64,000 nt of DNA from Geopsychrobacter electrodiphilus DSM 16401 (GTDB taxonomy: Bacteria; Desulfobacterota; Desulfuromonadia; Desulfuromonadales; Geopsychrobacteraceae), in assembly GCF_000384395.1 (NCBI RefSeq), contig NZ_ARWE01000001.1, forward strand, positions 2,888,501 through 2,952,500. The letters are read 5' to 3'. The notes beneath the pieces were generated by a model, which saw only the letters and a program-made list of their open reading frames with translations, was not told where the DNA came from and made no database searches. Below, one piece after another: positions 1 through 64,000 of this stretch; within the stretch, counting starts at the first letter, position 1; each line of letters begins with the position of its first letter. Both the position numbers and the translations under genes were made by a program.

Positions 1-2038
1 GCGAGATCAAGGTCATCAGGCGCTTCTGGCGAAAGTCTTCGCTGAAGGTGTTCTGATCGCGAATCGACAGCATATTGCGCAGGCGCCGGTCCTGGAGTAC
101 GGCGAAGATGATATTGGCCATTTTGTTATCTTTATTGTCGACCAGGGTCAGCTCCAGCAGTTCCGAGCCGGCGGTGTGCGGCCGCAGGATAACCCGCAGC
201 TTGCCGTCCAGGTTGTAATGGCCAGCCCATTGTTTGAGCCAGTTTTCCAGTCGCCGCGGTGGAACTTCGGTCTCGATCAGGTGCTGGAACTGGGTCGAAC
301 CCTTACCCATCGCCTTGGTGGTCGCAGTGCCGCCGGTGGTCGCCATGAGTCCGGCGTCAGAGCGCGGGCCGCCGACGTAGGTCTGCGGCGTCTTGTAGGG
401 AGAGTCGATCAGGCGCAGCTTACGTTGCAGACGGGCCAGCGCCAGCATACCGTCTTCCTTGAGCGCCCGGGCAAACTCTTCGCCAGCCAGGCCGTCGACC
501 TGATGTCCGCCGTAGGTGATGAAGTTGAAGACAAAACCGAGCTTGCCGATCTCGACCGGAAAGTTGCGCATCTCCTCCTCGCTCATACCGGTCGAATCCC
601 AGTTGAAGGAGGGGGACAGGTTGTAGGCCATCATCTTGTCAGGATAAACCGCGCGGATCGCATCAGAGAAGATTTTGGCATCATGCAGATCGGCGGTCTT
701 GGTCTCCATCCAGATGATATCGGCAAAGGGCGCCACGCCGAGGGATTTGGCAATCGCGTAGGAGATACCGCCGCGGACCTGATAATAACCTTCAGGGGTG
801 CGCGCAATATCGCAGTTCCAGATGATGTTGAACCCCAGAGAACGGGCCTTCTCTCGCGCCTCGACAAAAGACGCGGTCTCGACGAAGGCATGCCACTCGT
901 CGACGGTCATAGCGATCTCGGCCCCTTCATCGATATGAAAGGCCATGACATCAGCGACCGCCTCGCCGTAGGTCTTGAGGCTGGCCTCCATCTGCCAGAG
1001 TTCAAGCAGACGGGTCGAGGCATCATCAAGAGCCGCTGTGATCGCTGCGGTACTCCGGTTGGACATCGCCTTGATTCTGGCCTTGATTTCGGTCGTGAGG
1101 CCGATCTTGTCGAGCCAGGCATCGGCTTCGGCGTAAGCCTCATCCGAAATGCGGTACATCAGGTGGCCGTTGATCTCCGCCACTCCCCCGGTATGGAACT
1201 GGCGCATGACGGCCAGAAAAGCGGTCTTGTAGTTAGGGATGTTGGTACTGGTCGCACCGAGGATGAAGCGCTGATCTCGTTCGTCGCCACGTCCGTCGAG
1301 AAAGGTCGCCGCCTCGGCATCGGTGCGCGCGACGATGATCCCCGGCACCTTCATGACGTCGAGTTGAAAGCGTGCGGCGTTGAGGCGCTTGATCTGTTCA
1401 TCGACCGGCACCAGCACCTTGCCGGCCTGATGCCCGCATTTCTTGACCCCCGGTTTCTGATCTTCAATATGGTAACCCGGCACCCCGACCTCGGCAAAAC
1501 GCCGGATCAGGTTGCGTACGTGGGCGTCGCCGCCGTGGCCGGTATCGGCGTCGGCAATAATAAAGGGGCGATAATCGATGGCGGGGGTCTCCTTGCGCTC
1601 CTGTTCGGTCATACGCAGGCGCAGATAATACTGATTGCGATCGGCCGCCATCAGGGCACGCACCAGGGGCGCGGCCTCATCGGGCACCTGACTTAAAGGG
1701 TAACTGGCCAGGTCGGGCCCCGGATCTTCATTGATTGAACCCTTGGCCGAAGTCGCCCAGCCACCCAGATAGATCCCCTCGATCCCCATGCGCTTGATCG
1801 TCACCGCCTGACCGGGTGAATAAGGACCAAAGGTGGTGATCGATTTCCCCGCCTTGAACAGTTCACGCAGGCGCTGGTGAAAAGCCTCCGCAGCATCGCG
1901 CGCGATGGTGTAATCAACCGCGATCGTGCCGCGTTGCTCGACCACCTGATCGGCGGTAAACAGCCGTAAAATCCCTGCGAACCGCGGACTATTGAACCAG
2001 TCGCGGGTGGCCTTGACCTCTTCAGAAAATGTGCTCAT
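1..2038 (-). CDS. aceA: isocitrate lyase, long form (3' end cut by window edge)
   Basis: Cleaves isocitrate to glyoxylate and succinate, the first step of the glyoxylate shunt, in the cytoplasm. The frame is open from the ATG at 2038, behind the strong site GGAAAGAGGAGGGAAGC, to the window edge. The isocitrate lyase signature KKCGH is present with its catalytic Cys at about residue 201, followed by the conserved [11 protein letters not shown] and NLSPSFNWD stretches. At least 679 codons are visible, whereas usual bacterial enzymes are about 430 to 530 residues. The length fits the long ICL2-like class known from Mycobacterium AceA2, which has an extra C-terminal domain; that assignment is inference because the end is missing. 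It lies 16 bases behind malate synthase, so the two should be co-transcribed. Confidence 0.93.
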
Positions 2039-2054
2039 GCTTCCCTCCTCTTTC

Positions 2055-3971
2055 CTAACGGCACGCAGCCGATATGGTGTCAAGATTTTCGGTGATGCGC
2101 ACGCCCGTATTTTTGTAGGCGTCCAGATACTGAGCGATCCGCTGCCGGGCAACCCCGAGATCCTCATTGTTGAGATTGATATTCAGCAGATCGATATACC
2201 AGGGCGCTTTGACCGGATCGAGGACATAAGCTTCAACAATGGCGCGCGCAATCGGCAGGGTCGTGATCTTGGAGGCATCGTAGACGTCACGGTTATTCGC
2301 CGCGAGGAGCTTGGCGTATTCCTCTTCGAGCAGACGGTTGAAAATCTCAAGGTTGAAAACGTCACCGGCTTTGAGTCCGCTTTCGGTATCATCTTCAGTC
2401 AGCGCGGCGCCTTTGTGGATCCATTCCCACAGAATGCTCAGGCGTATCTCGCCGGTCGCCATATCTTCCATCAGATAGAGGATGTCATCGTTGCCGAAAA
2501 AGTCGGCCGGTTTAAGCGCCGCCGCCTGCATCCCCTGACCGAAGGCGTTGCCATACTGCAGCGCCACACTCAAAAGGTTGCGTGCGCCGCGTACGGTGCG
2601 TGGCGCAGGTTCCAGCAGGGTCAGGCCAGCGGCATCCTCAGCCGTGTAGCCGAGCGGCGCAAAATTGCGCCCGAGCTGGTTCGCCTCACCGACCACTTCC
2701 CAGACCGGGCGGATGATATGCGCCATCTTCCAGTGCGCAATCCACTTGCCACTGGCCCCCTCACGCTGCTCGCGTTCGGCGCCGGCCTTGGCCTTTTTCA
2801 TGCTGCTCGCGACGCCTTCTTTTGAACCGACCGGAATATTCGGCTCCATCCCCCCCTGCCAGAGGGCAAAGTTGCCTTTGGCGTCCGGAGTGTTCACCGC
2901 GCGGCGCACGCGATCTTCGTAGTTGCGCATGTAGCCGTAAGTCATGACGATCGATTCGATGTTGGGATTGACAAAGTCCATGTCCCAGCTGGTGGCGTCG
3001 GAGACGCTGTTGATGTAGTCCCAGCGACCGGTGTTGAAACCGACGAAATGCAGACCCAGAGCCGCGCGAATCTCCATCAGCTGGAATGTCTGCTCCAGCT
3101 GTTCGACCAGCACGTAGACCTTGATCGTACCTTCAGCCAGACTCAGATGCCCTTCGAGGGCGGTCAGCATCCGGCTCCAGAAACCGGCCTCTTCGGCGGT
3201 CTGAATTTTGGGCAGGTAGAGAACGATGGAGGAACCGTCCTTGAGCAGATTCTTATAGTTATTGACCACATAGAGGCACATGTCGACGGCGGAGGCGGAG
3301 AGCGACTGGCCATCCACGCGGATATGCCGGTCGTCCAGGTGCAGTCCGCGCGCACGGAAGATTTTGGTCGTGAAGTCGAGTTGACTTCGCCAGTCGGCGA
3401 TGATCTCGCGGCCGAAGAACTCACGCGCCCAGGCGTTCATTTCAACGGCGACCTGTTCGGCTACTTCATAAAAGAGAGGATCACGGGCGATGGCCAGCTT
3501 GAGGCTGCGCTGGTTGTCAAGGGACATGGTGGTGATCTGACCCAGGGCATCCTCACCGTCAAACATCCAGCCGTCGGCACCCGAGAGCAGGGCATAGGCG
3601 ACATTCCTCAGGTTCGCCTTGACCGGGGAGTTCGGCTTGGCGGCCGGACCCGTTCCCTGAATCCACTGCCGTTGCAGGTCATGGGGGATAACGGCGCCAA
3701 CAAACTTGCCATCCCGCGCATCCTGGACCCGAATACCGGTCCCCTGAATGACAGCATCAGGGGCAAGAAAACCGATAGCTTTGCGCTCCTTGATGCGTGC
3801 GGTACGGCGCTTGGTGCGCTCCATCATCAGACGCTTCTGTTCAGCGTTGAACTGCGACATGAAGGTCAGGGCGACAAGTGCTTCCGGTGTGTAGATGTCG
3901 GCATAGTCTGCCGCCAGATTGTCCCGGATCTGCAGCTGCGGGTCGCCGTTGGTCTTTGCTGTGGTCCTCAT
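2055..3971 (-). CDS. aceB: malate synthase
   Basis: Condenses glyoxylate with acetyl-CoA to malate, the second glyoxylate-shunt reaction. The 638-residue protein shows the malate synthase core [10 protein letters not shown] (around residues 305-315), the DGEDALGQ segment near residue 140 and MEPNIPVGS near 370. The length is somewhat above the roughly 530-residue AceB type and below the roughly 720-residue GlcB type. The ATG at 3971 follows GGGGGAGGACCCG. The gene is first in an aceB-aceA unit, with a promoter-like sequence and an inverted repeat in the 166 bases upstream. Assignment to malate synthase is secure; the subclass is not. Confidence 0.94.
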
Positions 3972-4035
3972 CGGGTCCTCCCCCTGCTACGATGAACGTC
4001 GGTTCACCGTAGGCTGTATGTGGTGGCTTTGATAT

Positions 4036-4079
4036 ATGACTATTTTGGTCATTTAATCCGTTGAAGGTCTCTAAGTCAA
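4036..4079 (-). promoter_or_regulatory. promoter and possible operator for aceB-aceA
   Basis: Read on the minus strand, a -35 TTGACT (4079-4074) is followed after 17 bases by a -10-like TTAAAT (4056-4051). Overlapping the -10 end lies the inverted repeat ATGAC-N7-GTCAT (4052-4036). An operator at that place would block transcription start, so a repressor is plausible. The regulator is not identifiable from sequence; the IclR-family gene at 56165 is one candidate because IclR represses aceBA in enterics, but that link is speculation. Confidence 0.45.
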
Positions 4080-4137
4080 TACATTCCTAAAATTATGTTT
4101 AATTTTATTTTAGATTGCCCCCCGAAGAGCTACAAAA

Positions 4138-5316
4138 TTAACCCAGAGCCTTCTGCATGGCAGACAACGCGACCCCTGATGTAATATCGGCGCCCATGTC
4201 GCTCAACACCGCTTCGAGTGCGCCGATACACAGCAAGATATTCTCCGCCCGGCTGGAGTGCCCCATCAGGCCGATGCGCCAGACCTTGCCGGCCAGGGCA
4301 CCGAGACCGGCACCGATCTCCAGGTTGTATTCACCCAACAGACGACCGCGCACCACTGCCTCATCAACCCCGGCGGGAATAGTCACGGCGTTCAACTGCG
4401 GGAGGCGTTCCCCCTCTTTGACGATAAACTTCAGCCCCATGGCCTCCAGTCCCGCCCTGAGCGCCAGATGGTTCTTGTGATGTCGCGCCCAGGCGTTTTC
4501 CAACCCCTCTTCCTGCAGCATCAGCAACGACTCATGCAGGGAATAGAGGGCGTTGATCGGGGCGGTATGATGATAGGCGCGCCGGGTTCCGCTGCCCCAA
4601 TAGCCCATGACCAGGGTCAGGTCCAGAAACCAGCTTTGCACCCTGGTTTTGCGAGTGAGGATCTTCTCCTGCGCACGCTCGTTGAAGCTCACCGGCGACA
4701 AACCCGGCGTGCAGGAGAGACATTTCTGTGAACCGGAGTAGATAGCGTCGATCCCCCACTCATCCACCTTGAGCGGGGTGCCGCCCAGCGAGGTCACGGC
4801 GTCAACGATGGTCAGGCAGTCATGCGCATGCGCCAGCGTGACCAGCGCGGCGACATCCGACTGGGCCCCGGTCGATGTTTCGGCCTGGACCATGGCGATA
4901 ATTTTCGCATCGGGATGCGCCTTCAGCGCTTCCTCGAGTTTGCCGATATCAATCGCTTCGCCCCAGGTATCCTCCACCAGCACTGCGACGCCACCGCAAC
5001 GTTCGACATTCTCCTTCATTCGCCCGCCGAAGACGCCGTTCTGACAGACGATGACCTTGTCCCCCGGCTCGACCAGATTAACGAAACAGGTCTCCATCCC
5101 GGCGGAACCGGGCGCAGAAACCGGCATGGTCAATGCGTTTTTGGTCTGAAAGGCGTACTGCAATAATTCCTTCAATTCATCCATCAGGCGGATAAATTCA
5201 GGATCGAGGTGTCCAATGGTCGGACGCGAAAGCGCCTCCAGGATACGGGGATGAACATCAGAGGGACCCGGTCCCATCAGGGTGCGGACAGGAGGATTAA
5301 ATGATTTAACGGACAT
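4138..5316 (-). CDS. alanine/serine-glyoxylate aminotransferase, class V
   Basis: A PLP-dependent aminotransferase of fold type I, class V, 392 residues. It resembles the alanine-glyoxylate and serine-glyoxylate enzymes: the N-terminal MGPGPSDVHP, the HLDPEF segment, and the PLP lysine K198 in SGSQKCL. It likely converts glyoxylate plus alanine or serine to glycine. The ATG at 5316 follows AAAAGGGGTCATCAC. It sits upstream of aceB-aceA on the same strand, with a promoter-bearing gap of 166 bases between, so it is probably a separate unit with a related job: balancing glyoxylate between malate and glycine. The amino donor cannot be told from sequence. Confidence 0.9.
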   Translation of the reverse strand: MSVKSFNPPVRTLMGPGPSDVHPRILEALSRPTIGHLDPEFIRLMDELKELLQYAFQTKNALTMPVSAPGSAGMETCFVNLVEPGDKVIVCQNGVFGGRMKENVERCGGVAVLVEDTWGEAIDIGKLEEALKAHPDAKIIAMVQAETSTGAQSDVAALVTLAHAHDCLTIVDAVTSLGGTPLKVDEWGIDAIYSGSQKCLSCTPGLSPVSFNERAQEKILTRKTRVQSWFLDLTLVMGYWGSGTRRAYHHTAPINALYSLHESLLMLQEEGLENAWARHHKNHLALRAGLEAMGLKFIVKEGERLPQLNAVTIPAGVDEAVVRGRLLGEYNLEIGAGLGALAGKVWRIGLMGHSSRAENILLCIGALEAVLSDMGADITSGVALSAMQKALG

Positions 5317-5927
5317 GTGATGACCCCTTTTTAAGTGAAAACGTTGGAATTAGTATCCATACAGGAAGGCTGAAAGTCGGTTTAAATATCACAAAAAATA
5401 CTATCCTATCCGCTCAAAAGAACAACACCGTGAAATCCGGAAATTTGATTTTACAAAATTTAAAGCAGATAAAATATTAGATTTGCGGAATTATAACCAA
5501 TAAAGTGATAGTTATCAATAAAGAGATGAAACAGATTTACTGTCGAACAGGGTGCTTTAAGTCTCCAGGTGAAACAAGGGAGGGAGTCAGCGCAACCGGT
5601 GAGGCGGTCCTGACAGTTGTAATCAGGTTGGGCCGAGACGGTCAGAAACCCTGCTCAGCGAGCCCTTCCCTCTCATCTTGATGCTGGATCATTGTTTATC
5701 GTGGTTTGTTTTCCGAGCCCCAAATGGTCCGCCCCGGGCAGGGGATTAGCATTGAATGGTTGATTAATTTTTAGGCGAATAGCTACGAAGGGAAAAGCTG
5801 CTGGCCTCGGCCTGAATTATCAACATCAAAGTACCGGGTTACCAACAGGAGCTGTTCAAAACCAAAGCAGCTAACTCGCTGGAGCCCGAGACAGACCATT
5901 ACTTCTGCAGGCAGCTAGGCATTTATC
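5317..5927. other. 611-base non-coding gap
   Basis: No convincing gene. It holds the AT-rich promoter side of the aminotransferase gene, a short palindrome TGATA-GT-TATCA at 5506-5517, and the structured candidate RNA listed separately. From about 5660 to 5927 I find only short frames without a clear start; one frame near 5820-5927 stays open into the neighbouring antisense gene but matches nothing I know. Confidence 0.5.
5541..5660 (+). ncRNA. cobalamin-riboswitch-like RNA, no downstream gene
   Basis: On the plus strand, CAGGGT (5548-5553) can pair with ACCCTG (5648-5653), closing a domain of about 106 bases. Inside, AACAAGGGA and GCGCAACC are followed by GCGGTCCTGACAGTTGTAA and a hairpin CCTGA/TCAGG (5609-5627). 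The 3' side reads GGTCAGAAACCCTGC, close to the B12-box pattern AGYCAGGAGACCTGCC. This order resembles a short cobalamin riboswitch. There is no same-strand gene for at least 2 kb, so it may be a relic or act in trans. Made by eye; alignment is imperfect. Confidence 0.35.
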
Positions 5928-7442
5928 CTAAAGGAGGATATTTTTATCAATTTTTTCCGGGCCACTGCTAATCGTTTGCCCAGCAGCCTCTGCTATCCCG
6001 CGCAACATCCCATTAAAAACATAATGATGAAATGGCATGACGGCATACCAGTAAAGGAGACCGAACAGGCCGCGCGGCAGAAACCGGGCAATCTGCTGCA
6101 ACTCAGTCTGTCCGTCTGCAAGTCGATTCAGTCTGAAGGAAAGAACTGCTTCCCCCGGTAATTTCATTTCTGCGGAGAGCATCAGGTGCGTGCATTTTTC
6201 AACTGCTACCACACGCCAGAAATCGATGACATCTCCCGGAAAAAGTTCAGAGGCGCTTCGTCGTCCCCGGCAGAGTCCAACCCCGCCGCAGATACGATCA
6301 ATAAAACCGCGAATTTCCCATAACCAGTTTGCATAGTAGTAGCCGACTTCCCCGCCGATGGAACTGACGGCTGGCCAGATGTCTTCCGGCTGGCCATTAA
6401 GAACAATTCTTCGGGCATCACTGAAAAGACTGCCGCCGGCCCAGGCCGGGTCGCCGGGGTTACTCCATTCCGCCGGGTGAATTTCCCCCGAATCGGTCCA
6501 GGAGGTCTCCACCGTATGCTGTTTAATACGATCGAGTGCAAGGCGGATCGCCTTGCGGGTATCGAAAAGTTCTTGCGGCAAAAGCTCGGCGATTCGGTTC
6601 TCCCGGCAAACCACCGGATTACTTAAACCTTCCGCCAGTGGCCGGGCAATTGACGCCGGTACCGGGGTAACCAGGTGGATCCAGTAGGAACTGAGGCGCG
6701 GAGTGAGAACCGGAACCGGAATAATCCAGCGCCTCGGCAATCCGGCTTCCTCGGCATAAACTTCCATCAATTGCCGATAGTCGATCACTTCTGGCTGGCC
6801 GATATCGAAGGTTCCGCCAACCACATCCTTATGCTCAAGACAACCGAGCAGATAATGAAGAACATTGCGGACCCCGATAGGTTGACAGGGGGTACTCACC
6901 CAGCGGGGCGTGATCATCACCGGCAGCCGGTCAACCAGATAGCGGAGGATTTCAAATGAGGCGCTACCGGAACCGATGATCATGGCCGCGCGTAGAATTG
7001 TGACAGGGACAGCTCCCTGGCGGAGAATATTGCCGACTTCGGTGCGTGACTGCAGGTGGTGACTCAGCTCACTCTGCTCTTCACCAAGCCCGCTAAGATA
7101 AATGATCTGTTCCAGGTTTGCCGCTTCTGCCGCAACGACCATATTCCGGGCTGCGGTGCGATCGGTCACCGAAAAATCTTTCACCTCCGGACTCATCGAG
7201 TGAACCAGGTAATAGGCCGCCCGGCAGCCGGCGATGGCTTGAATTAAGGCGTCGGAATCAAGGACATCACCCTTGATGATGCTTAAATTCGGATGCTGTG
7301 CCCAGGGACGATCTCTCAGCTTTTCCGGCGCCCGGACCAAAGCACGAACCTGGTAGCCGGAATCCAGCAGCCGAGGGAGAAGGCGACCACCAATGTATCC
7401 TGTTGCCCCAGCAACAAATATCGGTTTTGTGCTGACTTCCAT
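5928..7442 (-). CDS. NAD(P)-binding protein with C-terminal DUF2867-like domain
   Basis: The N-terminal half is an atypical short-chain dehydrogenase/epimerase fold with the nucleotide-binding motif GATGYIGG at about residues 11-18. Residues from about 340 to the end match the DUF2867 (SRPBCC-like) pattern of proteins annotated as NAD(P)H-binding/DUF2867. The frame is open from 7508, but the ATG at 7442 has GGAG eight bases upstream and puts the Rossmann motif at the usual place, so I use it (504 residues). The substrate is unknown. Such genes often travel with photolyase genes, as here; a role in photoprotection or chromophore handling is inference. It ends next to the non-coding gap. Confidence 0.8.
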   Translation of the reverse strand: MEVSTKPIFVAGATGYIGGRLLPRLLDSGYQVRALVRAPEKLRDRPWAQHPNLSIIKGDVLDSDALIQAIAGCRAAYYLVHSMSPEVKDFSVTDRTAARNMVVAAEAANLEQIIYLSGLGEEQSELSHHLQSRTEVGNILRQGAVPVTILRAAMIIGSGSASFEILRYLVDRLPVMITPRWVSTPCQPIGVRNVLHYLLGCLEHKDVVGGTFDIGQPEVIDYRQLMEVYAEEAGLPRRWIIPVPVLTPRLSSYWIHLVTPVPASIARPLAEGLSNPVVCRENRIAELLPQELFDTRKAIRLALDRIKQHTVETSWTDSGEIHPAEWSNPGDPAWAGGSLFSDARRIVLNGQPEDIWPAVSSIGGEVGYYYANWLWEIRGFIDRICGGVGLCRGRRSASELFPGDVIDFWRVVAVEKCTHLMLSAEMKLPGEAVLSFRLNRLADGQTELQQIARFLPRGLFGLLYWYAVMPFHHYVFNGMLRGIAEAAGQTISSGPEKIDKNILL

Positions 7443-7551
7443 TAATGATCTCCAGTCGGAGGTGAGGACCATAGCTATGCAACAAAAAGCAGCCGAAATC
7501 TGGTCCAAACAATCGGTTTTGCAGCCGGCTTATGGATAGACCGACAGGTTC

Positions 7552-9015
7552 CTAGGCAAGATAGCGCTGCAGGTAATTTTTGACCGAAAACTTACGCGCC
7601 GTATTCTCCGAAGTCATATAACGTATTTTACCGTATATTGGCCGCTCCGGCCCCCAGGCCCGGTCGTAGCGGCCAAGGCACCAGAAGATGCCACTCACCG
7701 AATTGGGATCGCGGCCGTCAAGGGCGTACTTATCATTGAGGGTTAACATGGTCTGCAAGGCAGCCTCGGCATCGCGGCTCCATTCGAGGATTTTTTTCCC
7801 CCAGAGCATGCGTAAATAATTCTGCATCCTTCCTTCGCGCAGCAGCTGATTCTGCGCTGCGTTCCAGAGGGGATCCTGGGTTTTCGCCTGTTCGAGCTGT
7901 TCCAAACTGTACAGATTGGGGCGTGGATCGTCGCGGTGTCTGGCGAGCGACCTGCGCGCCCAATCGGGGAGAGAATGATACTGATCGTAGTCCGGGCGGT
8001 ACCGGGCCGCGTTGAAACCGACCTCCCGCCAGGTAAGCAGTTCATCCAGAAAGCCCTCCGCCGCTTCACTCATTCCCCACCAGCCGCTGCGTTTACCCTT
8101 GATTTCCGGCCCGAGTTTGCCGACCGACCAGCGCTCCTGCGCGACCAGTTGAGTGAATATCTGATGGCTGGAGATCTGACCAAAATGGAGATAGGGAGAG
8201 AGTTCGCTGCTGACCGTTTTTTCCGGTTCGCTGCGTTGAAGATAGTGCGGCAAGCGTTCTTCAAGGAAACGCTGCAGGTAAAAATCGGCTTCCCGCCAGC
8301 CACCGAGTTCATCGACGGGTGCAACCTGGTGATCGATGGGCAGTCGGGACAGAACCTCGGGAGCGGCCGCCAGCAATTCGACCGCTGCTGGCGACCAGTG
8401 TTGCCTGACCGCATGCGGCAGCGACTCAAGTCGGGGCAGGCTGACGCCGTCAAGGGCATCGCGCTGCGGGAATTCGAATAAATGACCGGGTAGCTGTTTC
8501 TGGAGCATGCGGCGAAATGCGTGGGCCGTGGGAAAATCCCTGTCGACCGCACCCAACGGCAACAGGCCGTTGCTGTCGACTGCCTCCAGCCTTACCCTGA
8601 CCTTGTCTGCCGCAGACTGTAGCATGTGCGGATAGAAGAAACCGGGATGGTCGTCCGCGACGATCAGGCATGCCGCGCCAGCCAGCGCCTCCAGCAAACC
8701 CTTCCCCGCACCCTGCCCGGTTTCGACAAAGGGGTAGTAGTGGGCGGCAGTTGTGCCGAAATGGGCGGCATTATCGGCCATGCCGTTCAGAATAAAACGG
8801 TGCAGGCGATCACTGGCGTAAGGATAGTCGCAACGCAGGGCTTCTAAAATCAGCAGCGGTTTCTGCCGCTGCCTGGCCTGCTCGACTGCCCGCTGCAGGG
8901 CGAAATTATAAAACGGCCGGCGAAATGCGGTCATCCAGTAGAGGATGTAGTCGCCAGTGACATTGGACGGCAGATCATTTAACTGCCGGATGCGCAAGCC
9001 TGGTATCTCAGACAT
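7552..9015 (-). CDS. phr: class II deoxyribodipyrimidine photolyase
   Basis: A light-driven flavoenzyme that splits cyclobutane pyrimidine dimers in DNA. The 487-residue protein has class II hallmarks: LYWMTAFRR near the N-terminus, NYLRMLWGKKILEW near residue 395, and the C-terminal FAD-binding stretch GIFWCLGRYDRAWGPERP followed by KIRYMTSENTARKF. Its start overlaps the stop of the upstream YbgA-like gene by 8 bases, which indicates one operon with translational coupling. Class II enzymes are patchily distributed in bacteria, so lateral acquisition is possible. Function is confident. Confidence 0.93.
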   Translation of the reverse strand: MSEIPGLRIRQLNDLPSNVTGDYILYWMTAFRRPFYNFALQRAVEQARQRQKPLLILEALRCDYPYASDRLHRFILNGMADNAAHFGTTAAHYYPFVETGQGAGKGLLEALAGAACLIVADDHPGFFYPHMLQSAADKVRVRLEAVDSNGLLPLGAVDRDFPTAHAFRRMLQKQLPGHLFEFPQRDALDGVSLPRLESLPHAVRQHWSPAAVELLAAAPEVLSRLPIDHQVAPVDELGGWREADFYLQRFLEERLPHYLQRSEPEKTVSSELSPYLHFGQISSHQIFTQLVAQERWSVGKLGPEIKGKRSGWWGMSEAAEGFLDELLTWREVGFNAARYRPDYDQYHSLPDWARRSLARHRDDPRPNLYSLEQLEQAKTQDPLWNAAQNQLLREGRMQNYLRMLWGKKILEWSRDAEAALQTMLTLNDKYALDGRDPNSVSGIFWCLGRYDRAWGPERPIYGKIRYMTSENTARKFSVKNYLQRYLA

Positions 9016-9961
9016 GGTTGCGCAGTTTTAACTCAACCGGATGAGGGTTAAGATAGACCTGCTGCCCAAGGTATGGCTGATCGTATTTGCGCACGAAATG
9101 ATTCAGCAGGGTCAGCGGTACGATCAACGGTATCAGCTGGGTGCGGTAATTTTCAATCAGGGTGATGACCTCCTGCTTTTCATCCGCACTGAGCTGTTTT
9201 TTGAAGTAACCGAGAATATGTTGCAGGACGTTGGCATGTTTGGCCACACTGGTTTTCACATGCAAGGCCTTCAGCAACTGTTGCAGATAGTCCCGATAAA
9301 GGATATCGACATCCAGATTGCCGGCTTCGGCGATCAGCTTACCCATCTGTCGGTAGCTCTCGACGCTGTGAGCCATAAGCAGATATTTGTGTCGGGTATG
9401 GAAATCGATCAGCAGTTTCGCCGATCTCCCCTGCGCCAGCGATGCGCGCCAGCGCTTCAGAACAAAAATCGCTTCGATGAAATTCTCCCGCAAAAGGGGA
9501 TCATGCAACCGCCCATCTTCCTCGACCGGAAGGAGGGGGAAGTGTGCCATGAAGACTCTGGCGAACAGACCGACGCCGGTCTTGTTCGGCACGCCGTTAC
9601 GGTCGTATAGACGAACCCGCTCCATACCGCTGCTCGGTGACTTCGACTTGAAGACGAAGCCAGCGAGATCCTCTTTTTCCAGCAGCCTGACCCGTTGCTC
9701 TGCCCAGGAGGTCATCCGCTCGGTGATATCTTCACCACTTTTTGAAAACACCAGACGTTGCTCGTCCGGGGTGCCGACCAGACGCAGGGTTTCACGCGGA
9801 GTCGGAAGGCCGACTTCGACTTCGGGGCAGACCGGGACATAGTCAACATAGCGACCGAGGGTTTCGGTCAGAAAGCGATCAAGCTGGTGGCTGCCGTCGA
9901 AGCGAACTTTTTCACCGAGCAGGCAGGAACTTATTCCAAGGCGGATGGTTTCTGCTGTCAT
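9008..9961 (-). CDS. YbgA-like protein (DUF523 + DUF1722)
   Basis: A 317-residue two-domain protein. The DUF523 part (about residues 1-150) begins with the typical GISSCLLGEKVRFDG and contains VPVCPEVEVGL; the DUF1722 part follows, with HTRHKYLLMAHS near residue 195. E. coli YbgA carries the DUF1722 part and lies beside phrB, so linkage to photolyase is a repeated theme. The open frame extends to 9997, but the ATG at 9961 has CAGGAGAAAACC directly upstream, so I take it as start. Several conserved Cys suggest metal or cluster binding, unproven. It is first in an operon with the photolyase. Confidence 0.88.
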   Translation of the reverse strand: MTAETIRLGISSCLLGEKVRFDGSHQLDRFLTETLGRYVDYVPVCPEVEVGLPTPRETLRLVGTPDEQRLVFSKSGEDITERMTSWAEQRVRLLEKEDLAGFVFKSKSPSSGMERVRLYDRNGVPNKTGVGLFARVFMAHFPLLPVEEDGRLHDPLLRENFIEAIFVLKRWRASLAQGRSAKLLIDFHTRHKYLLMAHSVESYRQMGKLIAEAGNLDVDILYRDYLQQLLKALHVKTSVAKHANVLQHILGYFKKQLSADEKQEVITLIENYRTQLIPLIVPLTLLNHFVRKYDQPYLGQQVYLNPHPVELKLRNHV

Positions 9962-10080
9962 ATGGTTTTCTCCTGAATAAACAAGGTCACTCAACAATGC
10001 TAACAGAAAACCGTTCCTCCAGCTGATGCCAGCTCCTGGGAATGTAATAAGTAGTACCTGAATAGGCGATTTTGAATGAT

Positions 10081-10298
10081 AAAGCAGAGAGAGTCGGCAG
10101 GCATTTTTTTGAACGAGACATTATCCTTAATGCCGAGGTTGAAACGCTGAGGGACTTTATGGCGACGCCGTCCAGATTCCTCTGTTCGGCAAGCAGCGTT
10201 GGTTGACGGAAATCAGGCATATCCGTGAGGGAGAATATTTTGTTTATGAACAGCGGATCAAACTTTTGCAGCCCCCTCAAAGTTACAGCCGGTTATAA
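10081..10298 (+). pseudogene. remnant of a SRPBCC (START-like) protein gene
   Basis: Two coding-like pieces in different plus frames. The first (10081-10179) reads FFERDIILNAEVETLRDF, which looks like strand 1 of a SRPBCC domain. The second (10185-10298) reads LFGKQRWLTEIRHIREGEYF and then a stop at 10298, resembling the family's inner strands (RWLTEI...FVDEQ). The middle and end are missing, no start codon is visible, and the 3' end overlaps sthA by 16 bases on the other strand. Small SRPBCC genes are often neighbours of photolyase and DUF2867 genes, which supports the reading. I judge this from pattern only. Confidence 0.5.
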
Positions 10299-11683
10299 CC
10301 ATTGAGCGCCGCGACCCGATAGGCCTCGGCCATGGTTGGGTAGTTGAAGGTGGTGTTAATGAAATACTTGACGTTGTTGTGCGGTACAGGCTGGGCCATG
10401 ATCGCCTGACCGATGTGGAGAATTTCAGCCGCGTTATGACCGAAACAGTGGATGCCGAGGAGTTCGAGCGTCTCGCGATGAAAGAGTAATTTGAGCATGC
10501 CCGCCTTGTGCCCGGTGATCTGACCGCGAGCCAGGTTGCGGAAAAAGGCATGCCCCACTTCGTAAGGGACGCACTTCTCGGTCAGCTGGCGTTCGGTTTC
10601 GCCCAGACAGCTGATTTCGGGAGTGGTATAGATGCCGGTCGGAATATTGCTGACCAATCGGTCGTCACAGTACCCGTCAACAATGTGTGTCCCGGCGAAG
10701 CGTCCTTGATCGTAGGCGGCACTCGCCAGGTTGGGGAAACCGACAATATCCCCAACCGCATAAATATGGGGCTGGACCGTCTGATAGGCGGCATTCACCG
10801 CGATGTTGCCGCGATGATCTACCTGAATCCCCAACGCCTCAAGCCCCATCCCGGTGGAATTCCCACTGCGGCCGTTGGCCCAGAGCAGCAAGTCTGATTT
10901 GATGACCTTGCCGGTCTTCAGGTGCAGCACCACACCACCGTCAGTCACCTCAACCCGTTCATACTCCTCATTCTGACGGATCAGGATCCCCTGCTCATCA
11001 CGCATGTGATAGCTGAGGGCATTACTGATCTCTTCATCGAGGAATTCAAGCAGGCGCTCCCGCGTATTAACCAGATTGACCCTCACCCCGAGATCTTTAA
11101 ACGCTGAAGCGTACTCGCAGCCGATCACCCCGGCGCCGTAAACCGTCATCGTAGTAGGGAGTTCTTTCAACTGCAGGATCGTGTCGCTATCAACCACCCG
11201 GGGATGGTCAAAGTCAATGTCGTCCGGCCGATAGGGGTGCGAACCGGTCGCCAGCACGAAATAGTCGGCGGTGAACCGGTTAGGATTGGCGGAGGTATCG
11301 CTGATCTCAATGGTATGGGTATCGACAAAGCGGGCCGTCCCATCGATAACCTTGACGTCGTTGCGTAGGTAAAACCCTTCTCGATCGCGAACCTGCTGCC
11401 CCACAACTTCGGCCACGGTCGTCAACAGTTCAGCAGCGGTGACCTTGGCCTGCTGGCTGCGATTAAACAGGCGGCTGCTCTTCTGTTCGGCGTACTGCTG
11501 CACCAGATGAATAATCGTTTTGCTCGGGATCGTCCCCGAATGCGTGCAGCCCCCCCCGACAAAGGAGTCTCTTTCGACTATGGCAACCGACTTGCCGGAC
11601 TTGGCGAGCTTGATCGAAGCCCCTTCACCTCCAGGGCCGCTGCCAATAACAATGACATCAAAGTGCGTCTTCGGCGTTTCCAT
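10283..11683 (-). CDS. sthA: soluble pyridine nucleotide transhydrogenase
   Basis: A cytoplasmic FAD enzyme that moves electrons between NADPH and NAD+. It is 466 residues long, as usual. The FAD motif GSGPGGEGA is at residues 14-22, and [13 protein letters not shown] replaces the CxxxxC disulfide of other family members by a single Cys, which is the mark of SthA. A second dinucleotide-binding motif [10 protein letters not shown] lies near residue 182 and the FAD-contacting [14 protein letters not shown] near 315. The start at 11683 has only a weak upstream purine stretch. It appears to be a single-gene unit. Confidence 0.94.
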
Positions 11684-11799
11684 CTTGAAATCTCGTCTCT
11701 GATTGCTTAAAACTTTGCCCGCGATCTGTTGATCGGGGAGGGTATCGCCAAATATGGATCAATTACCATGGTGACAAGCTGTCCAGCCAACAACTAAGC

Positions 11800-12621
11800 T
11801 TACTGTCGCACCAGGCGCAGGATACGTGGTTCGTGACAACAGTTGGTGCGAAAGGGGTTGATATCCAGACCGCCACGCCGCGTATACCAGGCTTGCACGC
11901 TGAGCTCCCGTGGTCGACAGGTCCGTTGAAGGTCAACAAAGATCCGCTCGACACACTGTTCATGAAATTCGTTGTGCTGACGAAAGGAGATCAGATACCG
12001 CAGCAGAGCCTCGCGGTCGATCCTGGCCCCGGAATATTCAATAAGAATTGAACCCCAGTCGGGTTGATTGGTCACCAGACAATTACTCTTGAGCAGGTGA
12101 CTGTGCAGAATTTCGCTGACCTGATTGTCGGCATCAGCCTTCAGCCCTGCGGGTTGCAGCTGATAGTTATCGATGTGCAGATCTAGGTCATCCAGACAAT
12201 CTCCGGGCAGGGAATCAAGCTGGCTCCCGGCGGTGCTCAGTCTCAACAACTCTACCCGGACCGGTGCGCCGCTGACGGCGGAAAGATCTGTCGTCAGGGT
12301 CCGTTGTACCTTATCCCAACTATCGATAGAGGTCTGATTAAAGGAATTGAGGTACAGCTTGAACGACTTCGATTCAATTAAAAAAGGGGATTCACAAGCG
12401 AAGAAAAACCGCGCCATGGCAACCTGCGGCATCCCCTTGAGGTTCAGCCAGGAGAGTTCATAGCCGTTCCACAAATCACCACCGGAAAAAGGGAGGCTGC
12501 CCTCTACGCCGATTTCATCGCGCTTGACCTGTCGCGGAAAGGGACAGAGCAAAGCGGGATCATATTGCGAGATATAGGCAGTCGCTTTGCCGAGGGGGAT
12601 ATTGTTCGGGTAATCACTCAA
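11800..12621 (-). CDS. queF: NADPH-dependent 7-cyano-7-deazaguanine reductase, long type
   Basis: Reduces preQ0 to preQ1 in queuosine (tRNA) biosynthesis. The family signature FLIESKSFKLYLNSFN and the catalytic-Cys segment NCLVTNQPDWGS are both present. The frame opens at 12792, but the E. coli-type N-terminus (short leader, then LGK-T-Y...YDPALL) begins at a TTG at 12621, preceded by GAAAGAAGAGCTGTC. That gives 273 residues against about 282 in E. coli QueF, so I use the TTG. No other queuosine gene is in the window. Confidence 0.92.
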   Translation of the reverse strand: MSDYPNNIPLGKATAYISQYDPALLCPFPRQVKRDEIGVEGSLPFSGGDLWNGYELSWLNLKGMPQVAMARFFFACESPFLIESKSFKLYLNSFNQTSIDSWDKVQRTLTTDLSAVSGAPVRVELLRLSTAGSQLDSLPGDCLDDLDLHIDNYQLQPAGLKADADNQVSEILHSHLLKSNCLVTNQPDWGSILIEYSGARIDREALLRYLISFRQHNEFHEQCVERIFVDLQRTCRPRELSVQAWYTRRGGLDINPFRTNCCHEPRILRLVRQ

Positions 12622-12770
12622 GACAGCTCTTCTTTCGTACAATTTAGGGGGAGCAGCAGTTTCCGTCAGCAGGCCTGTTTTTGTCAATCGACAGGCCGAT
12701 CTTCTGTCTCGGCTTGACCAGGATGAGGCGCCATCGGCTATAGTGAAAATTATAGCAAAGGAGGCTGCGC

Positions 12771-12950
12771 ATGAGCGATGATCACTGCCCAACCCCGAAG
12801 ATGCACCCCAAGCATCTGTGCAAATTGAAAAAGCTGGGTCAAGCTGAAGAACTCAGGGCGCGCAACAACACACCGACCGTAACCTGCGACAAGTGTGGTG
12901 CCCGGGGCAATCAACCCGAAGATGTTTGTCGTCCGCAATCAGGCAGATAA
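12771..12950 (+). CDS. small CxxC protein of unknown function
   Basis: A 59-residue frame with a very good ribosome-binding site (AAAGGAGG, spacing 7) and ATG at 12771. It has two Cys in CDKCGA near residue 40, single Cys at positions 6 and 17, and a basic segment HPKHLCKLKKLGQ. Four Cys with His suggest a small zinc-binding protein, but the spacing is irregular. It diverges from queF with a short shared upstream region and precedes ppnP by 71 bases. I do not recognise the family. Confidence 0.6.
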   Translation: MSDDHCPTPKMHPKHLCKLKKLGQAEELRARNNTPTVTCDKCGARGNQPEDVCRPQSGR

Positions 12951-13021
12951 ACCAGAAGCTGTTTCAGCAAACTTCAACCTGGGCCATTATCTGCCCTTTA
13001 CCACGAAGTAAGAGGTCCTCC

Positions 13022-13336
13022 ATGAAGAAATTCAAGCAGGTTAATGTCATCAAAAAAGCAAACATTTATTTCAACGGCAAGGTCACCAGCCGCACCCTTG
13101 TTTTCGATGATAGCTCCATCAAGACCCTCGGCATTATGCTGCCGGGAGAGTATCTCTTCAACACCGACAGTAAAGAAGTTATGGAGATCCTGTCGGGAGA
13201 CCTTGAGGTCCTGCTACCGGATGATGACAACTGGATAACAGTGACAAGCGGGGGATCGTTCGAAGTACCTGCGCAATCCAAGTTTGAGCTGAAGGTCAAA
13301 ACCATTACCGACTACTGTTGTTCCTTCGTTGTCTAA
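13022..13336 (+). CDS. ppnP: pyrimidine/purine nucleoside phosphorylase (DUF1255)
   Basis: A 104-residue single-domain cupin of the YaiE/PpnP family, which phosphorolyses a broad set of nucleosides. Matching features are YFNGKVTSRTLVF at the start, the GEYLFNTDSKEVMEILSGDLEVLLPD core and FEVPAQSKFELKV near the end; E. coli PpnP is 94 residues with the same order. ATG at 13022 follows AAGAGGTCCTCC. A long hairpin directly after the stop ends the transcript. Confidence 0.88.
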   Translation: MKKFKQVNVIKKANIYFNGKVTSRTLVFDDSSIKTLGIMLPGEYLFNTDSKEVMEILSGDLEVLLPDDDNWITVTSGGSFEVPAQSKFELKVKTITDYCCSFVV

Positions 13337-13342
13337 CCACCA

Positions 13343-13377
13343 CCGCCGGGTGAGGACAGCCTGTCTTCACCCGGCGG
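13343..13377. terminator. long hairpin between convergent ppnP and CBS genes
   Basis: The arms CCGCCGGGTGAGGACAG and CTGTCTTCACCCGGCGG pair over 17 bases with one wobble and almost no loop. There is no T-run, so it may act as a structural 3' end in both directions. Confidence 0.6.
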
Positions 13378-13384
13378 AATGAAT

Positions 13385-13819
13385 TCAACCACCTTTGATG
13401 TAGTTTTCCAGCTGACCGATAATAAACTCTTTTTCGGCGATTGAAGCCTTGACCAGATCGCCGATTGAAATCAAGCCGACCAGCTTGTCAGCCTCCATAA
13501 CCGGCAGATGACGACAACGCTTTTCGGTCACCAGCGCCATACATTCCTCAACTGTCTGTTCAGGACGGGTGTAATAAATATCTCGCGTCATGATCGCGCG
13601 CACCTTGGTCATCGGCGAAGAAAGCCCGTGCAGTACGACCTTGCGCGCGTAATCACGCTCAGAGAGCATCCCGACCAAACTTCCGGAATCCATCACCATG
13701 AGCGCCCCGACATCTTCCTGTGCCATCAGCGCGAGGGCGCTCAGCACAGTGGCATCGGCCTCAACGCTATACATGATCCCCCCCTTGCTACGCAGAACAT
13801 CTCTGACAGTTTTGACCAT
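13385..13819 (-). CDS. CBS-domain protein
   Basis: A 144-residue protein made of two CBS motifs (about residues 8-65 and 75-135), with typical LSERDYARKVVLHG after the first repeat and CRHLPVMEADKLVGLISIGDL in pieces after the second. Paired CBS motifs bind adenine nucleotides and regulate partners. It is free-standing, with no fused catalytic domain. ATG at 13819 follows AAAGGAGCTTGCC. The partner is unknown. The nearest genes are convergent ppnP and co-directional fetAB, whose last gene ends 120 bases upstream. Confidence 0.88.
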   Translation of the reverse strand: MVKTVRDVLRSKGGIMYSVEADATVLSALALMAQEDVGALMVMDSGSLVGMLSERDYARKVVLHGLSSPMTKVRAIMTRDIYYTRPEQTVEECMALVTEKRCRHLPVMEADKLVGLISIGDLVKASIAEKEFIIGQLENYIKGG

Positions 13820-13939
13820 GGCAAGCTCCTTTAGTTTGGCAACGGCTCAATTTGATTACAGTTTATCGAAGAGAGTGGCCATGTCAATGTCCCGCGTTTC
13901 ACCTGACGCTGGCATCTCCGAAAACCCTGACAAAGCAAC

Positions 13940-14728
13940 TCAGGATTTAAACAGACCCCGATCGAGCATCCCGAATGCGTTGAAGTTACGCCCGATCGTC
14001 AGACGGATCGCCAGCACCACGGCCAACGCCGTGCCACTGAAAATGGCAAGCATAATCGCGATCTGATACTTGATGGCGGTCATCGGATTTCCGCCGCCCA
14101 GAATCACACCAGTCATCATGCCAGGCAGGGCAACCAGACCGATAGTCGAAATGGTCGCGATGGTTGGAGCCAGAGCCGCGCGGCAGGCCTCACGCATAAA
14201 GGGGAACAGGGCTTCGCTCTGACTCGCCCCCTGAGAAAGTTCGAGCTGATAGAGCTTCTCTTTTTTACGCAGTCCTGTGTAAAAGCTCTGCAGGCCGATA
14301 ATATCGGCGCGCAGGCAATTTCCCAGAATCATGCCGCAGATCGGGACCAGATACTGGGCCTGCAGCGCCGCCTCGCGCTGGAGGATGAAAAAAACGAAAA
14401 ACAACAACGGCACCAGAGTGCCGACCAACAACGCCACAAAAAGCCCCCCGGCCAGACGCTTGAGATGCAGATGGCAGCCCTGGGCAATCGAGACATCCGC
14501 AACCAGAACCATGATCAGCACCCAGGCCGCCGTCACCCAAAGGCTGTTCAAGGTAAACACAAACTGCAGATAAAAGCCGACGAACAGCAGTTGCAGGGTC
14601 ATCCGTATCACCGCCAGCAAGGCTTCACCGAAGAGGGGGATCCGTAGCCAGAGGATTACACCCAAGGGGATGATCAGGAGCAGATAACTGATCGCCAGAT
14701 GTGCCGTGCTGATATCCAGTGTCGTCAT
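13940..14728 (-). CDS. fetB: FetB-type ABC transporter permease
   Basis: A membrane subunit of the UPF0014/FetB family, 262 residues, with about seven hydrophobic segments beginning ISYLLLIIPLGVILWL. The conserved cytoplasmic region GMILGNCLRADIIGLQ and the GMMTGVILGG segment are present. In E. coli FetAB exports iron and raises peroxide resistance; here the substrate is inferred from family. Its start overlaps the end of the ATPase gene by 4 bases (ATGA), so the two are translated together. Confidence 0.88.
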   Translation of the reverse strand: MTTLDISTAHLAISYLLLIIPLGVILWLRIPLFGEALLAVIRMTLQLLFVGFYLQFVFTLNSLWVTAAWVLIMVLVADVSIAQGCHLHLKRLAGGLFVALLVGTLVPLLFFVFFILQREAALQAQYLVPICGMILGNCLRADIIGLQSFYTGLRKKEKLYQLELSQGASQSEALFPFMREACRAALAPTIATISTIGLVALPGMMTGVILGGGNPMTAIKYQIAIMLAIFSGTALAVVLAIRLTIGRNFNAFGMLDRGLFKS

Positions 14729-15375
14729 ACGGTCTCCGGGGCTGTCGATCGCAGCTCAAGCGTTGCGGCGGAAAACCCGGCCCACTCACGCTCATGCGAA
14801 ACGGCAAGAATTGTCAAATCTCGGCGCGCGACCATGAGTTCAACCATCGCCTGGCTGGCGGCCGGATCAAGTGCCGAGGAAGCTTCATCCAGCAACAGAA
14901 TTTCACGTTGAAGGAGCAGCGCCGACACCATTGCAATTCGCTGTTTTTCGCCGCCCGAAAGCTGTTGGGCCTCCCGCTCCAGGAGATCATGTGGCAACAG
15001 GAGCTGGTCGAATAAGGAGGGGAGCAGCTCAAGATTTTTTTGCAGATGCCGATTGACCCGAAAGCTAAAAGGTCGCGCCAGCAGATCGCGCACCCGTCCT
15101 TCTGCCAGCTCGGGTTCCTGGGCGACATAAGCCATGCGGGTGCGCAGAGCCCAGACCGAGTGGTGATTCAGATTCTGTCCAAAAACCCGTATCTGACCCG
15201 TGGTTGGCTGGATATAGCCAAGGAGACACCTGAGCAGGCTCGACTTGCCGCACCCCGAGGGTCCGCGCAGGACAAGTCGCTCTCCTGCCCAAAGCTTAAA
15301 GCTCAGCCCGGTGAAGAGTTGATGGCCTGAGAATGCAAGAGTCAAATTTTCAATATCCAGCGCGGCCACCGTCAC
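14725..15375 (-). CDS. fetA: FetA-type ABC transporter ATP-binding protein
   Basis: The ATPase partner of FetB. Walker A GPSGCGKSS lies near residue 37, the signature LSGGEKQRIA near 140 and Walker B ILLLDEASSALD near 160. The frame is open to 15432, but a GTG at 15375 preceded by GGGAG with spacing 6 gives the usual length (216 residues), so I choose it. The fetA-fetB order and overlap match the known exporter. Confidence 0.88.
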   Translation of the reverse strand: MTVAALDIENLTLAFSGHQLFTGLSFKLWAGERLVLRGPSGCGKSSLLRCLLGYIQPTTGQIRVFGQNLNHHSVWALRTRMAYVAQEPELAEGRVRDLLARPFSFRVNRHLQKNLELLPSLFDQLLLPHDLLEREAQQLSGGEKQRIAMVSALLLQREILLLDEASSALDPAASQAMVELMVARRDLTILAVSHEREWAGFSAATLELRSTAPETV

Positions 15376-15705
15376 TTCAATCTCCCGACTCTCTGTATGC
15401 ACAGAGTTTAAACAATACAAGCAGAAGGACAATCAACTCCCCTGATATTTAAGCACTTATACACCTTGTCAAAAATTTTAAATACTCGGCAGAAACCAAA
15501 CAAAAACACTTGCTTTTGTCAAGAATGCCATGATAAAGAGAATTAACTTTAGAACTCCGTGCAGGTGTTGGATACGTAAACACACAGGTTGTCTGATGGT
15601 TTGAAACTACTTCGACTCTGTTCGTCAAAGTGGTTTTGTTTAATCTCCAGCCCCCCTGCACGGCACCGGTTCCGACAGAAACAGGGACACAAAAGGAGCA
15701 GTAAA

Positions 15706-15906
15706 ATGGCAGAAGGTACAGTAAAATGGTTTAACGATTCCAAAGGCTTCGGTTTTATTGAACAAGATGGGGGCCCCGACGTCTTTGCCCATTTTTCCGC
15801 TATTCAGAGCGAAGGATTCAAGTCCCTCGCCGAAGGCGAGCGCGTCACCTTTGACGTCGTTGAAGGCGGCAAAGGTCCTCAGGCTGCGAACATTCAAAAA
15901 GCCTGA
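15706..15906 (+). CDS. cold-shock protein, CspA family
   Basis: A 66-residue OB-fold nucleic-acid chaperone. Both RNA-binding motifs are visible: KGFGFI (RNP1, about residues 14-19) and VFAHF (RNP2, about 27-31), after the family start [11 protein letters not shown] at 15706 follows AAAAGGAGCAGTAAA. The 270 bases upstream hold no gene and probably include a long 5' untranslated region, as is common for csp genes. A strong terminator follows. Confidence 0.95.
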
Positions 15907-15928
15907 GCAGACCGCCAGACAGCTACAC

Positions 15929-15963
15929 AAAAAAGGCCAGGTGCTTTCACCTGGCCTTTTTTC
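15929..15963 (+). terminator. intrinsic terminator after the cold-shock gene
   Basis: Perfect 15-base arms, AAAAAAGGCCAGGTG and CACCTGGCCTTTTTT, around a CTTT loop. The A and T tracts make it able to work in both directions. Confidence 0.93.
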
Positions 15964-15990
15964 TTGGGGTGAACAAAAGAAGAAACTCAG

Positions 15991-17289
15991 ATGAAATTGC
16001 CCACTCTTTGCAACCGAAAAACGATTTCCTACGCGCTGTATGATTGGGGAAATTCAGCGTTCGCCACAACCATAATGGCGGGTTTCTTTCCGGTTTTTTT
16101 TAAACAATTCTGGAGCGCTGGGAGTGACGTGACCCTCAGCACTGCCCGCCTTGGGTTCGGGAATGCGGCCGCAGGTCTGTTTCTTGCCCTCCTCGCTCCG
16201 ATCCTCGGAGCGATCTCTGACCGCGGTATCCATAAAAAACATTTTCTGCTCTTTTTCACCCTGATCGGGGCACTCTTCTCGGCGAGTCTTTTTTTTGTCG
16301 GACAGGGAGACTGGCAGCTTGCAGTCATCATCTATATTGCAGGGACCATCTGCTTTATCGGTTCCAATCTGTTTTATGACTCACTGCTGGTGGACGTCGC
16401 CGCACCCGAACAACGCAACATGGTTTCGGCCTTCGCCTATTCGGCCGGATATTTAGGCGGTGGTCTGCTCTTTGCTCTGAATGTCGCCATGACCCTGCGT
16501 CCCGGTTTTTTCGGCTTAGACGGACCGGCACAAGCTATCCGCATATCATTTTTATCCGTGGGAATCTGGTGGTGCGTCTTCGGCTTGCCGATCCAGTTCG
16601 CCGGCATTAGATCTCGGACCTCTGCCCCCCTCAACCTGCGCCTGTTCTCAGCGGCTTTCAAACAACTCGCGGGTACTTTTAGGGAGATTCGTGCCTACCG
16701 CTCGATCCTGCTGTTTCTGATCGCCTACTGGTTTTATATCGACGGCGTAAATACCATCATCAAGATGGCTGTTGATTACGGGCTCTCCCTCGGCTTTCAT
16801 TCCAGTGCTTTGATTACAGCCTTGCTGATCACCCAATTTGTCGGCTTTCCGGCGGCTCTCTTCTTCGGCTGGCTCGCCAAACGGATCGGCCCGATTCGCG
16901 CCATCCGCATCGCGATTATTGTCTACCTGGGGGTGACGATATCCGCTGCTTTCATGCGCACAGAACTGGAATTTTATCTGATGGCAATCAGCATTGGCCT
17001 GGTCCAGGGTGGGATACAAGCCCTTTCGCGAGCCACTTTCGCCAATATGATCCCCGAAGATAAAAGTGCCGAATTTTTTGGGTTTTATAATATGGTGGGT
17101 AAATTTGCAGCGATTATCGGGCCGGCCTTGATCGCCATCACCGGCTTACTTGCGCATAAGGCGGGGCTGGCGGAAACGGTTGCGACTCGGGTCGGGATTT
17201 CATCGATTGCCATCATGTTTATTGCGGGCTGGTTTTTCCTGGGCCTGGCCACCGGCCAGAACCCATCTCAGGAAGAGGAGCACTCATGA
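15991..17289 (+). CDS. MFS transporter, UMF1/Atg22-like family
   Basis: A 432-residue inner-membrane carrier with about twelve hydrophobic segments. The opening SYALYDWGNSAFATTIMAGF and the loop APILGAISDRG are typical of the UMF1 family, which is related to yeast Atg22. The substrate is unknown; amino-acid or sugar efflux has been suggested for relatives. Its stop overlaps the shikimate kinase start by 4 bases (ATGA), so the genes form one unit, though no functional link is evident. Confidence 0.87.
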   Translation: MKLPTLCNRKTISYALYDWGNSAFATTIMAGFFPVFFKQFWSAGSDVTLSTARLGFGNAAAGLFLALLAPILGAISDRGIHKKHFLLFFTLIGALFSASLFFVGQGDWQLAVIIYIAGTICFIGSNLFYDSLLVDVAAPEQRNMVSAFAYSAGYLGGGLLFALNVAMTLRPGFFGLDGPAQAIRISFLSVGIWWCVFGLPIQFAGIRSRTSAPLNLRLFSAAFKQLAGTFREIRAYRSILLFLIAYWFYIDGVNTIIKMAVDYGLSLGFHSSALITALLITQFVGFPAALFFGWLAKRIGPIRAIRIAIIVYLGVTISAAFMRTELEFYLMAISIGLVQGGIQALSRATFANMIPEDKSAEFFGFYNMVGKFAAIIGPALIAITGLLAHKAGLAETVATRVGISSIAIMFIAGWFFLGLATGQNPSQEEEHS

Positions 17290-17789
17290 GAAACAACCTG
17301 ATTCTGATCGGCATGCCGGGCGCCGGGAAAAGTACCGTCGGAGTCCTGTTAGCCAAACAGCTCGCCCTTGATTTTATCGATACTGATCTGGTCCTGCAGC
17401 GTCAGACAGGTCTGCGCCTGCAACAGCTAATCAACCTGCAGGGTTTGCATCGCTTTCGCGCCGCGGAAGAGGCGATGTTAATTTCACTCGATTATACGGA
17501 TACCCTTATTGCCACCGGCGGTTCGGTTATTTATTCTGCCCCGGGAATGGCCCGGCTGAAAGAGCTGGGTCGCCTGGTGTATTTAAATATCTCCCTCCCG
17601 TTGCTGATTCAGAGAATCGCCGACACAGGGGAACGTGGCATCCTTAAGCCGGCGGGGCAAAGTTTTGCGGACCTGTATGCCGAACGTACGCCAATCTACG
17701 CCGATTATGCGGACGTCAATATTGATATTGATGGCCTTAGCCCGGAAGCAGTGTTACAAAAGATCGAAAATTGCCTCAAAACAGGCTAA
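17286..17789 (+). CDS. shikimate kinase family protein
   Basis: A 167-residue P-loop kinase: Walker A GMPGAGKST at residues 9-17, the substrate-binding DTDLVLQRQTG near 33-43 and the ATGGSVIY segment near 79-86. These match shikimate kinase (AroK/AroL), which phosphorylates shikimate in aromatic amino-acid synthesis. The usual arginine of the substrate site (FR after the DTD segment) appears as HRFRAAE. Because other aro genes lie elsewhere, it could be a second or specialised copy. It overlaps the upstream carrier gene. Confidence 0.82.
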   Translation: MRNNLILIGMPGAGKSTVGVLLAKQLALDFIDTDLVLQRQTGLRLQQLINLQGLHRFRAAEEAMLISLDYTDTLIATGGSVIYSAPGMARLKELGRLVYLNISLPLLIQRIADTGERGILKPAGQSFADLYAERTPIYADYADVNIDIDGLSPEAVLQKIENCLKTG

Positions 17790-17827
17790 ACTATGACTGC
17801 AAGTCAACCCGCACCCAAGGCCGTCTG

Positions 17828-18256
17828 ATGCAGAGTGAATTTAACCAGCTGGTCGAATCGGGGATTACCGCTCTCGGCAACGGAGAAACCCAAAAAGCCC
17901 TGGCGCTGTTCGAACGTGCCTCCAGAATCGACAGTTCCCCAACCCTGAGTTCGTGTCTCGCTTACTGCATGGCCCGCGAACGCGGGCAGGTCAAGGCAGG
18001 ACACCGCACCTGTGAAGAATTGATCAATACCGATCCGCAGAATCTTTTCCATTACCTGAATCTCGGGCGGATACTGCTGCTCGAGAACGACCGCAGTGCC
18101 GCGATTCAAGCCTTTCGCGCCGGAATCGCTCTGGACCCCCATCCGCAAATCATTCGCGAATTAACGCTGCTCGGCGTCCGCAAAACCCCTCCGATCGCAT
18201 TTCTTCCCCGTGGCAATATTCTCAATAAACTCCTGGGCCATTTCAGCAACCGTTAA
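17828..18256 (+). CDS. TPR-repeat protein
   Basis: A 142-residue soluble protein with two or three tetratricopeptide-like helical pairs: about residues 5-38 (ALGNGETQKALALFERA) and 75-108 (YLNLGRILLLENDRSAAIQA). No enzymatic motif is visible. The ATG at 17828 is preferred to an upstream in-frame ATG because AAGG lies at good distance and the helical repeat starts there. It follows shikimate kinase by 38 bases and is probably on the same transcript. Its partner is unknown. Confidence 0.75.
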   Translation: MQSEFNQLVESGITALGNGETQKALALFERASRIDSSPTLSSCLAYCMARERGQVKAGHRTCEELINTDPQNLFHYLNLGRILLLENDRSAAIQAFRAGIALDPHPQIIRELTLLGVRKTPPIAFLPRGNILNKLLGHFSNR

Positions 18257-18334
18257 CGGACCAGAGGACTTGACATAAGCAGGGATCCCGCTGAACATAG
18301 TTGACATCTTTGATCATCTATTTCTGAGGTTAGG

Positions 18335-19108
18335 ATGCGAGAACTTTTTTATATATTGATGGTCCTGTTTCTATGCACTCCCGCATTCGCCAATCAGCCC
18401 CGCGTACTCTTTGACCAGGGTCATGGGCAGGTCTTCGTTATTGAACAGGAGACTGGTCTTCATCTGTCGCGACTGGCACGGACCTTCATCGGCGAAGGAT
18501 TTGAAGTCTCCAGTACGGCCCACCCCCTGACAGCGGGACTGCTCGACAAAACCGACGCGCTGGTCATATCCGGAGCGTTCAGACCCTTCTCCCCCGCTGA
18601 AATTGCCGAAATAATCCGTTTCATCAAACGCGGCGGACGCCTGGCGGTAATGATTCACATTGGGCCACCTCTCAAGACCTTGCTCAGGAATTTGGGAGTC
18701 GACGTCGCTAACGGCGTGATTCGCGAAGAAGAACAGGCAATTGATCACGAGCCGCTCAATTTCAGGACCAGCCGGCTTGCACCTCACCCCTTAACCCGGG
18801 GAATCAAAGATTTCGCGCTCTACGGATGTTGGCCGCTTCGCACGCTTTCGCCAGCAGGAAAGACCTTGGCGTTCAGCAGCAATCGTTCCTGGGTCGATCT
18901 GTCAGGCGACAAACGCCTGACTCCGGGTGATGCCGTTCAGGCATTCGGTGTGGTTGTGACATCGAGGATCGGTCAGGGGGAACTGCTGGTTTTTGGGGAT
19001 GATGCCCTGTTTCAGAACCGTTTTCTCAGCGGCAACAATTTGATCCTGGCAAAAAACCTTGGGCGCTGGCTGGCGGGGGCCCTAAAAGTGCCAGCCCAGG
19101 AGATTTAA
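18335..19108 (+). CDS. exported DUF4350-like protein
   Basis: A 257-residue protein with a clear signal peptide (MRELFYILMVLFLCTPAFA, cleavage near residue 19-20). The rest looks like a class I glutamine-amidotransferase-like/DUF4350 fold: VLFDQGHGQVF, then LDKTDALVISGAFRPFSPAEI and FIKRGGRLAVM. The catalytic triad of true amidotransferases is not visible, so it may be a binding protein. GAGGTTAGG precedes the ATG. I do not know its role; the periplasmic location is inferred from the signal. Confidence 0.7.
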   Translation: MRELFYILMVLFLCTPAFANQPRVLFDQGHGQVFVIEQETGLHLSRLARTFIGEGFEVSSTAHPLTAGLLDKTDALVISGAFRPFSPAEIAEIIRFIKRGGRLAVMIHIGPPLKTLLRNLGVDVANGVIREEEQAIDHEPLNFRTSRLAPHPLTRGIKDFALYGCWPLRTLSPAGKTLAFSSNRSWVDLSGDKRLTPGDAVQAFGVVVTSRIGQGELLVFGDDALFQNRFLSGNNLILAKNLGRWLAGALKVPAQEI

Positions 19109-19130
19109 CGTCGCGCGTCTTGCAGCGGTG

Positions 19131-19583
19131 TTAAGCGCTCAGGGCACGGGTCAGTATCCGATCGAGCTGATTGGCGAAGGATTGGCGATCCGCACTGCTG
19201 AAACTGGCCGGCCCGCCGGTTTCAACCCCGTTATTGCGCAACTCTTCCATGAAATTCCGCATGGAAAGCCGCGCCCCGATATTTTCCGGGGTATAAATTT
19301 CACCTCGAGGATCGAGCGCAGTCCCGCCCTTTTCGATCACCAGGGAAGCCAGCGGGATATCCGCTGTCACCACCAGATCTCCGGCATCAAGCAAGCGAAC
19401 GATCTCCGCATCTGCAACATCAGCCCCGGCTCCAACCTGCACAGTGCGGATGTAGCAGGACCTGGGCACCGCAATCGGCTTGTTCGCAACCAGCACCAGT
19501 TCCATCTGACGTTTATCTGCAGCGCGGTAAAGCACCTCTTTGATGACCCGCGGACAAGCATCTCCGTCAATCCATATTTTCAT
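19131..19583 (-). CDS. yaiI: YaiI/YqxD family protein (UPF0178)
   Basis: A 150-residue conserved protein. The start [20 protein letters not shown] and the segment [20 protein letters not shown] (in pieces) are characteristic of this family, which has a PIN-like fold with acidic residues that could bind metal. Biochemical function is not established. It is convergent with the exported protein gene, 22 bases away, and has no clear operon partner. Confidence 0.88.
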
Positions 19584-19662
19584 TCAACGTCCAAACTTTC
19601 ATGTGAAGTTTTGCCATAAACTATGGCGATTCAATGGGAACACAACAGAACCCGCCGTCAAT

Positions 19663-20058
19663 TCACCAGCCAACACCCTCTCTGTTCAACTCGGACAGCT
19701 GATCATTGAGGGTCCAGTAATCGTAGATGATGCCGAGCAGGAAGACGCCCCCGGTCAGCAGATACACCAGCCCTGTCAACCACTTTTTTTGGTAAAAACG
19801 ATGTACCCCGAACAGCCCGAGAAAGGTGAGGAGTATCCAGGCCAGATCATAGTTAAGCCCCCCCTGGACAAAGACCTCATCGGCCTTTGCCTGCATCCCA
19901 GGAATCAGCAACAGATCAACCAGCCAGCCGATAAAGAAAAACCCCAGGGTGAAAAAATAGATGGTTCCGCTCACCGGGCGCCCGTAATAAAACCGGTGGG
20001 CTCCAATGAAGCCGAAGATCCACAACAGGTAACCGACCAGCAAAGAGTGTGATTTCAT
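19663..20058 (-). CDS. TM2-domain membrane protein
   Basis: A 131-residue protein with two TM2-like units. Each has a GxHRFYxxR/K motif: GAHRFYYGRPVSGT near residue 19 and GVHRFYQKKWLTGL near 84, each followed by hydrophobic segments. TM2 proteins are small membrane proteins of uncertain role. Its start overlaps the end of the redoxin gene by 4 bases, so both are translated from one message. Confidence 0.83.
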   Translation of the reverse strand: MKSHSLLVGYLLWIFGFIGAHRFYYGRPVSGTIYFFTLGFFFIGWLVDLLLIPGMQAKADEVFVQGGLNYDLAWILLTFLGLFGVHRFYQKKWLTGLVYLLTGGVFLLGIIYDYWTLNDQLSELNREGVGW

Positions 20059-21146
20059 TTGGTACTCACCTTCAAATATCCAGTAGCTTCAAGTTCTTTA
20101 AGCAGCGCTCGTCCCTGATCAAGACTGTTGAAGATAATCGCCGAGGTCATGGTCGCGCGCGAGATGGCATCAACCTGCGGATCAAAATTCCAGTGCTTTT
20201 TAAGAGAACCGCCTATCAAGAGCTGACGCATTTTACTACGCTCCTCCGAGTTCCACTCGATGTTGCCGTAACGGGTCAGATGCAGGGGTTCGAAGGCGAT
20301 CACCTTCCCCTGTACATCGAACAGATAATAAAAATGGACATTGTGGCAAACGTCACAGATGGCCGAACGCGCCAGCACCTCGGCAAACAGCGGGCGCCCC
20401 GCGACAATGCCGCGATACACCCGGCGCTTGCTGGGCAAGGTCAACTCTTTAAATTCGCTCAGCGCGCCAAAGGCAGAGAAGCTCTTACGAATCCTTGCGG
20501 CCATGAGGTCGGGAGGGAGAAAGGCCTCAACGGTTGTCTCCCCACCTTCGTTATCAATCGGCAGGCTGGAAAACTCCGTTACCGGCAATGCAAGAGTTTC
20601 TTTGAGATAGGAAAACAGGTCCGCAATCTCCTTGTCTTCACCCAGATGCGACCCGGCGACGTACCCCTGCTTCCCGCTATCCTTGCGCACGTAGATCGAA
20701 AAAGGGGTCGGCCCGCCGCCGACAGCAGCGTGCATCTTGAAACTCAGGTCGGAAACTATCGGAAAATCGACCGCGTAGATATCCACAAAATCTTCAATCT
20801 GCTCGGCGTTGTTGCCGACGGCGATACCGAGCATCTTGATCCGGCCACGCGTTTTAGGATCGTTCTGGATCAACGAAAACAGTTTGCCATAAGGGAGGGT
20901 CTGCTTTTGGCAGTGCGGACAGAGGACGTTGAGGATTTCCACCAGCACAATTTCCCCGGACACCTGACTGAGGGTGAAGGTCTTGCCTGGAACCAAACCA
21001 AGATATGATCGCGCTTCCATGCTCAATGGCTGCGGCAGGGCGATTTCAGGAAAAGGCTCCCCCATGTCGATTCGATGAGCGGCAAATGCGGCCGTTTGTA
21101 ATAACATCAGGAGCAAGCAGATAAAAAATGTTATTTTTTTCGACAT
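20055..21146 (-). CDS. exported redoxin with CxxCH and FMN-binding-like C-terminus
   Basis: A 363-residue periplasmic or membrane-anchored protein. A signal sequence (residues 1-22) is followed by an AhpC/TlpA-like thioredoxin domain with the active site CPHC near residue 76 and the cis-Pro region GGPTPFSIYV near 147. The C-terminal third contains CDVCH, a possible c-heme site (near residue 267), and DAISRATMTSAIIF near 330, which resembles the [ST]GA[ST]x[ST] flavinylation motif of FMN_bind domains but has R in place of G. The combination suggests membrane-side electron transfer. Whether heme or flavin is really bound is unproven. Confidence 0.78.
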   Translation of the reverse strand: MSKKITFFICLLLMLLQTAAFAAHRIDMGEPFPEIALPQPLSMEARSYLGLVPGKTFTLSQVSGEIVLVEILNVLCPHCQKQTLPYGKLFSLIQNDPKTRGRIKMLGIAVGNNAEQIEDFVDIYAVDFPIVSDLSFKMHAAVGGGPTPFSIYVRKDSGKQGYVAGSHLGEDKEIADLFSYLKETLALPVTEFSSLPIDNEGGETTVEAFLPPDLMAARIRKSFSAFGALSEFKELTLPSKRRVYRGIVAGRPLFAEVLARSAICDVCHNVHFYYLFDVQGKVIAFEPLHLTRYGNIEWNSEERSKMRQLLIGGSLKKHWNFDPQVDAISRATMTSAIIFNSLDQGRALLKELEATGYLKVSTK

Positions 21147-21169
21147 GTCCCACCTCGCTTGATGCAGGT

Positions 21170-22315
21170 TCAGCGTTTGGAAAGAACCTGAGAATCATCC
21201 ATTTTATAAGTTTTAGGAAGCAACACCCAGAGCTGCCCCTGGCTCTTCATCCGACCGGCCAGTTCTCCGGCGTCGGCACCCATTCCCCAGAAGAAATCAG
21301 CCCGCACACGGCCCTTGATCGCTCCCCCGGTATCCTGCGCCACCATCAGCCGATTCAAAGGTTCGTCACTGTCCGGGCGTTGAGTTGCCAGGAACACCGG
21401 CGCTCCGAGAGGGATGGAGCGACGATCGACGGCGAGACTCCGTTCGGCGGTGAGGGGGACTCCCAGGGCGCCCGGCGGCGACTCGACCCCTTCGGGCAGC
21501 TCCCGAAAAAAGACATAGCTGGGATTTTCATCCAACAGCTTGCGCCCGGCCTCCGGGTTTTGCGCCACCCAGCTGCGGATATTCTGCATCGACATCTGAT
21601 CGCGAGTCATCGCGCCCCGCTCGAGCAGCAGCTTGCCGATGGAACGGTAGGGGCGCCCGTTTTGATCGGCGTAATTGAGCATCACTTTCTCGCCATCCGG
21701 CAGCAGAATACGTCCGCTCCCCTGAATGTGCAGAAAAAAGAGCTCAACCGGATCGGCGACCCAGAAGAGTTCATTCCCTGCCAGGGGGTTGTTAGCCCCA
21801 TCGATCTGACCACGATCAAAGTAAGGGACGACGCGATGCCCTTCGACCCGCCCCCGCAGTCGATACCCCGCAAGTTCGGGATAGACGTCAGCCAGGTCAA
21901 CCGTCAGCAGATCGTCCGGTTGCCGATATAGCGGATATTTGAAATGATCGTCTGGCGTACGGCTCCCTTCGAGTTCAGGGACGTAATAACCGGTGATCGT
22001 CCCGCTGTCACTGCCATCTTCATTGATCAGTTGCCAGGGGGTGAAAAAATCTTCAAAGAAGTGTCGCGCCGCCTGCTCATCCGCCGCCGGAATCATCAGG
22101 GCTTCATTACAGACCTGAGCCCATTGCTCACGCTTAGCGATGACATTGCAGCTATTCAGGAAGGTCTCCAGAGCGGCCGCTGGAGTCCCCTCCTGCCACA
22201 GGGGAAGATCAGCAAAACCGGCAGTGCGCAAGGGGGCTGCGATAGGTGGGGGCACGGGTACCCTGGCGCAACCGGCCAGGAACAATAAAAAAAGACACAA
22301 ACGGAGCAGTTTCAT
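21170..22315 (-). CDS. mltA: membrane-bound lytic murein transglycosylase A
   Basis: A 381-residue outer-membrane lipoprotein that cleaves peptidoglycan to 1,6-anhydro-muropeptides. The lipobox LAGC is at residues 13-16. The MltA domain contains ITGYYVPELEGSR and PYFDRGQIDG, and the C-terminal 3D domain has VAQDTGGAIKGRVRADFFWG, where the first Asp corresponds to the catalytic residue of E. coli MltA. The length is normal. It is followed 24 bases later by the redoxin gene on the same strand. Confidence 0.93.
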   Translation of the reverse strand: MKLLRLCLFLLFLAGCARVPVPPPIAAPLRTAGFADLPLWQEGTPAAALETFLNSCNVIAKREQWAQVCNEALMIPAADEQAARHFFEDFFTPWQLINEDGSDSGTITGYYVPELEGSRTPDDHFKYPLYRQPDDLLTVDLADVYPELAGYRLRGRVEGHRVVPYFDRGQIDGANNPLAGNELFWVADPVELFFLHIQGSGRILLPDGEKVMLNYADQNGRPYRSIGKLLLERGAMTRDQMSMQNIRSWVAQNPEAGRKLLDENPSYVFFRELPEGVESPPGALGVPLTAERSLAVDRRSIPLGAPVFLATQRPDSDEPLNRLMVAQDTGGAIKGRVRADFFWGMGADAGELAGRMKSQGQLWVLLPKTYKMDDSQVLSKR

Positions 22316-22529
22316 CAGGTCTCCAGATTAAAGATGCGCGCTCAGTATAGCCAATACGCCCGGTCAGAAGCCAGCCCTTCCACCATCAAGGACAGATAAG
22401 CTGTCTAATCCAAATTTTCGCTATCCAAAGCTTGTCATTTTTTTTTGCGAGGCGCAGGCATATATCAATAAGACAGCGCCCTGAAAAACAACTGCAGAGC
22501 GAAAGATTCAAATTTGGCCAACGCCATCA

Positions 22530-24713
<2,184 letters not shown>

Positions 24714-24827
24714 GAAAGGACCAATGGGAAAAAGGAACACTGGCAAGAAAATCGGACTAGCAGGGATTCTTTCACAGGCTCATGCCGAATTCAACCAGCG
24801 TCGTAAGAAACAATCCTCTTGCATCAC

Positions 24828-24860
24828 AAAAAAAGACCCCATCTTGCGACGGGATCTTTT
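24828..24860 (-). terminator. intrinsic terminator after ilvC
   Basis: Read on the minus strand: AAAAGATCCC, loop of ten, GGGGTCTTTT and a run of T. One T-G wobble in the stem. It lies 25 bases after the ilvC stop. Confidence 0.8.
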
Positions 24861-24885
24861 CCATTAATCTCTATGTTGCTAGTGC

Positions 24886-26364
24886 TCAGGCAGAGGCGAT
24901 CGCCTGCATGCCGTTCATGGCGGCGCGCAGCTCCTGACCGACTTCTTCAATCAGGTGTTCGCGGATTTCGGCGTTGAGTTCGACCAGAGTCTGGTTGTCG
25001 ATGTAGTTATCCTTGGCGTCCAGTCCTTTGCCAATAACGTCGGTATCGAGGTGGGACATGAAATCCTTCAACAGCGGCACACAAGCGTGGGCAAAGAGGT
25101 AGCAGCCGTACTCAGCGGTATCGGAGATAATCCGGTTCATTTCGTAAAGTTTCTTGCGGGCGATGGTGTTAGCGATCAGCGGGGTCTCGTGCAGGGACTC
25201 GTAGTAAGCTGATTCCGGCTCGATGCCCGACATCACCATGGTTTCGAAGGCCAGTTCAACGCCAGCCTTGACCATGGCAATCATCAGAATCCCCTTGTCG
25301 AAATATTCCTGTTCAGAGATCTCACCGGCGGCCTCGGTCTTCTCGAAAACGGTCTGGCCGGTCTGCTCACGCCAGGTCAACAGGTTAATGTCGTCGTTGG
25401 CCCAGTCGGCCATCATGGTTTTGGAAAATTCGCCGGAGAGGATGTCGTCCATGTGCTTTTCGAACAGCGGGCGCATGATATCTTTCAGGTCTTCAGCCAG
25501 TTCGAACGCTTCCAGTTTGGCCGGATTGCCGAGACGATCCATCATGTTGGTGATGCCACCCTGCTTAAGCGCTTCGGTGATGGTCTCCCAGCCGTATTGA
25601 ATTAGTTTGACGGCATAGGGAGCCTCGATACCGTTTTCGACCATCTTGTCGAAACAGAGCAGCGAACCAGCCTGGAGCATGCCGCAGAGAATGGTCTGTT
25701 CGCCCATCAGGTCGGATTTGACCTCGGCGACGAAGGAGGATTCGAGAACGCCGGCGCGATCGCCGCCTTGGGCCGAACAGAGCGCCTTGGCGATCTCCAG
25801 ACCGTCGTTATTGGGGTTGTTCTCGCCGTGAACAGCGATCAGGGTCGGTACGCCGAAGCCGCGCACGTACTCGGCGCGAACTTCTGTGCCCGGGCATTTG
25901 GGGGCGACCATGATAACGGTCAGGTCGGAACGGATCTTGGTGCCCTCTTCGACTATGTTAAAGCCGTGGGCATAGCTGAAGGTGGCGCCCTGCTTCATCA
26001 GGGGGACAACGGTTTTAACCACGTCGGTGTGCTGCTTGTCGGGAGCCAGGTTCATAACGATGTCGGCGGTCGGCAACAGCTCTTCGTAGCTGCCGACGGT
26101 GAAGCCGTTTTCGGTGGCGTTGAGGTATGACTGACGTTTTTCGGCGATCGCCTCGGCACGCAGGGTGTAGGAGACGTCAAGACCGCTGTCGCGCATATTC
26201 AGCCCCTGATTCAGACCCTGGGCACCGCAACCGACGATGACGATCTTTTTGCCTTTGGCATACTCGCAGCCGCCTGAAAATTCTTCGGCATCCATGAAAC
26301 GACAGGTCCCGAGTTCTTGAATTTTTTGAGCAAAGGGGAGCGAATTGAAATAATTTTGCGCCAT
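24886..26364 (-). CDS. ilvC: ketol-acid reductoisomerase, class II (long form)
   Basis: The second step of valine/isoleucine synthesis: isomerises and reduces acetohydroxy acids with NADPH and Mg2+. At 492 residues it is the long, enterobacterial-type class II enzyme, while most bacteria use a form of about 330. It starts [11 protein letters not shown] and has [19 protein letters not shown], near-identical in pattern to E. coli IlvC, and two KARI_C copies ([22 protein letters not shown]). The ATG at 26364 follows AGGAGAAATCTC; a longer frame upstream lacks support. The divergent ilvY beside it repeats the E. coli arrangement, which suggests transfer of the pair. Confidence 0.95.
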
Positions 26365-26447
26365 GAGATTTCTCCTGATTTTATGGTGATAAGGGACTTT
26401 AAATGGCTGGAAAAGATTTTTAATCCTCTCACTATACGCAATCTCTA

Positions 26448-26499
26448 GTGTTGCGTAAATTGATTTGTTATGTATACAGTATTGCAATTATCGCAACAC
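26448..26499. promoter_or_regulatory. IlvY-type operator region between ilvC and ilvY
   Basis: The gap contains an interrupted inverted repeat GTGTTGCG (26448-26455) / CGCAACAC (26492-26499) and a LysR-type box TTGCAATTATCGCAA (26482-26496), which has TTGC/GCAA arms and fits T-N11-A. In E. coli, IlvY binds tandem operators between the same two genes and activates ilvC when acetohydroxy acids are present. The role here is inferred from this arrangement. Confidence 0.55.
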
Positions 26500-26515
26500 A
26501 AAAAGGAATGAGTGA

Positions 26516-27400
26516 TTGGATAACCGCGAACTGGAAATATTTCTGACGCTGGCTGATCTGCTCCATTTCGGCCGGGCCAGCCAGGCCTGCAACCTGAGCG
26601 CGTCGGCCCTGACAAGAACGATTCAACGCCTGGAGGAACAGGTCGAACAGCCCTTGTTTCTGCGCGACAACCGGACCGTCACCCTGTCTACGGCGGGGGA
26701 GCAATTCCGCATCTACGCCCGGCAGTCACTGCAGGACTGGCAACAGTTTCAGACCGCGCTCAAAACGGAACAGGCGGTCGCCGGAACTCTCACAATTTAT
26801 GCCTCGATAACCGCCGTCTACAGTCTGCTCCCCGATCTGCTCGAATCTTACCGCAACCTCTACCCTGAGGTCCAACTCGACCTGCGCACCGGCACCGCTG
26901 AGCAGGCGGTCGCCCAGGTGCAGACCGGCGAGATCGACCTGGCCGTAGCCGCCCTGCCTGACAGGAATCGCTCACAGATCGAATTTCTGCCGATCACCAC
27001 GACGCCGCTGGTCTTTATTGCACCGCTTCAACACGAACATTCAATGGCTGTGACTGTGGAGGGGAAGCTGGACCTGGCGCGGGCGCCTCTGGTTTTGCCC
27101 CAGGCGGGACTGTCGCGGCGGCGGCTCGACAAGTGGCTCAAGAGCAACCGCATCACCCCGAATATCAGTTCTGAGGTCTCCGGCAATGAGGCGATCATTC
27201 CTATGGTCCGGCTCGGCTGCGGGGTCGGCGTTGTGCCGCAGCTGGTCCTGGAGCGCAGCCCCTTCCGCGATGAGGTGCAGATCCTGGGAAATGCTCCCCG
27301 GCTGGAACCCTATGTAGTTGGGCTCTGTTCGACGAAACGCAACCTGCAGCGCTCCAGTGTGCAGGCCTTTTGGGGCCTGGCTGAAGAACGATCTCTTTAA
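26516..27400 (+). CDS. ilvY: LysR-type activator of ilvC
   Basis: A 294-residue LysR-family regulator. The N-terminal helix-turn-helix (about residues 1-60, LHFGRASQACNLSASALTRTI...) and QPLFLRDNRTVTL are close in pattern to E. coli IlvY. The effector domain follows from about residue 90, ending GVGVVPQLVLERS. The TTG at 26516 is the start, with AAGGA eight bases upstream. Divergent from ilvC across a 151-base region with operator-like repeats, so its target is very likely ilvC and itself. Confidence 0.9.
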   Translation: MDNRELEIFLTLADLLHFGRASQACNLSASALTRTIQRLEEQVEQPLFLRDNRTVTLSTAGEQFRIYARQSLQDWQQFQTALKTEQAVAGTLTIYASITAVYSLLPDLLESYRNLYPEVQLDLRTGTAEQAVAQVQTGEIDLAVAALPDRNRSQIEFLPITTTPLVFIAPLQHEHSMAVTVEGKLDLARAPLVLPQAGLSRRRLDKWLKSNRITPNISSEVSGNEAIIPMVRLGCGVGVVPQLVLERSPFRDEVQILGNAPRLEPYVVGLCSTKRNLQRSSVQAFWGLAEERSL

Positions 27401-27534
27401 TCTCTGACATATCGGCCACCTCCAACTGAGAGCGGGAGGGTTCTCTTTGCCGGTATTCAGGAACGTCTTGACGGGCTATTTTGCTCGACCTAGATTGACA
27501 ACAATTTACATTTTTTGCGTGTGAGGTGATTTCA

Positions 27535-29001
27535 TTGGGGCAACAAATAATCTTTAAAAACGTAACCGCGCGAATCAGCGCTAACCTCAGCCTGAATGAT
27601 ATTACGCTCAACCTCGGTCCTGATGAACACTGGGCGATTGTCGGGGCGAATGGCTCCGGAAAATCCTCGGTCGGGAAGCTGCTCTGTAATCGGCTAAAGA
27701 TCCACTCCGGCACTGCGATCACTGCGCAAAGATCGGAATTTATCTCTTTCGAGCAGGTCATTGAGATTCTTGATTTTGAACGTTACAACGATGATTCAGA
27801 CTTTCTCGACCGCATCGATCATGGCACCCCGGTGCGCGAGTTTATCCTGGGGAAGCAGGTCGATGACGACTCTGCGCTGCTTGAGTTGGCGAAGAAGATG
27901 AAATTTTTGCCCCTGCTCGAGCGTGGCATCCGGTTTTTGTCCACCGGGGAGATGCGCAAGGTGGTCATCTGCAAGGCTTTGCTCCAAAAACCGCAACTGC
28001 TGGTGCTGGATGAGCCCTTTGATGGGTTGGATTTGGAATCCAGAGCTATCCTGCACGAGCTCATCTCGGACATCATCGCTAAGGGGATCAAGGTTGTCCT
28101 GCTGCTGAACCGCTTCAGCGAAATTCTGCCCGAGATAACGCACATCGCCTACGTGAAAGACTGCAGCATATTTATCTCCGGCGCCAAACAGGAGCTAATG
28201 CAATCCGCGGCCCTGCAGCGTCTGCACTCTTTTCACAGCACGCTTCCGCGCAGCTTGCCGAAGATTGATGGTTCCACGCTCCCCGCGCGCCTGGATGCCG
28301 ATGTTCCTCTGATCGAAATGCGCGATGTTGAGGTGCGCTACGCGGAAAAATATGTGCTTAACAAGCTCAGCTGGACGGTAAAACCTGGAGAACACTGGCA
28401 GATCTCGGGGCCGAACGGGGCCGGGAAATCGACCTTGTTAAATCTGATCAGCGGGGATAATACCCAGGCCTATGCCAACGACATCAGATTGTTCGGGCGC
28501 AAAAAGGGGAGCGGGGAGAGCGTCTGGGAGATCAAAAAGCGCATCGGCCTGGTCTCCTCAACCCTGCAGCAGAACTACGGACTCAGGGTCTCGGTGACAA
28601 CCGTAGGAATCTCCGGTTTTTTTGATTCGATCGGGGTTTATCAAAAACCCACATCCCAACAGCAGGATATCGTCCTTGAATGGCTGAGGATCCTGCACAT
28701 GGAAAACCGCCGCAATGATCCCTTTCGCAGTCTGTCTTATGGCGAACAGCGGCTCGTCCTGCTGGCCCGAGCCATGGTCAAACAACCACAGCTGTTGATC
28801 CTGGATGAACCCTGCCAGGGGCTTGATGACGTCAATCGGGCCATGGTCTTGAAGCTTATCGATCACCTTGGAACAATCGGAACCACCCAGATTCTGTATG
28901 TGACACATCATCCGGAAGATCGCATCCCCTGTACGACAAACCATCTGTCGCTCGTACCCGCCGAGCAAGGTGGGTACACCGCACTTATAGAGTATTCCTA
29001 A
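27535..29001 (+). CDS. ModF/PhrA-like dual ABC ATPase
   Basis: About 488 residues with two ABC ATPase domains in one chain. Walker A motifs GANGSGKSS (near residue 41) and GPNGAGKST (near 296); signature-like segments LSTGEMRK and LSYGEQRLV; Walker B LLVLDEPFDG and LLILDEPCQG. No membrane segments. The arrangement and length match E. coli ModF (PhrA), once linked to photoreactivation and molybdate regulation; real function is unclear. A TTG at 27535 follows GTGAGGTGATTTCA and is preferred to a GTG at 27526 that lacks a ribosome-binding site. No modABC genes are near. Confidence 0.83.
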   Translation: MGQQIIFKNVTARISANLSLNDITLNLGPDEHWAIVGANGSGKSSVGKLLCNRLKIHSGTAITAQRSEFISFEQVIEILDFERYNDDSDFLDRIDHGTPVREFILGKQVDDDSALLELAKKMKFLPLLERGIRFLSTGEMRKVVICKALLQKPQLLVLDEPFDGLDLESRAILHELISDIIAKGIKVVLLLNRFSEILPEITHIAYVKDCSIFISGAKQELMQSAALQRLHSFHSTLPRSLPKIDGSTLPARLDADVPLIEMRDVEVRYAEKYVLNKLSWTVKPGEHWQISGPNGAGKSTLLNLISGDNTQAYANDIRLFGRKKGSGESVWEIKKRIGLVSSTLQQNYGLRVSVTTVGISGFFDSIGVYQKPTSQQQDIVLEWLRILHMENRRNDPFRSLSYGEQRLVLLARAMVKQPQLLILDEPCQGLDDVNRAMVLKLIDHLGTIGTTQILYVTHHPEDRIPCTTNHLSLVPAEQGGYTALIEYS

Positions 29002-29356
29002 GGGCGCAGGGTGTGGCCGCAGGCGCACATATTTTCTTAAAATTATCGGGTTGCATATGCTATCCCCCTCCCCCGAAGTTAACCCTCTTTCTTTCTGGTT
29101 CCCTATTTAATGAATAGTGCGTTAAGCTTTATCTTCTCCTCTGACCCGGAATGTCAATGATGGCTCAATTCGAATAACCGATTAACAGTAGCCGACCGAG
29201 ATCATTAACATCGCCAGGTTGAGCAACGTGAATCCATTGGGTATACCGGCCGAAACAGAGGCAATACGTCAGGGAGGCATCAGCAGAGGAGTCTGGCTCG
29301 CGTACGAGGTTCGCCCTGGCTTTGAGTGTCCGTAACATCACGATGTAAGGAGTACC
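29002..29356 (+). other. 355-base leader region of kup
   Basis: No gene. It contains the 3' end of the ModF-like unit without a clear terminator, an AT-rich stretch near 29100-29150 that may include a promoter, and from about 29158 the structured candidate described separately. Confidence 0.5.
29158..29282 (+). ncRNA. possible c-di-AMP (ydaO/yuaA) riboswitch upstream of kup
   Basis: TGATG (29157-29161) can pair with CATCA (29278-29282), closing a domain of about 125 bases. Inside are GTAGCCGACCGAGATCATTA, ATCGCCAGG, CGTGAATCC, GGGTATACCGGCCGAA and ATACGTCAGGGAGGC in that order, which echo conserved ydaO blocks (GGGTGAATCC, CCGAA, CCGTCAGCTAAC, AGGC). Known ydaO elements frequently control potassium transporters, and kup lies 75 bases downstream. 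The match is only partial (the GGGG and AGCTAAC blocks are poor), so this is a candidate. Confidence 0.35.
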
Positions 29357-31300
29357 GTGAAGACCCGTCAAGATAACCCAAAGGGGCTCGATGCCCAAAA
29401 AGAGGCGCTGGAGCGTGCTCCGGCCGTGCAGCCCCATAGCAAGTCTTTTTCCGTGCTCGCCATAGCAGTACTCGGTGTGGTCTACGGCGATATAGGCACC
29501 AGCCCGATTTATGCACTGCGCGAGACCTTCGGCGGCAAGAATCCCATTCCCGTGTCACCCGAAAATGTCCTCGGGGTCCTGTCCCTGATTTTCTGGACCC
29601 TGATCCTGGTCATCTCACTCAAGTACATGATGTTCGTCCTGCGAGCTGACAATCGGGGTGAAGGCGGCACCTTCGCCTTGATGGCCCTGCTGCATCCAGA
29701 ACGCAACCAGGATAAACGGCGGCGACGCGCCTTGATCTTACTCGGCATCCTTGGTGCCTCCATGCTTTATGGCGGGGCCATGATCACCCCGGCCATATCA
29801 GTATTGAGCGCGGTGGAGGGCTTGAGCGTGGCCGCCCCGACATTGCAGAGCTACGTGATTCCGATTACGGCCGGCATACTGTTCGCCCTTTTCGCGGTGC
29901 AAAGACATGGCACGGCAAAGGTGGGCGCCATATTCGGGCCCCTGACCGTGGTCTGGTTCGCGGTGCTGGCGGTGCTTGGCATCCACGGTATTATGCAGGC
30001 CCCCCAAGTGCTGCTGGCCGCCGATCCGCGGTATGCTGTGCACTATTTTGTGAACAACGGGATGAGTGGGTATTTGGCCCTTTATGCGATATTCCTGGTT
30101 TCCACCGGTGGCGAGGCGCTCTATGCAGACCTGGGCCATTTCGGTCGTGTCCCCATCCAAAAAGTGTGGTTCACCTTCGTTCTCCCGTCTCTGTTGCTCA
30201 ATTACTTCGGCCAGGGAGCCCTTTTGATCGTGGATCCGACCGGAAGCACGCACCCCTTCTTTCACCTGGCACCTAGCTGGGGGCTGTACCCATTGATCTT
30301 CCTTGCCACGGCAGCAACCTGTATCGCCTCCCAGGCGGTGATAACCGGGACCTTTTCCATGACGCGCCAGGCGGTGCACCTTGGGCTGTTGCCTGAACTG
30401 ACGGTTGAACAAACATCGCCCCATGCTCGCGGCCAGATTTACATGCCGACCGTGAACTGGTTCATGATGGTTGCGGCTATCGGGCTGGTGGTTACCTTTC
30501 AGTCTTCAGGCAACCTGGCCGCGGCTTATGGCGTTGCGGTCAATTCGACCATGGCCATCACGACGGTGTTAGCGTTCAACGTGGCGCGCGAACGCGGTCG
30601 ATGGTCTCTTCCCGCCGCTCTGGCCTTCCTGATCGGGTTCTTATTCATTGACTTCGGATATCTTGGCGCCAACCTGGTCACCATTCCAGATGGTGGCTGG
30701 TTGCCCCTGTTGATTGGAACAATATTGTTTGTAGTGATGACCACCTGGCGGCGCGGCGCCAATCTTTTAGCAGGACAAGTTGCCACGTCAGCTTCCAGCG
30801 TGCAAACATTCATCGGGCAGGTTAACGGCGAAAAAATCCCCCGAGTGCCAGGCTGCGCGGTCTTTTTTACCCGCCATCCGGAACAGACCCCCCAGGCTCT
30901 GCAACATTTGGCGCGCACCACCGGTGTGGTACACGAAAAGGTCATTCTGACTACGGTCGTCATTGAACCGGTACCCATCGTCGGGTCTACAGAACGCATC
31001 GAATTGACCGAGTTGGATTCCGGATTTTATAGCCTGGTGTTGCGTTACGGATTCATGCAGGGGCCCAATGTCCCTTCTGACCTGTCCAGTTGCGCAGAAT
31101 GGGGCCTCGACCTGGAAATGGATCAGATCCGCTACATTGTCGGCCATACCGACCTGTTGGCCGGCCGCAAACTACACGGCATGGCCGCCTGGCGCGACAA
31201 ACTCTTCGTTCGCATGGCAATCAACACCCAGGACACGACTTCGTCCTACCAGATCCCTGTGGCACAAACCATGAAGGTCGGTCTGCAAATCGGGATATGA
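29357..31300 (+). CDS. kup: Kup-type potassium uptake protein
   Basis: A 647-residue inner-membrane K+/H+ symporter. The opening VLGVVYGDIGTSPIYALRE (residues 36-54) is the family hallmark; about twelve membrane segments follow, then a cytoplasmic C-terminal domain from about residue 450. The acidic and glycine residues of the first transmembrane region (GDIGTSP) are intact. The GTG at 29357 follows AAGGAGTACC. The leader upstream may hold a c-di-AMP riboswitch, which would lower expression when c-di-AMP is high. It seems to be a single-gene unit. Confidence 0.94.
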   Translation: MKTRQDNPKGLDAQKEALERAPAVQPHSKSFSVLAIAVLGVVYGDIGTSPIYALRETFGGKNPIPVSPENVLGVLSLIFWTLILVISLKYMMFVLRADNRGEGGTFALMALLHPERNQDKRRRRALILLGILGASMLYGGAMITPAISVLSAVEGLSVAAPTLQSYVIPITAGILFALFAVQRHGTAKVGAIFGPLTVVWFAVLAVLGIHGIMQAPQVLLAADPRYAVHYFVNNGMSGYLALYAIFLVSTGGEALYADLGHFGRVPIQKVWFTFVLPSLLLNYFGQGALLIVDPTGSTHPFFHLAPSWGLYPLIFLATAATCIASQAVITGTFSMTRQAVHLGLLPELTVEQTSPHARGQIYMPTVNWFMMVAAIGLVVTFQSSGNLAAAYGVAVNSTMAITTVLAFNVARERGRWSLPAALAFLIGFLFIDFGYLGANLVTIPDGGWLPLLIGTILFVVMTTWRRGANLLAGQVATSASSVQTFIGQVNGEKIPRVPGCAVFFTRHPEQTPQALQHLARTTGVVHEKVILTTVVIEPVPIVGSTERIELTELDSGFYSLVLRYGFMQGPNVPSDLSSCAEWGLDLEMDQIRYIVGHTDLLAGRKLHGMAAWRDKLFVRMAINTQDTTSSYQIPVAQTMKVGLQIGI

Positions 31301-31759
31301 GAAACCGGCCCGTGAGCACCCGGACCATGCTTTAAACAGAAGGTAGCGGCCGGAGACATCCATGCCACACCTTGATCAGGGAAGCTGCCGCAGGCAGGCA
31401 CTGGACTACCTCCCCGCACTGCGACCAATGCCGAACGGGATGACCGGGGCGGATAGTTTGGATTTCGTCTTATATCTCACCATCAGCCAGACACCGAAAC
31501 GGCCAACCTCAAAAGAGAGATTGGCCGTTCTTATTGACCAGAGTCTCTAATAAACTACGAGTCGGCTTTATTGCAAGAGCTGCCGATATTCAGCAAGATG
31601 AAATATCGGTTGCGCTCCTCTCTTTGACTTAAGGGACTTGCCGAGTTACATTGACCTGTTCTTAAAAAGGCTGGTATCCAGGGAGTGAAGGATGGCCGCC
31701 AGCCCCCTGTGTCAGCATGGTTGTCACCTCAAACTGAAATAACAGAGGAGACAGCAAAC
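31301..31759 (+). other. non-coding gap between kup and the first hybrid kinase
   Basis: No gene. It contains repeat element A (31477-31545), which probably ends the kup transcript, and a promoter-like TTGACC / TATCCA pair (18-base spacer) near 31650-31680 in front of the kinase gene. Confidence 0.5.
31477..31545 (+). repeat. leader-hairpin repeat, copy A
   Basis: TCACCATCAGCCAGACACCG followed by a hairpin with arms AACGGCCAA / TTGGCCGTT and CTTATTGACCAGAG. The same pattern recurs six more times (B to G). It lies 177 bases after kup and probably serves as its terminator. Confidence 0.75.
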
Positions 31760-31822
31760 ATGTATCCAAAAGTCTTCCTGACCTTGATTGGTTCAAAAAC
31801 CACATCCTCACAAGAAGCATAA
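31760..31822 (+). CDS. possible 20-residue leader frame before the kinase
   Basis: ATG with an excellent ribosome-binding site (GAGGAG, 9 bases upstream) opens a 20-codon frame (MYPKVFLTLIGSKTTSSQEA) that stops 49 bases before the kinase ATG. It could be a leader peptide, a decayed start of the kinase gene in another frame, or chance. Nothing identifies its function. Confidence 0.3.
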   Translation: MYPKVFLTLIGSKTTSSQEA

Positions 31823-31871
31823 ACCCACCAAGCATTTGTTTGACGGACGAATCTCCCTGGGAGAGCTAAGA

Positions 31872-34800
31872 ATGAAGGACGAGAAACCTAACTTTTCAGG
31901 GACCGAAAGAGCTTTACTGGAAAGCCAGCGGCGGTATGAGCGCATGGCGAATACCATACCGGTAATGCTCTATGATTCCATTATTACCTCAGATAACATC
32001 AGCCGTTTTATCTATGTGGCGCCAGGTCCCTGCCGTGAAATTCTTGAACTCGACCCTGACGCCCTCCTGAAGGACATGAGCCTGGTCTGGAATATTATTC
32101 ATCCTGATGATTTGACCCGTTTTTATCAGGAGGATGTCGTTGCGAACAAGGAAGGAAAAGAGTTTTTATCCGAGGTCCGGATTATCACGCCCTCCGGTCA
32201 CCTGAAGTGGCTTCTGGTTAACTCCAAACCCAATCCTTCTAAGCCAGGAGAACCCGTCGTCTGGAGTGGTTATCTCCAGGACATCACCAAGCGCAAGCAG
32301 GCGCAAAAGGAACGGGAACAATTCTATAAGTTCTTTCAGACGTCGGCCGACCTGATGTGCATTGCCAATCCTCATGGCAGGTTCATAAAAACAAATCCTG
32401 CCTTCACCGAGACACTTGGCTATACGGAATCAGAACTCATCTCGAACGAAATTATTGATTTTGTGCATCCAGACGATAAGCAGGCAACCTTGGATGAAAT
32501 TGAAAAGCAACAACTGAGAGGCTGTACCACTAATTTTGAAAACCGCTACATCTGTAAAGATGGCCATGTAAAATGGTTGTCCTGGCGTGTTACCTATAGT
32601 CGAGAAGAGGGCGTTTCTTATGCAACAGCACGCGATATAACAGATAAGAAACAAGCAGAAGAGACCCTGCGAGAATCACGGAGCCTGCTTCACACTATCC
32701 TGGAAAATATTCCGATCCGCGTGTTTTGGAAGGATCTCGATCTACACTATCTTGGTTGCGACACTTCTTTTGCGCAATCTGCAGGCCATTCACAACCCGA
32801 AGATTTGCTGGGCAAGGATGATTTCCAGATGTGCTGGCGCGAACAGGCTGAATTTTATCGTGCCGATGACAAGCTGATTTTGGCTTCCAGGAAGCCAAAG
32901 CTCAACATCGAAAAGCAACAAACCACCCCGGACGGCCAGACGATTTGGGTACGCACTTCCAAGGCTCCGCTGTTTAATGCCGAGAAAGAGGTCATCGGTC
33001 TGCTGGGCATCGACGAGGACATCACCGAACGCAAGTTAATGGAAGAAAATCTTCAAAAACAGGCACTCCAGCTTGAAGAGGAACTCGTTAAGCGTCAGGT
33101 AGCCCAAAAAACCTTACAGGACCAGGCGGCTATACTTAAAGAGGAGATTGAAGAACACAGAAGGACGGAGGAGGCTCTCCAGAGAAGTGAAAATTCGGTT
33201 AAGAATAAGCTCAGAGCCATTCTTGAACCGGAAGGTGATATCGGCGCACTTGCACTATCTGACATCATAGATTTCGAAATACTGAGATCCATGCTGGAAG
33301 CTTTTTACAAAATAACCGGCATGTTAGGTGCTGTACTCGATCTTTCAGGCAACGTTCTGGTTGCTGTCGGATGGCAAGATATCTGCACCAAGTTTCACAG
33401 GTGTCATCCCGACACGCTCAAAAATTGCATCGAAAGTGACACAACTCTTACCAATGATGTGCCCATAGGGACATTCAAGCACTATCGCTGCAAGAACAAC
33501 ATGTGGGACATGGTCACCCCTCTCGTGGTAGGCGGAAGGCATGTCGGTAATGTTTTTATCGGGCAGTTCTTCTATGAAGATGAAATACTTGATGTGGAGG
33601 TGTTTCGGGAGCAGGCCCGGAGGTACGGTTTTGATGAGAAAGAATACCTCGAAGCACTTGATCGGGTGCCACGCTTCAGTCGAGAGGCAGCGGATGCGGG
33701 GATGGCGTTCTACGCTAAACTTACCAATATAATTTCAACTATGAGTTATAGCGCGATCAAGATGTCCAGAATGCTTAGCGAGCAAATCCACCTCGAAGGA
33801 CAGCTTCATCAGGTCCAGAAAATGGAATCAATTGGCCAGCTGGCTGGGGGCGTGGCGCACGATTTCAACAACATGCTCGGAGTCATCCTCGGCCACGCAG
33901 AAATGGCTCTTATGAAAGCGGGCCCTTCCAGCCCATTCAGCCATGATTTGCAGCAAATCAGCAAGGCGGCTCAATCTTCCGCCGACCTTACCCGGCAACT
34001 GCTTACTTTTGCCCGCAAACAGGTCATCGACCCCAAAATACTCGATTTGAATGAAGCTGTGGCGGGAACGCTCAAAATGCTGCGGCGCCTCATCGGTGAA
34101 AACATCCGGCTATCCTGGAACCCAGAAGCCAATCTCTGGCCGGTCAGAGTTGATCCGGCACAGCTGGATCAGATTCTGGCGAACCTGTGTGTCAATGCCC
34201 GTGACGCGATCGCCGGTATCGGCAAAATATCGATAAAGATGGAAAACCGCACTATGGACGAGAACGCCGCTAACGCACTTCCCTACGACGTTGTGCCTGG
34301 TGATTATGTCCTGCTGTCAGTGAGTGACGATGGCTGCGGCATGGATAAGAAGGTTCAGGCCCATATCTTCGAGCCATTCTTCACGACCAAAGAGGTCGGT
34401 GGTGGAACCGGACTTGGACTGGCCACCGTTTATGGCGCTGTCAAGCAGAATCACGGTTTTATCACTTTTTACAGCGAAGCGGAGCTGGGCACAGTATTCA
34501 ATATCTATCTTCCCCGCGCGAGTAAGACTGTTGACGCGAAACAGAAAACCGCAGAAATGCCATTTCTTCGCGGCACCGAAACAATCCTCCTCGTTGAAGA
34601 TGACGAAATGCTTCTGTGCCTGGAAACGACCATGCTCGAAGAGGGCGGCTACAGGGTACTGGCTGCCGCTACAACCGAGCTTGCCGAATCTTTCGCAAGA
34701 GAACACCCCGGCCCGATTGATCTGTTGATTTCCGATATGATCATGCCGGTCATGAACGGCAGGGAATTATCTGCCATGCTGCAACCACTTCGGCCCGAGA

Positions 34801-34958
34801 TGAAGGTCCTGTTCCTCTCCGGCTACACCGCCGATATCATCTCCAACCAGGGGGTGATCGAAGATGAAATACACTTTTTGCAGAAACCTTTCTCACTTGA
34901 AGTGTTGACGTCTAAAGTGCGGGAGGTCCTGGACGAAAGCAGAGCTATCATTTCTTAA
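31872..34958 (+). CDS. hybrid histidine kinase: PAS-PAS-PAS-PocR-HisKA-HATPase-REC
   Basis: A 1028-residue soluble sensor kinase. Three PAS/PAC units (about residues 20-140, 150-260, 265-385), a coiled coil to about 440, a PocR ligand-binding domain (about 445-635; FEILRSMLEAFYKITGMLGA, with Cys-rich CTKFHRCH), the kinase core with phospho-His H663 in GGVAHDFNNMLG, an ATPase domain (DDGCGM, GGGTGLGLATVYGA) and a receiver with phospho-Asp D955 in LLISDMIMP. No membrane segment. The ATG at 31872 has GGGAGAG upstream; an upstream TTG at 31788 is weaker. PocR domains are thought to sense small hydrocarbon derivatives. Output is unknown as no DNA-binding regulator is adjacent. Confidence 0.9.
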   Translation: MKDEKPNFSGTERALLESQRRYERMANTIPVMLYDSIITSDNISRFIYVAPGPCREILELDPDALLKDMSLVWNIIHPDDLTRFYQEDVVANKEGKEFLSEVRIITPSGHLKWLLVNSKPNPSKPGEPVVWSGYLQDITKRKQAQKEREQFYKFFQTSADLMCIANPHGRFIKTNPAFTETLGYTESELISNEIIDFVHPDDKQATLDEIEKQQLRGCTTNFENRYICKDGHVKWLSWRVTYSREEGVSYATARDITDKKQAEETLRESRSLLHTILENIPIRVFWKDLDLHYLGCDTSFAQSAGHSQPEDLLGKDDFQMCWREQAEFYRADDKLILASRKPKLNIEKQQTTPDGQTIWVRTSKAPLFNAEKEVIGLLGIDEDITERKLMEENLQKQALQLEEELVKRQVAQKTLQDQAAILKEEIEEHRRTEEALQRSENSVKNKLRAILEPEGDIGALALSDIIDFEILRSMLEAFYKITGMLGAVLDLSGNVLVAVGWQDICTKFHRCHPDTLKNCIESDTTLTNDVPIGTFKHYRCKNNMWDMVTPLVVGGRHVGNVFIGQFFYEDEILDVEVFREQARRYGFDEKEYLEALDRVPRFSREAADAGMAFYAKLTNIISTMSYSAIKMSRMLSEQIHLEGQLHQVQKMESIGQLAGGVAHDFNNMLGVILGHAEMALMKAGPSSPFSHDLQQISKAAQSSADLTRQLLTFARKQVIDPKILDLNEAVAGTLKMLRRLIGENIRLSWNPEANLWPVRVDPAQLDQILANLCVNARDAIAGIGKISIKMENRTMDENAANALPYDVVPGDYVLLSVSDDGCGMDKKVQAHIFEPFFTTKEVGGGTGLGLATVYGAVKQNHGFITFYSEAELGTVFNIYLPRASKTVDAKQKTAEMPFLRGTETILLVEDDEMLLCLETTMLEEGGYRVLAAATTELAESFAREHPGPIDLLISDMIMPVMNGRELSAMLQPLRPEMKVLFLSGYTADIISNQGVIEDEIHFLQKPFSLEVLTSKVREVLDESRAIIS

Positions 34959-34960
34959 AA

Positions 34961-35019
34961 CGCACCATCAAGCTGACACACAAAACCCCCGATCAACAGA
35001 TCGCGGGTTTTCTGATTTT
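34961..35019 (+). repeat. leader-hairpin repeat, copy B
   Basis: CACCATCAAGCTGACACAC, then arms AAAACCCCCGATC / GATCGCGGGTTTT with loop AACA. It begins 3 bases after the kinase stop and has a T-rich 3' side, so it should terminate that transcript. Confidence 0.75.
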
Positions 35020-35245
35020 TCAGGGGTTACAAGCAAGGCTCAACTGCTTCGATCGAATTCACACTCTTCATTCCATGTCGAAATATCTAGCAAGGCACTC
35101 ATCTCTTTGACATCACCTGATGACTGCGTTAGCCTGTCAAGCGTCTGATTTATATAGGTATCTGAAAATACAGGGGGGGCTTGTTTTGTCTTTCGCGGTC
35201 TAATAAATAGGGAAGCTCACAGCAACACTGCACAGGAGATGAATC

Positions 35246-35914
35246 ATGAAGATAGCCGTCATCATTGGCAGCCCGCGCGGCATGAAGGGCAACACCGGTC
35301 GCCTGCTGGAAGAAGTTCTGGCAGGGCTGAGCAAAGACGCAAAGCCCGAGTTGATCGACCTCTCGAGACAGAGAATACTCCCCTGCAACGGTTGTGACCA
35401 TTGTCACAGAACTGGAACCTGTCACCTCAAAGACGACTACGAAACCATCAAGCAAAGTCTGCTAACCTGTGACGGTTTCATCCTGGCGAGCCCCAACTAC
35501 ATCTTTAGCGTCACAGCCCAACTCAAGGCGCTGTTTGACCGCAGCGGCAACATCATTCACTGTCTCATGCTTGAAGACAAGTATGGCGCAGTCGTGGAGA
35601 CCTCCGGAGGGGGAGAAGACGATGAAGTCATTGGTTACATGGCCCGCTTCATCAATTCGACCGGTGCTCAGTCCGTTGGCGGCATTGGCTCACCCACGAT
35701 AGGCGACCGAACCTTCCCGGACGAGGAGGTCCTGTTTGATAAAGCGCGCGCTCTGGGCAGTGAACTCTGTCGCTGCATCAAGGACGCGGAATACTTCCCC
35801 GATCAGGCCGAATATCTTCTGGCCTTCAAGTCCCGCATGAAAAGACTTGTTGAATATCAAAAAGAAAACTGGACTGCTGAACAAAGTTACTGGCAGGAAC
35901 GTCTCGCACAGTGA
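35246..35914 (+). CDS. flavodoxin-fold NAD(P)H-dependent FMN reductase family protein
   Basis: A 222-residue protein of the NADPH-dependent FMN reductase/iron-sulfur flavoprotein family: IIGSPRGMKGNTGRLLEEVL binds the flavin phosphate, CNGCDHCHRTGTC near residues 50-62 has the clustered Cys of iron-sulfur flavoproteins, and the ASPNYIFSVTAQLKALFDR segment follows. The Cys group could bind a 4Fe-4S cluster. ATG at 35246 after CAGGAGATGAATC. It is likely a redox carrier; partner unknown. Confidence 0.85.
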   Translation: MKIAVIIGSPRGMKGNTGRLLEEVLAGLSKDAKPELIDLSRQRILPCNGCDHCHRTGTCHLKDDYETIKQSLLTCDGFILASPNYIFSVTAQLKALFDRSGNIIHCLMLEDKYGAVVETSGGGEDDEVIGYMARFINSTGAQSVGGIGSPTIGDRTFPDEEVLFDKARALGSELCRCIKDAEYFPDQAEYLLAFKSRMKRLVEYQKENWTAEQSYWQERLAQ

Positions 35915-35999
35915 GCACAGATAGTCACCGGTGAAGTGACCACTATCTCTTCCGCTAGCATTTTTTTTGTTTATCATCCATTTAACAGACGCCAAGGGG

Positions 36000-36031
36000 T
36001 TGACACAGGGCTTTCTTCGGGAAGATAGTAT
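36000..36031 (+). promoter_or_regulatory. promoter-like pair before the small-RNA candidate
   Basis: TTGACA (36000-36005) and GATAGT (36024-36029) with an 18-base spacer; TAGTAT at 36026-36031 is an alternative -10. Start would be near 36035. Confidence 0.45.
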
Positions 36032-36035
36032 TGAT

Positions 36036-36112
36036 TAAGAGGCAGGTTTGAACAAACCTGTTCCTTATAGGCCCGGTGACCCCCCCCCTCCGTCACCGGG
36101 CCTATTTTTTTC
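36036..36112 (+). ncRNA. candidate small RNA with two hairpins
   Basis: Between the promoter-like pair and a strong terminator lie about 77 bases without an ORF. Hairpin 1 is CAGGTTTG-AA-CAAACCTG (36043-36060). Hairpin 2 is a perfect 14-base stem, ATAGGCCCGGTGAC / GTCACCGGGCCTAT (36067-36105), followed by seven T. The layout of promoter, two stems and T-run is that of an independent small RNA. Alternatively the second hairpin just ends the flavoprotein transcript 150 bases upstream. Confidence 0.45.
36067..36112 (+). terminator. intrinsic terminator
   Basis: 14-base perfect stem with an 11-base C-rich loop and a T-run. It ends either the candidate RNA or the flavoprotein gene. Confidence 0.9.
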
Positions 36113-36119
36113 TGATTTA

Positions 36120-36182
36120 TCACCATCAATACGACATGAGAATGGCTGCCTCCAAAATGGGGTGGCCATTCTCATTGATCCG
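36120..36182 (+). repeat. leader-hairpin repeat, copy C
   Basis: TATCACCATCAATACGACAT, then arms GAGAATGG / CCATTCTC (36138-36173) and the tail ATTGATCCGCAG. It follows directly on a terminator, so this copy is not needed for that purpose. Confidence 0.7.
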
Positions 36183-36193
36183 CAGTGCCGAGA

Positions 36194-36223
36194 CGAAAGC
36201 ATACGTGTCGTTGTATGCTTTCG
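36194..36223 (+). promoter_or_regulatory. hairpin in leader of the YdhR-like gene
   Basis: Perfect 11-base arms CGAAAGCATAC and GTATGCTTTCG with an 8-base loop, 36 bases before the next start codon. No T-run, so an operator or RNA structure is more likely than a terminator. Confidence 0.45.
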
Positions 36224-36259
36224 CTCTAAAGGTTATTAAATCTTAACTGGAGGAACATT

Positions 36260-36571
36260 ATGATAACAGCCATAGCTACCTTCCAATTGCCAAAGCCAAT
36301 CACCCTCGACGAAGCGCGTAAGACATTTCTGAGCACAGCGCCGAAATATCAAGGAGTGACTGGCCTTATCCGGAAATACTATATGCTGTCCCAGGATGGC
36401 AGCACCGTTGGTGGGGTATATCTCTGGAACAGCAGAGAAGAAGCTGACGCAATGTATACGGAGAGTTGGAGATCTTTCGTGCGAGAAAAGTACGGTACAG
36501 ATCCATCAGTCACCTATATGGATAGCCCAGTTGTTGTTGACAATCTTTCGCATGAGATCATCGAGTCATAG
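36260..36571 (+). CDS. YdhR-like dimeric alpha/beta-barrel protein
   Basis: A 103-residue protein of the YdhR/antibiotic-biosynthesis-monooxygenase fold: an N-terminal strand (ITAIATFQLP), then GLIRKYYMLSQDG and GGVYLWNSREEADAMY, the usual order in YdhR-type putative monooxygenases. ATG follows CTGGAGGAACATT. A monooxygenase role is not shown by any cofactor motif, as these enzymes need none. A regulatory hairpin and repeat C precede it, repeat D follows. Confidence 0.78.
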   Translation: MITAIATFQLPKPITLDEARKTFLSTAPKYQGVTGLIRKYYMLSQDGSTVGGVYLWNSREEADAMYTESWRSFVREKYGTDPSVTYMDSPVVVDNLSHEIIES

Positions 36572-36587
36572 GGAATATTTTCATAAA

Positions 36588-36655
36588 TCACCATCAGGAA
36601 GACACACAACCGGCCAACACGAAATATCGGGTTGGCCGGTCTTATTGATCAGAGA
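36588..36655 (+). repeat. leader-hairpin repeat, copy D
   Basis: TCACCATCAGGAAGACACAC, arms ACCGGCCAAC / GTTGGCCGGT, then CTTATTGATCAGAG. Almost the same arms and tail as copy A. It lies 17 bases after the YdhR-like stop. Confidence 0.75.
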
Positions 36656-36767
36656 ATTCGATGATATTGGATCCACACAGGTTTTTAGCCTGCAAAACAA
36701 TGTGACCCATAATCCAGGCCGTTTGCCTCACGGTCAGAACACACCATCTCTCTGCAAGAGGAGATCC

Positions 36768-37547
36768 TTATACAAAGAGAGTCGGCGCTTTGGGAACACT
36801 GCAATTTTTAACCAACAGTGCGCGTTTCTCTCCAATTTTTTGATGCTTCAGCGCGCGCGCATCAAAAGCACATGCCTTGACACAAGCGCAGCACATGACA
36901 CAGCCGGCAGCATCCGTTAAGACGGAATCTGTCACACCGACCACGCCGGTCGGACAGACCTCAGCGCATTTCCCGCAAAGTGTGCATTTTTGGACCTCTG
37001 TTTCAGGCGCGATCCCACCCAGTTTCACCCGATCCTTGTAGGGCAGATTCCCCGCAATCGGTGGAGTGTCCAATTTGCCCTGCGCAATTTTTTCCGCAAT
37101 TTTCCGCCCAAACTCAAACGCGAGCTTCTGGTCCTCTGTATCGGGTCGGTCTTTGGCAATAGGGCTGGCAGGAGTCGAGTACGAATGTTCCCCGATAAAG
37201 GCACCTGCGGCGATAACCTGAAAGCCTTTCACAGTGCTGACATCGCGCAGTTCGATCAGTGCATCTTCGAACTCCCGGTTGCCGTAAAGTGCGACAAGAA
37301 TTGCAGGTACCCCCGTTGAAGTGATCTCTGCCATGCGCGTCAAACATAGTTCGGGGACACGCCCGGCATAAACCGGAACGCCGATAAGAGCAACGCCCCT
37401 GGTGATGACCGCTTCGCAGTTCGCACCCGGCAGGGTCAGGTCATAGTGAATGACCTCTTTGGCACCCAGCCCCCGAGCGATGCTTTCGGATATCTTTCGT
37501 GTGGTTCCCGTTGGGGAAAAATAGATGAGGTAGGCTTGCTCAATCAT
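36768..37547 (-). CDS. flavodoxin/ferredoxin fusion (EFR1 family)
   Basis: A 259-residue protein: a flavodoxin-like N-terminal domain with the phosphate loop FSPTGTTRKI (residues 10-19), then two 4Fe-4S ferredoxin motifs, CTLCGKCAEVCP and CVMCCACVKACA, near residues 185-235. Such EFR1 proteins pass electrons within the cytoplasm, possibly between ferredoxin and flavin acceptors. ATG at 37547 after AAGGAGCGCGA. It lies next to flavoproteins and kinases but shares no transcript with the plus-strand genes. Confidence 0.88.
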   Translation of the reverse strand: MIEQAYLIYFSPTGTTRKISESIARGLGAKEVIHYDLTLPGANCEAVITRGVALIGVPVYAGRVPELCLTRMAEITSTGVPAILVALYGNREFEDALIELRDVSTVKGFQVIAAGAFIGEHSYSTPASPIAKDRPDTEDQKLAFEFGRKIAEKIAQGKLDTPPIAGNLPYKDRVKLGGIAPETEVQKCTLCGKCAEVCPTGVVGVTDSVLTDAAGCVMCCACVKACAFDARALKHQKIGEKRALLVKNCSVPKAPTLFV

Positions 37548-37574
37548 TCGCGCTCCTTTTTTTATCTGCTCTGA

Positions 37575-37775
37575 TTAATTTGTTCCACTGTTTCTGATCT
37601 CTCGAGCGACTTGCGGGGAAAGGAGATGTTTCCCAAAGTGCTGGTAAGAATATTCTTGAAATCGTGTGCGATACCTCATACAGGCTGGATCGTATCGAGA
37701 TTCTCCGTCAAAAATAAAATCCTGCGTTTTGATGGTGTTATCTGAGACCTCAATGACCTCCCACTTATGAACCAA
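37575..37775 (-). CDS. small hypothetical protein overlapping the hybrid kinase end
   Basis: A 66-residue frame beginning at a TTG (37775) with AGAGGTG upstream, inside the last codons of the kinase gene, 11 bases overlapping. The sequence is rich in polar and aromatic residues (FQEYSYQHFGKHLL) and has one Cys; no known domain. The overlap and ribosome-binding site favour a real gene, but the start is unusual. Confidence 0.4.
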   Translation of the reverse strand: MVHKWEVIEVSDNTIKTQDFIFDGESRYDPACMRYRTRFQEYSYQHFGKHLLSPQVAREIRNSGTN

Positions 37776-40122
37776 CCAACACCTCTTGAACTTTATCGAT
37801 CAGGGTTTCAAGCGAAACTGGTTTCTGCAGAAAGAAAACTCCTTCTTCAATAAAACCTTGTTGAGAAATGATATCGGCGGTGTAGCCAGACATAAAGAGA
37901 ACCTTCATGCCTGGTCGAAGAGCCTGTAACTGTTTCGTTAGCTCCTTGCCGTTCATCTCGGGCATGATGACATCGGAAATCAATAGCGGAATCGGACCTG
38001 GGTGTCGCTCAGCCAGTGACAGGGCAACACTAGGCAGCGCGGCAGGTAGAACCGTATAGCCGCTCCCTTCCAGAATCTCCGTTTCCAGGTGGAGTAACAA
38101 CTCGTCATCTTCTACGAGCAGGATCGTTTCTTTCCCGCGCCGCAACAGTTTTGCCGCGGGTTTCTGCACGGCCTCCAACACTGTTTGGGTTCGGGGAAGG
38201 TAAATATTGAAGATCGTTCCATGCCCCGGTTCACTGTAAAGGGTAATAAATCCGTTGTTCTGCCTGACAGCTCCATAAACTGTAGCCAATCCTAAACCGG
38301 TCCCCTCACCAACGACCTTGGTGGTAAAGAATGGTTCAAAGATATGGGCCTGTACCTCTTTCTCCATCCCCTTGCCATCGTCGCTAAAAGAGAGTTGAAC
38401 GTAATCACCCGGCACCACATCAGGGTAAGAGACACAAAAAGTCTTGTCTATGCTGCTGTTCCCCGTTGTGATCGATATCTTGCCGACTCCCGAGATAGCA
38501 TCTCGCGCATTGACCGCCAGGTTGGCGAGAATCTGATCTATCTGCGAAGGGTCGACCTTGACCGGCCAGAGGCTTGCGGCGGGGTGCCAGGAGAGTTGAA
38601 TATTCTCACCGATGAGCCTCTGCAGAATTTGCAGCATTCCGGCCACGGTTTCATTCAGGTCGAGCACCTTGGGTACAACCGCTTGTTTGCGGGCAAAGGT
38701 TAACAGTTGCCGGGTCAGATCGGCGGAATGTTTGGCCGCCTTACTGATTTCCTCCAGGTGATGAAAGAGTCGATGAGAGGGATCCGCTCTCATCATTGCC
38801 AGTTCCACATGACCGAGGATGACCCCGAGCATGTTGTTAAAATCGTGGGCCACACCTCCCGCCAACTGTCCGATCGACTCAATTTTCCGGGTCTGCTGGA
38901 GTTGGGATTCGAGCTTTATTTTTTCTTCTTCGGCCCGTTTGCGCTCGGTGATGTCCCGCCAACTGGTATGGAGCATGGTTTGCCCTTTGATGGTGATGGG
39001 CATGAGAGAAACCTCGACGGTAAACACACTCCCCTCGGCGTTGATGTGGCTCCAGTCAAAACGGTGCATTCCCTTGCTGTAGGCCAACGCCACCATCTTT
39101 GCTGCAGCTTCGTCAGAACGTCGGCCGTCGGGTTGGAACTCCGGTGAAATCCGCTCAGGCGGCGAGAACAGAAACTGCTCACGTGTCATCTTGAGGAGAT
39201 CTAGCGCTGCCTGGTTACATTCCACGAAAACCCCCGTATCGTCGATCAGGAGGATGGCATCTGAGGAGTCCTCAAACAGTTTCCTGAACGTAGCCTCACT
39301 TTGGCGCAGTGCGTTCTCGGCTCTCTTGCGCTCGGTGATATCGATCCCGGAGCAGAGTACGCAGACAATCTGACCCTTTTCGTTCCGCTGCAGGACGTTG
39401 TGCCAGGAAATAAATCGGAGTTCACCTGCTTGGCAAATGATCTCATTTTCAGCATATTCTACAAAGTCCTTTTGCCCAGCCATGGCCTCGGCAAAAACCT
39501 TCTGCACCGCCGGCAGAACAGGGGAGGGAATACACAGCTTGAACCAGTCCTGTCCCAGCAGATCGGCTTGCTCGTAGCCGAGGATTTGGCAGCCGCGCTT
39601 ATTGATGAGGCGGATTTTCCCTTTCCGGTCCAACTCGAGAATCATCGCCTCGGAAATATCCAGATAGAGTTCCGCGCTTTTCTGAGCCTTTAGGGCCCGC
39701 TCTTCCGCCATTCGTCGTTCCCGAATCTTTTCCTTAAGTTCTTTGGTGCGTATTTCAATCTGCCGTTCCAAAAGTTGCTGATGCTGCTGATTAAGTCGGG
39801 ATTGGTGACGTTCCTCAAGGATTACGGCAATCATAAAGCAGAGATTGCTGATGAAGGAATGGTAGGGCTGGAACGCTTCATTACTCGAGAGGAAAAGGCA
39901 GATCTCGCCGTAATGGCTGTGATTCAGTTGGATAGGGAAATGGCGGGCTTCGTTGGTTGGTAAGATTTTTTTTCGGTCAGAAGAATAGGCGGCTTTTTCG
40001 ACGCCGGGTATTTCTTCCAAACCCCTGCAGACAAAACTGAAGACCGAATCCTGATCCTCAAGCTGAGAAATCATATTCTGCAGCAACAGGATCCGGGCCA
40101 GGGCGTGGGCATCTAATGTCAT
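37765..40122 (-). CDS. hybrid histidine kinase: GAF-like-PAS-PAS-HisKA-HATPase-REC
   Basis: A 785-residue soluble sensor. Residues 1-110 look like a short GAF-like input domain, then a coiled coil to about 155, two PAS/PAC units (about 155-275 and 280-395), the kinase core with H426 in GGVAHDFNNMLG, an ATPase domain (DDGKGM, GEGTGLGLATVYGA), and a receiver with D717 in LLISDVIMP. From the coiled coil before the His onward it is very similar to the kinase at 31872, so the two cores are paralogues. The MEDS gene ends 16 bases upstream, so it is likely the sensor partner. ATG at 40122; weak ribosome-binding site. Confidence 0.9.
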   Translation of the reverse strand: MTLDAHALARILLLQNMISQLEDQDSVFSFVCRGLEEIPGVEKAAYSSDRKKILPTNEARHFPIQLNHSHYGEICLFLSSNEAFQPYHSFISNLCFMIAVILEERHQSRLNQQHQQLLERQIEIRTKELKEKIRERRMAEERALKAQKSAELYLDISEAMILELDRKGKIRLINKRGCQILGYEQADLLGQDWFKLCIPSPVLPAVQKVFAEAMAGQKDFVEYAENEIICQAGELRFISWHNVLQRNEKGQIVCVLCSGIDITERKRAENALRQSEATFRKLFEDSSDAILLIDDTGVFVECNQAALDLLKMTREQFLFSPPERISPEFQPDGRRSDEAAAKMVALAYSKGMHRFDWSHINAEGSVFTVEVSLMPITIKGQTMLHTSWRDITERKRAEEEKIKLESQLQQTRKIESIGQLAGGVAHDFNNMLGVILGHVELAMMRADPSHRLFHHLEEISKAAKHSADLTRQLLTFARKQAVVPKVLDLNETVAGMLQILQRLIGENIQLSWHPAASLWPVKVDPSQIDQILANLAVNARDAISGVGKISITTGNSSIDKTFCVSYPDVVPGDYVQLSFSDDGKGMEKEVQAHIFEPFFTTKVVGEGTGLGLATVYGAVRQNNGFITLYSEPGHGTIFNIYLPRTQTVLEAVQKPAAKLLRRGKETILLVEDDELLLHLETEILEGSGYTVLPAALPSVALSLAERHPGPIPLLISDVIMPEMNGKELTKQLQALRPGMKVLFMSGYTADIISQQGFIEEGVFFLQKPVSLETLIDKVQEVLVGS

Positions 40123-40137
40123 TAAAGAGAGACCAAG

Positions 40138-40749
40138 TTAGTGCAAAATTTCTTGTGCGGGTACATAAAACGGATTGTGAATGACGTTACCGCGGACCAG
40201 CATCATCGGGTGAACCCTCATGACATCCATGATAGTGGCCCCATCAAAAACATGGGCATCATACTGACAAACAGCGGTCACCGGATATTTTTTCAATAGT
40301 TGATTGACTGCGGCCTCATATTCAAAAAGTCTGGAACCGCCCGGAACTTTTTGGATTTCCGAAGTCATCTCACCTATAACCCGCGCCGCAGGATAACCTT
40401 CTTGCTTGGCGTCGTTATGGAAGGTGGCAAGCAGATTCAGCATTCTTTCCGGCTCGAACCTGCCTTGATGAAAATAAACCTCCGAGGGAACGGCCGTAAT
40501 CAGATCGTTTTTGGCCCTGGCCTGATCAAGATCAATGCCATCTTCGGCAAGCAATTGACGCAATTTTTCATTATCAATTTGTTCAGAGAAGCAGGCATTC
40601 CTTTCCCTGGCCTTCAGACCGCTTGCCAGGAAGTGCAGCAGGGCGTCGTTTCGCTCATCCTCATCATTGTAAATCTGGCAGATATGTGTTCCGACGGGGA
40701 TTTCAACTTCGGCAAAGCCGAGATTAATTTTTGTTGTCTTCTGTGTCAT
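40138..40749 (-). CDS. MEDS-domain sensor protein
   Basis: A 203-residue protein matching the MEDS domain (methanogen/methylotroph, DcmR-like): GTHICQIYNDEDERNDALLH near residue 20, then FLASGLKARERNACF and a long middle part to VTAVCQYDAHVFDGATIMDV. MEDS domains are predicted to bind small hydrocarbon-type ligands or their derivatives; there is no helix-turn-helix here, so it acts through another protein. It precedes the hybrid kinase by 16 bases in one operon, which makes it a likely input unit. ATG after GGAGAAGAGAT. Confidence 0.85.
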   Translation of the reverse strand: MTQKTTKINLGFAEVEIPVGTHICQIYNDEDERNDALLHFLASGLKARERNACFSEQIDNEKLRQLLAEDGIDLDQARAKNDLITAVPSEVYFHQGRFEPERMLNLLATFHNDAKQEGYPAARVIGEMTSEIQKVPGGSRLFEYEAAVNQLLKKYPVTAVCQYDAHVFDGATIMDVMRVHPMMLVRGNVIHNPFYVPAQEILH

Positions 40750-41268
40750 ATCTCTTCTCCATAGAGTCGAGGATGCGTGAAAAACTTGAAATTTTCATCA
40801 CTGCAGACAAGTCGAAATCTATCAGGGGGAGAGTCTAAACACAACCTGATAAACGCTGGTCTTCCGCTAGCAGTTTTGAATGGCATCACTCCCGATGGTC
40901 AGATCCCCTTGTCTCATTTCACAAATTTTCAGTCAAAAATCATTTTCAAATATCCTTGGAATTTTTGACAGATAGATGGGCTGTCATATAAATCACCATC
41001 AGTCAGATACTAAAACGGCCAACCTCAAAAATGGGGTTGGCCGTTATTGCCTGGCAGGGAATTTGATAACCATGGTTCGGAGGGTTGTTCACCATCAATT
41101 ATTAATGAGGCCAATTGATTAGACGATTGTTGATGTATTTTTCTGTGGGACGACTCCTCAGGCTAAAGAAACCACTGCAAATTGAAGACAGCTCGAACTT
41201 GTTTCATTCCTGTCCTTAGGCTAGATTGTTGTGGCCGTGTTGCAGCAGGAGACATAAGGAGCAATTAA
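40750..41268 (+). other. 519-base gap between divergent MEDS and Cache-kinase genes
   Basis: No gene. The left part should hold the promoter of the MEDS operon (a weak TTGTGT / TAGATT pair, 17-base spacer, on the minus strand). Repeat copy E is at 40993-41057. The right part leads to the next kinase; I see no clear promoter. Confidence 0.5.
40993..41057 (+). repeat. leader-hairpin repeat, copy E
   Basis: TCACCATCAGTCAGATACTA, arms AACGGCCAACC / GGTTGGCCGTT, then ATTGCCTGGCAG. It is the only copy not placed after a plus-strand gene, since it lies between two divergent genes. Confidence 0.7.
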
Positions 41269-43035
41269 TTGCCAATTCCTAAATTTTCAAATTTGTCCAT
41301 ACGAACTCAGTTGATAGTCTTGGCGGTCCTGCTGACACTCCCGGCCCTGGGAATAATCATTTATTCGGGACTGAAGGAACGTTCTATTGACTATCAACAT
41401 GCTGTCGTTGAATCTCAAAAACTAGCCGAAAATCTGGCGGCAAAGCAGGAGATTCTGACAAACGAAGCTAAACTGTTGTGTACTCTATTGGCAGGGCTTC
41501 CTGAGGTTAAGAGCCATGATGTTGATAAACTGCAAGCCATTCTTGCCGACATCCACAAACAAAGTTCACAATATATCAATATCCTGGTTGCTGATGCTGA
41601 AGGACATGTGTGGGCTTCCGCGCTTCCATCCGCTAAAGATGAATCCATAAAGGACAGGCGCTATTTCAAGAGTGCTCAGCAAACAAAAAAGTTTTCTTCA
41701 GGCGAATTTGTCATCAGCCGGTCGGTGTTGAAACCCACACTTCATATGGCATATCCTCTCCTTGACCATGGTGAGTTCGATGGTGCGATTATTCTCGGGT
41801 TTGATCTTGATGTCATGCGGACCATCCTTGAACGTGCTCAATTGTCTTTTGATACGAACTATGTCCTGGTTGACCATAACGGAATTATTGTCAACAGAGG
41901 GAAAGAACCGGGCCTGCTCATTGGGAAGCCCATCCCCGCCGATACGTTGAAATACATGGAAGGTGGCCCTGACCAAGATACTTTTAAATTTATGCGCAGG
42001 GATGCGAGTCACCGTATTACAACCTATCGCAAATTGTGGCTCCCCGGTGAACAGAAGCCCTACATGTACGTACGCGCGGGGATAGCGGAAAAGGACGTTT
42101 TGTCCGCCTCAAATAGAGCGCTGGTTATCAATTTATCAACTCTTCTGTTCTTTGTTGTGCTCTCATTCCTATTGGCTTTCTTCATTGGTAAGCGCTCGAT
42201 AGTTGACCGAATCACGGTTCTCAAGCGCGCCTCGCAACGGTTGGCGGGCGGCGATCTCGATATCAGGGTCTCCAGTCAGATTTCAGGAAGTGAGCTGGGA
42301 AGCCTGGCCGAGACGTTCGATTCGATGGCACAGGAACTCGGAGCGCGAGAAAAATCCCTGCAGGTGGCAAACCACGAACTCGAAGCCTTCAGCTATTCCC
42401 TTTCTCACGATCTGCGTTCTTATCTGACGCGCATCTCGTTAGCCGGAGAAACCTTACAAGCCTTAGATGGTGAACATTTAAGTCATGAAGGCAAGTACTG
42501 CCAGCAGACGATCCTCGATACATGCCAGGGCATGAATGGCCTCATTACCACGATGCTGACCCTGGCTCACATCTCCCGACAGGAGTTACGACTCGAAGAG
42601 GTCGACTTGAGCCGTTTGGCTGAAATAATTTGCGCTGAGCTTGCCTTGACCGAACCCGAACGCACCTTGAATTTCGATATCAGCCCCGGCCTGCAGGTCA
42701 CCGGTGATGCAGCCTTGCTGCGCGTGGCGTTGGAAAATCTGCTGGGCAATGCCTGTAAATACACCAAGGGGAAAGCGGAGGTCCATATCTCCCTGAGCGC
42801 CAAGCAGCAAGAAGGTCGGCAGGTCTTTGCTCTCGCCGACAACGGCATTGGGTTCGATATGGAGGAAGCAGGCGCACTTTTCCGCCCCTTCAAACGCCTT
42901 TCCAGTTCACAGGCATTCTCCGGACTCGGCATCGGACTGACCACCGTTGAACGCATCATCAAGCGGCATGGCGGCGAAATTTGGGCCGAGGCTGTGCCCA
43001 ACGAGGGGGCAACCTTCTTCTTCACTATTTCATGA
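41269..43035 (+). CDS. membrane sensor histidine kinase with Cache domain
   Basis: A 588-residue inner-membrane kinase. Membrane segment 1 at about residues 14-32, a periplasmic Cache-type domain (about 35-280, with DRRYFKSAQQTKKFSSGEF), membrane segment 2 at about 284-306, HAMP (about 308-360), the His region with H380 in YSLSHDLRSYL, and an ATPase domain (DNGIGF, FSGLGIGLTTVERI). There is no receiver. It begins at TTG 41269 after AAGGAGCAATTAA. The His-box type differs from the two hybrid kinases. No response regulator is adjacent, so it may signal to one elsewhere. Confidence 0.9.
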   Translation: MPIPKFSNLSIRTQLIVLAVLLTLPALGIIIYSGLKERSIDYQHAVVESQKLAENLAAKQEILTNEAKLLCTLLAGLPEVKSHDVDKLQAILADIHKQSSQYINILVADAEGHVWASALPSAKDESIKDRRYFKSAQQTKKFSSGEFVISRSVLKPTLHMAYPLLDHGEFDGAIILGFDLDVMRTILERAQLSFDTNYVLVDHNGIIVNRGKEPGLLIGKPIPADTLKYMEGGPDQDTFKFMRRDASHRITTYRKLWLPGEQKPYMYVRAGIAEKDVLSASNRALVINLSTLLFFVVLSFLLAFFIGKRSIVDRITVLKRASQRLAGGDLDIRVSSQISGSELGSLAETFDSMAQELGAREKSLQVANHELEAFSYSLSHDLRSYLTRISLAGETLQALDGEHLSHEGKYCQQTILDTCQGMNGLITTMLTLAHISRQELRLEEVDLSRLAEIICAELALTEPERTLNFDISPGLQVTGDAALLRVALENLLGNACKYTKGKAEVHISLSAKQQEGRQVFALADNGIGFDMEEAGALFRPFKRLSSSQAFSGLGIGLTTVERIIKRHGGEIWAEAVPNEGATFFFTIS

Positions 43036-43043
43036 CTGGTACC

Positions 43044-43103
43044 TCACCATTAGTGACACAAAAAAGCCCCCGCCTGTAAATACAAGCCGGGGCTTTTCTG
43101 TAG
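43044..43103 (+). repeat. leader-hairpin repeat, copy F
   Basis: TCACCATTAGTGACACAA, then arms AAAAGCCCC / GGGGCTTTT. It begins 8 bases after the kinase stop and has the form of an intrinsic terminator. Confidence 0.75.
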
Positions 43104-43310
43104 GTTTTCCGTATGTGGGGGGGCAGATTCACCTCAGGGTTAAAAGCACGCCCATCATCAGAATATTCATCTCAAAACGCATAATTGCTGTGGCGAGCAT
43201 GAGCGCTTTGCCGACCTCACTACCGCTGCCTCTTCGACAATAAAGACAAGGCCCCCAGTTTACAAAACCCGCTTGCAGCGACTTAACGCTGACGGCCAAC
43301 CGGGCGACCG

Positions 43311-44507
43311 TTACTCTTCGGTATGCACGGTGCTGGCAATCTGCTCGGCGAATTTGCGACAGCTTTCGAGATTCTCGGCCGTCGGCGTAAAGCGGAAGGA
43401 GATCCCCTCGGCGGCAAATTTGTACTTGAGGCCGGTGAGACGCTGCTCGACCATCTTGACAGCCTCGCCGCTCCAGCCGTAGGAGCCGAAGACCGCTGCA
43501 ACCTTGGATTTTGGGGTAACCGACGAGATCAGTGCCAGGGCGTGCCAGACCTGCGGCGGCGCGTCACGTTGAATCGTCGGGGTGCCGATCACCAGGACAT
43601 CCGCCTGCTCCAGGGCATTGCGATAGTCATCATCGCGCATATCACTCAGGGCAAAGCCGACGACGTCAAGTCCTTGCGCCTTAAGTTCAGTCGTAATCAC
43701 ATCAGCCATATCCCGCGTATTCCCATGGGAAGAGAGGACCGCCAGCAGGGCCTTCGGCCTGCCGCCGACTGGTGGAGCAACCGACCAGCGTGCGTAGGAC
43801 TCAATCGCGAAATTGCCCGTCGAACGGCGCACCGGACCGTGAGAAGGACAAACCATACGGATCGGCAGATCCTTGATCTTGGCCAGGGCGTCGCGGACCT
43901 TATCCTTGAAGGGGCGCATGATGCAGTCGAAGTAAAAATGGAAATCAGCCTGGAAATCGGCAATTTCGTCGTCAAACAGCTGATCGGAACAAAAATGCGC
44001 GCCAAAGGCATCGCAGGGAAAGAGGATTTCGTCCTCGACCAGATAGGTGAAAATCGTGTCCGGCCAGTGCAGGTAGGGCGCCAGGATAAAGCGCAGCTTG
44101 CGGCCACCCAGATCAATTTCATCACCATCATTAATGATCTGACTGTTGAAGTCGCGATTGAGCAACTGCTTGAGGAAATTCTCGCCGGCCTTGGAACAGT
44201 AGACCAGGATCTGCGGATTTTTCTCCAACAACAACGCCAGAGAGCCGGAATGGTCCGGCTCGGTATGGTTGACCACCACCGCGTCTATCTTGTCGATGGC
44301 GACATGCTCTTCGACTTTACGGAAGAATTCTTCGGAAAAGCACGCTTTGACCGTGTCGATCAAAATGTTCTGCTTGCGCCCCTGAATCAGGTAACTGTTG
44401 TAGGTCGTACCGTTATGGGTCGGGAAAAGATCGTCAAAAACCTTGAGTTCCGGGTGGCGCACGCCGACCCAATGCAGCTTATCGGCAACCTGAATAGAGT
44501 GTTCCAT
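43311..44507 (-). CDS. A-type flavoprotein (FprA/flavodiiron family)
   Basis: A 398-residue cytoplasmic enzyme that reduces O2 to water and/or NO to N2O. The N-terminal metallo-beta-lactamase domain has the diiron ligands NHTEPDHSG (near residue 80) and the later His (PSHGPVRR), and the C-terminal flavodoxin domain starts near residue 250 (AVLSSHGNTRDMAD). There is no fused rubredoxin, so it needs an external donor. The flavin and diiron motifs are complete. It fits an oxygen-sensitive host. ATG at 44507, near GGAGG some 16 bases upstream. Confidence 0.92.
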   Translation of the reverse strand: MEHSIQVADKLHWVGVRHPELKVFDDLFPTHNGTTYNSYLIQGRKQNILIDTVKACFSEEFFRKVEEHVAIDKIDAVVVNHTEPDHSGSLALLLEKNPQILVYCSKAGENFLKQLLNRDFNSQIINDGDEIDLGGRKLRFILAPYLHWPDTIFTYLVEDEILFPCDAFGAHFCSDQLFDDEIADFQADFHFYFDCIMRPFKDKVRDALAKIKDLPIRMVCPSHGPVRRSTGNFAIESYARWSVAPPVGGRPKALLAVLSSHGNTRDMADVITTELKAQGLDVVGFALSDMRDDDYRNALEQADVLVIGTPTIQRDAPPQVWHALALISSVTPKSKVAAVFGSYGWSGEAVKMVEQRLTGLKYKFAAEGISFRFTPTAENLESCRKFAEQIASTVHTEE

Positions 44508-44649
44508 GGGTAAAAATATCCTCCGTTGTCAGATTCCGTCGCGCCTCAAAAAAAATCGAGTCACAACGCATAGATTACTTGTTCAGTGAGCTATCATACC
44601 CGCAGCCATAGCGGCCAGGCAAGGGGCGTGTACGATGTGACGAAAGGCT

Positions 44650-45669
44650 TCAGACGGCGAGTTCGGCCATAAAGTCCTCTATCCGCCTCAACTCAAGCAT
44701 CAGCTTTTCGAACCCTTTGGGGTCAAGGCTTTGTGCCCCGTCACACAGGGCCTTCTCCGGCTCGGGGTGCATCTCAACCATCAGGCCGTGGGCGCCAGCC
44801 ATCAATGCGGCACGCGCCATCACCGGCACCAGATGGCGTTTTCCAGTGGCATGGCTGGGGTCGACAATAATCGGCAGATGACTCAGCTCACGAATCAGCG
44901 GCACCACTGAAAGATCGAGGGTATTTCGCGTCGCCTTTTCAAAGGTGCGGATCCCGCGCTCGCACAGCACCACGCGATTGTTCCCCTCGGCAACGATATA
45001 CTCCGCCGCGGCCAGAAACTCCTCAATCGTTGCGCTCATGCCGCGCTTGAGCAGGATCGGAAAATCAAGTTTGCCGACCTCCTTAAGCAGATCGAAGTTC
45101 TGCATGTTCCGTGCGCCGATCTGCAGCATGTCGGCGTGCTGGCAGACGATATCCAGCTGCTCGATGCGCATCACTTCGGTCACCACCGGCAGCCCGACCG
45201 CCTTGCCGGCCGCGCTCAGATACTTAAGCCCTGCGATGCCCAGACCTTGAAAACTGTGCGGTCCGGTCCGCGGCTTGAAGGCACCGCCACGCAGGATGTG
45301 TCCACCTGCGGCCTTGACCTGCCGGGCGGCAGTCAGCATCTGCTCCTCGGTCTCGATAGAACAGGGACCGGCCATCATCACGACCTTCTCGCCGTCGCCA
45401 ATCTTGACCCCGCCCACCTCAACAATCGTCGCCCGGGGATGAAAATCCCGCGACACCAGTTTGTACGGTTTGCTGACATGGATGACCTCGCGCACGCCAG
45501 GGAGTTCACGGATGGCGGAATCATCGACGTAGCCCTGATTATCAAGCACGCCGATGGCGGTGCGCATGCTGCCGGGGATCGGTTCGGCGCGCAGACCCAG
45601 CGCCTCGACTGCCTGTTTGACCGCCAGAATCTGGGCATCGGTCGCCTGATGATGCATGACAATTAACAT
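44650..45669 (-). CDS. aroF: 3-deoxy-7-phosphoheptulonate synthase, type Ib
   Basis: The first step of the shikimate pathway, joining phosphoenolpyruvate and erythrose 4-phosphate. A 339-residue protein with an N-terminal ferredoxin-like regulatory domain (residues 1-75) and a TIM-barrel core carrying AGPCSIETEEQ, GGAFKPRTGPHSFQG, and DPSHATGKRH; same layout and length as the Thermotoga enzyme. The N-terminal domain usually mediates feedback inhibition by Tyr or Phe. It lies 33 bases behind the aminotransferase gene, and the two form an operon. Confidence 0.93.
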   Translation of the reverse strand: MLIVMHHQATDAQILAVKQAVEALGLRAEPIPGSMRTAIGVLDNQGYVDDSAIRELPGVREVIHVSKPYKLVSRDFHPRATIVEVGGVKIGDGEKVVMMAGPCSIETEEQMLTAARQVKAAGGHILRGGAFKPRTGPHSFQGLGIAGLKYLSAAGKAVGLPVVTEVMRIEQLDIVCQHADMLQIGARNMQNFDLLKEVGKLDFPILLKRGMSATIEEFLAAAEYIVAEGNNRVVLCERGIRTFEKATRNTLDLSVVPLIRELSHLPIIVDPSHATGKRHLVPVMARAALMAGAHGLMVEMHPEPEKALCDGAQSLDPKGFEKLMLELRRIEDFMAELAV

Positions 45670-45702
45670 GAATGAACTCCATTCGTGACACAGAGAAAGG
45701 TC

Positions 45703-46869
45703 TTAGCGAGGGGGCAGTTTGCCACGATCACGCAGATAAAGGGTGAGCCGCTGCATGGCGTCATCAATCTTCTCCAGCGGACTCGAATAGGAGAAGCGCA
45801 GGAAGCCTTCGGCCCCCTCACCAAAATCAATACCGGGGGTCAACGCCACCCCGGTTTTATCCAGAATATCGAGGGCCAGGCGCATCGAATCGGTATCGAT
45901 GTGGCGTGCATCGGCCAGCACATAAAAGGCCCCTTTCGGCATAAACGGGATGCCGAAGCCAAGATCGCGCAGTTGCCGCACCAGCTGACGACGGCGCAGA
46001 TCATAGAGCCGCCGCATCCGTTCGACGTCGGCACTGCAGTAACGCAGGGCGGCAACCCCGCCAAGCTGAACAAAATGATTGGCGCAGATCATAAAATTCT
46101 GATGCAGCGCCTGCAGTGCACGCACACAGCCGGGGGGGGAGATCAGATATCCGAGCCGCCAGCCGGTCATGGCGTAGGCCTTGGAGAATCCCCCCAGGAC
46201 AAAGGCGTTATTGGTGTATTCGAGGATGGAGTGTTCGTCACCTTCGTAGGTGAGGCCGTGATAGATTTCATCCGAGATAATCGGAATCGGCAGCCGCGCC
46301 AGGGCTTGAAGTTCGGCCCCGCCCAGCACTGACCCCGCCGGGTTAGACGGAGAGTTGATCAGCAGGCCACGACTGCGGGGGCTGATCACGGCCTGAACTT
46401 CTGCGGGGCGCGGCTGAAAGCCGTTTGCCGGGTCGGTCCGTAGCGCCACAGGGTTGCCGCCGGCAAAGCGCACGAAATTGGGATAACAGGCGTAACCGGG
46501 ATCGGGCAGGATCAGCTCATCCCCCTCTTCCAGCAGCAGAGAAAAGAGCAGCAGCATCAGCGGACTGGTGCCGTTACTGACCAGGACCTGCTCCGGCTCG
46601 ATACGCACCCCGTAGCGCTGGTGATAATATCGAGCGATCTCCGTGCGCAGTTCGAGCAGGCCGAGGGAATGGGTGTAGGAGGTAGCACCATCCTCCAACG
46701 CCTGACGCGTGGCAGCGACCACCGCCGGCGGGGTCGGAAAATCTGGCTCCCCCAGACAGAGATAGATGATATCGCGGCCAGTGGCTTCAAGAGCCTTGGC
46801 CTTCTCCATCACTTCCATGGCCAGAAAAGGAGTCACCAGCTGGGCGCGGCGGCTGAGCGGAATCTGCAT
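45703..46869 (-). CDS. PLP-dependent aminotransferase, class I/II
   Basis: A 388-residue fold-type-I aminotransferase: NGTSPLMLLLFSLL, NSPSNPAGS (the conserved NP-G loop), and the PLP lysine in FSKAYAMTGWRLGY (near residue 231). Length and motif spacing match aspartate/aromatic aminotransferase-like proteins; the substrate cannot be read. Because it precedes DAHP synthase in one operon, an aromatic amino-acid role is likely. ATG at 46869 follows CTCTGGAGAGATC. Confidence 0.87.
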   Translation of the reverse strand: MQIPLSRRAQLVTPFLAMEVMEKAKALEATGRDIIYLCLGEPDFPTPPAVVAATRQALEDGATSYTHSLGLLELRTEIARYYHQRYGVRIEPEQVLVSNGTSPLMLLLFSLLLEEGDELILPDPGYACYPNFVRFAGGNPVALRTDPANGFQPRPAEVQAVISPRSRGLLINSPSNPAGSVLGGAELQALARLPIPIISDEIYHGLTYEGDEHSILEYTNNAFVLGGFSKAYAMTGWRLGYLISPPGCVRALQALHQNFMICANHFVQLGGVAALRYCSADVERMRRLYDLRRRQLVRQLRDLGFGIPFMPKGAFYVLADARHIDTDSMRLALDILDKTGVALTPGIDFGEGAEGFLRFSYSSPLEKIDDAMQRLTLYLRDRGKLPPR

Positions 46870-46982
46870 GATCTCTCCAGAGGAACGAATCCTTAAACTT
46901 CGCCGACGGGCTGGCGTCAGTCACGAATTTTCGTGTAACATCGAAGTGCTTCAGCTTAATGGGGGGCGATAGATATTGCAAC

Positions 46983-47019
46983 CGCTATCACCTCGCTATC
47001 ACCTCGCCATCACCTCGCT
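46983..47019. repeat. 11-base tandem repeat, three copies
   Basis: CGCTATCACCT is repeated at 46983, 46994 and (with one change, CGCCATCACCT) 47005, plus a partial fourth. It lies between the aminotransferase and cytochrome genes. Nothing indicates function; slippage is a simple explanation. Confidence 0.7.
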
Positions 47020-47092
47020 GGCAACCCGTTGCAAATCGTGCCCGGCACAGGTATCTTGTGGCCCGAATGAAAAGAACCCGAGAATTTTCGCC

Positions 47093-47425
47093 ATGCGTCC
47101 CATATTAGTCGCCATCACATTGTTGCTGTCAACGCTGACCAGCCCTCTGCTGGCGGCCGACCTCACTTCAGAACAGAGTGCACAGGCCCGGCAACTGTTT
47201 ACGGCCCTGGGATGTCAAGCCTGCCATGATTTTAACAAGAGCGGTTCGACCCTGGCACCATCACTGGATCGTATCGGCCTCAAGTTAAACGCCGAACAAA
47301 TTTTGGCCCGGCTGCAACTCCCCGCACAAAAACTTGGCCAGGGTGAAAAATTCATGCCTTCTTACCGGACCACCGCGCCTGCACAGCTTGAACTGCTCAG
47401 TCGTTTTCTGGCCCAGCGTAAATAA
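47093..47425 (+). CDS. exported monoheme cytochrome c
   Basis: A 110-residue periplasmic protein. The signal peptide (MRPILVAITLLLSTLTSPLLA) ends near residue 21. One heme-binding CQACH is near residue 43 and a Met ligand candidate in EKFMPSY near residue 86, so it fits a small class I cytochrome. The upstream frame to 46976 would hide the signal peptide, so I start at 47093, although its ribosome-binding site is poor. Its redox partners are unknown; trmB follows 27 bases later. Confidence 0.88.
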   Translation: MRPILVAITLLLSTLTSPLLAADLTSEQSAQARQLFTALGCQACHDFNKSGSTLAPSLDRIGLKLNAEQILARLQLPAQKLGQGEKFMPSYRTTAPAQLELLSRFLAQRK

Positions 47426-47452
47426 CCATTTTCCTGTGAGAGATCCGTTCCA

Positions 47453-48142
47453 ATGACCCAACGTATGACCCTGATCACGTCCCCCTGCTATGTGCCCGAA
47501 TCCCGTCTCCACAAGCTTGATGACCTGCAAGAGCTCTTCGCCTGCCGGCAACCTCTGAACCTGGAGATCGGCTGCGGCATCGGCGACTTTGTGGTGCAAC
47601 TGGCCGAACGCGAGCCGCAGCATAACTTTATCGCCATCGATATCTTCAATCGTGGTTGCGATCAGTCCGCGCGCCGCATCGAAGAGGCGGGCCTGACCAA
47701 TGTGCGCGTTCTGCGCACCGAGGCGCGTTCCCTGCTGTTGCACCACGTGAAGCCCCAGAGCCTGCGCGCGATCTATATCAACTGTCCTGATCCCTGGCCC
47801 AAAAAACGCCATCGCAAGCGTCGCCTGGTCAACAGCGACTTCCTCAAGCTCGCCCTGCACTTTCTTGAAGAAGAAGGGCATTTCAATTTCAGCACCGACT
47901 TTACCGATTACGGGATTGAGGTCGGCGAGCTGTTGACGGCCGAACCGGGATTCAACAACTGCCACGCCACCCCCTACACTCACGAGCTGGGGAGTTACCC
48001 CATTTCGAAATATATGCGCCGCTTTCTTGAGCTGGGACAACCGATCTTCTACAGCCATTATCAGCGCGAACCCAACTTTGCCGCCGTAGCGCCCCCCGCC
48101 CCGAAAAAAGGCTTTCGCATGCGCTGGGCCACGGAGAGCTGA
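47453..48142 (+). CDS. trmB: tRNA (guanine-N7)-methyltransferase
   Basis: A 229-residue SAM-dependent methyltransferase that makes m7G46 in tRNA. The SAM motif LEIGCGIGDFVVQLA lies near residue 37, and the TrmB signature CPDPWPKKRHRKRRLV near residue 113. It overlaps the truD start (TGATG), so tRNA modification genes are coupled. ATG at 47453 is preceded only by a loose purine stretch. Confidence 0.94.
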   Translation: MTQRMTLITSPCYVPESRLHKLDDLQELFACRQPLNLEIGCGIGDFVVQLAEREPQHNFIAIDIFNRGCDQSARRIEEAGLTNVRVLRTEARSLLLHHVKPQSLRAIYINCPDPWPKKRHRKRRLVNSDFLKLALHFLEEEGHFNFSTDFTDYGIEVGELLTAEPGFNNCHATPYTHELGSYPISKYMRRFLELGQPIFYSHYQREPNFAAVAPPAPKKGFRMRWATES

Positions 48143-49377
48143 TGCCCTGGGTGACTGGAGATCTGCCCGGAATCGGCGGGAGCTACAAATTCTGCCCCGA
48201 GGACTTTCTGGTTGACGAAATCCCCCTCTACCCTGCTTGCGGGCGGGGGGAACATCTCTATCTGCAGCTTGAGAAGCGCGGACTGACGACCCACGAGCTG
48301 CTGCGTCAGCTGGCCGCCTGCTTTAACCTTCAGCTGCGCGACATCGGCTATGCCGGGCTCAAGGATGCACAGGCGGTCACGCGTCAGTGGGTTTCGGTCC
48401 CGGCGCGTTGTGAACGGCTGCTGCCACGCCTGGAACAGTTGCCCGTTAAACTACTCGCCAGCACCCGGCACGACAACAAACTGCGCCTCGGTCATCTGGC
48501 CGGCAACCGCTTTCGCTTAAGGGTGCGCCAGCCACAGCCGCACGCCAGACAAAAGGCCGACCTCATCCTGCAACGCCTCGAAAAACAGGGGGTACCGAAC
48601 CACTTCGGTGAGCAGCGCTATGGGCTGCTGGGCAATTCCCATCGTCTGGGACAACTCCTGCTTAACGCTGAATATACAGATTTCTGTCATGAATATATCG
48701 GCGATCCCGAGCGGATTGAGCATCGGGATTGGCGGGAGGCGGCGCAACACTTCCGCGCCGGGGAGTTAGAGGCAGCCCTGCAGAGACTGCCGGCGCGGAT
48801 GATGAACGAAAAAAATCTACTGACGCTGCTGATCCAGGGGCGCTCGGCAAGGGCGGCGGTTCTAAGTTTGCCGAATCCGCTCCTGCGTCTCTATCTTTCA
48901 GCCCTGCAATCCTGGCTGTTTGATCAACTCCTGCGACAACGACTCCCCGAGCTTGGCCGTTTGCAGGCTGGAGATCTGGCCCTCAAGCATGTCAACGGCG
49001 CCTGTTTTCTGGTCGAGGATGCAACCCGCGAGCAGGCCCGCGCCGATCTGTTCGAGATCAGCCCGACCGCGCCGCTGTTCGGCAGTAAACTTAAACTGGC
49101 GGGACAGGCTCCTGGCGAACGTGAGCGAGAACTTCTCACGAGGATTGGCCTGACACCTGAAAGCTGGAAATTGGGAGACGGTTTAACCATGACTGGTGAA
49201 CGGCGCCCACTGCGCGTTCCGATCAGTGCCTTCTCGACCCGCGAAATTGGACCAGATCTTCAGCTCGATTTCTGCCTGCCCCGTGGCAGCTATGCCACGA
49301 GCGTGCTGCACGAAATCATGAAACCTGAGCGGGCTGAGGTTCTGCCCCTGTGGCCGGAGACAGCAGAGAACTGCTGA
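48142..49377 (+). CDS. truD: tRNA pseudouridine-13 synthase
   Basis: A 411-residue enzyme that converts U13 of certain tRNAs to pseudouridine. The catalytic Asp is D75 in GLKDAQA; NHFGEQRYG and NGACFLVED are further family motifs. It is somewhat longer than E. coli TruD (349 residues). The gene overlaps trmB by one base. A strong bidirectional terminator lies 44 bases after the stop. Confidence 0.94.
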   Translation: MPWVTGDLPGIGGSYKFCPEDFLVDEIPLYPACGRGEHLYLQLEKRGLTTHELLRQLAACFNLQLRDIGYAGLKDAQAVTRQWVSVPARCERLLPRLEQLPVKLLASTRHDNKLRLGHLAGNRFRLRVRQPQPHARQKADLILQRLEKQGVPNHFGEQRYGLLGNSHRLGQLLLNAEYTDFCHEYIGDPERIEHRDWREAAQHFRAGELEAALQRLPARMMNEKNLLTLLIQGRSARAAVLSLPNPLLRLYLSALQSWLFDQLLRQRLPELGRLQAGDLALKHVNGACFLVEDATREQARADLFEISPTAPLFGSKLKLAGQAPGERERELLTRIGLTPESWKLGDGLTMTGERRPLRVPISAFSTREIGPDLQLDFCLPRGSYATSVLHEIMKPERAEVLPLWPETAENC

Positions 49378-49420
49378 ACCCGGCAGCTGAGTCATGGAGT
49401 TCGACCTCCACAAGCCGCAC

Positions 49421-49455
49421 AAAAAAAGAGGCCCTCTCTAAAGGGCCTCTTTTTT
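49421..49455. terminator. bidirectional terminator between truD and ftsK
   Basis: Arms AAAAAAGAGGCCCT and AGGGCCTCTTTTTT around a 6-base loop; A and T tracts on both sides, so it serves both convergent genes. Confidence 0.92.
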
Positions 49456-49477
49456 ACACTACCGGCGCTGCCGTTTA

Positions 49478-51778
<2,301 letters not shown>

Positions 51779-51839
51779 CGATTATTCCTGTTCATTAACC
51801 GACCACTGAGATTGATGAAAATCAGCATAACCATCGGCC

Positions 51840-53519
51840 CTATAGTTCAAGTACCAGTGGCAGAATCAGCGGCCGCCGGGCAAGATTTCGATTGAAGAGG
51901 CGACGCAGGGTTTTGCGCACATTGATCCGCAACTCTTCCCAATCGGTTACCGCCCCCATGCTTTGTTCGACGATCAGGTCACGCAACTGATGACGTGCCT
52001 CTTCGAGCAGCTGCTCACTGGCGTCTTCGTCTTCAGGGATGAAGCCGCGCGTGAAGATTTCTGGCCCGTAGACCACCTCACCGGTCGCCTGATTCACCCC
52101 CAGCATCGCTATGACCAGTCCATGATTAGCAAGATGCCGCCGGTCACGCAACTCCAGGCTGCCGACATCACCGATCCCCTTGCCATCGACAAACACCCGC
52201 CCGTGATCAAACCGCGGCCCGAGCTCGATGTTGTTTGCATCAAAAAGCAGGGACTGGCCATTTTCGAGCACCAGCGTCCGCTCGGGTGACAGCCCCATTT
52301 CAATCGCCAGCTGACGATGCTTCACCAGATGCCGGTACTCACCATGGATGGGCACAAAATAGCGCGGCTGCACCAGCTGATGAATGAGCTTCAGCTCTTC
52401 ACGGCTGGCGTGGCCAGAGACATGGATCTCGCTGGTTTTTTCGTAGAAGACCTCGGCCCCGCGGCGATACAGATTATTGATCAGATCGGAGATCGCCTTT
52501 TCGTTGCCGGGGATAAACTTGGACGAAAGGATCACGGTATCACCCGCTTCAAGCTCGATCTGTTTATGATCCCCCAAGGCAATCCGCATGAGAGAACTGA
52601 GCGGTTCCCCCTGGCTCCCGGTGGTCAGAATCAGGACCTTCTCCGGCGGGAGATCGCGCAGATCACGCAGATCGATAAACATCTCATCGGTCGCCCGCAG
52701 ATATCCGAGCTGACGTGAAATAGCGATATTTGAGACCATGCTGCGGCCATTGACAAGGATCCTGCGCCCACAGGCGTTTGCCGCATCGATGACCTGCTGA
52801 ATGCGGTGGATATTGGACGAAAAGGTCGCAACGATAATCCGCCGCGGACAGCCGGGCATAATTTCGCCGAAGGCCTTGGCCACCGTGGTTTCAGATAGGG
52901 TATAGCCGCTGTTCTCGACATTGGTCGAATCTGCCAGCAGCAGGAGAACCCCTTCTGCGCCAAGCTCTGTCAGTCGCTCCAGATCAGTTTTTTCACCGTC
53001 TACCGGAGTTTCGTCAATCTTGAAATCCCCGGTATGAATAACCGTTCCGGCCGGAGTGCGGATCGCATAGCCGACCCCATCAACAATCGAATGGGCCGCG
53101 CGAAAAGGCTCGATCTTAAAAGGGGGAATGTCGACCAGTTGACGTGGCGCCAGGGTTACAAGTTCGACCTTCGACTCCAGCTGGAATTCCCTGAGTTTAT
53201 TATGCAGCAGCCCAAGGGTCAGGCGTGTGCCGTAGATTTTGGGACAGCCCAGCTTCGACCACAGATAGGGAATGGCGCCGATGTGATCTTCATGACCATG
53301 GGTCAGAATTAATCCGACAATATCCTCAACCCGCTCTTCGAGCATCACCACATCGGGCAACACCAGATCGACCCCCAGCATATAGGCCTCGGGAAACATT
53401 AACCCGCAGTCAATAAGCAGAATCTTACCGGCAGTTTCAAGAGCCATCATGTTCAAGCCGATCTCGCCCAGCCCGCCCAGCGGCATCAAACGCACCATCG
53501 GCTCAGTTGATATTGGCAA
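51840..53519 (-). CDS. rnj: ribonuclease J
   Basis: A 559-residue metallo-beta-lactamase/beta-CASP RNase with 5'-3' exonuclease and endonuclease activity in mRNA decay and rRNA processing. LTHGHEDHIGAIP (near residue 75) holds the metal ligands; the beta-CASP part includes LADSTNVENSGYTLSE, and the C-terminal domain follows. The TTG start at 53519 is preceded by AAGGAGAGCCACT. Its start overlaps plsC by 17 bases, a tight coupling. Confidence 0.93.
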   Translation of the reverse strand: MPISTEPMVRLMPLGGLGEIGLNMMALETAGKILLIDCGLMFPEAYMLGVDLVLPDVVMLEERVEDIVGLILTHGHEDHIGAIPYLWSKLGCPKIYGTRLTLGLLHNKLREFQLESKVELVTLAPRQLVDIPPFKIEPFRAAHSIVDGVGYAIRTPAGTVIHTGDFKIDETPVDGEKTDLERLTELGAEGVLLLLADSTNVENSGYTLSETTVAKAFGEIMPGCPRRIIVATFSSNIHRIQQVIDAANACGRRILVNGRSMVSNIAISRQLGYLRATDEMFIDLRDLRDLPPEKVLILTTGSQGEPLSSLMRIALGDHKQIELEAGDTVILSSKFIPGNEKAISDLINNLYRRGAEVFYEKTSEIHVSGHASREELKLIHQLVQPRYFVPIHGEYRHLVKHRQLAIEMGLSPERTLVLENGQSLLFDANNIELGPRFDHGRVFVDGKGIGDVGSLELRDRRHLANHGLVIAMLGVNQATGEVVYGPEIFTRGFIPEDEDASEQLLEEARHQLRDLIVEQSMGAVTDWEELRINVRKTLRRLFNRNLARRPLILPLVLEL

Positions 53520-54225
53520 AGTGGCTCTCCTTTTCTATAGCTTCGGTCAGGACGCTGCTGACCTGATCCAGCAAGCGCTCCGAATCACGAATGGTCAAGG
53601 AGGCGGTCTCAATCGGCGCCAAAATCTGCAGCCGGATAATGCCGGGACGAAATTTAAACTCACCTTTATGCATCACCTGCCAACTGCCGCTGATCGCAAC
53701 CGGCACAATCGGCACCCGAGCCTTGAGCGCAATCAGGAATCCCCCTTTTTTAAACTCCTGCAGTTTACCATCATAACTGCGCGTCCCCTCAGGGAAGATC
53801 ACTACCGAGGTCCCGCTTTGAATCCGTTCGGCAGCCAGAGTTATGCCCTTCATCGCTTTACGTCCGTTGCTCCGGTCAATCGCAATATATCCGCTACGGC
53901 GCATAGCAAAACCGAACAAAGGCACCTGAAAAAGTTCTTCTTTTGCCATCCAGCGAAACTGCAGCGGCAGTCCGGCAAAGTAACACAGAATATCAAAATT
54001 GCTCTGGTGATTTCCGGCGAAAATCACCGGTTGGCCATTTACAGGCAGATGTTCGTGTCCTGAAACCTGCAGCCGAACGCCTGCCAGCCATAATGTGACT
54101 CGCGCCCAGAGCCTGCCACTATTGTGCATATAATCTGCGCGCAGCAGAGAGAAGGGCGCACCACACAGAATGACTAATGCCGTCCATGGGAAAAAAAGCA
54201 CATAAAAAAAGACAATTCGCAACAC
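53503..54225 (-). CDS. plsC: 1-acyl-sn-glycerol-3-phosphate acyltransferase
   Basis: A 240-residue membrane enzyme of phosphatidic-acid synthesis. The catalytic NHQSNFD (HX4D motif) lies near residue 72 and the substrate-binding FPEGTRS near 145; an N-terminal hydrophobic helix anchors it. A TTG at 54231 sits only two bases after AGGAG, so the GTG at 54225 with spacing eight is the better start. It ends inside the rnj start. Confidence 0.91.
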   Translation of the reverse strand: MLRIVFFYVLFFPWTALVILCGAPFSLLRADYMHNSGRLWARVTLWLAGVRLQVSGHEHLPVNGQPVIFAGNHQSNFDILCYFAGLPLQFRWMAKEELFQVPLFGFAMRRSGYIAIDRSNGRKAMKGITLAAERIQSGTSVVIFPEGTRSYDGKLQEFKKGGFLIALKARVPIVPVAISGSWQVMHKGEFKFRPGIIRLQILAPIETASLTIRDSERLLDQVSSVLTEAIEKESHFANIN

Positions 54226-54451
54226 GCTCAATTCTCCTTACACCTAATAAACTTGCTATATTGCTGAATTATCAGCACTTTTGTCAATCATTTTTCATTC
54301 ATTTGCCCAGTCAGCCTGTTGTCTGTGGATTAACCGGTTTACTCACAGAGCTCAATCGGCTACATTTTCAGATCAGAAAATACCGCTTAAATGACACTCA
54401 CTGAAATTGACAGCCCATCGCGGCGTTTCATTGCAAAAAAGGAGGCCACCC

Positions 54452-54964
54452 ATGTCGGTCAACAAAGTTATTCTGGTCGGAAATCTAGGTAAAGACCCCG
54501 AGCTCCGTTACACCCCCGCAGGCGCAGCGGTTGCGACCTTTTCTCTGGCGACAACCGAGCGCTACAAAGATCGGGACGGCAATCGTCAGGAGAAAACCGA
54601 GTGGCATAACATCGTGGCCTGGCGCCAGTTGGCCGAGATCTGTGGTAAATACCTCCACAAGGGCAAGCAGATCTATATCGAGGGGAAGATTCAGACCCGC
54701 TCCTATGACGATCGCGACGGCAACAAAAAATATATTACCGAAATCGTTGCCGACCAGATGCATATGCTGGGGAGCAAAACTGACGATCAGAGCGGTGGTC
54801 ACGGCGGAAAACCTGCGCACCACGATGCAGGTGGGAATCAGGGTCGTTATGGCGGACAACCTCAGAGCGGAGGCTCCGCCGGAGGGCAACCGTCGAAAGC
54901 TGCCCCACAGAGTAGAGACTTTGAAGAACCGACTTACAATGACGATGATGAGATCCCCTTTTAG
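54452..54964 (+). CDS. ssb: single-stranded DNA-binding protein
   Basis: A 170-residue OB-fold protein that binds ssDNA in replication and repair. [19 protein letters not shown] opens the fold; the flexible linker is rich in Gly, Gln and His (about residues 112-155), and the acidic tip DDDEIPF recruits partner proteins. ATG at 54452 after AAAAAGGAGGCCACCC; a longer frame to 54407 has no support. It is alone on its transcript, between a 226-base upstream gap without a gene and a strong terminator. Confidence 0.96.
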
Positions 54965-54988
54965 AGTTCAAACATAACCTAAAATCAG

Positions 54989-55028
54989 AAAAACGGGTTG
55001 CCGCCACTGAAGGCGCAACCCGTTTTTT
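54989..55028. terminator. intrinsic terminator after ssb
   Basis: AAAAACGGGTTG-CCGCC pairs with GGCG-CAACCCGTTTTTT; loop of six. It probably also serves the convergent DUF4019 gene. Confidence 0.9.
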
Positions 55029-55050
55029 ATTACACTACCGCCAGGTCTGA

Positions 55051-55509
55051 CTATCGCAATCGATAGGAGACCACCCGCCAGTCCTCGAAAGGCTCCTTGT
55101 TAAGGATCAGCAGCTCCAAAGCCTTCTGTTTCTTTTCAAAGCGACTGCCAACCACAAAAATGCGATAATCCCCATCGGGAAAGCCACTCATCACCGTACG
55201 TTCGGTTACACCTTTAATTGTGCGCTCCGTAAGGTGTCCGAGTAATTGGCGCTGAACGAGTTGCTCGGCGACCCAGGTATCAAGATCTGTCGTCTGATGC
55301 AAAAGTTCGCTCCCCTCCCACCAGGCCTGGATATAATTACCCGCATCAAGCAATTCAAGAAAACTGTTCGCAGCAACGCGTGACAGATCCTCCCGCTCAG
55401 CGTGGCCGGTCGAAACCCCAAACACCAGAAATAGCGCGCAGACCAAAATGGTTCGATACAAAAGACGACTTACAAGACTGACCAGATACGATGTATGTTT
55501 GGATTTCAT
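55051..55509 (-). CDS. exported DUF4019 protein
   Basis: A 152-residue protein with a signal sequence or single N-terminal membrane helix (about residues 12-35), then a DUF4019-type domain (NSFLELLDAGNYIQAWWEGSELL in part; later TVMSGFPDGDYRIFVVGSRFE). Such proteins are of unknown function. The ATG at 55509 follows a G-run (GAGGGGGGTGCCTTCT) and gives the shorter, better start; upstream in-frame codons reach 55608. Confidence 0.78.
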   Translation of the reverse strand: MKSKHTSYLVSLVSRLLYRTILVCALFLVFGVSTGHAEREDLSRVAANSFLELLDAGNYIQAWWEGSELLHQTTDLDTWVAEQLVQRQLLGHLTERTIKGVTERTVMSGFPDGDYRIFVVGSRFEKKQKALELLILNKEPFEDWRVVSYRLR

Positions 55510-56088
55510 AGAAGGCACCCCCCTCTTCATTCTTTTGATTGTACCCTTCAGCAGCACAACGGACAAGGAGCTTAAGATTAATTTTTCCGGCAGATAAAAA
55601 CAAGGCACGCTTGACCATCTTCAAAGCCCGGGGGATTTCTAGAAAAAAAGGACGTGAGAAAATGCTCGAAGAAAGAAGAACCGCCTTAAAAATCGCCCGC
55701 ACCGATAGCGACCAAGGTGCGTGATGCTGCCGGAGCTGCTCCAACTTGAGGGGCTGAACGACCTCCCTCATCTTCCTGCCCAACTCGCCAGCGCCGACAG
55801 GGCGACCCGCATCGCCTGCGTTCAAGCTCCTGGCCGCGTCCATTCGAGCAAGGTCTTTATCCCCTTAAATCAAAACAGCGCGCCCAGATAAAAAATTCCT
55901 TTATTTGCCATGAGAAGCCTTGTCCACCCCTGTTTCCCGAAGCCAAAGCGCTGCCATCAGCACATAAACATGTCTGCCAATGAGACCTCGTCAAAGTTAA
56001 ATTCAAACAGATGATTGACAACAATAAAACAGCATTCTATAGTCTTTAAGGGGCGGTGAAATGACTGAAGAATCACCCATACACAGCT
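55510..56088. other. 579-base gap with no recognisable gene
   Basis: Only short frames are seen. One (55724-55891, listed separately) has a ribosome-binding-like site; a 20-codon frame (55662-55724) with AAAAAAAGGA ends exactly at its start. The rest is AT-rich leader of the IclR gene. Confidence 0.5.
55724..55891 (+). CDS. doubtful 55-residue ORF
   Basis: ATG preceded by AAGGTGCGTG; the frame runs 55 codons (ends SKVFIPLNQNSAPR). A 20-codon frame ends in the overlapping GTGATG. It matches no family I know and might be a gene remnant or chance. Confidence 0.25.
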   Translation: MLPELLQLEGLNDLPHLPAQLASADRATRIACVQAPGRVHSSKVFIPLNQNSAPR

Positions 56089-56116
56089 TGACAGGTCATT
56101 CCCCCGGGTATAGAAT
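56089..56116 (+). promoter_or_regulatory. sigma70-type promoter of the IclR gene
   Basis: Consensus -35 TTGACA (56089-56094), a 16-base spacer and -10 TAGAAT (56111-56116). It leads the IclR-family gene 49 bases downstream. Confidence 0.65.
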
Positions 56117-56164
56117 CACGGGGTTTATGCGAATCGCACGCCATCCAGGAGGACGGAACATATC

Positions 56165-56947
56165 ATGGTCAAAAAAGATAAATCTGAATATATAATTCAG
56201 GCCGTGTCACACGCGCTTGATCTGCTTGAGCAGTTTCATGGTGACATCGATGAACTTGGGGTCACCGAACTGAGCAAACGGTTAAAACTCCACAAAAACA
56301 ATGTTTTCCGCCTGTTGGCAACCCTCGAGTCTCGTGGTTATATCGAGCAGAATCGCGCCACTGAAAACTATCGACTTGGGCTGAAAGCGTTAGAACTTGG
56401 ACAGACCTTCATCAAACAGATGGGCCTGCTTCGCCAGGCCCGTCCGATTCTTGATCGCATGGTTGAAGAGGGGAATGAGACCGCCTATGTCTCCATCTTC
56501 AAGGAAAATCACATCGTTTATCTTGATGTGGTTGAAACCAGCCTGACAGTTCGCGTCGTTTCACGCGTCGGGTCTCGCCTGCCTGCCTACTGCACCGCCT
56601 CAGGGAAGGTTCATCTGGCATTTATGTCAGACGAAGAATTTGAGGCCACCATGGCAGAGCAGAAATTGGCACAGCACACCCCAACAACCCTGGTCGACAT
56701 CAAGAAGCTTAAGGCTGAGCTTGAATTGATCCGCACCAATGGTTACGCCATTGACGATGAAGAGCTTGACCTGGGCGTGCGGTGTATTGCCGCACCGATA
56801 CGTGACTACACCAGGCGCATTGTTGGTGCCGTCAGCATCTCCGGGCCGAGCATGCGTCTTGAAGACAAACGGATGAAAGAAGAATTGATCCCGATGATTC
56901 TGCACGCTGGCGAAGATTTGTCGACCCGCCTCGGTTTTCCGCACTGA
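56165..56947 (+). CDS. IclR-family transcriptional regulator
   Basis: A 260-residue regulator: an N-terminal winged helix (about residues 8-70, with LSKRLKLHKNNVFRLLATLESRGYI in part), then the IclR effector domain (about 85-255), including ETAYVSIFKENHIVYLDVVE and YCTASGKVHLAFM. The effector domain binds a small organic ligand. No catabolic operon is adjacent, so the target is unknown. It might regulate the glyoxylate genes at the left end, which is only a guess. ATG after CCAGGAGGACGGAACATATC. A terminator follows. Confidence 0.92.
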   Translation: MVKKDKSEYIIQAVSHALDLLEQFHGDIDELGVTELSKRLKLHKNNVFRLLATLESRGYIEQNRATENYRLGLKALELGQTFIKQMGLLRQARPILDRMVEEGNETAYVSIFKENHIVYLDVVETSLTVRVVSRVGSRLPAYCTASGKVHLAFMSDEEFEATMAEQKLAQHTPTTLVDIKKLKAELELIRTNGYAIDDEELDLGVRCIAAPIRDYTRRIVGAVSISGPSMRLEDKRMKEELIPMILHAGEDLSTRLGFPH

Positions 56948-56975
56948 TATTTTTGCGACTCCATTATCCTAATCC

Positions 56976-57000
56976 AAAGGGCTCCGTTCAGGAGCCCTTT
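56976..57000 (+). terminator. terminator after the IclR gene
   Basis: Perfect 10-base arms AAAGGGCTCC / GGAGCCCTTT with loop GTTCA; the T-run is only three bases. Confidence 0.8.
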
Positions 57001-57020
57001 AGCGTTTTCACAGGCTGACA

Positions 57021-57800
57021 ATGCTGCTGGACTTTACCTCAGAGCTTGAGCGCGCACAGCATGAAGGAGTCGGTCATAGAGAGAACCTACCCTTTCTGTT
57101 CGAGCCCGATAAGACCAACGGCAAGGCACTGCTCCTGATTCACGGCTTCAGCGGAACCCCTTATGAAATGCGTGCCCTCGGAGAGTTTCTCTGTGCCCGA
57201 GGCTATGTGACGCTGGGCGTTAGACTGGACGGACATGGCACGACACCTGAGGATCTGAGCCGCTACCGCTGGCAAGACTGGCTACAGACCCTTGAGCGCG
57301 GTTACGCTATATTACAAAAAACCGGGATGCCGATCTCACTGGTGGGGCAGAGCACCGGCGCGTTACTGGGGCTGGCCCTTTCGAGGCATAAACCTCTTTC
57401 GCGCCTGGTTTTGCTCTCACCCTTCCTGAGCCTTAAGCACCCTCTGGCGCGTTTTTCCCGGTTCCTGAAATATTTGATCCCTTTTCAACAAAGAACTCTC
57501 CCCCCTCTCCAGCAGCTTCATTACTATGAACGTCGACCACTGGCCGGAATTGAGCAGATATTGCGTCTGCGAAATGAGCTCAAGCCCACCCTCAAGCGGA
57601 TAATGCTTCCGACCCTAATATTGGCTGCCGAAGGGGACCAGACCGTCGCCAGAGACAGTGCCCTGACGCTGTTTCACTTGCTTGGGAGTCCGCAAAAGGA
57701 ATTTCACCTGTTTGGCCCTCAATCGCCCCATGTGCTGAGCACGGACGAAAATCCCGAATTCGAAGCCGTCTATGCTATGACCGCCGCCTTTCTAGGGTGA
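57021..57800 (+). CDS. alpha/beta hydrolase (carboxylesterase-like)
   Basis: A 259-residue serine hydrolase. The nucleophile elbow is GQSTG (near residue 113), the oxyanion-loop HGFSG near 41, the catalytic Asp candidate in AAEGDQTVARD near 203, and the His in QSPHVLSTDE near 235. The length and motif order resemble the Est30/YvaK carboxylesterase group. Substrate unknown. Its ATG is at 57021, 20 bases after the IclR terminator, so it may need read-through or a weak promoter. Confidence 0.85.
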   Translation: MLLDFTSELERAQHEGVGHRENLPFLFEPDKTNGKALLLIHGFSGTPYEMRALGEFLCARGYVTLGVRLDGHGTTPEDLSRYRWQDWLQTLERGYAILQKTGMPISLVGQSTGALLGLALSRHKPLSRLVLLSPFLSLKHPLARFSRFLKYLIPFQQRTLPPLQQLHYYERRPLAGIEQILRLRNELKPTLKRIMLPTLILAAEGDQTVARDSALTLFHLLGSPQKEFHLFGPQSPHVLSTDENPEFEAVYAMTAAFLG

Positions 57801-57811
57801 TCCGACCCAGG

Positions 57812-57848
57812 TCACTATCAGTCAGAAACAGGGTGGGTTATCCCACCA
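57812..57848 (+). repeat. leader-hairpin repeat, outlying copy G
   Basis: TCACTATCAGTCAGAAACAG followed by GGTGGG-TTAT-CCCACC. The leader is near that of copy E (TCACCATCAGTCAGATAC). It lies 14 kb from the other copies, between a plus-strand gene and the convergent coaE stop. Confidence 0.5.
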
Positions 57849-58443
57849 GTTTGGCCCAGAGCCGATCCACCTGGATCTGAAGGTCATGCAGACTGCCTGA
57901 GTTATCAATCAGGTAATCGGCTCGCGTTTTCTTTTCAGCCTGTGACATTTGTGCCTGGATGCGCTGAAGCGCTTCGCCGACATCCAGATGATCGCGTTCA
58001 ACCAGGCGACTTAACTGCAGGCCCGGATCAAGAGTCACAACCAGAACCTTATCGACACGTTTCTCAGCTCCGGCTTCATACAGGAGTGGGGCTTCATAAA
58101 CCACAAGCGCCACCCCGGTTTGTGCCAGCACAGCAAGGCGATCTTCAGCAAGCTGAGCGATTGCCGGGTGCATAAGTTTATTCATTTTCTGGCGCGCTTC
58201 TGCATCAGCAAAGACCAGACGCCCCAAACACTCTCGATCCAGCGCCCCAGCGCGCGTCAGGATCTGGGGACCGAACATCTTCACCAGCGCTGCAAGGGTC
58301 TCCGTCCCGGGCGCAACCACATCCCTGGCCAGTTGGTCGGCGCTCAGAACCGCAGCACCCTTTTGGCGCAGAAGCTCAGTCACCAGGCTTTTACCCGTGG
58401 CGATACTCCCTGTAATTCCAAGAATCAAAATTGTCTTTCCCAT
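57838..58443 (-). CDS. coaE: dephospho-CoA kinase
   Basis: Final step of coenzyme A synthesis, phosphorylating dephospho-CoA. P-loop GITGSIATGKS at residues 8-18, LSADQLARDVV near 35 and VYEAPLLYEAG near 112 match CoaE, about 201 residues. The ATG at 58443 is preferred to the longer TTG-started frame (58482), although neither has a strong ribosome-binding site. Confidence 0.93.
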   Translation of the reverse strand: MGKTILILGITGSIATGKSLVTELLRQKGAAVLSADQLARDVVAPGTETLAALVKMFGPQILTRAGALDRECLGRLVFADAEARQKMNKLMHPAIAQLAEDRLAVLAQTGVALVVYEAPLLYEAGAEKRVDKVLVVTLDPGLQLSRLVERDHLDVGEALQRIQAQMSQAEKKTRADYLIDNSGSLHDLQIQVDRLWAKLVG

Positions 58444-58494
58444 GCTAGAATCAAAGAATCCTGTCCTTATTTCATCGCGCAAAAGGAGCCGATT

Positions 58495-60336
58495 ATGAAA
58501 GACACCTTACCCAGAATGGTTTTGCGTCAGTGCGAAAGATACCAGGGACAGACTGTCATGCGTCGTAAATCAGGAGGTCGCTACCAGGACATCAGCTGGT
58601 CTCAACTCGCCGAAAGCATCAATACCTATGGCCGGGCACTGATGACCCTGGGTCTGAAAGCAGGCCAGCACGCTGCTATCATGTCCCCGAATCGACCCGA
58701 ATGGGCCTGGGCCGATCTCGGTATTATGGCGGCGGGCGGGTGCTCTGTGCCCGTTTACCATACCGAAGGGCTCAAGACAATCATCCATATCCTTAACGAT
58801 TCGCAAAGTCATTTCCTCTTTGCTCATTCTGCCAGCTTTACCGCCGAACTCATGGCTCAGATTGAACAACTCCCGAAGCTCGAGAAAGTCATCCTGCTTG
58901 AAGGGAGTTTTGCACATTCACGGGTGATGACCCTCGCTGAATTTCTTGAATTGGGACAAAAGACAAAACCTGAAAAACTGGAAAAAACTCTCGCGGCTGG
59001 ACAATATGAAGGGCTCGCAACCTTGGTCTACACCTCAGGCACCACCGGGACCCCGAAGGGAGCTATGCTGACTCACAGTAACATTCTCAACAATGTCGAA
59101 GCCTGCAGTCAGCTGATCAGACTCGATGCGACCGATCAATGTCTGTCCTTTCTGCCACTGTCACACATCTTTGAACGCATGGCTGGTTATTATCTGATGC
59201 TGCATCAGGGAGTCACCATCGCCTACGCCGAAAGTATAGACACGGTGCCGGCCAATCTCGCCGAGATCCAGCCGACCGTCGTCACCAGCGTGCCACGTCT
59301 GTATGAAAAGATGTACAACCGCATCCTGGAACGTATCTCTTCTGGCCCCTGGATAAAAAAACAACTCTTTTTCATGGCTCTCAAGGCCGGTAAAGCGCAG
59401 GTCGCCTGCCAGCAGCAAGGCCGCCACCCCGGAATGGGACTCAACCTGGCGATGGCCATTTTTTCAAAACTTGTCTTCGCCAAACTGCGCGAGCGCCTTG
59501 GTGGCCGACTGCGCTTTTTTATCTCTGGCGGAGCACCACTGGTTCAAGAGATCGCCGAGTTTTTCCTCGCCGCGGGAATCCCCATTTATGAAGGTTACGG
59601 GCTCACCGAGACTTCACCGGTCATCGCCGTCAACTACCCTGGACATCATCGTCTCGGAACAGTCGGCCTGCCGCTGAGCAACATCGAAGTCAGGATTGCT
59701 GATGACGGTGAGCTTCTGGTCAGGGGCCCCAGTGTCACAAAAGGGTACTGGCAACTGCCGGAACAGACGGCAGAGGCCTTTAGTGATGACTGGTTTCACA
59801 CGGGAGATGTCGCCCAGCTCGATGCTGAGGGCTATTTGCAGATCACTGACCGTAAAAAAGATATTATCGTCACCGCCGGCGGCAAAAAAGTTGCTCCACA
59901 GGAGATCGAAAATACCCTCAAAACCGATCGTTACATCAGTAACGTCATGGTTCACGGTGATCGCAGACCCTATTTGACGGCGCTGATTGTTCCTGACTTT
60001 GAGGCCTTGATCGCTTATGCCGCTTACAAAAAAATTAATTTTCTCGATCAATGCGATCTGGTTAACCATCCACAGATTCTCAACTTGATCCGTCGCAGGA
60101 TCGATCAACTCCAGCGAGATCGCCCAAACTACAAGAAGATCCGCCGTTTCACCCTGCTGTCCCGGGACTTTATCGGCACCCAGGGGGAAGTCACCCCCAC
60201 CCTGAAGCTGAAGCGCAAAATCATTAATCAACGATTTGCATCTTTAATAGAAAATATTTATCGCCCCGAGGACGAAGGGATTCATGATACCAGTTTCTGT
60301 ATTATCGATAGCCCCGAATCCCCCGACCAGGGCTGA
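58495..60336 (+). CDS. long-chain acyl-CoA ligase (AMP-forming)
   Basis: A 613-residue adenylate-forming enzyme that activates fatty acids to acyl-CoA, at the membrane. ATP-binding YTSGTTGTPKGAM lies near residue 178, then GYGLTETSPV near 367, WFHTGDVAQLD near 433 and the C-terminal Lys region (KPDR-like: RRPYLTALIVP). It resembles the long-chain (FadD15-type) group without a membrane-anchor extension. The ATG at 58495 follows AAAAGGAGCCGATT. It diverges from coaE. Confidence 0.92.
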   Translation: MKDTLPRMVLRQCERYQGQTVMRRKSGGRYQDISWSQLAESINTYGRALMTLGLKAGQHAAIMSPNRPEWAWADLGIMAAGGCSVPVYHTEGLKTIIHILNDSQSHFLFAHSASFTAELMAQIEQLPKLEKVILLEGSFAHSRVMTLAEFLELGQKTKPEKLEKTLAAGQYEGLATLVYTSGTTGTPKGAMLTHSNILNNVEACSQLIRLDATDQCLSFLPLSHIFERMAGYYLMLHQGVTIAYAESIDTVPANLAEIQPTVVTSVPRLYEKMYNRILERISSGPWIKKQLFFMALKAGKAQVACQQQGRHPGMGLNLAMAIFSKLVFAKLRERLGGRLRFFISGGAPLVQEIAEFFLAAGIPIYEGYGLTETSPVIAVNYPGHHRLGTVGLPLSNIEVRIADDGELLVRGPSVTKGYWQLPEQTAEAFSDDWFHTGDVAQLDAEGYLQITDRKKDIIVTAGGKKVAPQEIENTLKTDRYISNVMVHGDRRPYLTALIVPDFEALIAYAAYKKINFLDQCDLVNHPQILNLIRRRIDQLQRDRPNYKKIRRFTLLSRDFIGTQGEVTPTLKLKRKIINQRFASLIENIYRPEDEGIHDTSFCIIDSPESPDQG

Positions 60337-60456
60337 TTGAAAGTCAGCAAATACCCGAAATATAAGGGGTTATTTACAACTCCGACACGACCGGGTATCC
60401 TGCCATGGATCACGTCTACGGGTTTAGACAGAACCTGACAGTTTGCGGAGGTATCA

Positions 60457-62034
60457 TTGGCTGAAAATCAGCTGATCCTTGAGATAGAGCAGGCACTCAC
60501 TGGCCTGATCAAACTTCTGAAGGCGCTACGCTTTTATCCCAGGGAGCACCCCAGCCTGCATGCCGCCATTACGGACTGCATGACCTGCTTTAAGCCACTG
60601 CTCACGCATCAGGAGCGGCGTGCCATCCAGTCCTCTCAAAAGGGGTTTACCCTGGGCGAAGACAGGATTGGCGAAAAGAACCCCGCCTTACTCGATCTGG
60701 CTTACCTGCTTGCCGAGCGACGGGTTAATCAGATAATTTTTCTCAGCGATCTCCAGGCTCAGGAACTACTTTACCTGGCCGATGGACTGACAACGCCAGC
60801 AGAAGAAATATATAGCGGCGGTGGACTCCAGACTTTTTTGCGCAGCCGCAAAGTAAACAGTATCTGGTTGAATGAGAGCAGCCTGGATGAAGCTCTGCAG
60901 AAACGTCAACAATTCGCCGTTGAAACAGAACAGGCCGCCGAGCAGATCGGGATGAGCGCATTACCCCCCGCAGAGCCGCCCAAAGCTATAGATCTGGTCC
61001 AACAACTGAGAACCCTCGTTGAACAGCTCCAGATAAAACAAGCCGACGAGGAATACGGGCAACAGATCGACCAGCTGCTCAAACTGGCCCCCCAATATTT
61101 TGAACAGAGCGGTGCGCCCGGGATTCTGCGAATCCTGCCGCTGCTGCTGGCACAAAGCCAACAGACCGAACGCAGTCCCTTTCAGCGCGACCGTGCCGCC
61201 AGTGCCCTTGAACACTTACTAAGCAGGCCGATGGTAGATCTGTTGCTGGCACAGTTCAAAAGCACGACCTTGACACCGCAACAATACCGACGGCTGCAAC
61301 ACCTCATCATCGGGCTGGGTCTAAGAATAGCCCCTCAAATGCTGGAGCAAATCGGTCGCGAGGAAGCAAGCAACGTTCGCAATCGCCTGAGTTCAATGCT
61401 CACCAAAATGGGGGAACCTCTCCTCGACCTGCTGCGTGAAATGATTCATAGCAGCAAGTGGTATGTGGTGCGCAACGCAGTCACGCTGATCGGCAACTTA
61501 CGCCTTGCCCCCGGAATCACCCTGCTTGAACCACTGGTTAAACATCCGGATCAGCGGGTCAGACGTGCGCTGATTAGCGCACTGGCGATGATCGGCGGAG
61601 ACATGGCGGTCGTACCACTGAGCCTGCTCGCACAGGATCCCTTCTTCGCCTTACGCCGCCCGGCGGTCAAAGCTCTCGGCGCCACCAGGAGCAACCTTGC
61701 CGTCCCTCCCCTGCTGGCGATTGCTCAGCAGTTTGACCCCTTCGGCCGCTATACGGAGATCCGCCGAGACGCAGTTTCGGGACTCGGTCTGATCGGGCAA
61801 AAAGAAGTGATCGCCCCACTCCTCTCCCTGGCCAAACGTCCCAATCTGCTCCGCCGACCTCGGCTCGAGGAGTTTCGTGCCGAAATTATTCTGACCCTTG
61901 GCAAACTCGGGGATAAAAATCTGGATCAGGCGTTTGAGCGCTGGCGCAAATCGCCCCACGGCGTTGTCCAGCGGGCGGCAGATCTCAGCCTCGCCACCCT
62001 GGACAAAAAACATGATCATCCTGCACCAAATTAA
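60457..62034 (+). CDS. HEAT-repeat protein
   Basis: A 525-residue soluble protein. The N-terminal part (about 1-130) is all-helical with KALRFYPREHPSLHA; the C-terminal half (about 290-510) is a row of HEAT/PBS-lyase-type helical repeats (e.g. VRRALISALAMIGGDMAVVP). Such repeats mediate protein binding. The start is a TTG at 60457 after GGAGGTATCA. Function unknown; many Desulfuromonadales have similar proteins of this layout. Confidence 0.82.
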   Translation: MAENQLILEIEQALTGLIKLLKALRFYPREHPSLHAAITDCMTCFKPLLTHQERRAIQSSQKGFTLGEDRIGEKNPALLDLAYLLAERRVNQIIFLSDLQAQELLYLADGLTTPAEEIYSGGGLQTFLRSRKVNSIWLNESSLDEALQKRQQFAVETEQAAEQIGMSALPPAEPPKAIDLVQQLRTLVEQLQIKQADEEYGQQIDQLLKLAPQYFEQSGAPGILRILPLLLAQSQQTERSPFQRDRAASALEHLLSRPMVDLLLAQFKSTTLTPQQYRRLQHLIIGLGLRIAPQMLEQIGREEASNVRNRLSSMLTKMGEPLLDLLREMIHSSKWYVVRNAVTLIGNLRLAPGITLLEPLVKHPDQRVRRALISALAMIGGDMAVVPLSLLAQDPFFALRRPAVKALGATRSNLAVPPLLAIAQQFDPFGRYTEIRRDAVSGLGLIGQKEVIAPLLSLAKRPNLLRRPRLEEFRAEIILTLGKLGDKNLDQAFERWRKSPHGVVQRAADLSLATLDKKHDHPAPN

Positions 62035-62099
62035 ACAGATTCCCGCAAGCCTGGGCGCCGTCCTGCTCTCCGAAAAAAGCTCTTGATCGACGGCAAAGC

Positions 62100-62378
62100 A
62101 TGAGCGGCAATCATCTTCATCCCGAATATGTCGAAAAATTTTACGGCGTTCCTCGGCCCTTTTCCTGTTGGCACCCTGTGCGACTGAACAATGATGAAAT
62201 TGCGCTGATGATTGACCGCAACCATCTGGGCGAGCACTCGCTGAAGCTTAAATTGATCATCACCGCCGAAGGCCGCCGCTTGAAAGATGCACCCGAGTTT
62301 AATCTACCAGATAGCAGTCGGATTCTGGCTGAAGTCGACCCGCTTCTCAAAGGGCTTCAAATCGAAAATTATCTCTAG
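62100..62378 (+). CDS. hypothetical 92-residue protein
   Basis: ATG at 62100, preceded by a weak purine stretch (GACGGCAAAGC). The protein has a central NNDEIALMIDRNHLGEHS and a hydrophobic run KLKLIITAEG; no known domain. It is followed 127 bases later by the AbiEi-like gene on the same strand. I cannot suggest a function. Confidence 0.5.
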   Translation: MSGNHLHPEYVEKFYGVPRPFSCWHPVRLNNDEIALMIDRNHLGEHSLKLKLIITAEGRRLKDAPEFNLPDSSRILAEVDPLLKGLQIENYL

Positions 62379-62505
62379 ACGACTGCGTTGAACCGGCAGA
62401 GAACGCTTGACAAGACGGCCCTCTTCAGTTTCAATAATTGCCGCTATCAATACCATTGAACACCCTGACTTTAGTGAACACAAAAACCCATAAAGCTGAG
62501 ATCTC

Positions 62506-63567
62506 ATGACCAACAAGACCAAACAACGCGATGAACAAATTATCTTTGGCAGCATGAAGGCGATCCGCAGTCTGCCTGGATGTCATATTGACTTCGTCAT
62601 CAAAAAACTGGGCGGGCCGTTTGCGGGAACCATTAAAATCGGCGGGGACTGGGGTGAAAAATATTACTTCCTTAAGGTCGTACCCAAACTTTCTCCAGAG
62701 ATCGCCGATCTGGTGATTCATCAATTAAAAACAACCGCAGCTCCGGCAAATTGTGCCCCCCTGCTTTTGACCCATTACGTCAGCCCCAACCTGGCCGCCA
62801 AATTAAAGCAGAAAAAAATTGAGTTCGCTGATTGCGCCGGCAACCTGCTCCTGCAACAGGCGCCGCTCTATGTCGAAATTGCGGGGCAACGACATCTGCA
62901 GGTCAGTGGTGGGCTCGACCGCCTGTTCCGATCCGCGGGGCTGAAACTGATATACCTCTTCCTGCGCAATCCACAGAGCGTCAATGCCTCCTATCGAATC
63001 CTTGCCGAGGACGCCGGTATTGCGTTGGGAGCAATCGGAGATATTTTTAAAGAACTGAAAAATCGCGGAAATCTCATGCTCAGTTCTGAGGGTAGAGAAC
63101 TAACTGCCGCCGAAGACCTTCTGCAACGCTGGCAACTCGGGTATCTTGAGACCCTGCGACCACGCATGTTAGTTCAACGCTGCTCCCTGAATTCGAGTTA
63201 TTCGTTGCAACAATTGCCGGAGCTGTTACGCAGCTCCTCTGATAGAGCAACGGTAATGCTCGGCGGACAATTGGGCGCATCGTTGTTAACCAATCACCTT
63301 GACCCGGAATCGGCGGTGCTCTATATCAACTCGCAACAGCAACAGGAAGTTATGCTGCAACTCCAGCTGACTCCAGATCCGCATGGTAATGTCAGCCTGC
63401 AGGCCCCCTTCGGAAAACAGAATTTCTGGAATGGCGTGCAACCCGCAGGGCTGAATCTGGTCGATCCAATCTTGACCTATGCTGAACTCGCCGGCGACAG
63501 TTCCTGTGCCAGAGCTGCAGACAATCTCTACACACAGTATATTTTGCCGCGTCTATGCCGGAACTGA
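62506..63567 (+). CDS. AbiEi-like protein (type IV antitoxin family)
   Basis: A 353-residue protein. The middle FADCAGNLLLQ and GLKLIYLFLRNPQSVN, followed by a winged helix (ASYRILAEDAGIALGAIGDIF, about residues 165-195) and VMLGGQLGASLLTNHL, agree with the long AbiEi-type antitoxin/regulator family. AbiEi normally represses its own operon and opposes the AbiEii nucleotidyltransferase toxin. Here no such gene follows within the window: the next gene is a metallo-hydrolase. It may be an orphan regulator. Confidence 0.68.
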   Translation: MTNKTKQRDEQIIFGSMKAIRSLPGCHIDFVIKKLGGPFAGTIKIGGDWGEKYYFLKVVPKLSPEIADLVIHQLKTTAAPANCAPLLLTHYVSPNLAAKLKQKKIEFADCAGNLLLQQAPLYVEIAGQRHLQVSGGLDRLFRSAGLKLIYLFLRNPQSVNASYRILAEDAGIALGAIGDIFKELKNRGNLMLSSEGRELTAAEDLLQRWQLGYLETLRPRMLVQRCSLNSSYSLQQLPELLRSSSDRATVMLGGQLGASLLTNHLDPESAVLYINSQQQQEVMLQLQLTPDPHGNVSLQAPFGKQNFWNGVQPAGLNLVDPILTYAELAGDSSCARAADNLYTQYILPRLCRN

Positions 63568-63631
63568 TCCGATTTCGCCATCGGATAAACGCGCGATTTT
63601 ATCCTCACTCTAACTTGAGCTGCGCTGAAAT

Positions 63632-64000
63632 ATGGACTTTGACCGCCTGACGCTGACAATTCTTGGTTCTGGCACCAGCACCGGCATTCCGGTAATCGGC
63701 TGCTCCTGTGCGGTCTGCCGGTCAGAAGACCCGCGTAATCGCCGCACCCGTTGCAGTGCGCTACTCAGCTTTTGCGGTCACAACATCCTGATCGACACGG
63801 CAACCGACCTGCGCCAACAGCTGCTGCGCGAAAATATCGGCCATATCGATGCGGTCCTCTATACCCATGTTCACGCGGATCACCTGCACGGCATCGACGA
63901 TCTCCGGGTCTTCACCCGCCGTGACATGCCAGCCTTACCGCTCTATGGCGCGGCCTCAACACTCCAACAGATCCGCCATAACTTCAGCTACATCTTTGAC
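63632..64000 (+). CDS. MBL-fold metallo-hydrolase, PhnP-like (3' end cut)
   Basis: Only the first 123 codons are in view. LGSGTSTGIPVIGCSCAVC opens with a Cys pair typical of PhnP-type phosphodiesterases, and the metal motif THVHADHLHGID is near residue 77. PhnP cleaves cyclic phosphoribosyl phosphate in phosphonate metabolism, but close homologues in many genomes have other roles, and no phn gene is in view. Confidence 0.85.
   Translation, partial: MDFDRLTLTILGSGTSTGIPVIGCSCAVCRSEDPRNRRTRCSALLSFCGHNILIDTATDLRQQLLRENIGHIDAVLYTHVHADHLHGIDDLRVFTRRDMPALPLYGAASTLQQIRHNFSYIFD

Follow-up and report, generated by a model that had tools for sequence, protein, structure and literature searches.

Integrons are, to our knowledge, the one well-known natural system that gathers single genes at hairpin sites, in rows of uniform direction; their integrase cuts at the cores of the attC sites, and the second attC core is RYYYAAC (R''). 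REP sequences (RAYT/Y1 transposases) are short dispersed extragenic hairpins with a conserved unpaired flank, intrinsic (Rho-independent) terminators are made up of an A-rich stretch, a GC-rich stem and a T-rich tract, and dif/pdif modules are Xer recombinase sites with inverted arms around a short spacer. For the integron attC core, an excerpt of PMC8876359 gives GTTRRRY (R').

The sites described here can be compared with each of these systems. As in integron attC arrays, hairpin-forming sites with conserved flanking boxes stand in one-way rows behind accessory genes, in mosaic arrays whose blocks are bounded by sites, and arrays of attC sites that have no integrase are alike in this; however, the family has a long conserved unpaired leader and lacks the GTTRRRY/RYYYAAC core, its units often hold more than one gene, and no linked intI was found. 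The short dispersed extragenic hairpin and the conserved unpaired flank are shared with REP/RAYT elements, but here the stem varies with its pairing kept, the rows run one way and there is no Y1 link. The succession of A-rich stretch, GC-rich stem and T-rich tract, mostly behind genes, is that of intrinsic terminators, whereas here unrelated loci have a common leader, tail and second box, and the site direction is kept where genes run opposite. The tail also resembles dif/pdif modules in its inverted TTCTTA and TAAGAA arms round a short spacer, but a hairpin and a leader are attached to it and a single orientation holds throughout a row. Within the literature searched, which comprised openings of abstracts together with passages of PMC8876359 and PMC2267715, no published description of such sites was found.

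The best reading of these sites is that they are boundary or recombination sites of gene-cassette arrays, and probably transcription terminators also. The family of directional boundary sites is itself unusual and well supported; with barely better than even confidence, we regard six sites, A to F, as members of such a family, marking gene-cassette-like arrays in Geopsychrobacter's order. They lie in a 64,000-nt stretch of DNA (G000:C1:2888501-2952500, hereafter the window) of a genome that consists of one contig of 4.24 Mb. The bit scores given with the features below come from covariance model R2 and are no independent evidence for A to F, because these six were among the sequences used to build both of our covariance models.

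Site A, 31467..31545, plus strand: 5' box, leader 31477-31494, hairpin 31498-31529, T-rich tail CTTATTGACCAG; 78.9 bits, fold z -4.4; a KUP gene ends 167 nt before
Unit A-B gene, 31788..34958, plus strand: PAS/PocR hybrid histidine kinase (Pfam)
Site B, 34952..35027, plus strand: leader 34962-34979, hairpin 34982-35011, tail CTGATTTTTCAGGGG; 58.2 bits, fold z -2.9; the kinase gene ends at 34958 and the leader begins 4 nt on
Unit B-C gene, 35246..35914, plus strand: NADPH-dependent FMN reductase family (Pfam)
Site C, 36110..36186, plus strand: leader 36120-36137, hairpin about 36136-36175, tail TCATTGATCCGCAG; 61.6 bits, fold z -2.5; a strong terminator lies directly before
Unit C-D gene, 36260..36571, plus strand: ydhR-like mono-oxygenase, slightly below the Pfam cut-off
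Site D, 36578..36656, plus strand: leader 36588-36605, hairpin 36609-36640, tail CTTATTGATCAG; 77.2 bits, fold z -5.3; the ydhR-like gene ends 17 nt before the leader
Unit D-E, three genes, 36768..40749, minus strand: Fe-S protein, hybrid kinase and MEDS-domain protein (Pfam)
Site E, 40983..41061, plus strand: leader 40993-41010, hairpin 41014-41045, tail ATTGCCTGGCAGGG; 81.5 bits, the top score in its genome, fold z -5.1
Unit E-F gene, 41269..43035, plus strand: dCache/HAMP histidine kinase (Pfam)
Site F, 43034..43107, plus strand: a divergent copy whose leader is shorter; hairpin about 43062-43097; 34.0 bits, E 0.0045 (whole genome), fold z -2.9

All six sites fold better than shuffled sequences (z -2.5 to -5.3), and both D and E are on the plus strand while the three genes between them are all on the minus strand. 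The 14 kb holding A to F has no counterpart in the genus relatives among the matches listed, kinase-domain paralogues and short repeats aside, which makes this stretch accessory DNA. The flavodiiron gene at 43311-44507 is present in all eight genus relatives; the match at their flavodiiron loci ends at 43307-43311 in four of the eight and at 43334 in a fifth, the other three being cut by contig ends. The strong terminator before site C (36071-36113) has matches of 89-95% in 8/8 genus relatives (twice in G005) and at G000:3117237, and so appears to be one copy of a terminator that is conserved. Upstream of the first kinase gene, 31703-31807 is another dispersed repeat, with copies of 84-91% in G000, G001 and G007 and no Rfam match; an Rfam scan of the window at gathering score gave no matches.

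The preliminary description of this DNA had proposed that A to F share a leader, and they are indeed real, homologous elements. With at most three mismatches, the 18-mer leader occurs at 31477, 34962, 36588, 40993 and 57812, that is, five times against 0.13 expected, a number reached in none of 100 shuffles; this pattern misses C (36120) and F (43044), both of which are scored by R2. The arm said to be common to A, D and E was found as well (CGGCCAAC). The weaker seventh copy suggested at 57812 had to be given up: it is a leader-like 18-mer that has no hairpin and tail of the family type and does not appear among the model matches in this genome at E<=0.1. The notion of a family confined to one 12-kb region also fell, once the covariance search that the same description had called for was run on the genome; that of a copied, terminator-like family was right.

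Two covariance models were used, R1 built from 11 copies and R2 from 99. At E<0.01, R2 finds 32 copies in the 4.24-Mb genome, of which 24 have another copy within 15 kb and eight are solitary, with clusters at 429-439 kb, 651-665 kb, 2.92-2.93 Mb (A to F), 3.13-3.14 Mb, 3.87 Mb and 3.92 Mb. Across the order, sites are found in 64/136 genomes (R2, E<=1e-4); extending the search to 277 genomes of the class returned the identical 64 and none beyond the order, and a sample of 247 genomes of the phylum contained two positive ones, both from the same family as G. electrodiphilus. Within the genus the R2 count per genome spans 0 to 25, and the looser search (R1, E<=0.01) gave a match in 52 of 60 relatives. 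An exact-pattern scan of one genome per species, 84,980 species in all, which covered the commonest hairpin type alone, returned 11 stretches, from Geobacteraceae and deltaproteobacterial MAGs, Geopsychrobacter, two Shewanella MAG contigs and one place in Methylovorus, the last a weak match of 32.5 bits; a pattern limited to that hairpin type had no exact match in viral contigs. Thus far, sites of this family have been seen nearly exclusively in a single order of bacteria that reduce metals and sulfur. The two contigs of Shewanella sp. MAG-BB-1 (L199 and L200) carry very good sites, of 91-92 bits, and are possibly mis-binned.

A typical site runs from a 5' box through the leader, an A-rich stretch, a GC-rich hairpin and a T-rich tail to a TRRGAAT box, and some copies carry only part of these elements. 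The 5' box is about TTCYYATAAAT and the leader consensus is TCACCATCAATCAGACAC (profile of 105 sites having the anchor), while the tail consensus is TTCTTATTTATCAGG with TRRGAAT five bases further (profile of 87 sites having CAGG). CAGG is present in 87/177 sites, with TRRGAAT at a fixed distance after it, and the remaining sites have other tails. Copies are about 80 nt long, with a mean column identity of 58% among 77 of them. The observation that the leader stays conserved while the hairpins differ was upheld by the profiles and by pairing statistics: what is conserved is the sequence in the leader and the T-rich tail, and the pairing in the hairpin. Among 99 copies, in an alignment that had been fitted to the model and so favours structure, stem positions pair in 92.2% of cells, against 69.1% in shuffled and 26-54% in slid controls, and double changes number 267 against 77.

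Our structural claim is limited to this inner stem, since the outer parts are without covariation. The site consensus folds as a single long imperfect hairpin, and the outer boxes are complementary in consensus at 7.2 of 12 pairs against 5.2 when shuffled (81 sites), with no covariation within sites. Pairing of leader with tail is not measurable: of 146 sites, 46% fold better in native form than with a shuffled leader. A possible middle stem is marginal, its covariation score being reached by 17 of 500 shuffles. The cassette-circle prediction that the 5' box of a site matches the right box of the one before it failed (no match, 38 pairs, p 0.37), and comparison with the right box of the same site gave p 0.07. 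Leader-tail and 5'-box/right-box pairings thus looked promising by eye and were rejected when shuffles or permutations were not beaten. From its form and position, the hairpin with its T-rich tail is likely to terminate transcription of the preceding gene. In the tail, CAGGGT is flanked by the arms TTCTTA and TAAGAA, an arrangement which we take to resemble a tyrosine-recombinase core. At L161:4773-4866 a single hairpin has a leader-like stretch at either side, so that the site can be read on both strands; two sites may have been joined here in inverted orientation.

The direction of the sites within a row had been overlooked in the preliminary description. In a set of 190 sites there are 89 neighbouring pairs within 15 kb (median spacing 1.5 kb), and 88 of them point the same way (88/90 once a hairpin-only partial site is included); direction is uniform in 41 of the 42 loci with neighbouring sites. 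In comparison, the genes upstream of the paired sites agree in strand in 54/80 cases (Fisher 8e-9, the pairs not being independent), and in 25 pairs the sites agree while the genes disagree. Because sites agree so much more often than the ORFs upstream of them, site direction seems to be a property of the array rather than of the gene. Taken singly, a site shares the strand of its upstream ORF in 134/173 cases and that of its downstream ORF in 93/167 (ORFs within 1 kb), the upstream ORF lying a median of 80 nt before. One-way rows irrespective of gene strand suggest that the sites mark the limits of arrays and are not mobile terminators that have been scattered. Repeated one-way sites between different genes, as in a gene-cassette array in the wide sense, are therefore what was found, the units between sites often holding more than one gene.

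Homologous blocks within and between genomes, at 75-98% identity, also point to the sites. In 33 alignments of at least 200 bp and at least 75% identity, 16 of 57 non-edge ends fall at a site against an expectation of 3.5 (at most 11 in any of 2000 draws), an enrichment that is an upper estimate, because the draws ignore gene ends and similar sites attract alignment ends. This bears out, in spirit, the earlier suggestion of gene-plus-tail units, in that blocks end at sites beyond random expectation. The ends often lie in the tail, near CAGGGT. In L151/L164, L149/L150 and L145/L161, gene and site are common and divergence begins in or just after the tail; in L096/L266, L251/L253, L097/L100 and L093/L104 the start of the unit is common from the tail on and the upstream sequence differs, one partner having a site where the other has a partial one, a remnant or nothing recognisable as a site (in L266, L253 and L104 the join lacks a recognised full site). 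By analogy, this tail-type break is the integron pattern. A break at the 5' box was seen as well: in L090/L093, L092/L098 and L091/L095, and in the five loci listed below, different hairpins come after one and the same upstream sequence, and in L090/L101 and L152/L163 the common block starts at the 5' box. In two 5'-box breaks the common part seems, by eye, to finish in what was the tail of an earlier site. The 5'-box break is beyond what a single crossover point explains.

Several smaller observations concern these junctions. At five loci in three genomes (L094:4449-4570, L097:3670-3792, L101:6934-7060, L144:4660-4777 and L160:4141-4265), the site comes directly after a conserved stretch of some 100 nt, and the hairpin type is different in each. 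A gene-less 217-bp unit, from CTAGTAAGAC to the tail TTGTTTTGC, occurs twice in the genome of G. electrodiphilus, 21 kb apart and 98% identical with differing flanks; it has a TAAGA box at its start, a truncated leader and no site tail before it. No empty-site pair or excised circle was found in the genomes compared.

As block comparisons lead us to propose, a unit would consist of one or a few genes with a site behind, and units would be joined by recombination in the tail, at about CAGGGT. The hairpin with its T-rich tail would also end transcription of the gene before. More tentatively, and with less than even confidence, these could be the products of a second, integron-independent cassette system, in which a putative dedicated site-specific recombinase joins and separates genes at leader-hairpin-tail sites into one-way arrays, the same hairpin ending transcription of the cassette. 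If true, this would suggest that the same array strategy arose more than once, outside integrons, would explain part of the accessory gene content of metal- and sulfur-reducing bacteria, and could provide a new chemistry of cassette assembly.

Near-site proteins and counts of Y1 transposases, Phage_integrase matches and IntI revealed no recombinase that tracks the sites. Y1 transposase counts, compared by eye in 25 genomes, do not follow site counts (11 in the site-free G029, one each in the site-rich G021 and G059), the site-rich G307 has just three Phage_integrase matches, and an integron integrase above cut-off is found in 10/30 site-bearing and 15/30 site-free genomes (25/60 of the order overall), and is thus missing from 20 of 30 site-bearing ones, several of which are incomplete MAGs and one of which, G059, is a single contig. 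The one tyrosine recombinase examined near sites, of 549 aa at L278, resembles ordinary island integrases. As movers, integron integrase, Y1 transposase and Phage_integrase were accordingly set aside, for want of an association or of a consistent neighbour.

The failure to find a recombinase agrees with an explanation by repeat-mediated shuffling, in which lineage-specific terminators with a protein-binding leader recombine through RecA between repeated copies and so swap genes. The hairpin with its T-rich tail and the nearest upstream ORF on the same strand (134/173, median 80 nt) are as it predicts, and recombination between direct repeats preserves one direction; but copies so short (about 80 nt) and diverged (58% identity) are poor RecA substrates, several breaks are located in the tail and site direction is more consistent than gene strand, and we think this explanation rather unlikely. 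Less likely again is a mobile hairpin of REP or MITE type, which would be inserted downstream of genes by a transposase acting in trans. The dispersal of the repeats, each a hairpin next to a conserved unpaired flank, would suit it, as would one upstream stretch preceding five different hairpin types and a 124-bp version of the site (L097:3792-3915 and L155:2494-2616, 93% identical) that has inverted ends (GTCC..GGAC, in full GTCCKATAA and TTATAGGAC) and neither flank alike; yet one-way direction in 88/89 pairs is unexpected for independent insertions, Y1 counts are uncoupled from site counts (G029 against G021 and G059), and the shared blocks extend beyond the hairpin to include entire genes up to the boundary.

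Boundary sites of cassette arrays could also be degenerate attC sites of ordinary integrons, without an integrase, as the array logic is identical and an integrase is present in 25/60 genomes of the order. This we consider very improbable. The cores occur near their background of about 3% each (RYYYAAC in 9/190 sites, GTTRRRY in 2/190, both together in none), although the strict core pattern also detects only two of five attC-like sites at L181. Moreover, there is no positive association between sites and IntI, and the genome has a separate integron at L181 (G000:C1:24000-34000), whose attC-like sites (CTAACGGT..GGTTAG) are unlike the leader-hairpin family; the IntI of this genome, at 28 kb, adjoins this other kind of site. 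The integrase frame of the L181 integron is apparently interrupted.

The sites stand between diverse genes, as judged by Pfam matches of the proteins near them. Three genes of the window array are kinases, and the preliminary description had linked the elements to duplication of kinase genes, a part of its gene-plus-tail proposal that proved weak. In a survey of near-site proteins elsewhere, which covered 196 of 251 ORFs (88 plus 108), kinase domains make up a small part: HATPase_c was found in 3/88 and did not rank with the 25 most frequent families in the remaining 108, and eight further near-site proteins scanned included one kinase. Defence genes near sites belong to 10 families, with one protein each, among the 88. 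The two hybrid kinases of the window have a common 1.15-kb block (33784-34932 and 37776-38921, 71% identical, in inverted orientation), which ends before reaching site B in the one and has no site behind it in the other; duplication linked to kinases is not supported. An additional copy of this block, at 81%, lies elsewhere in the same genome.
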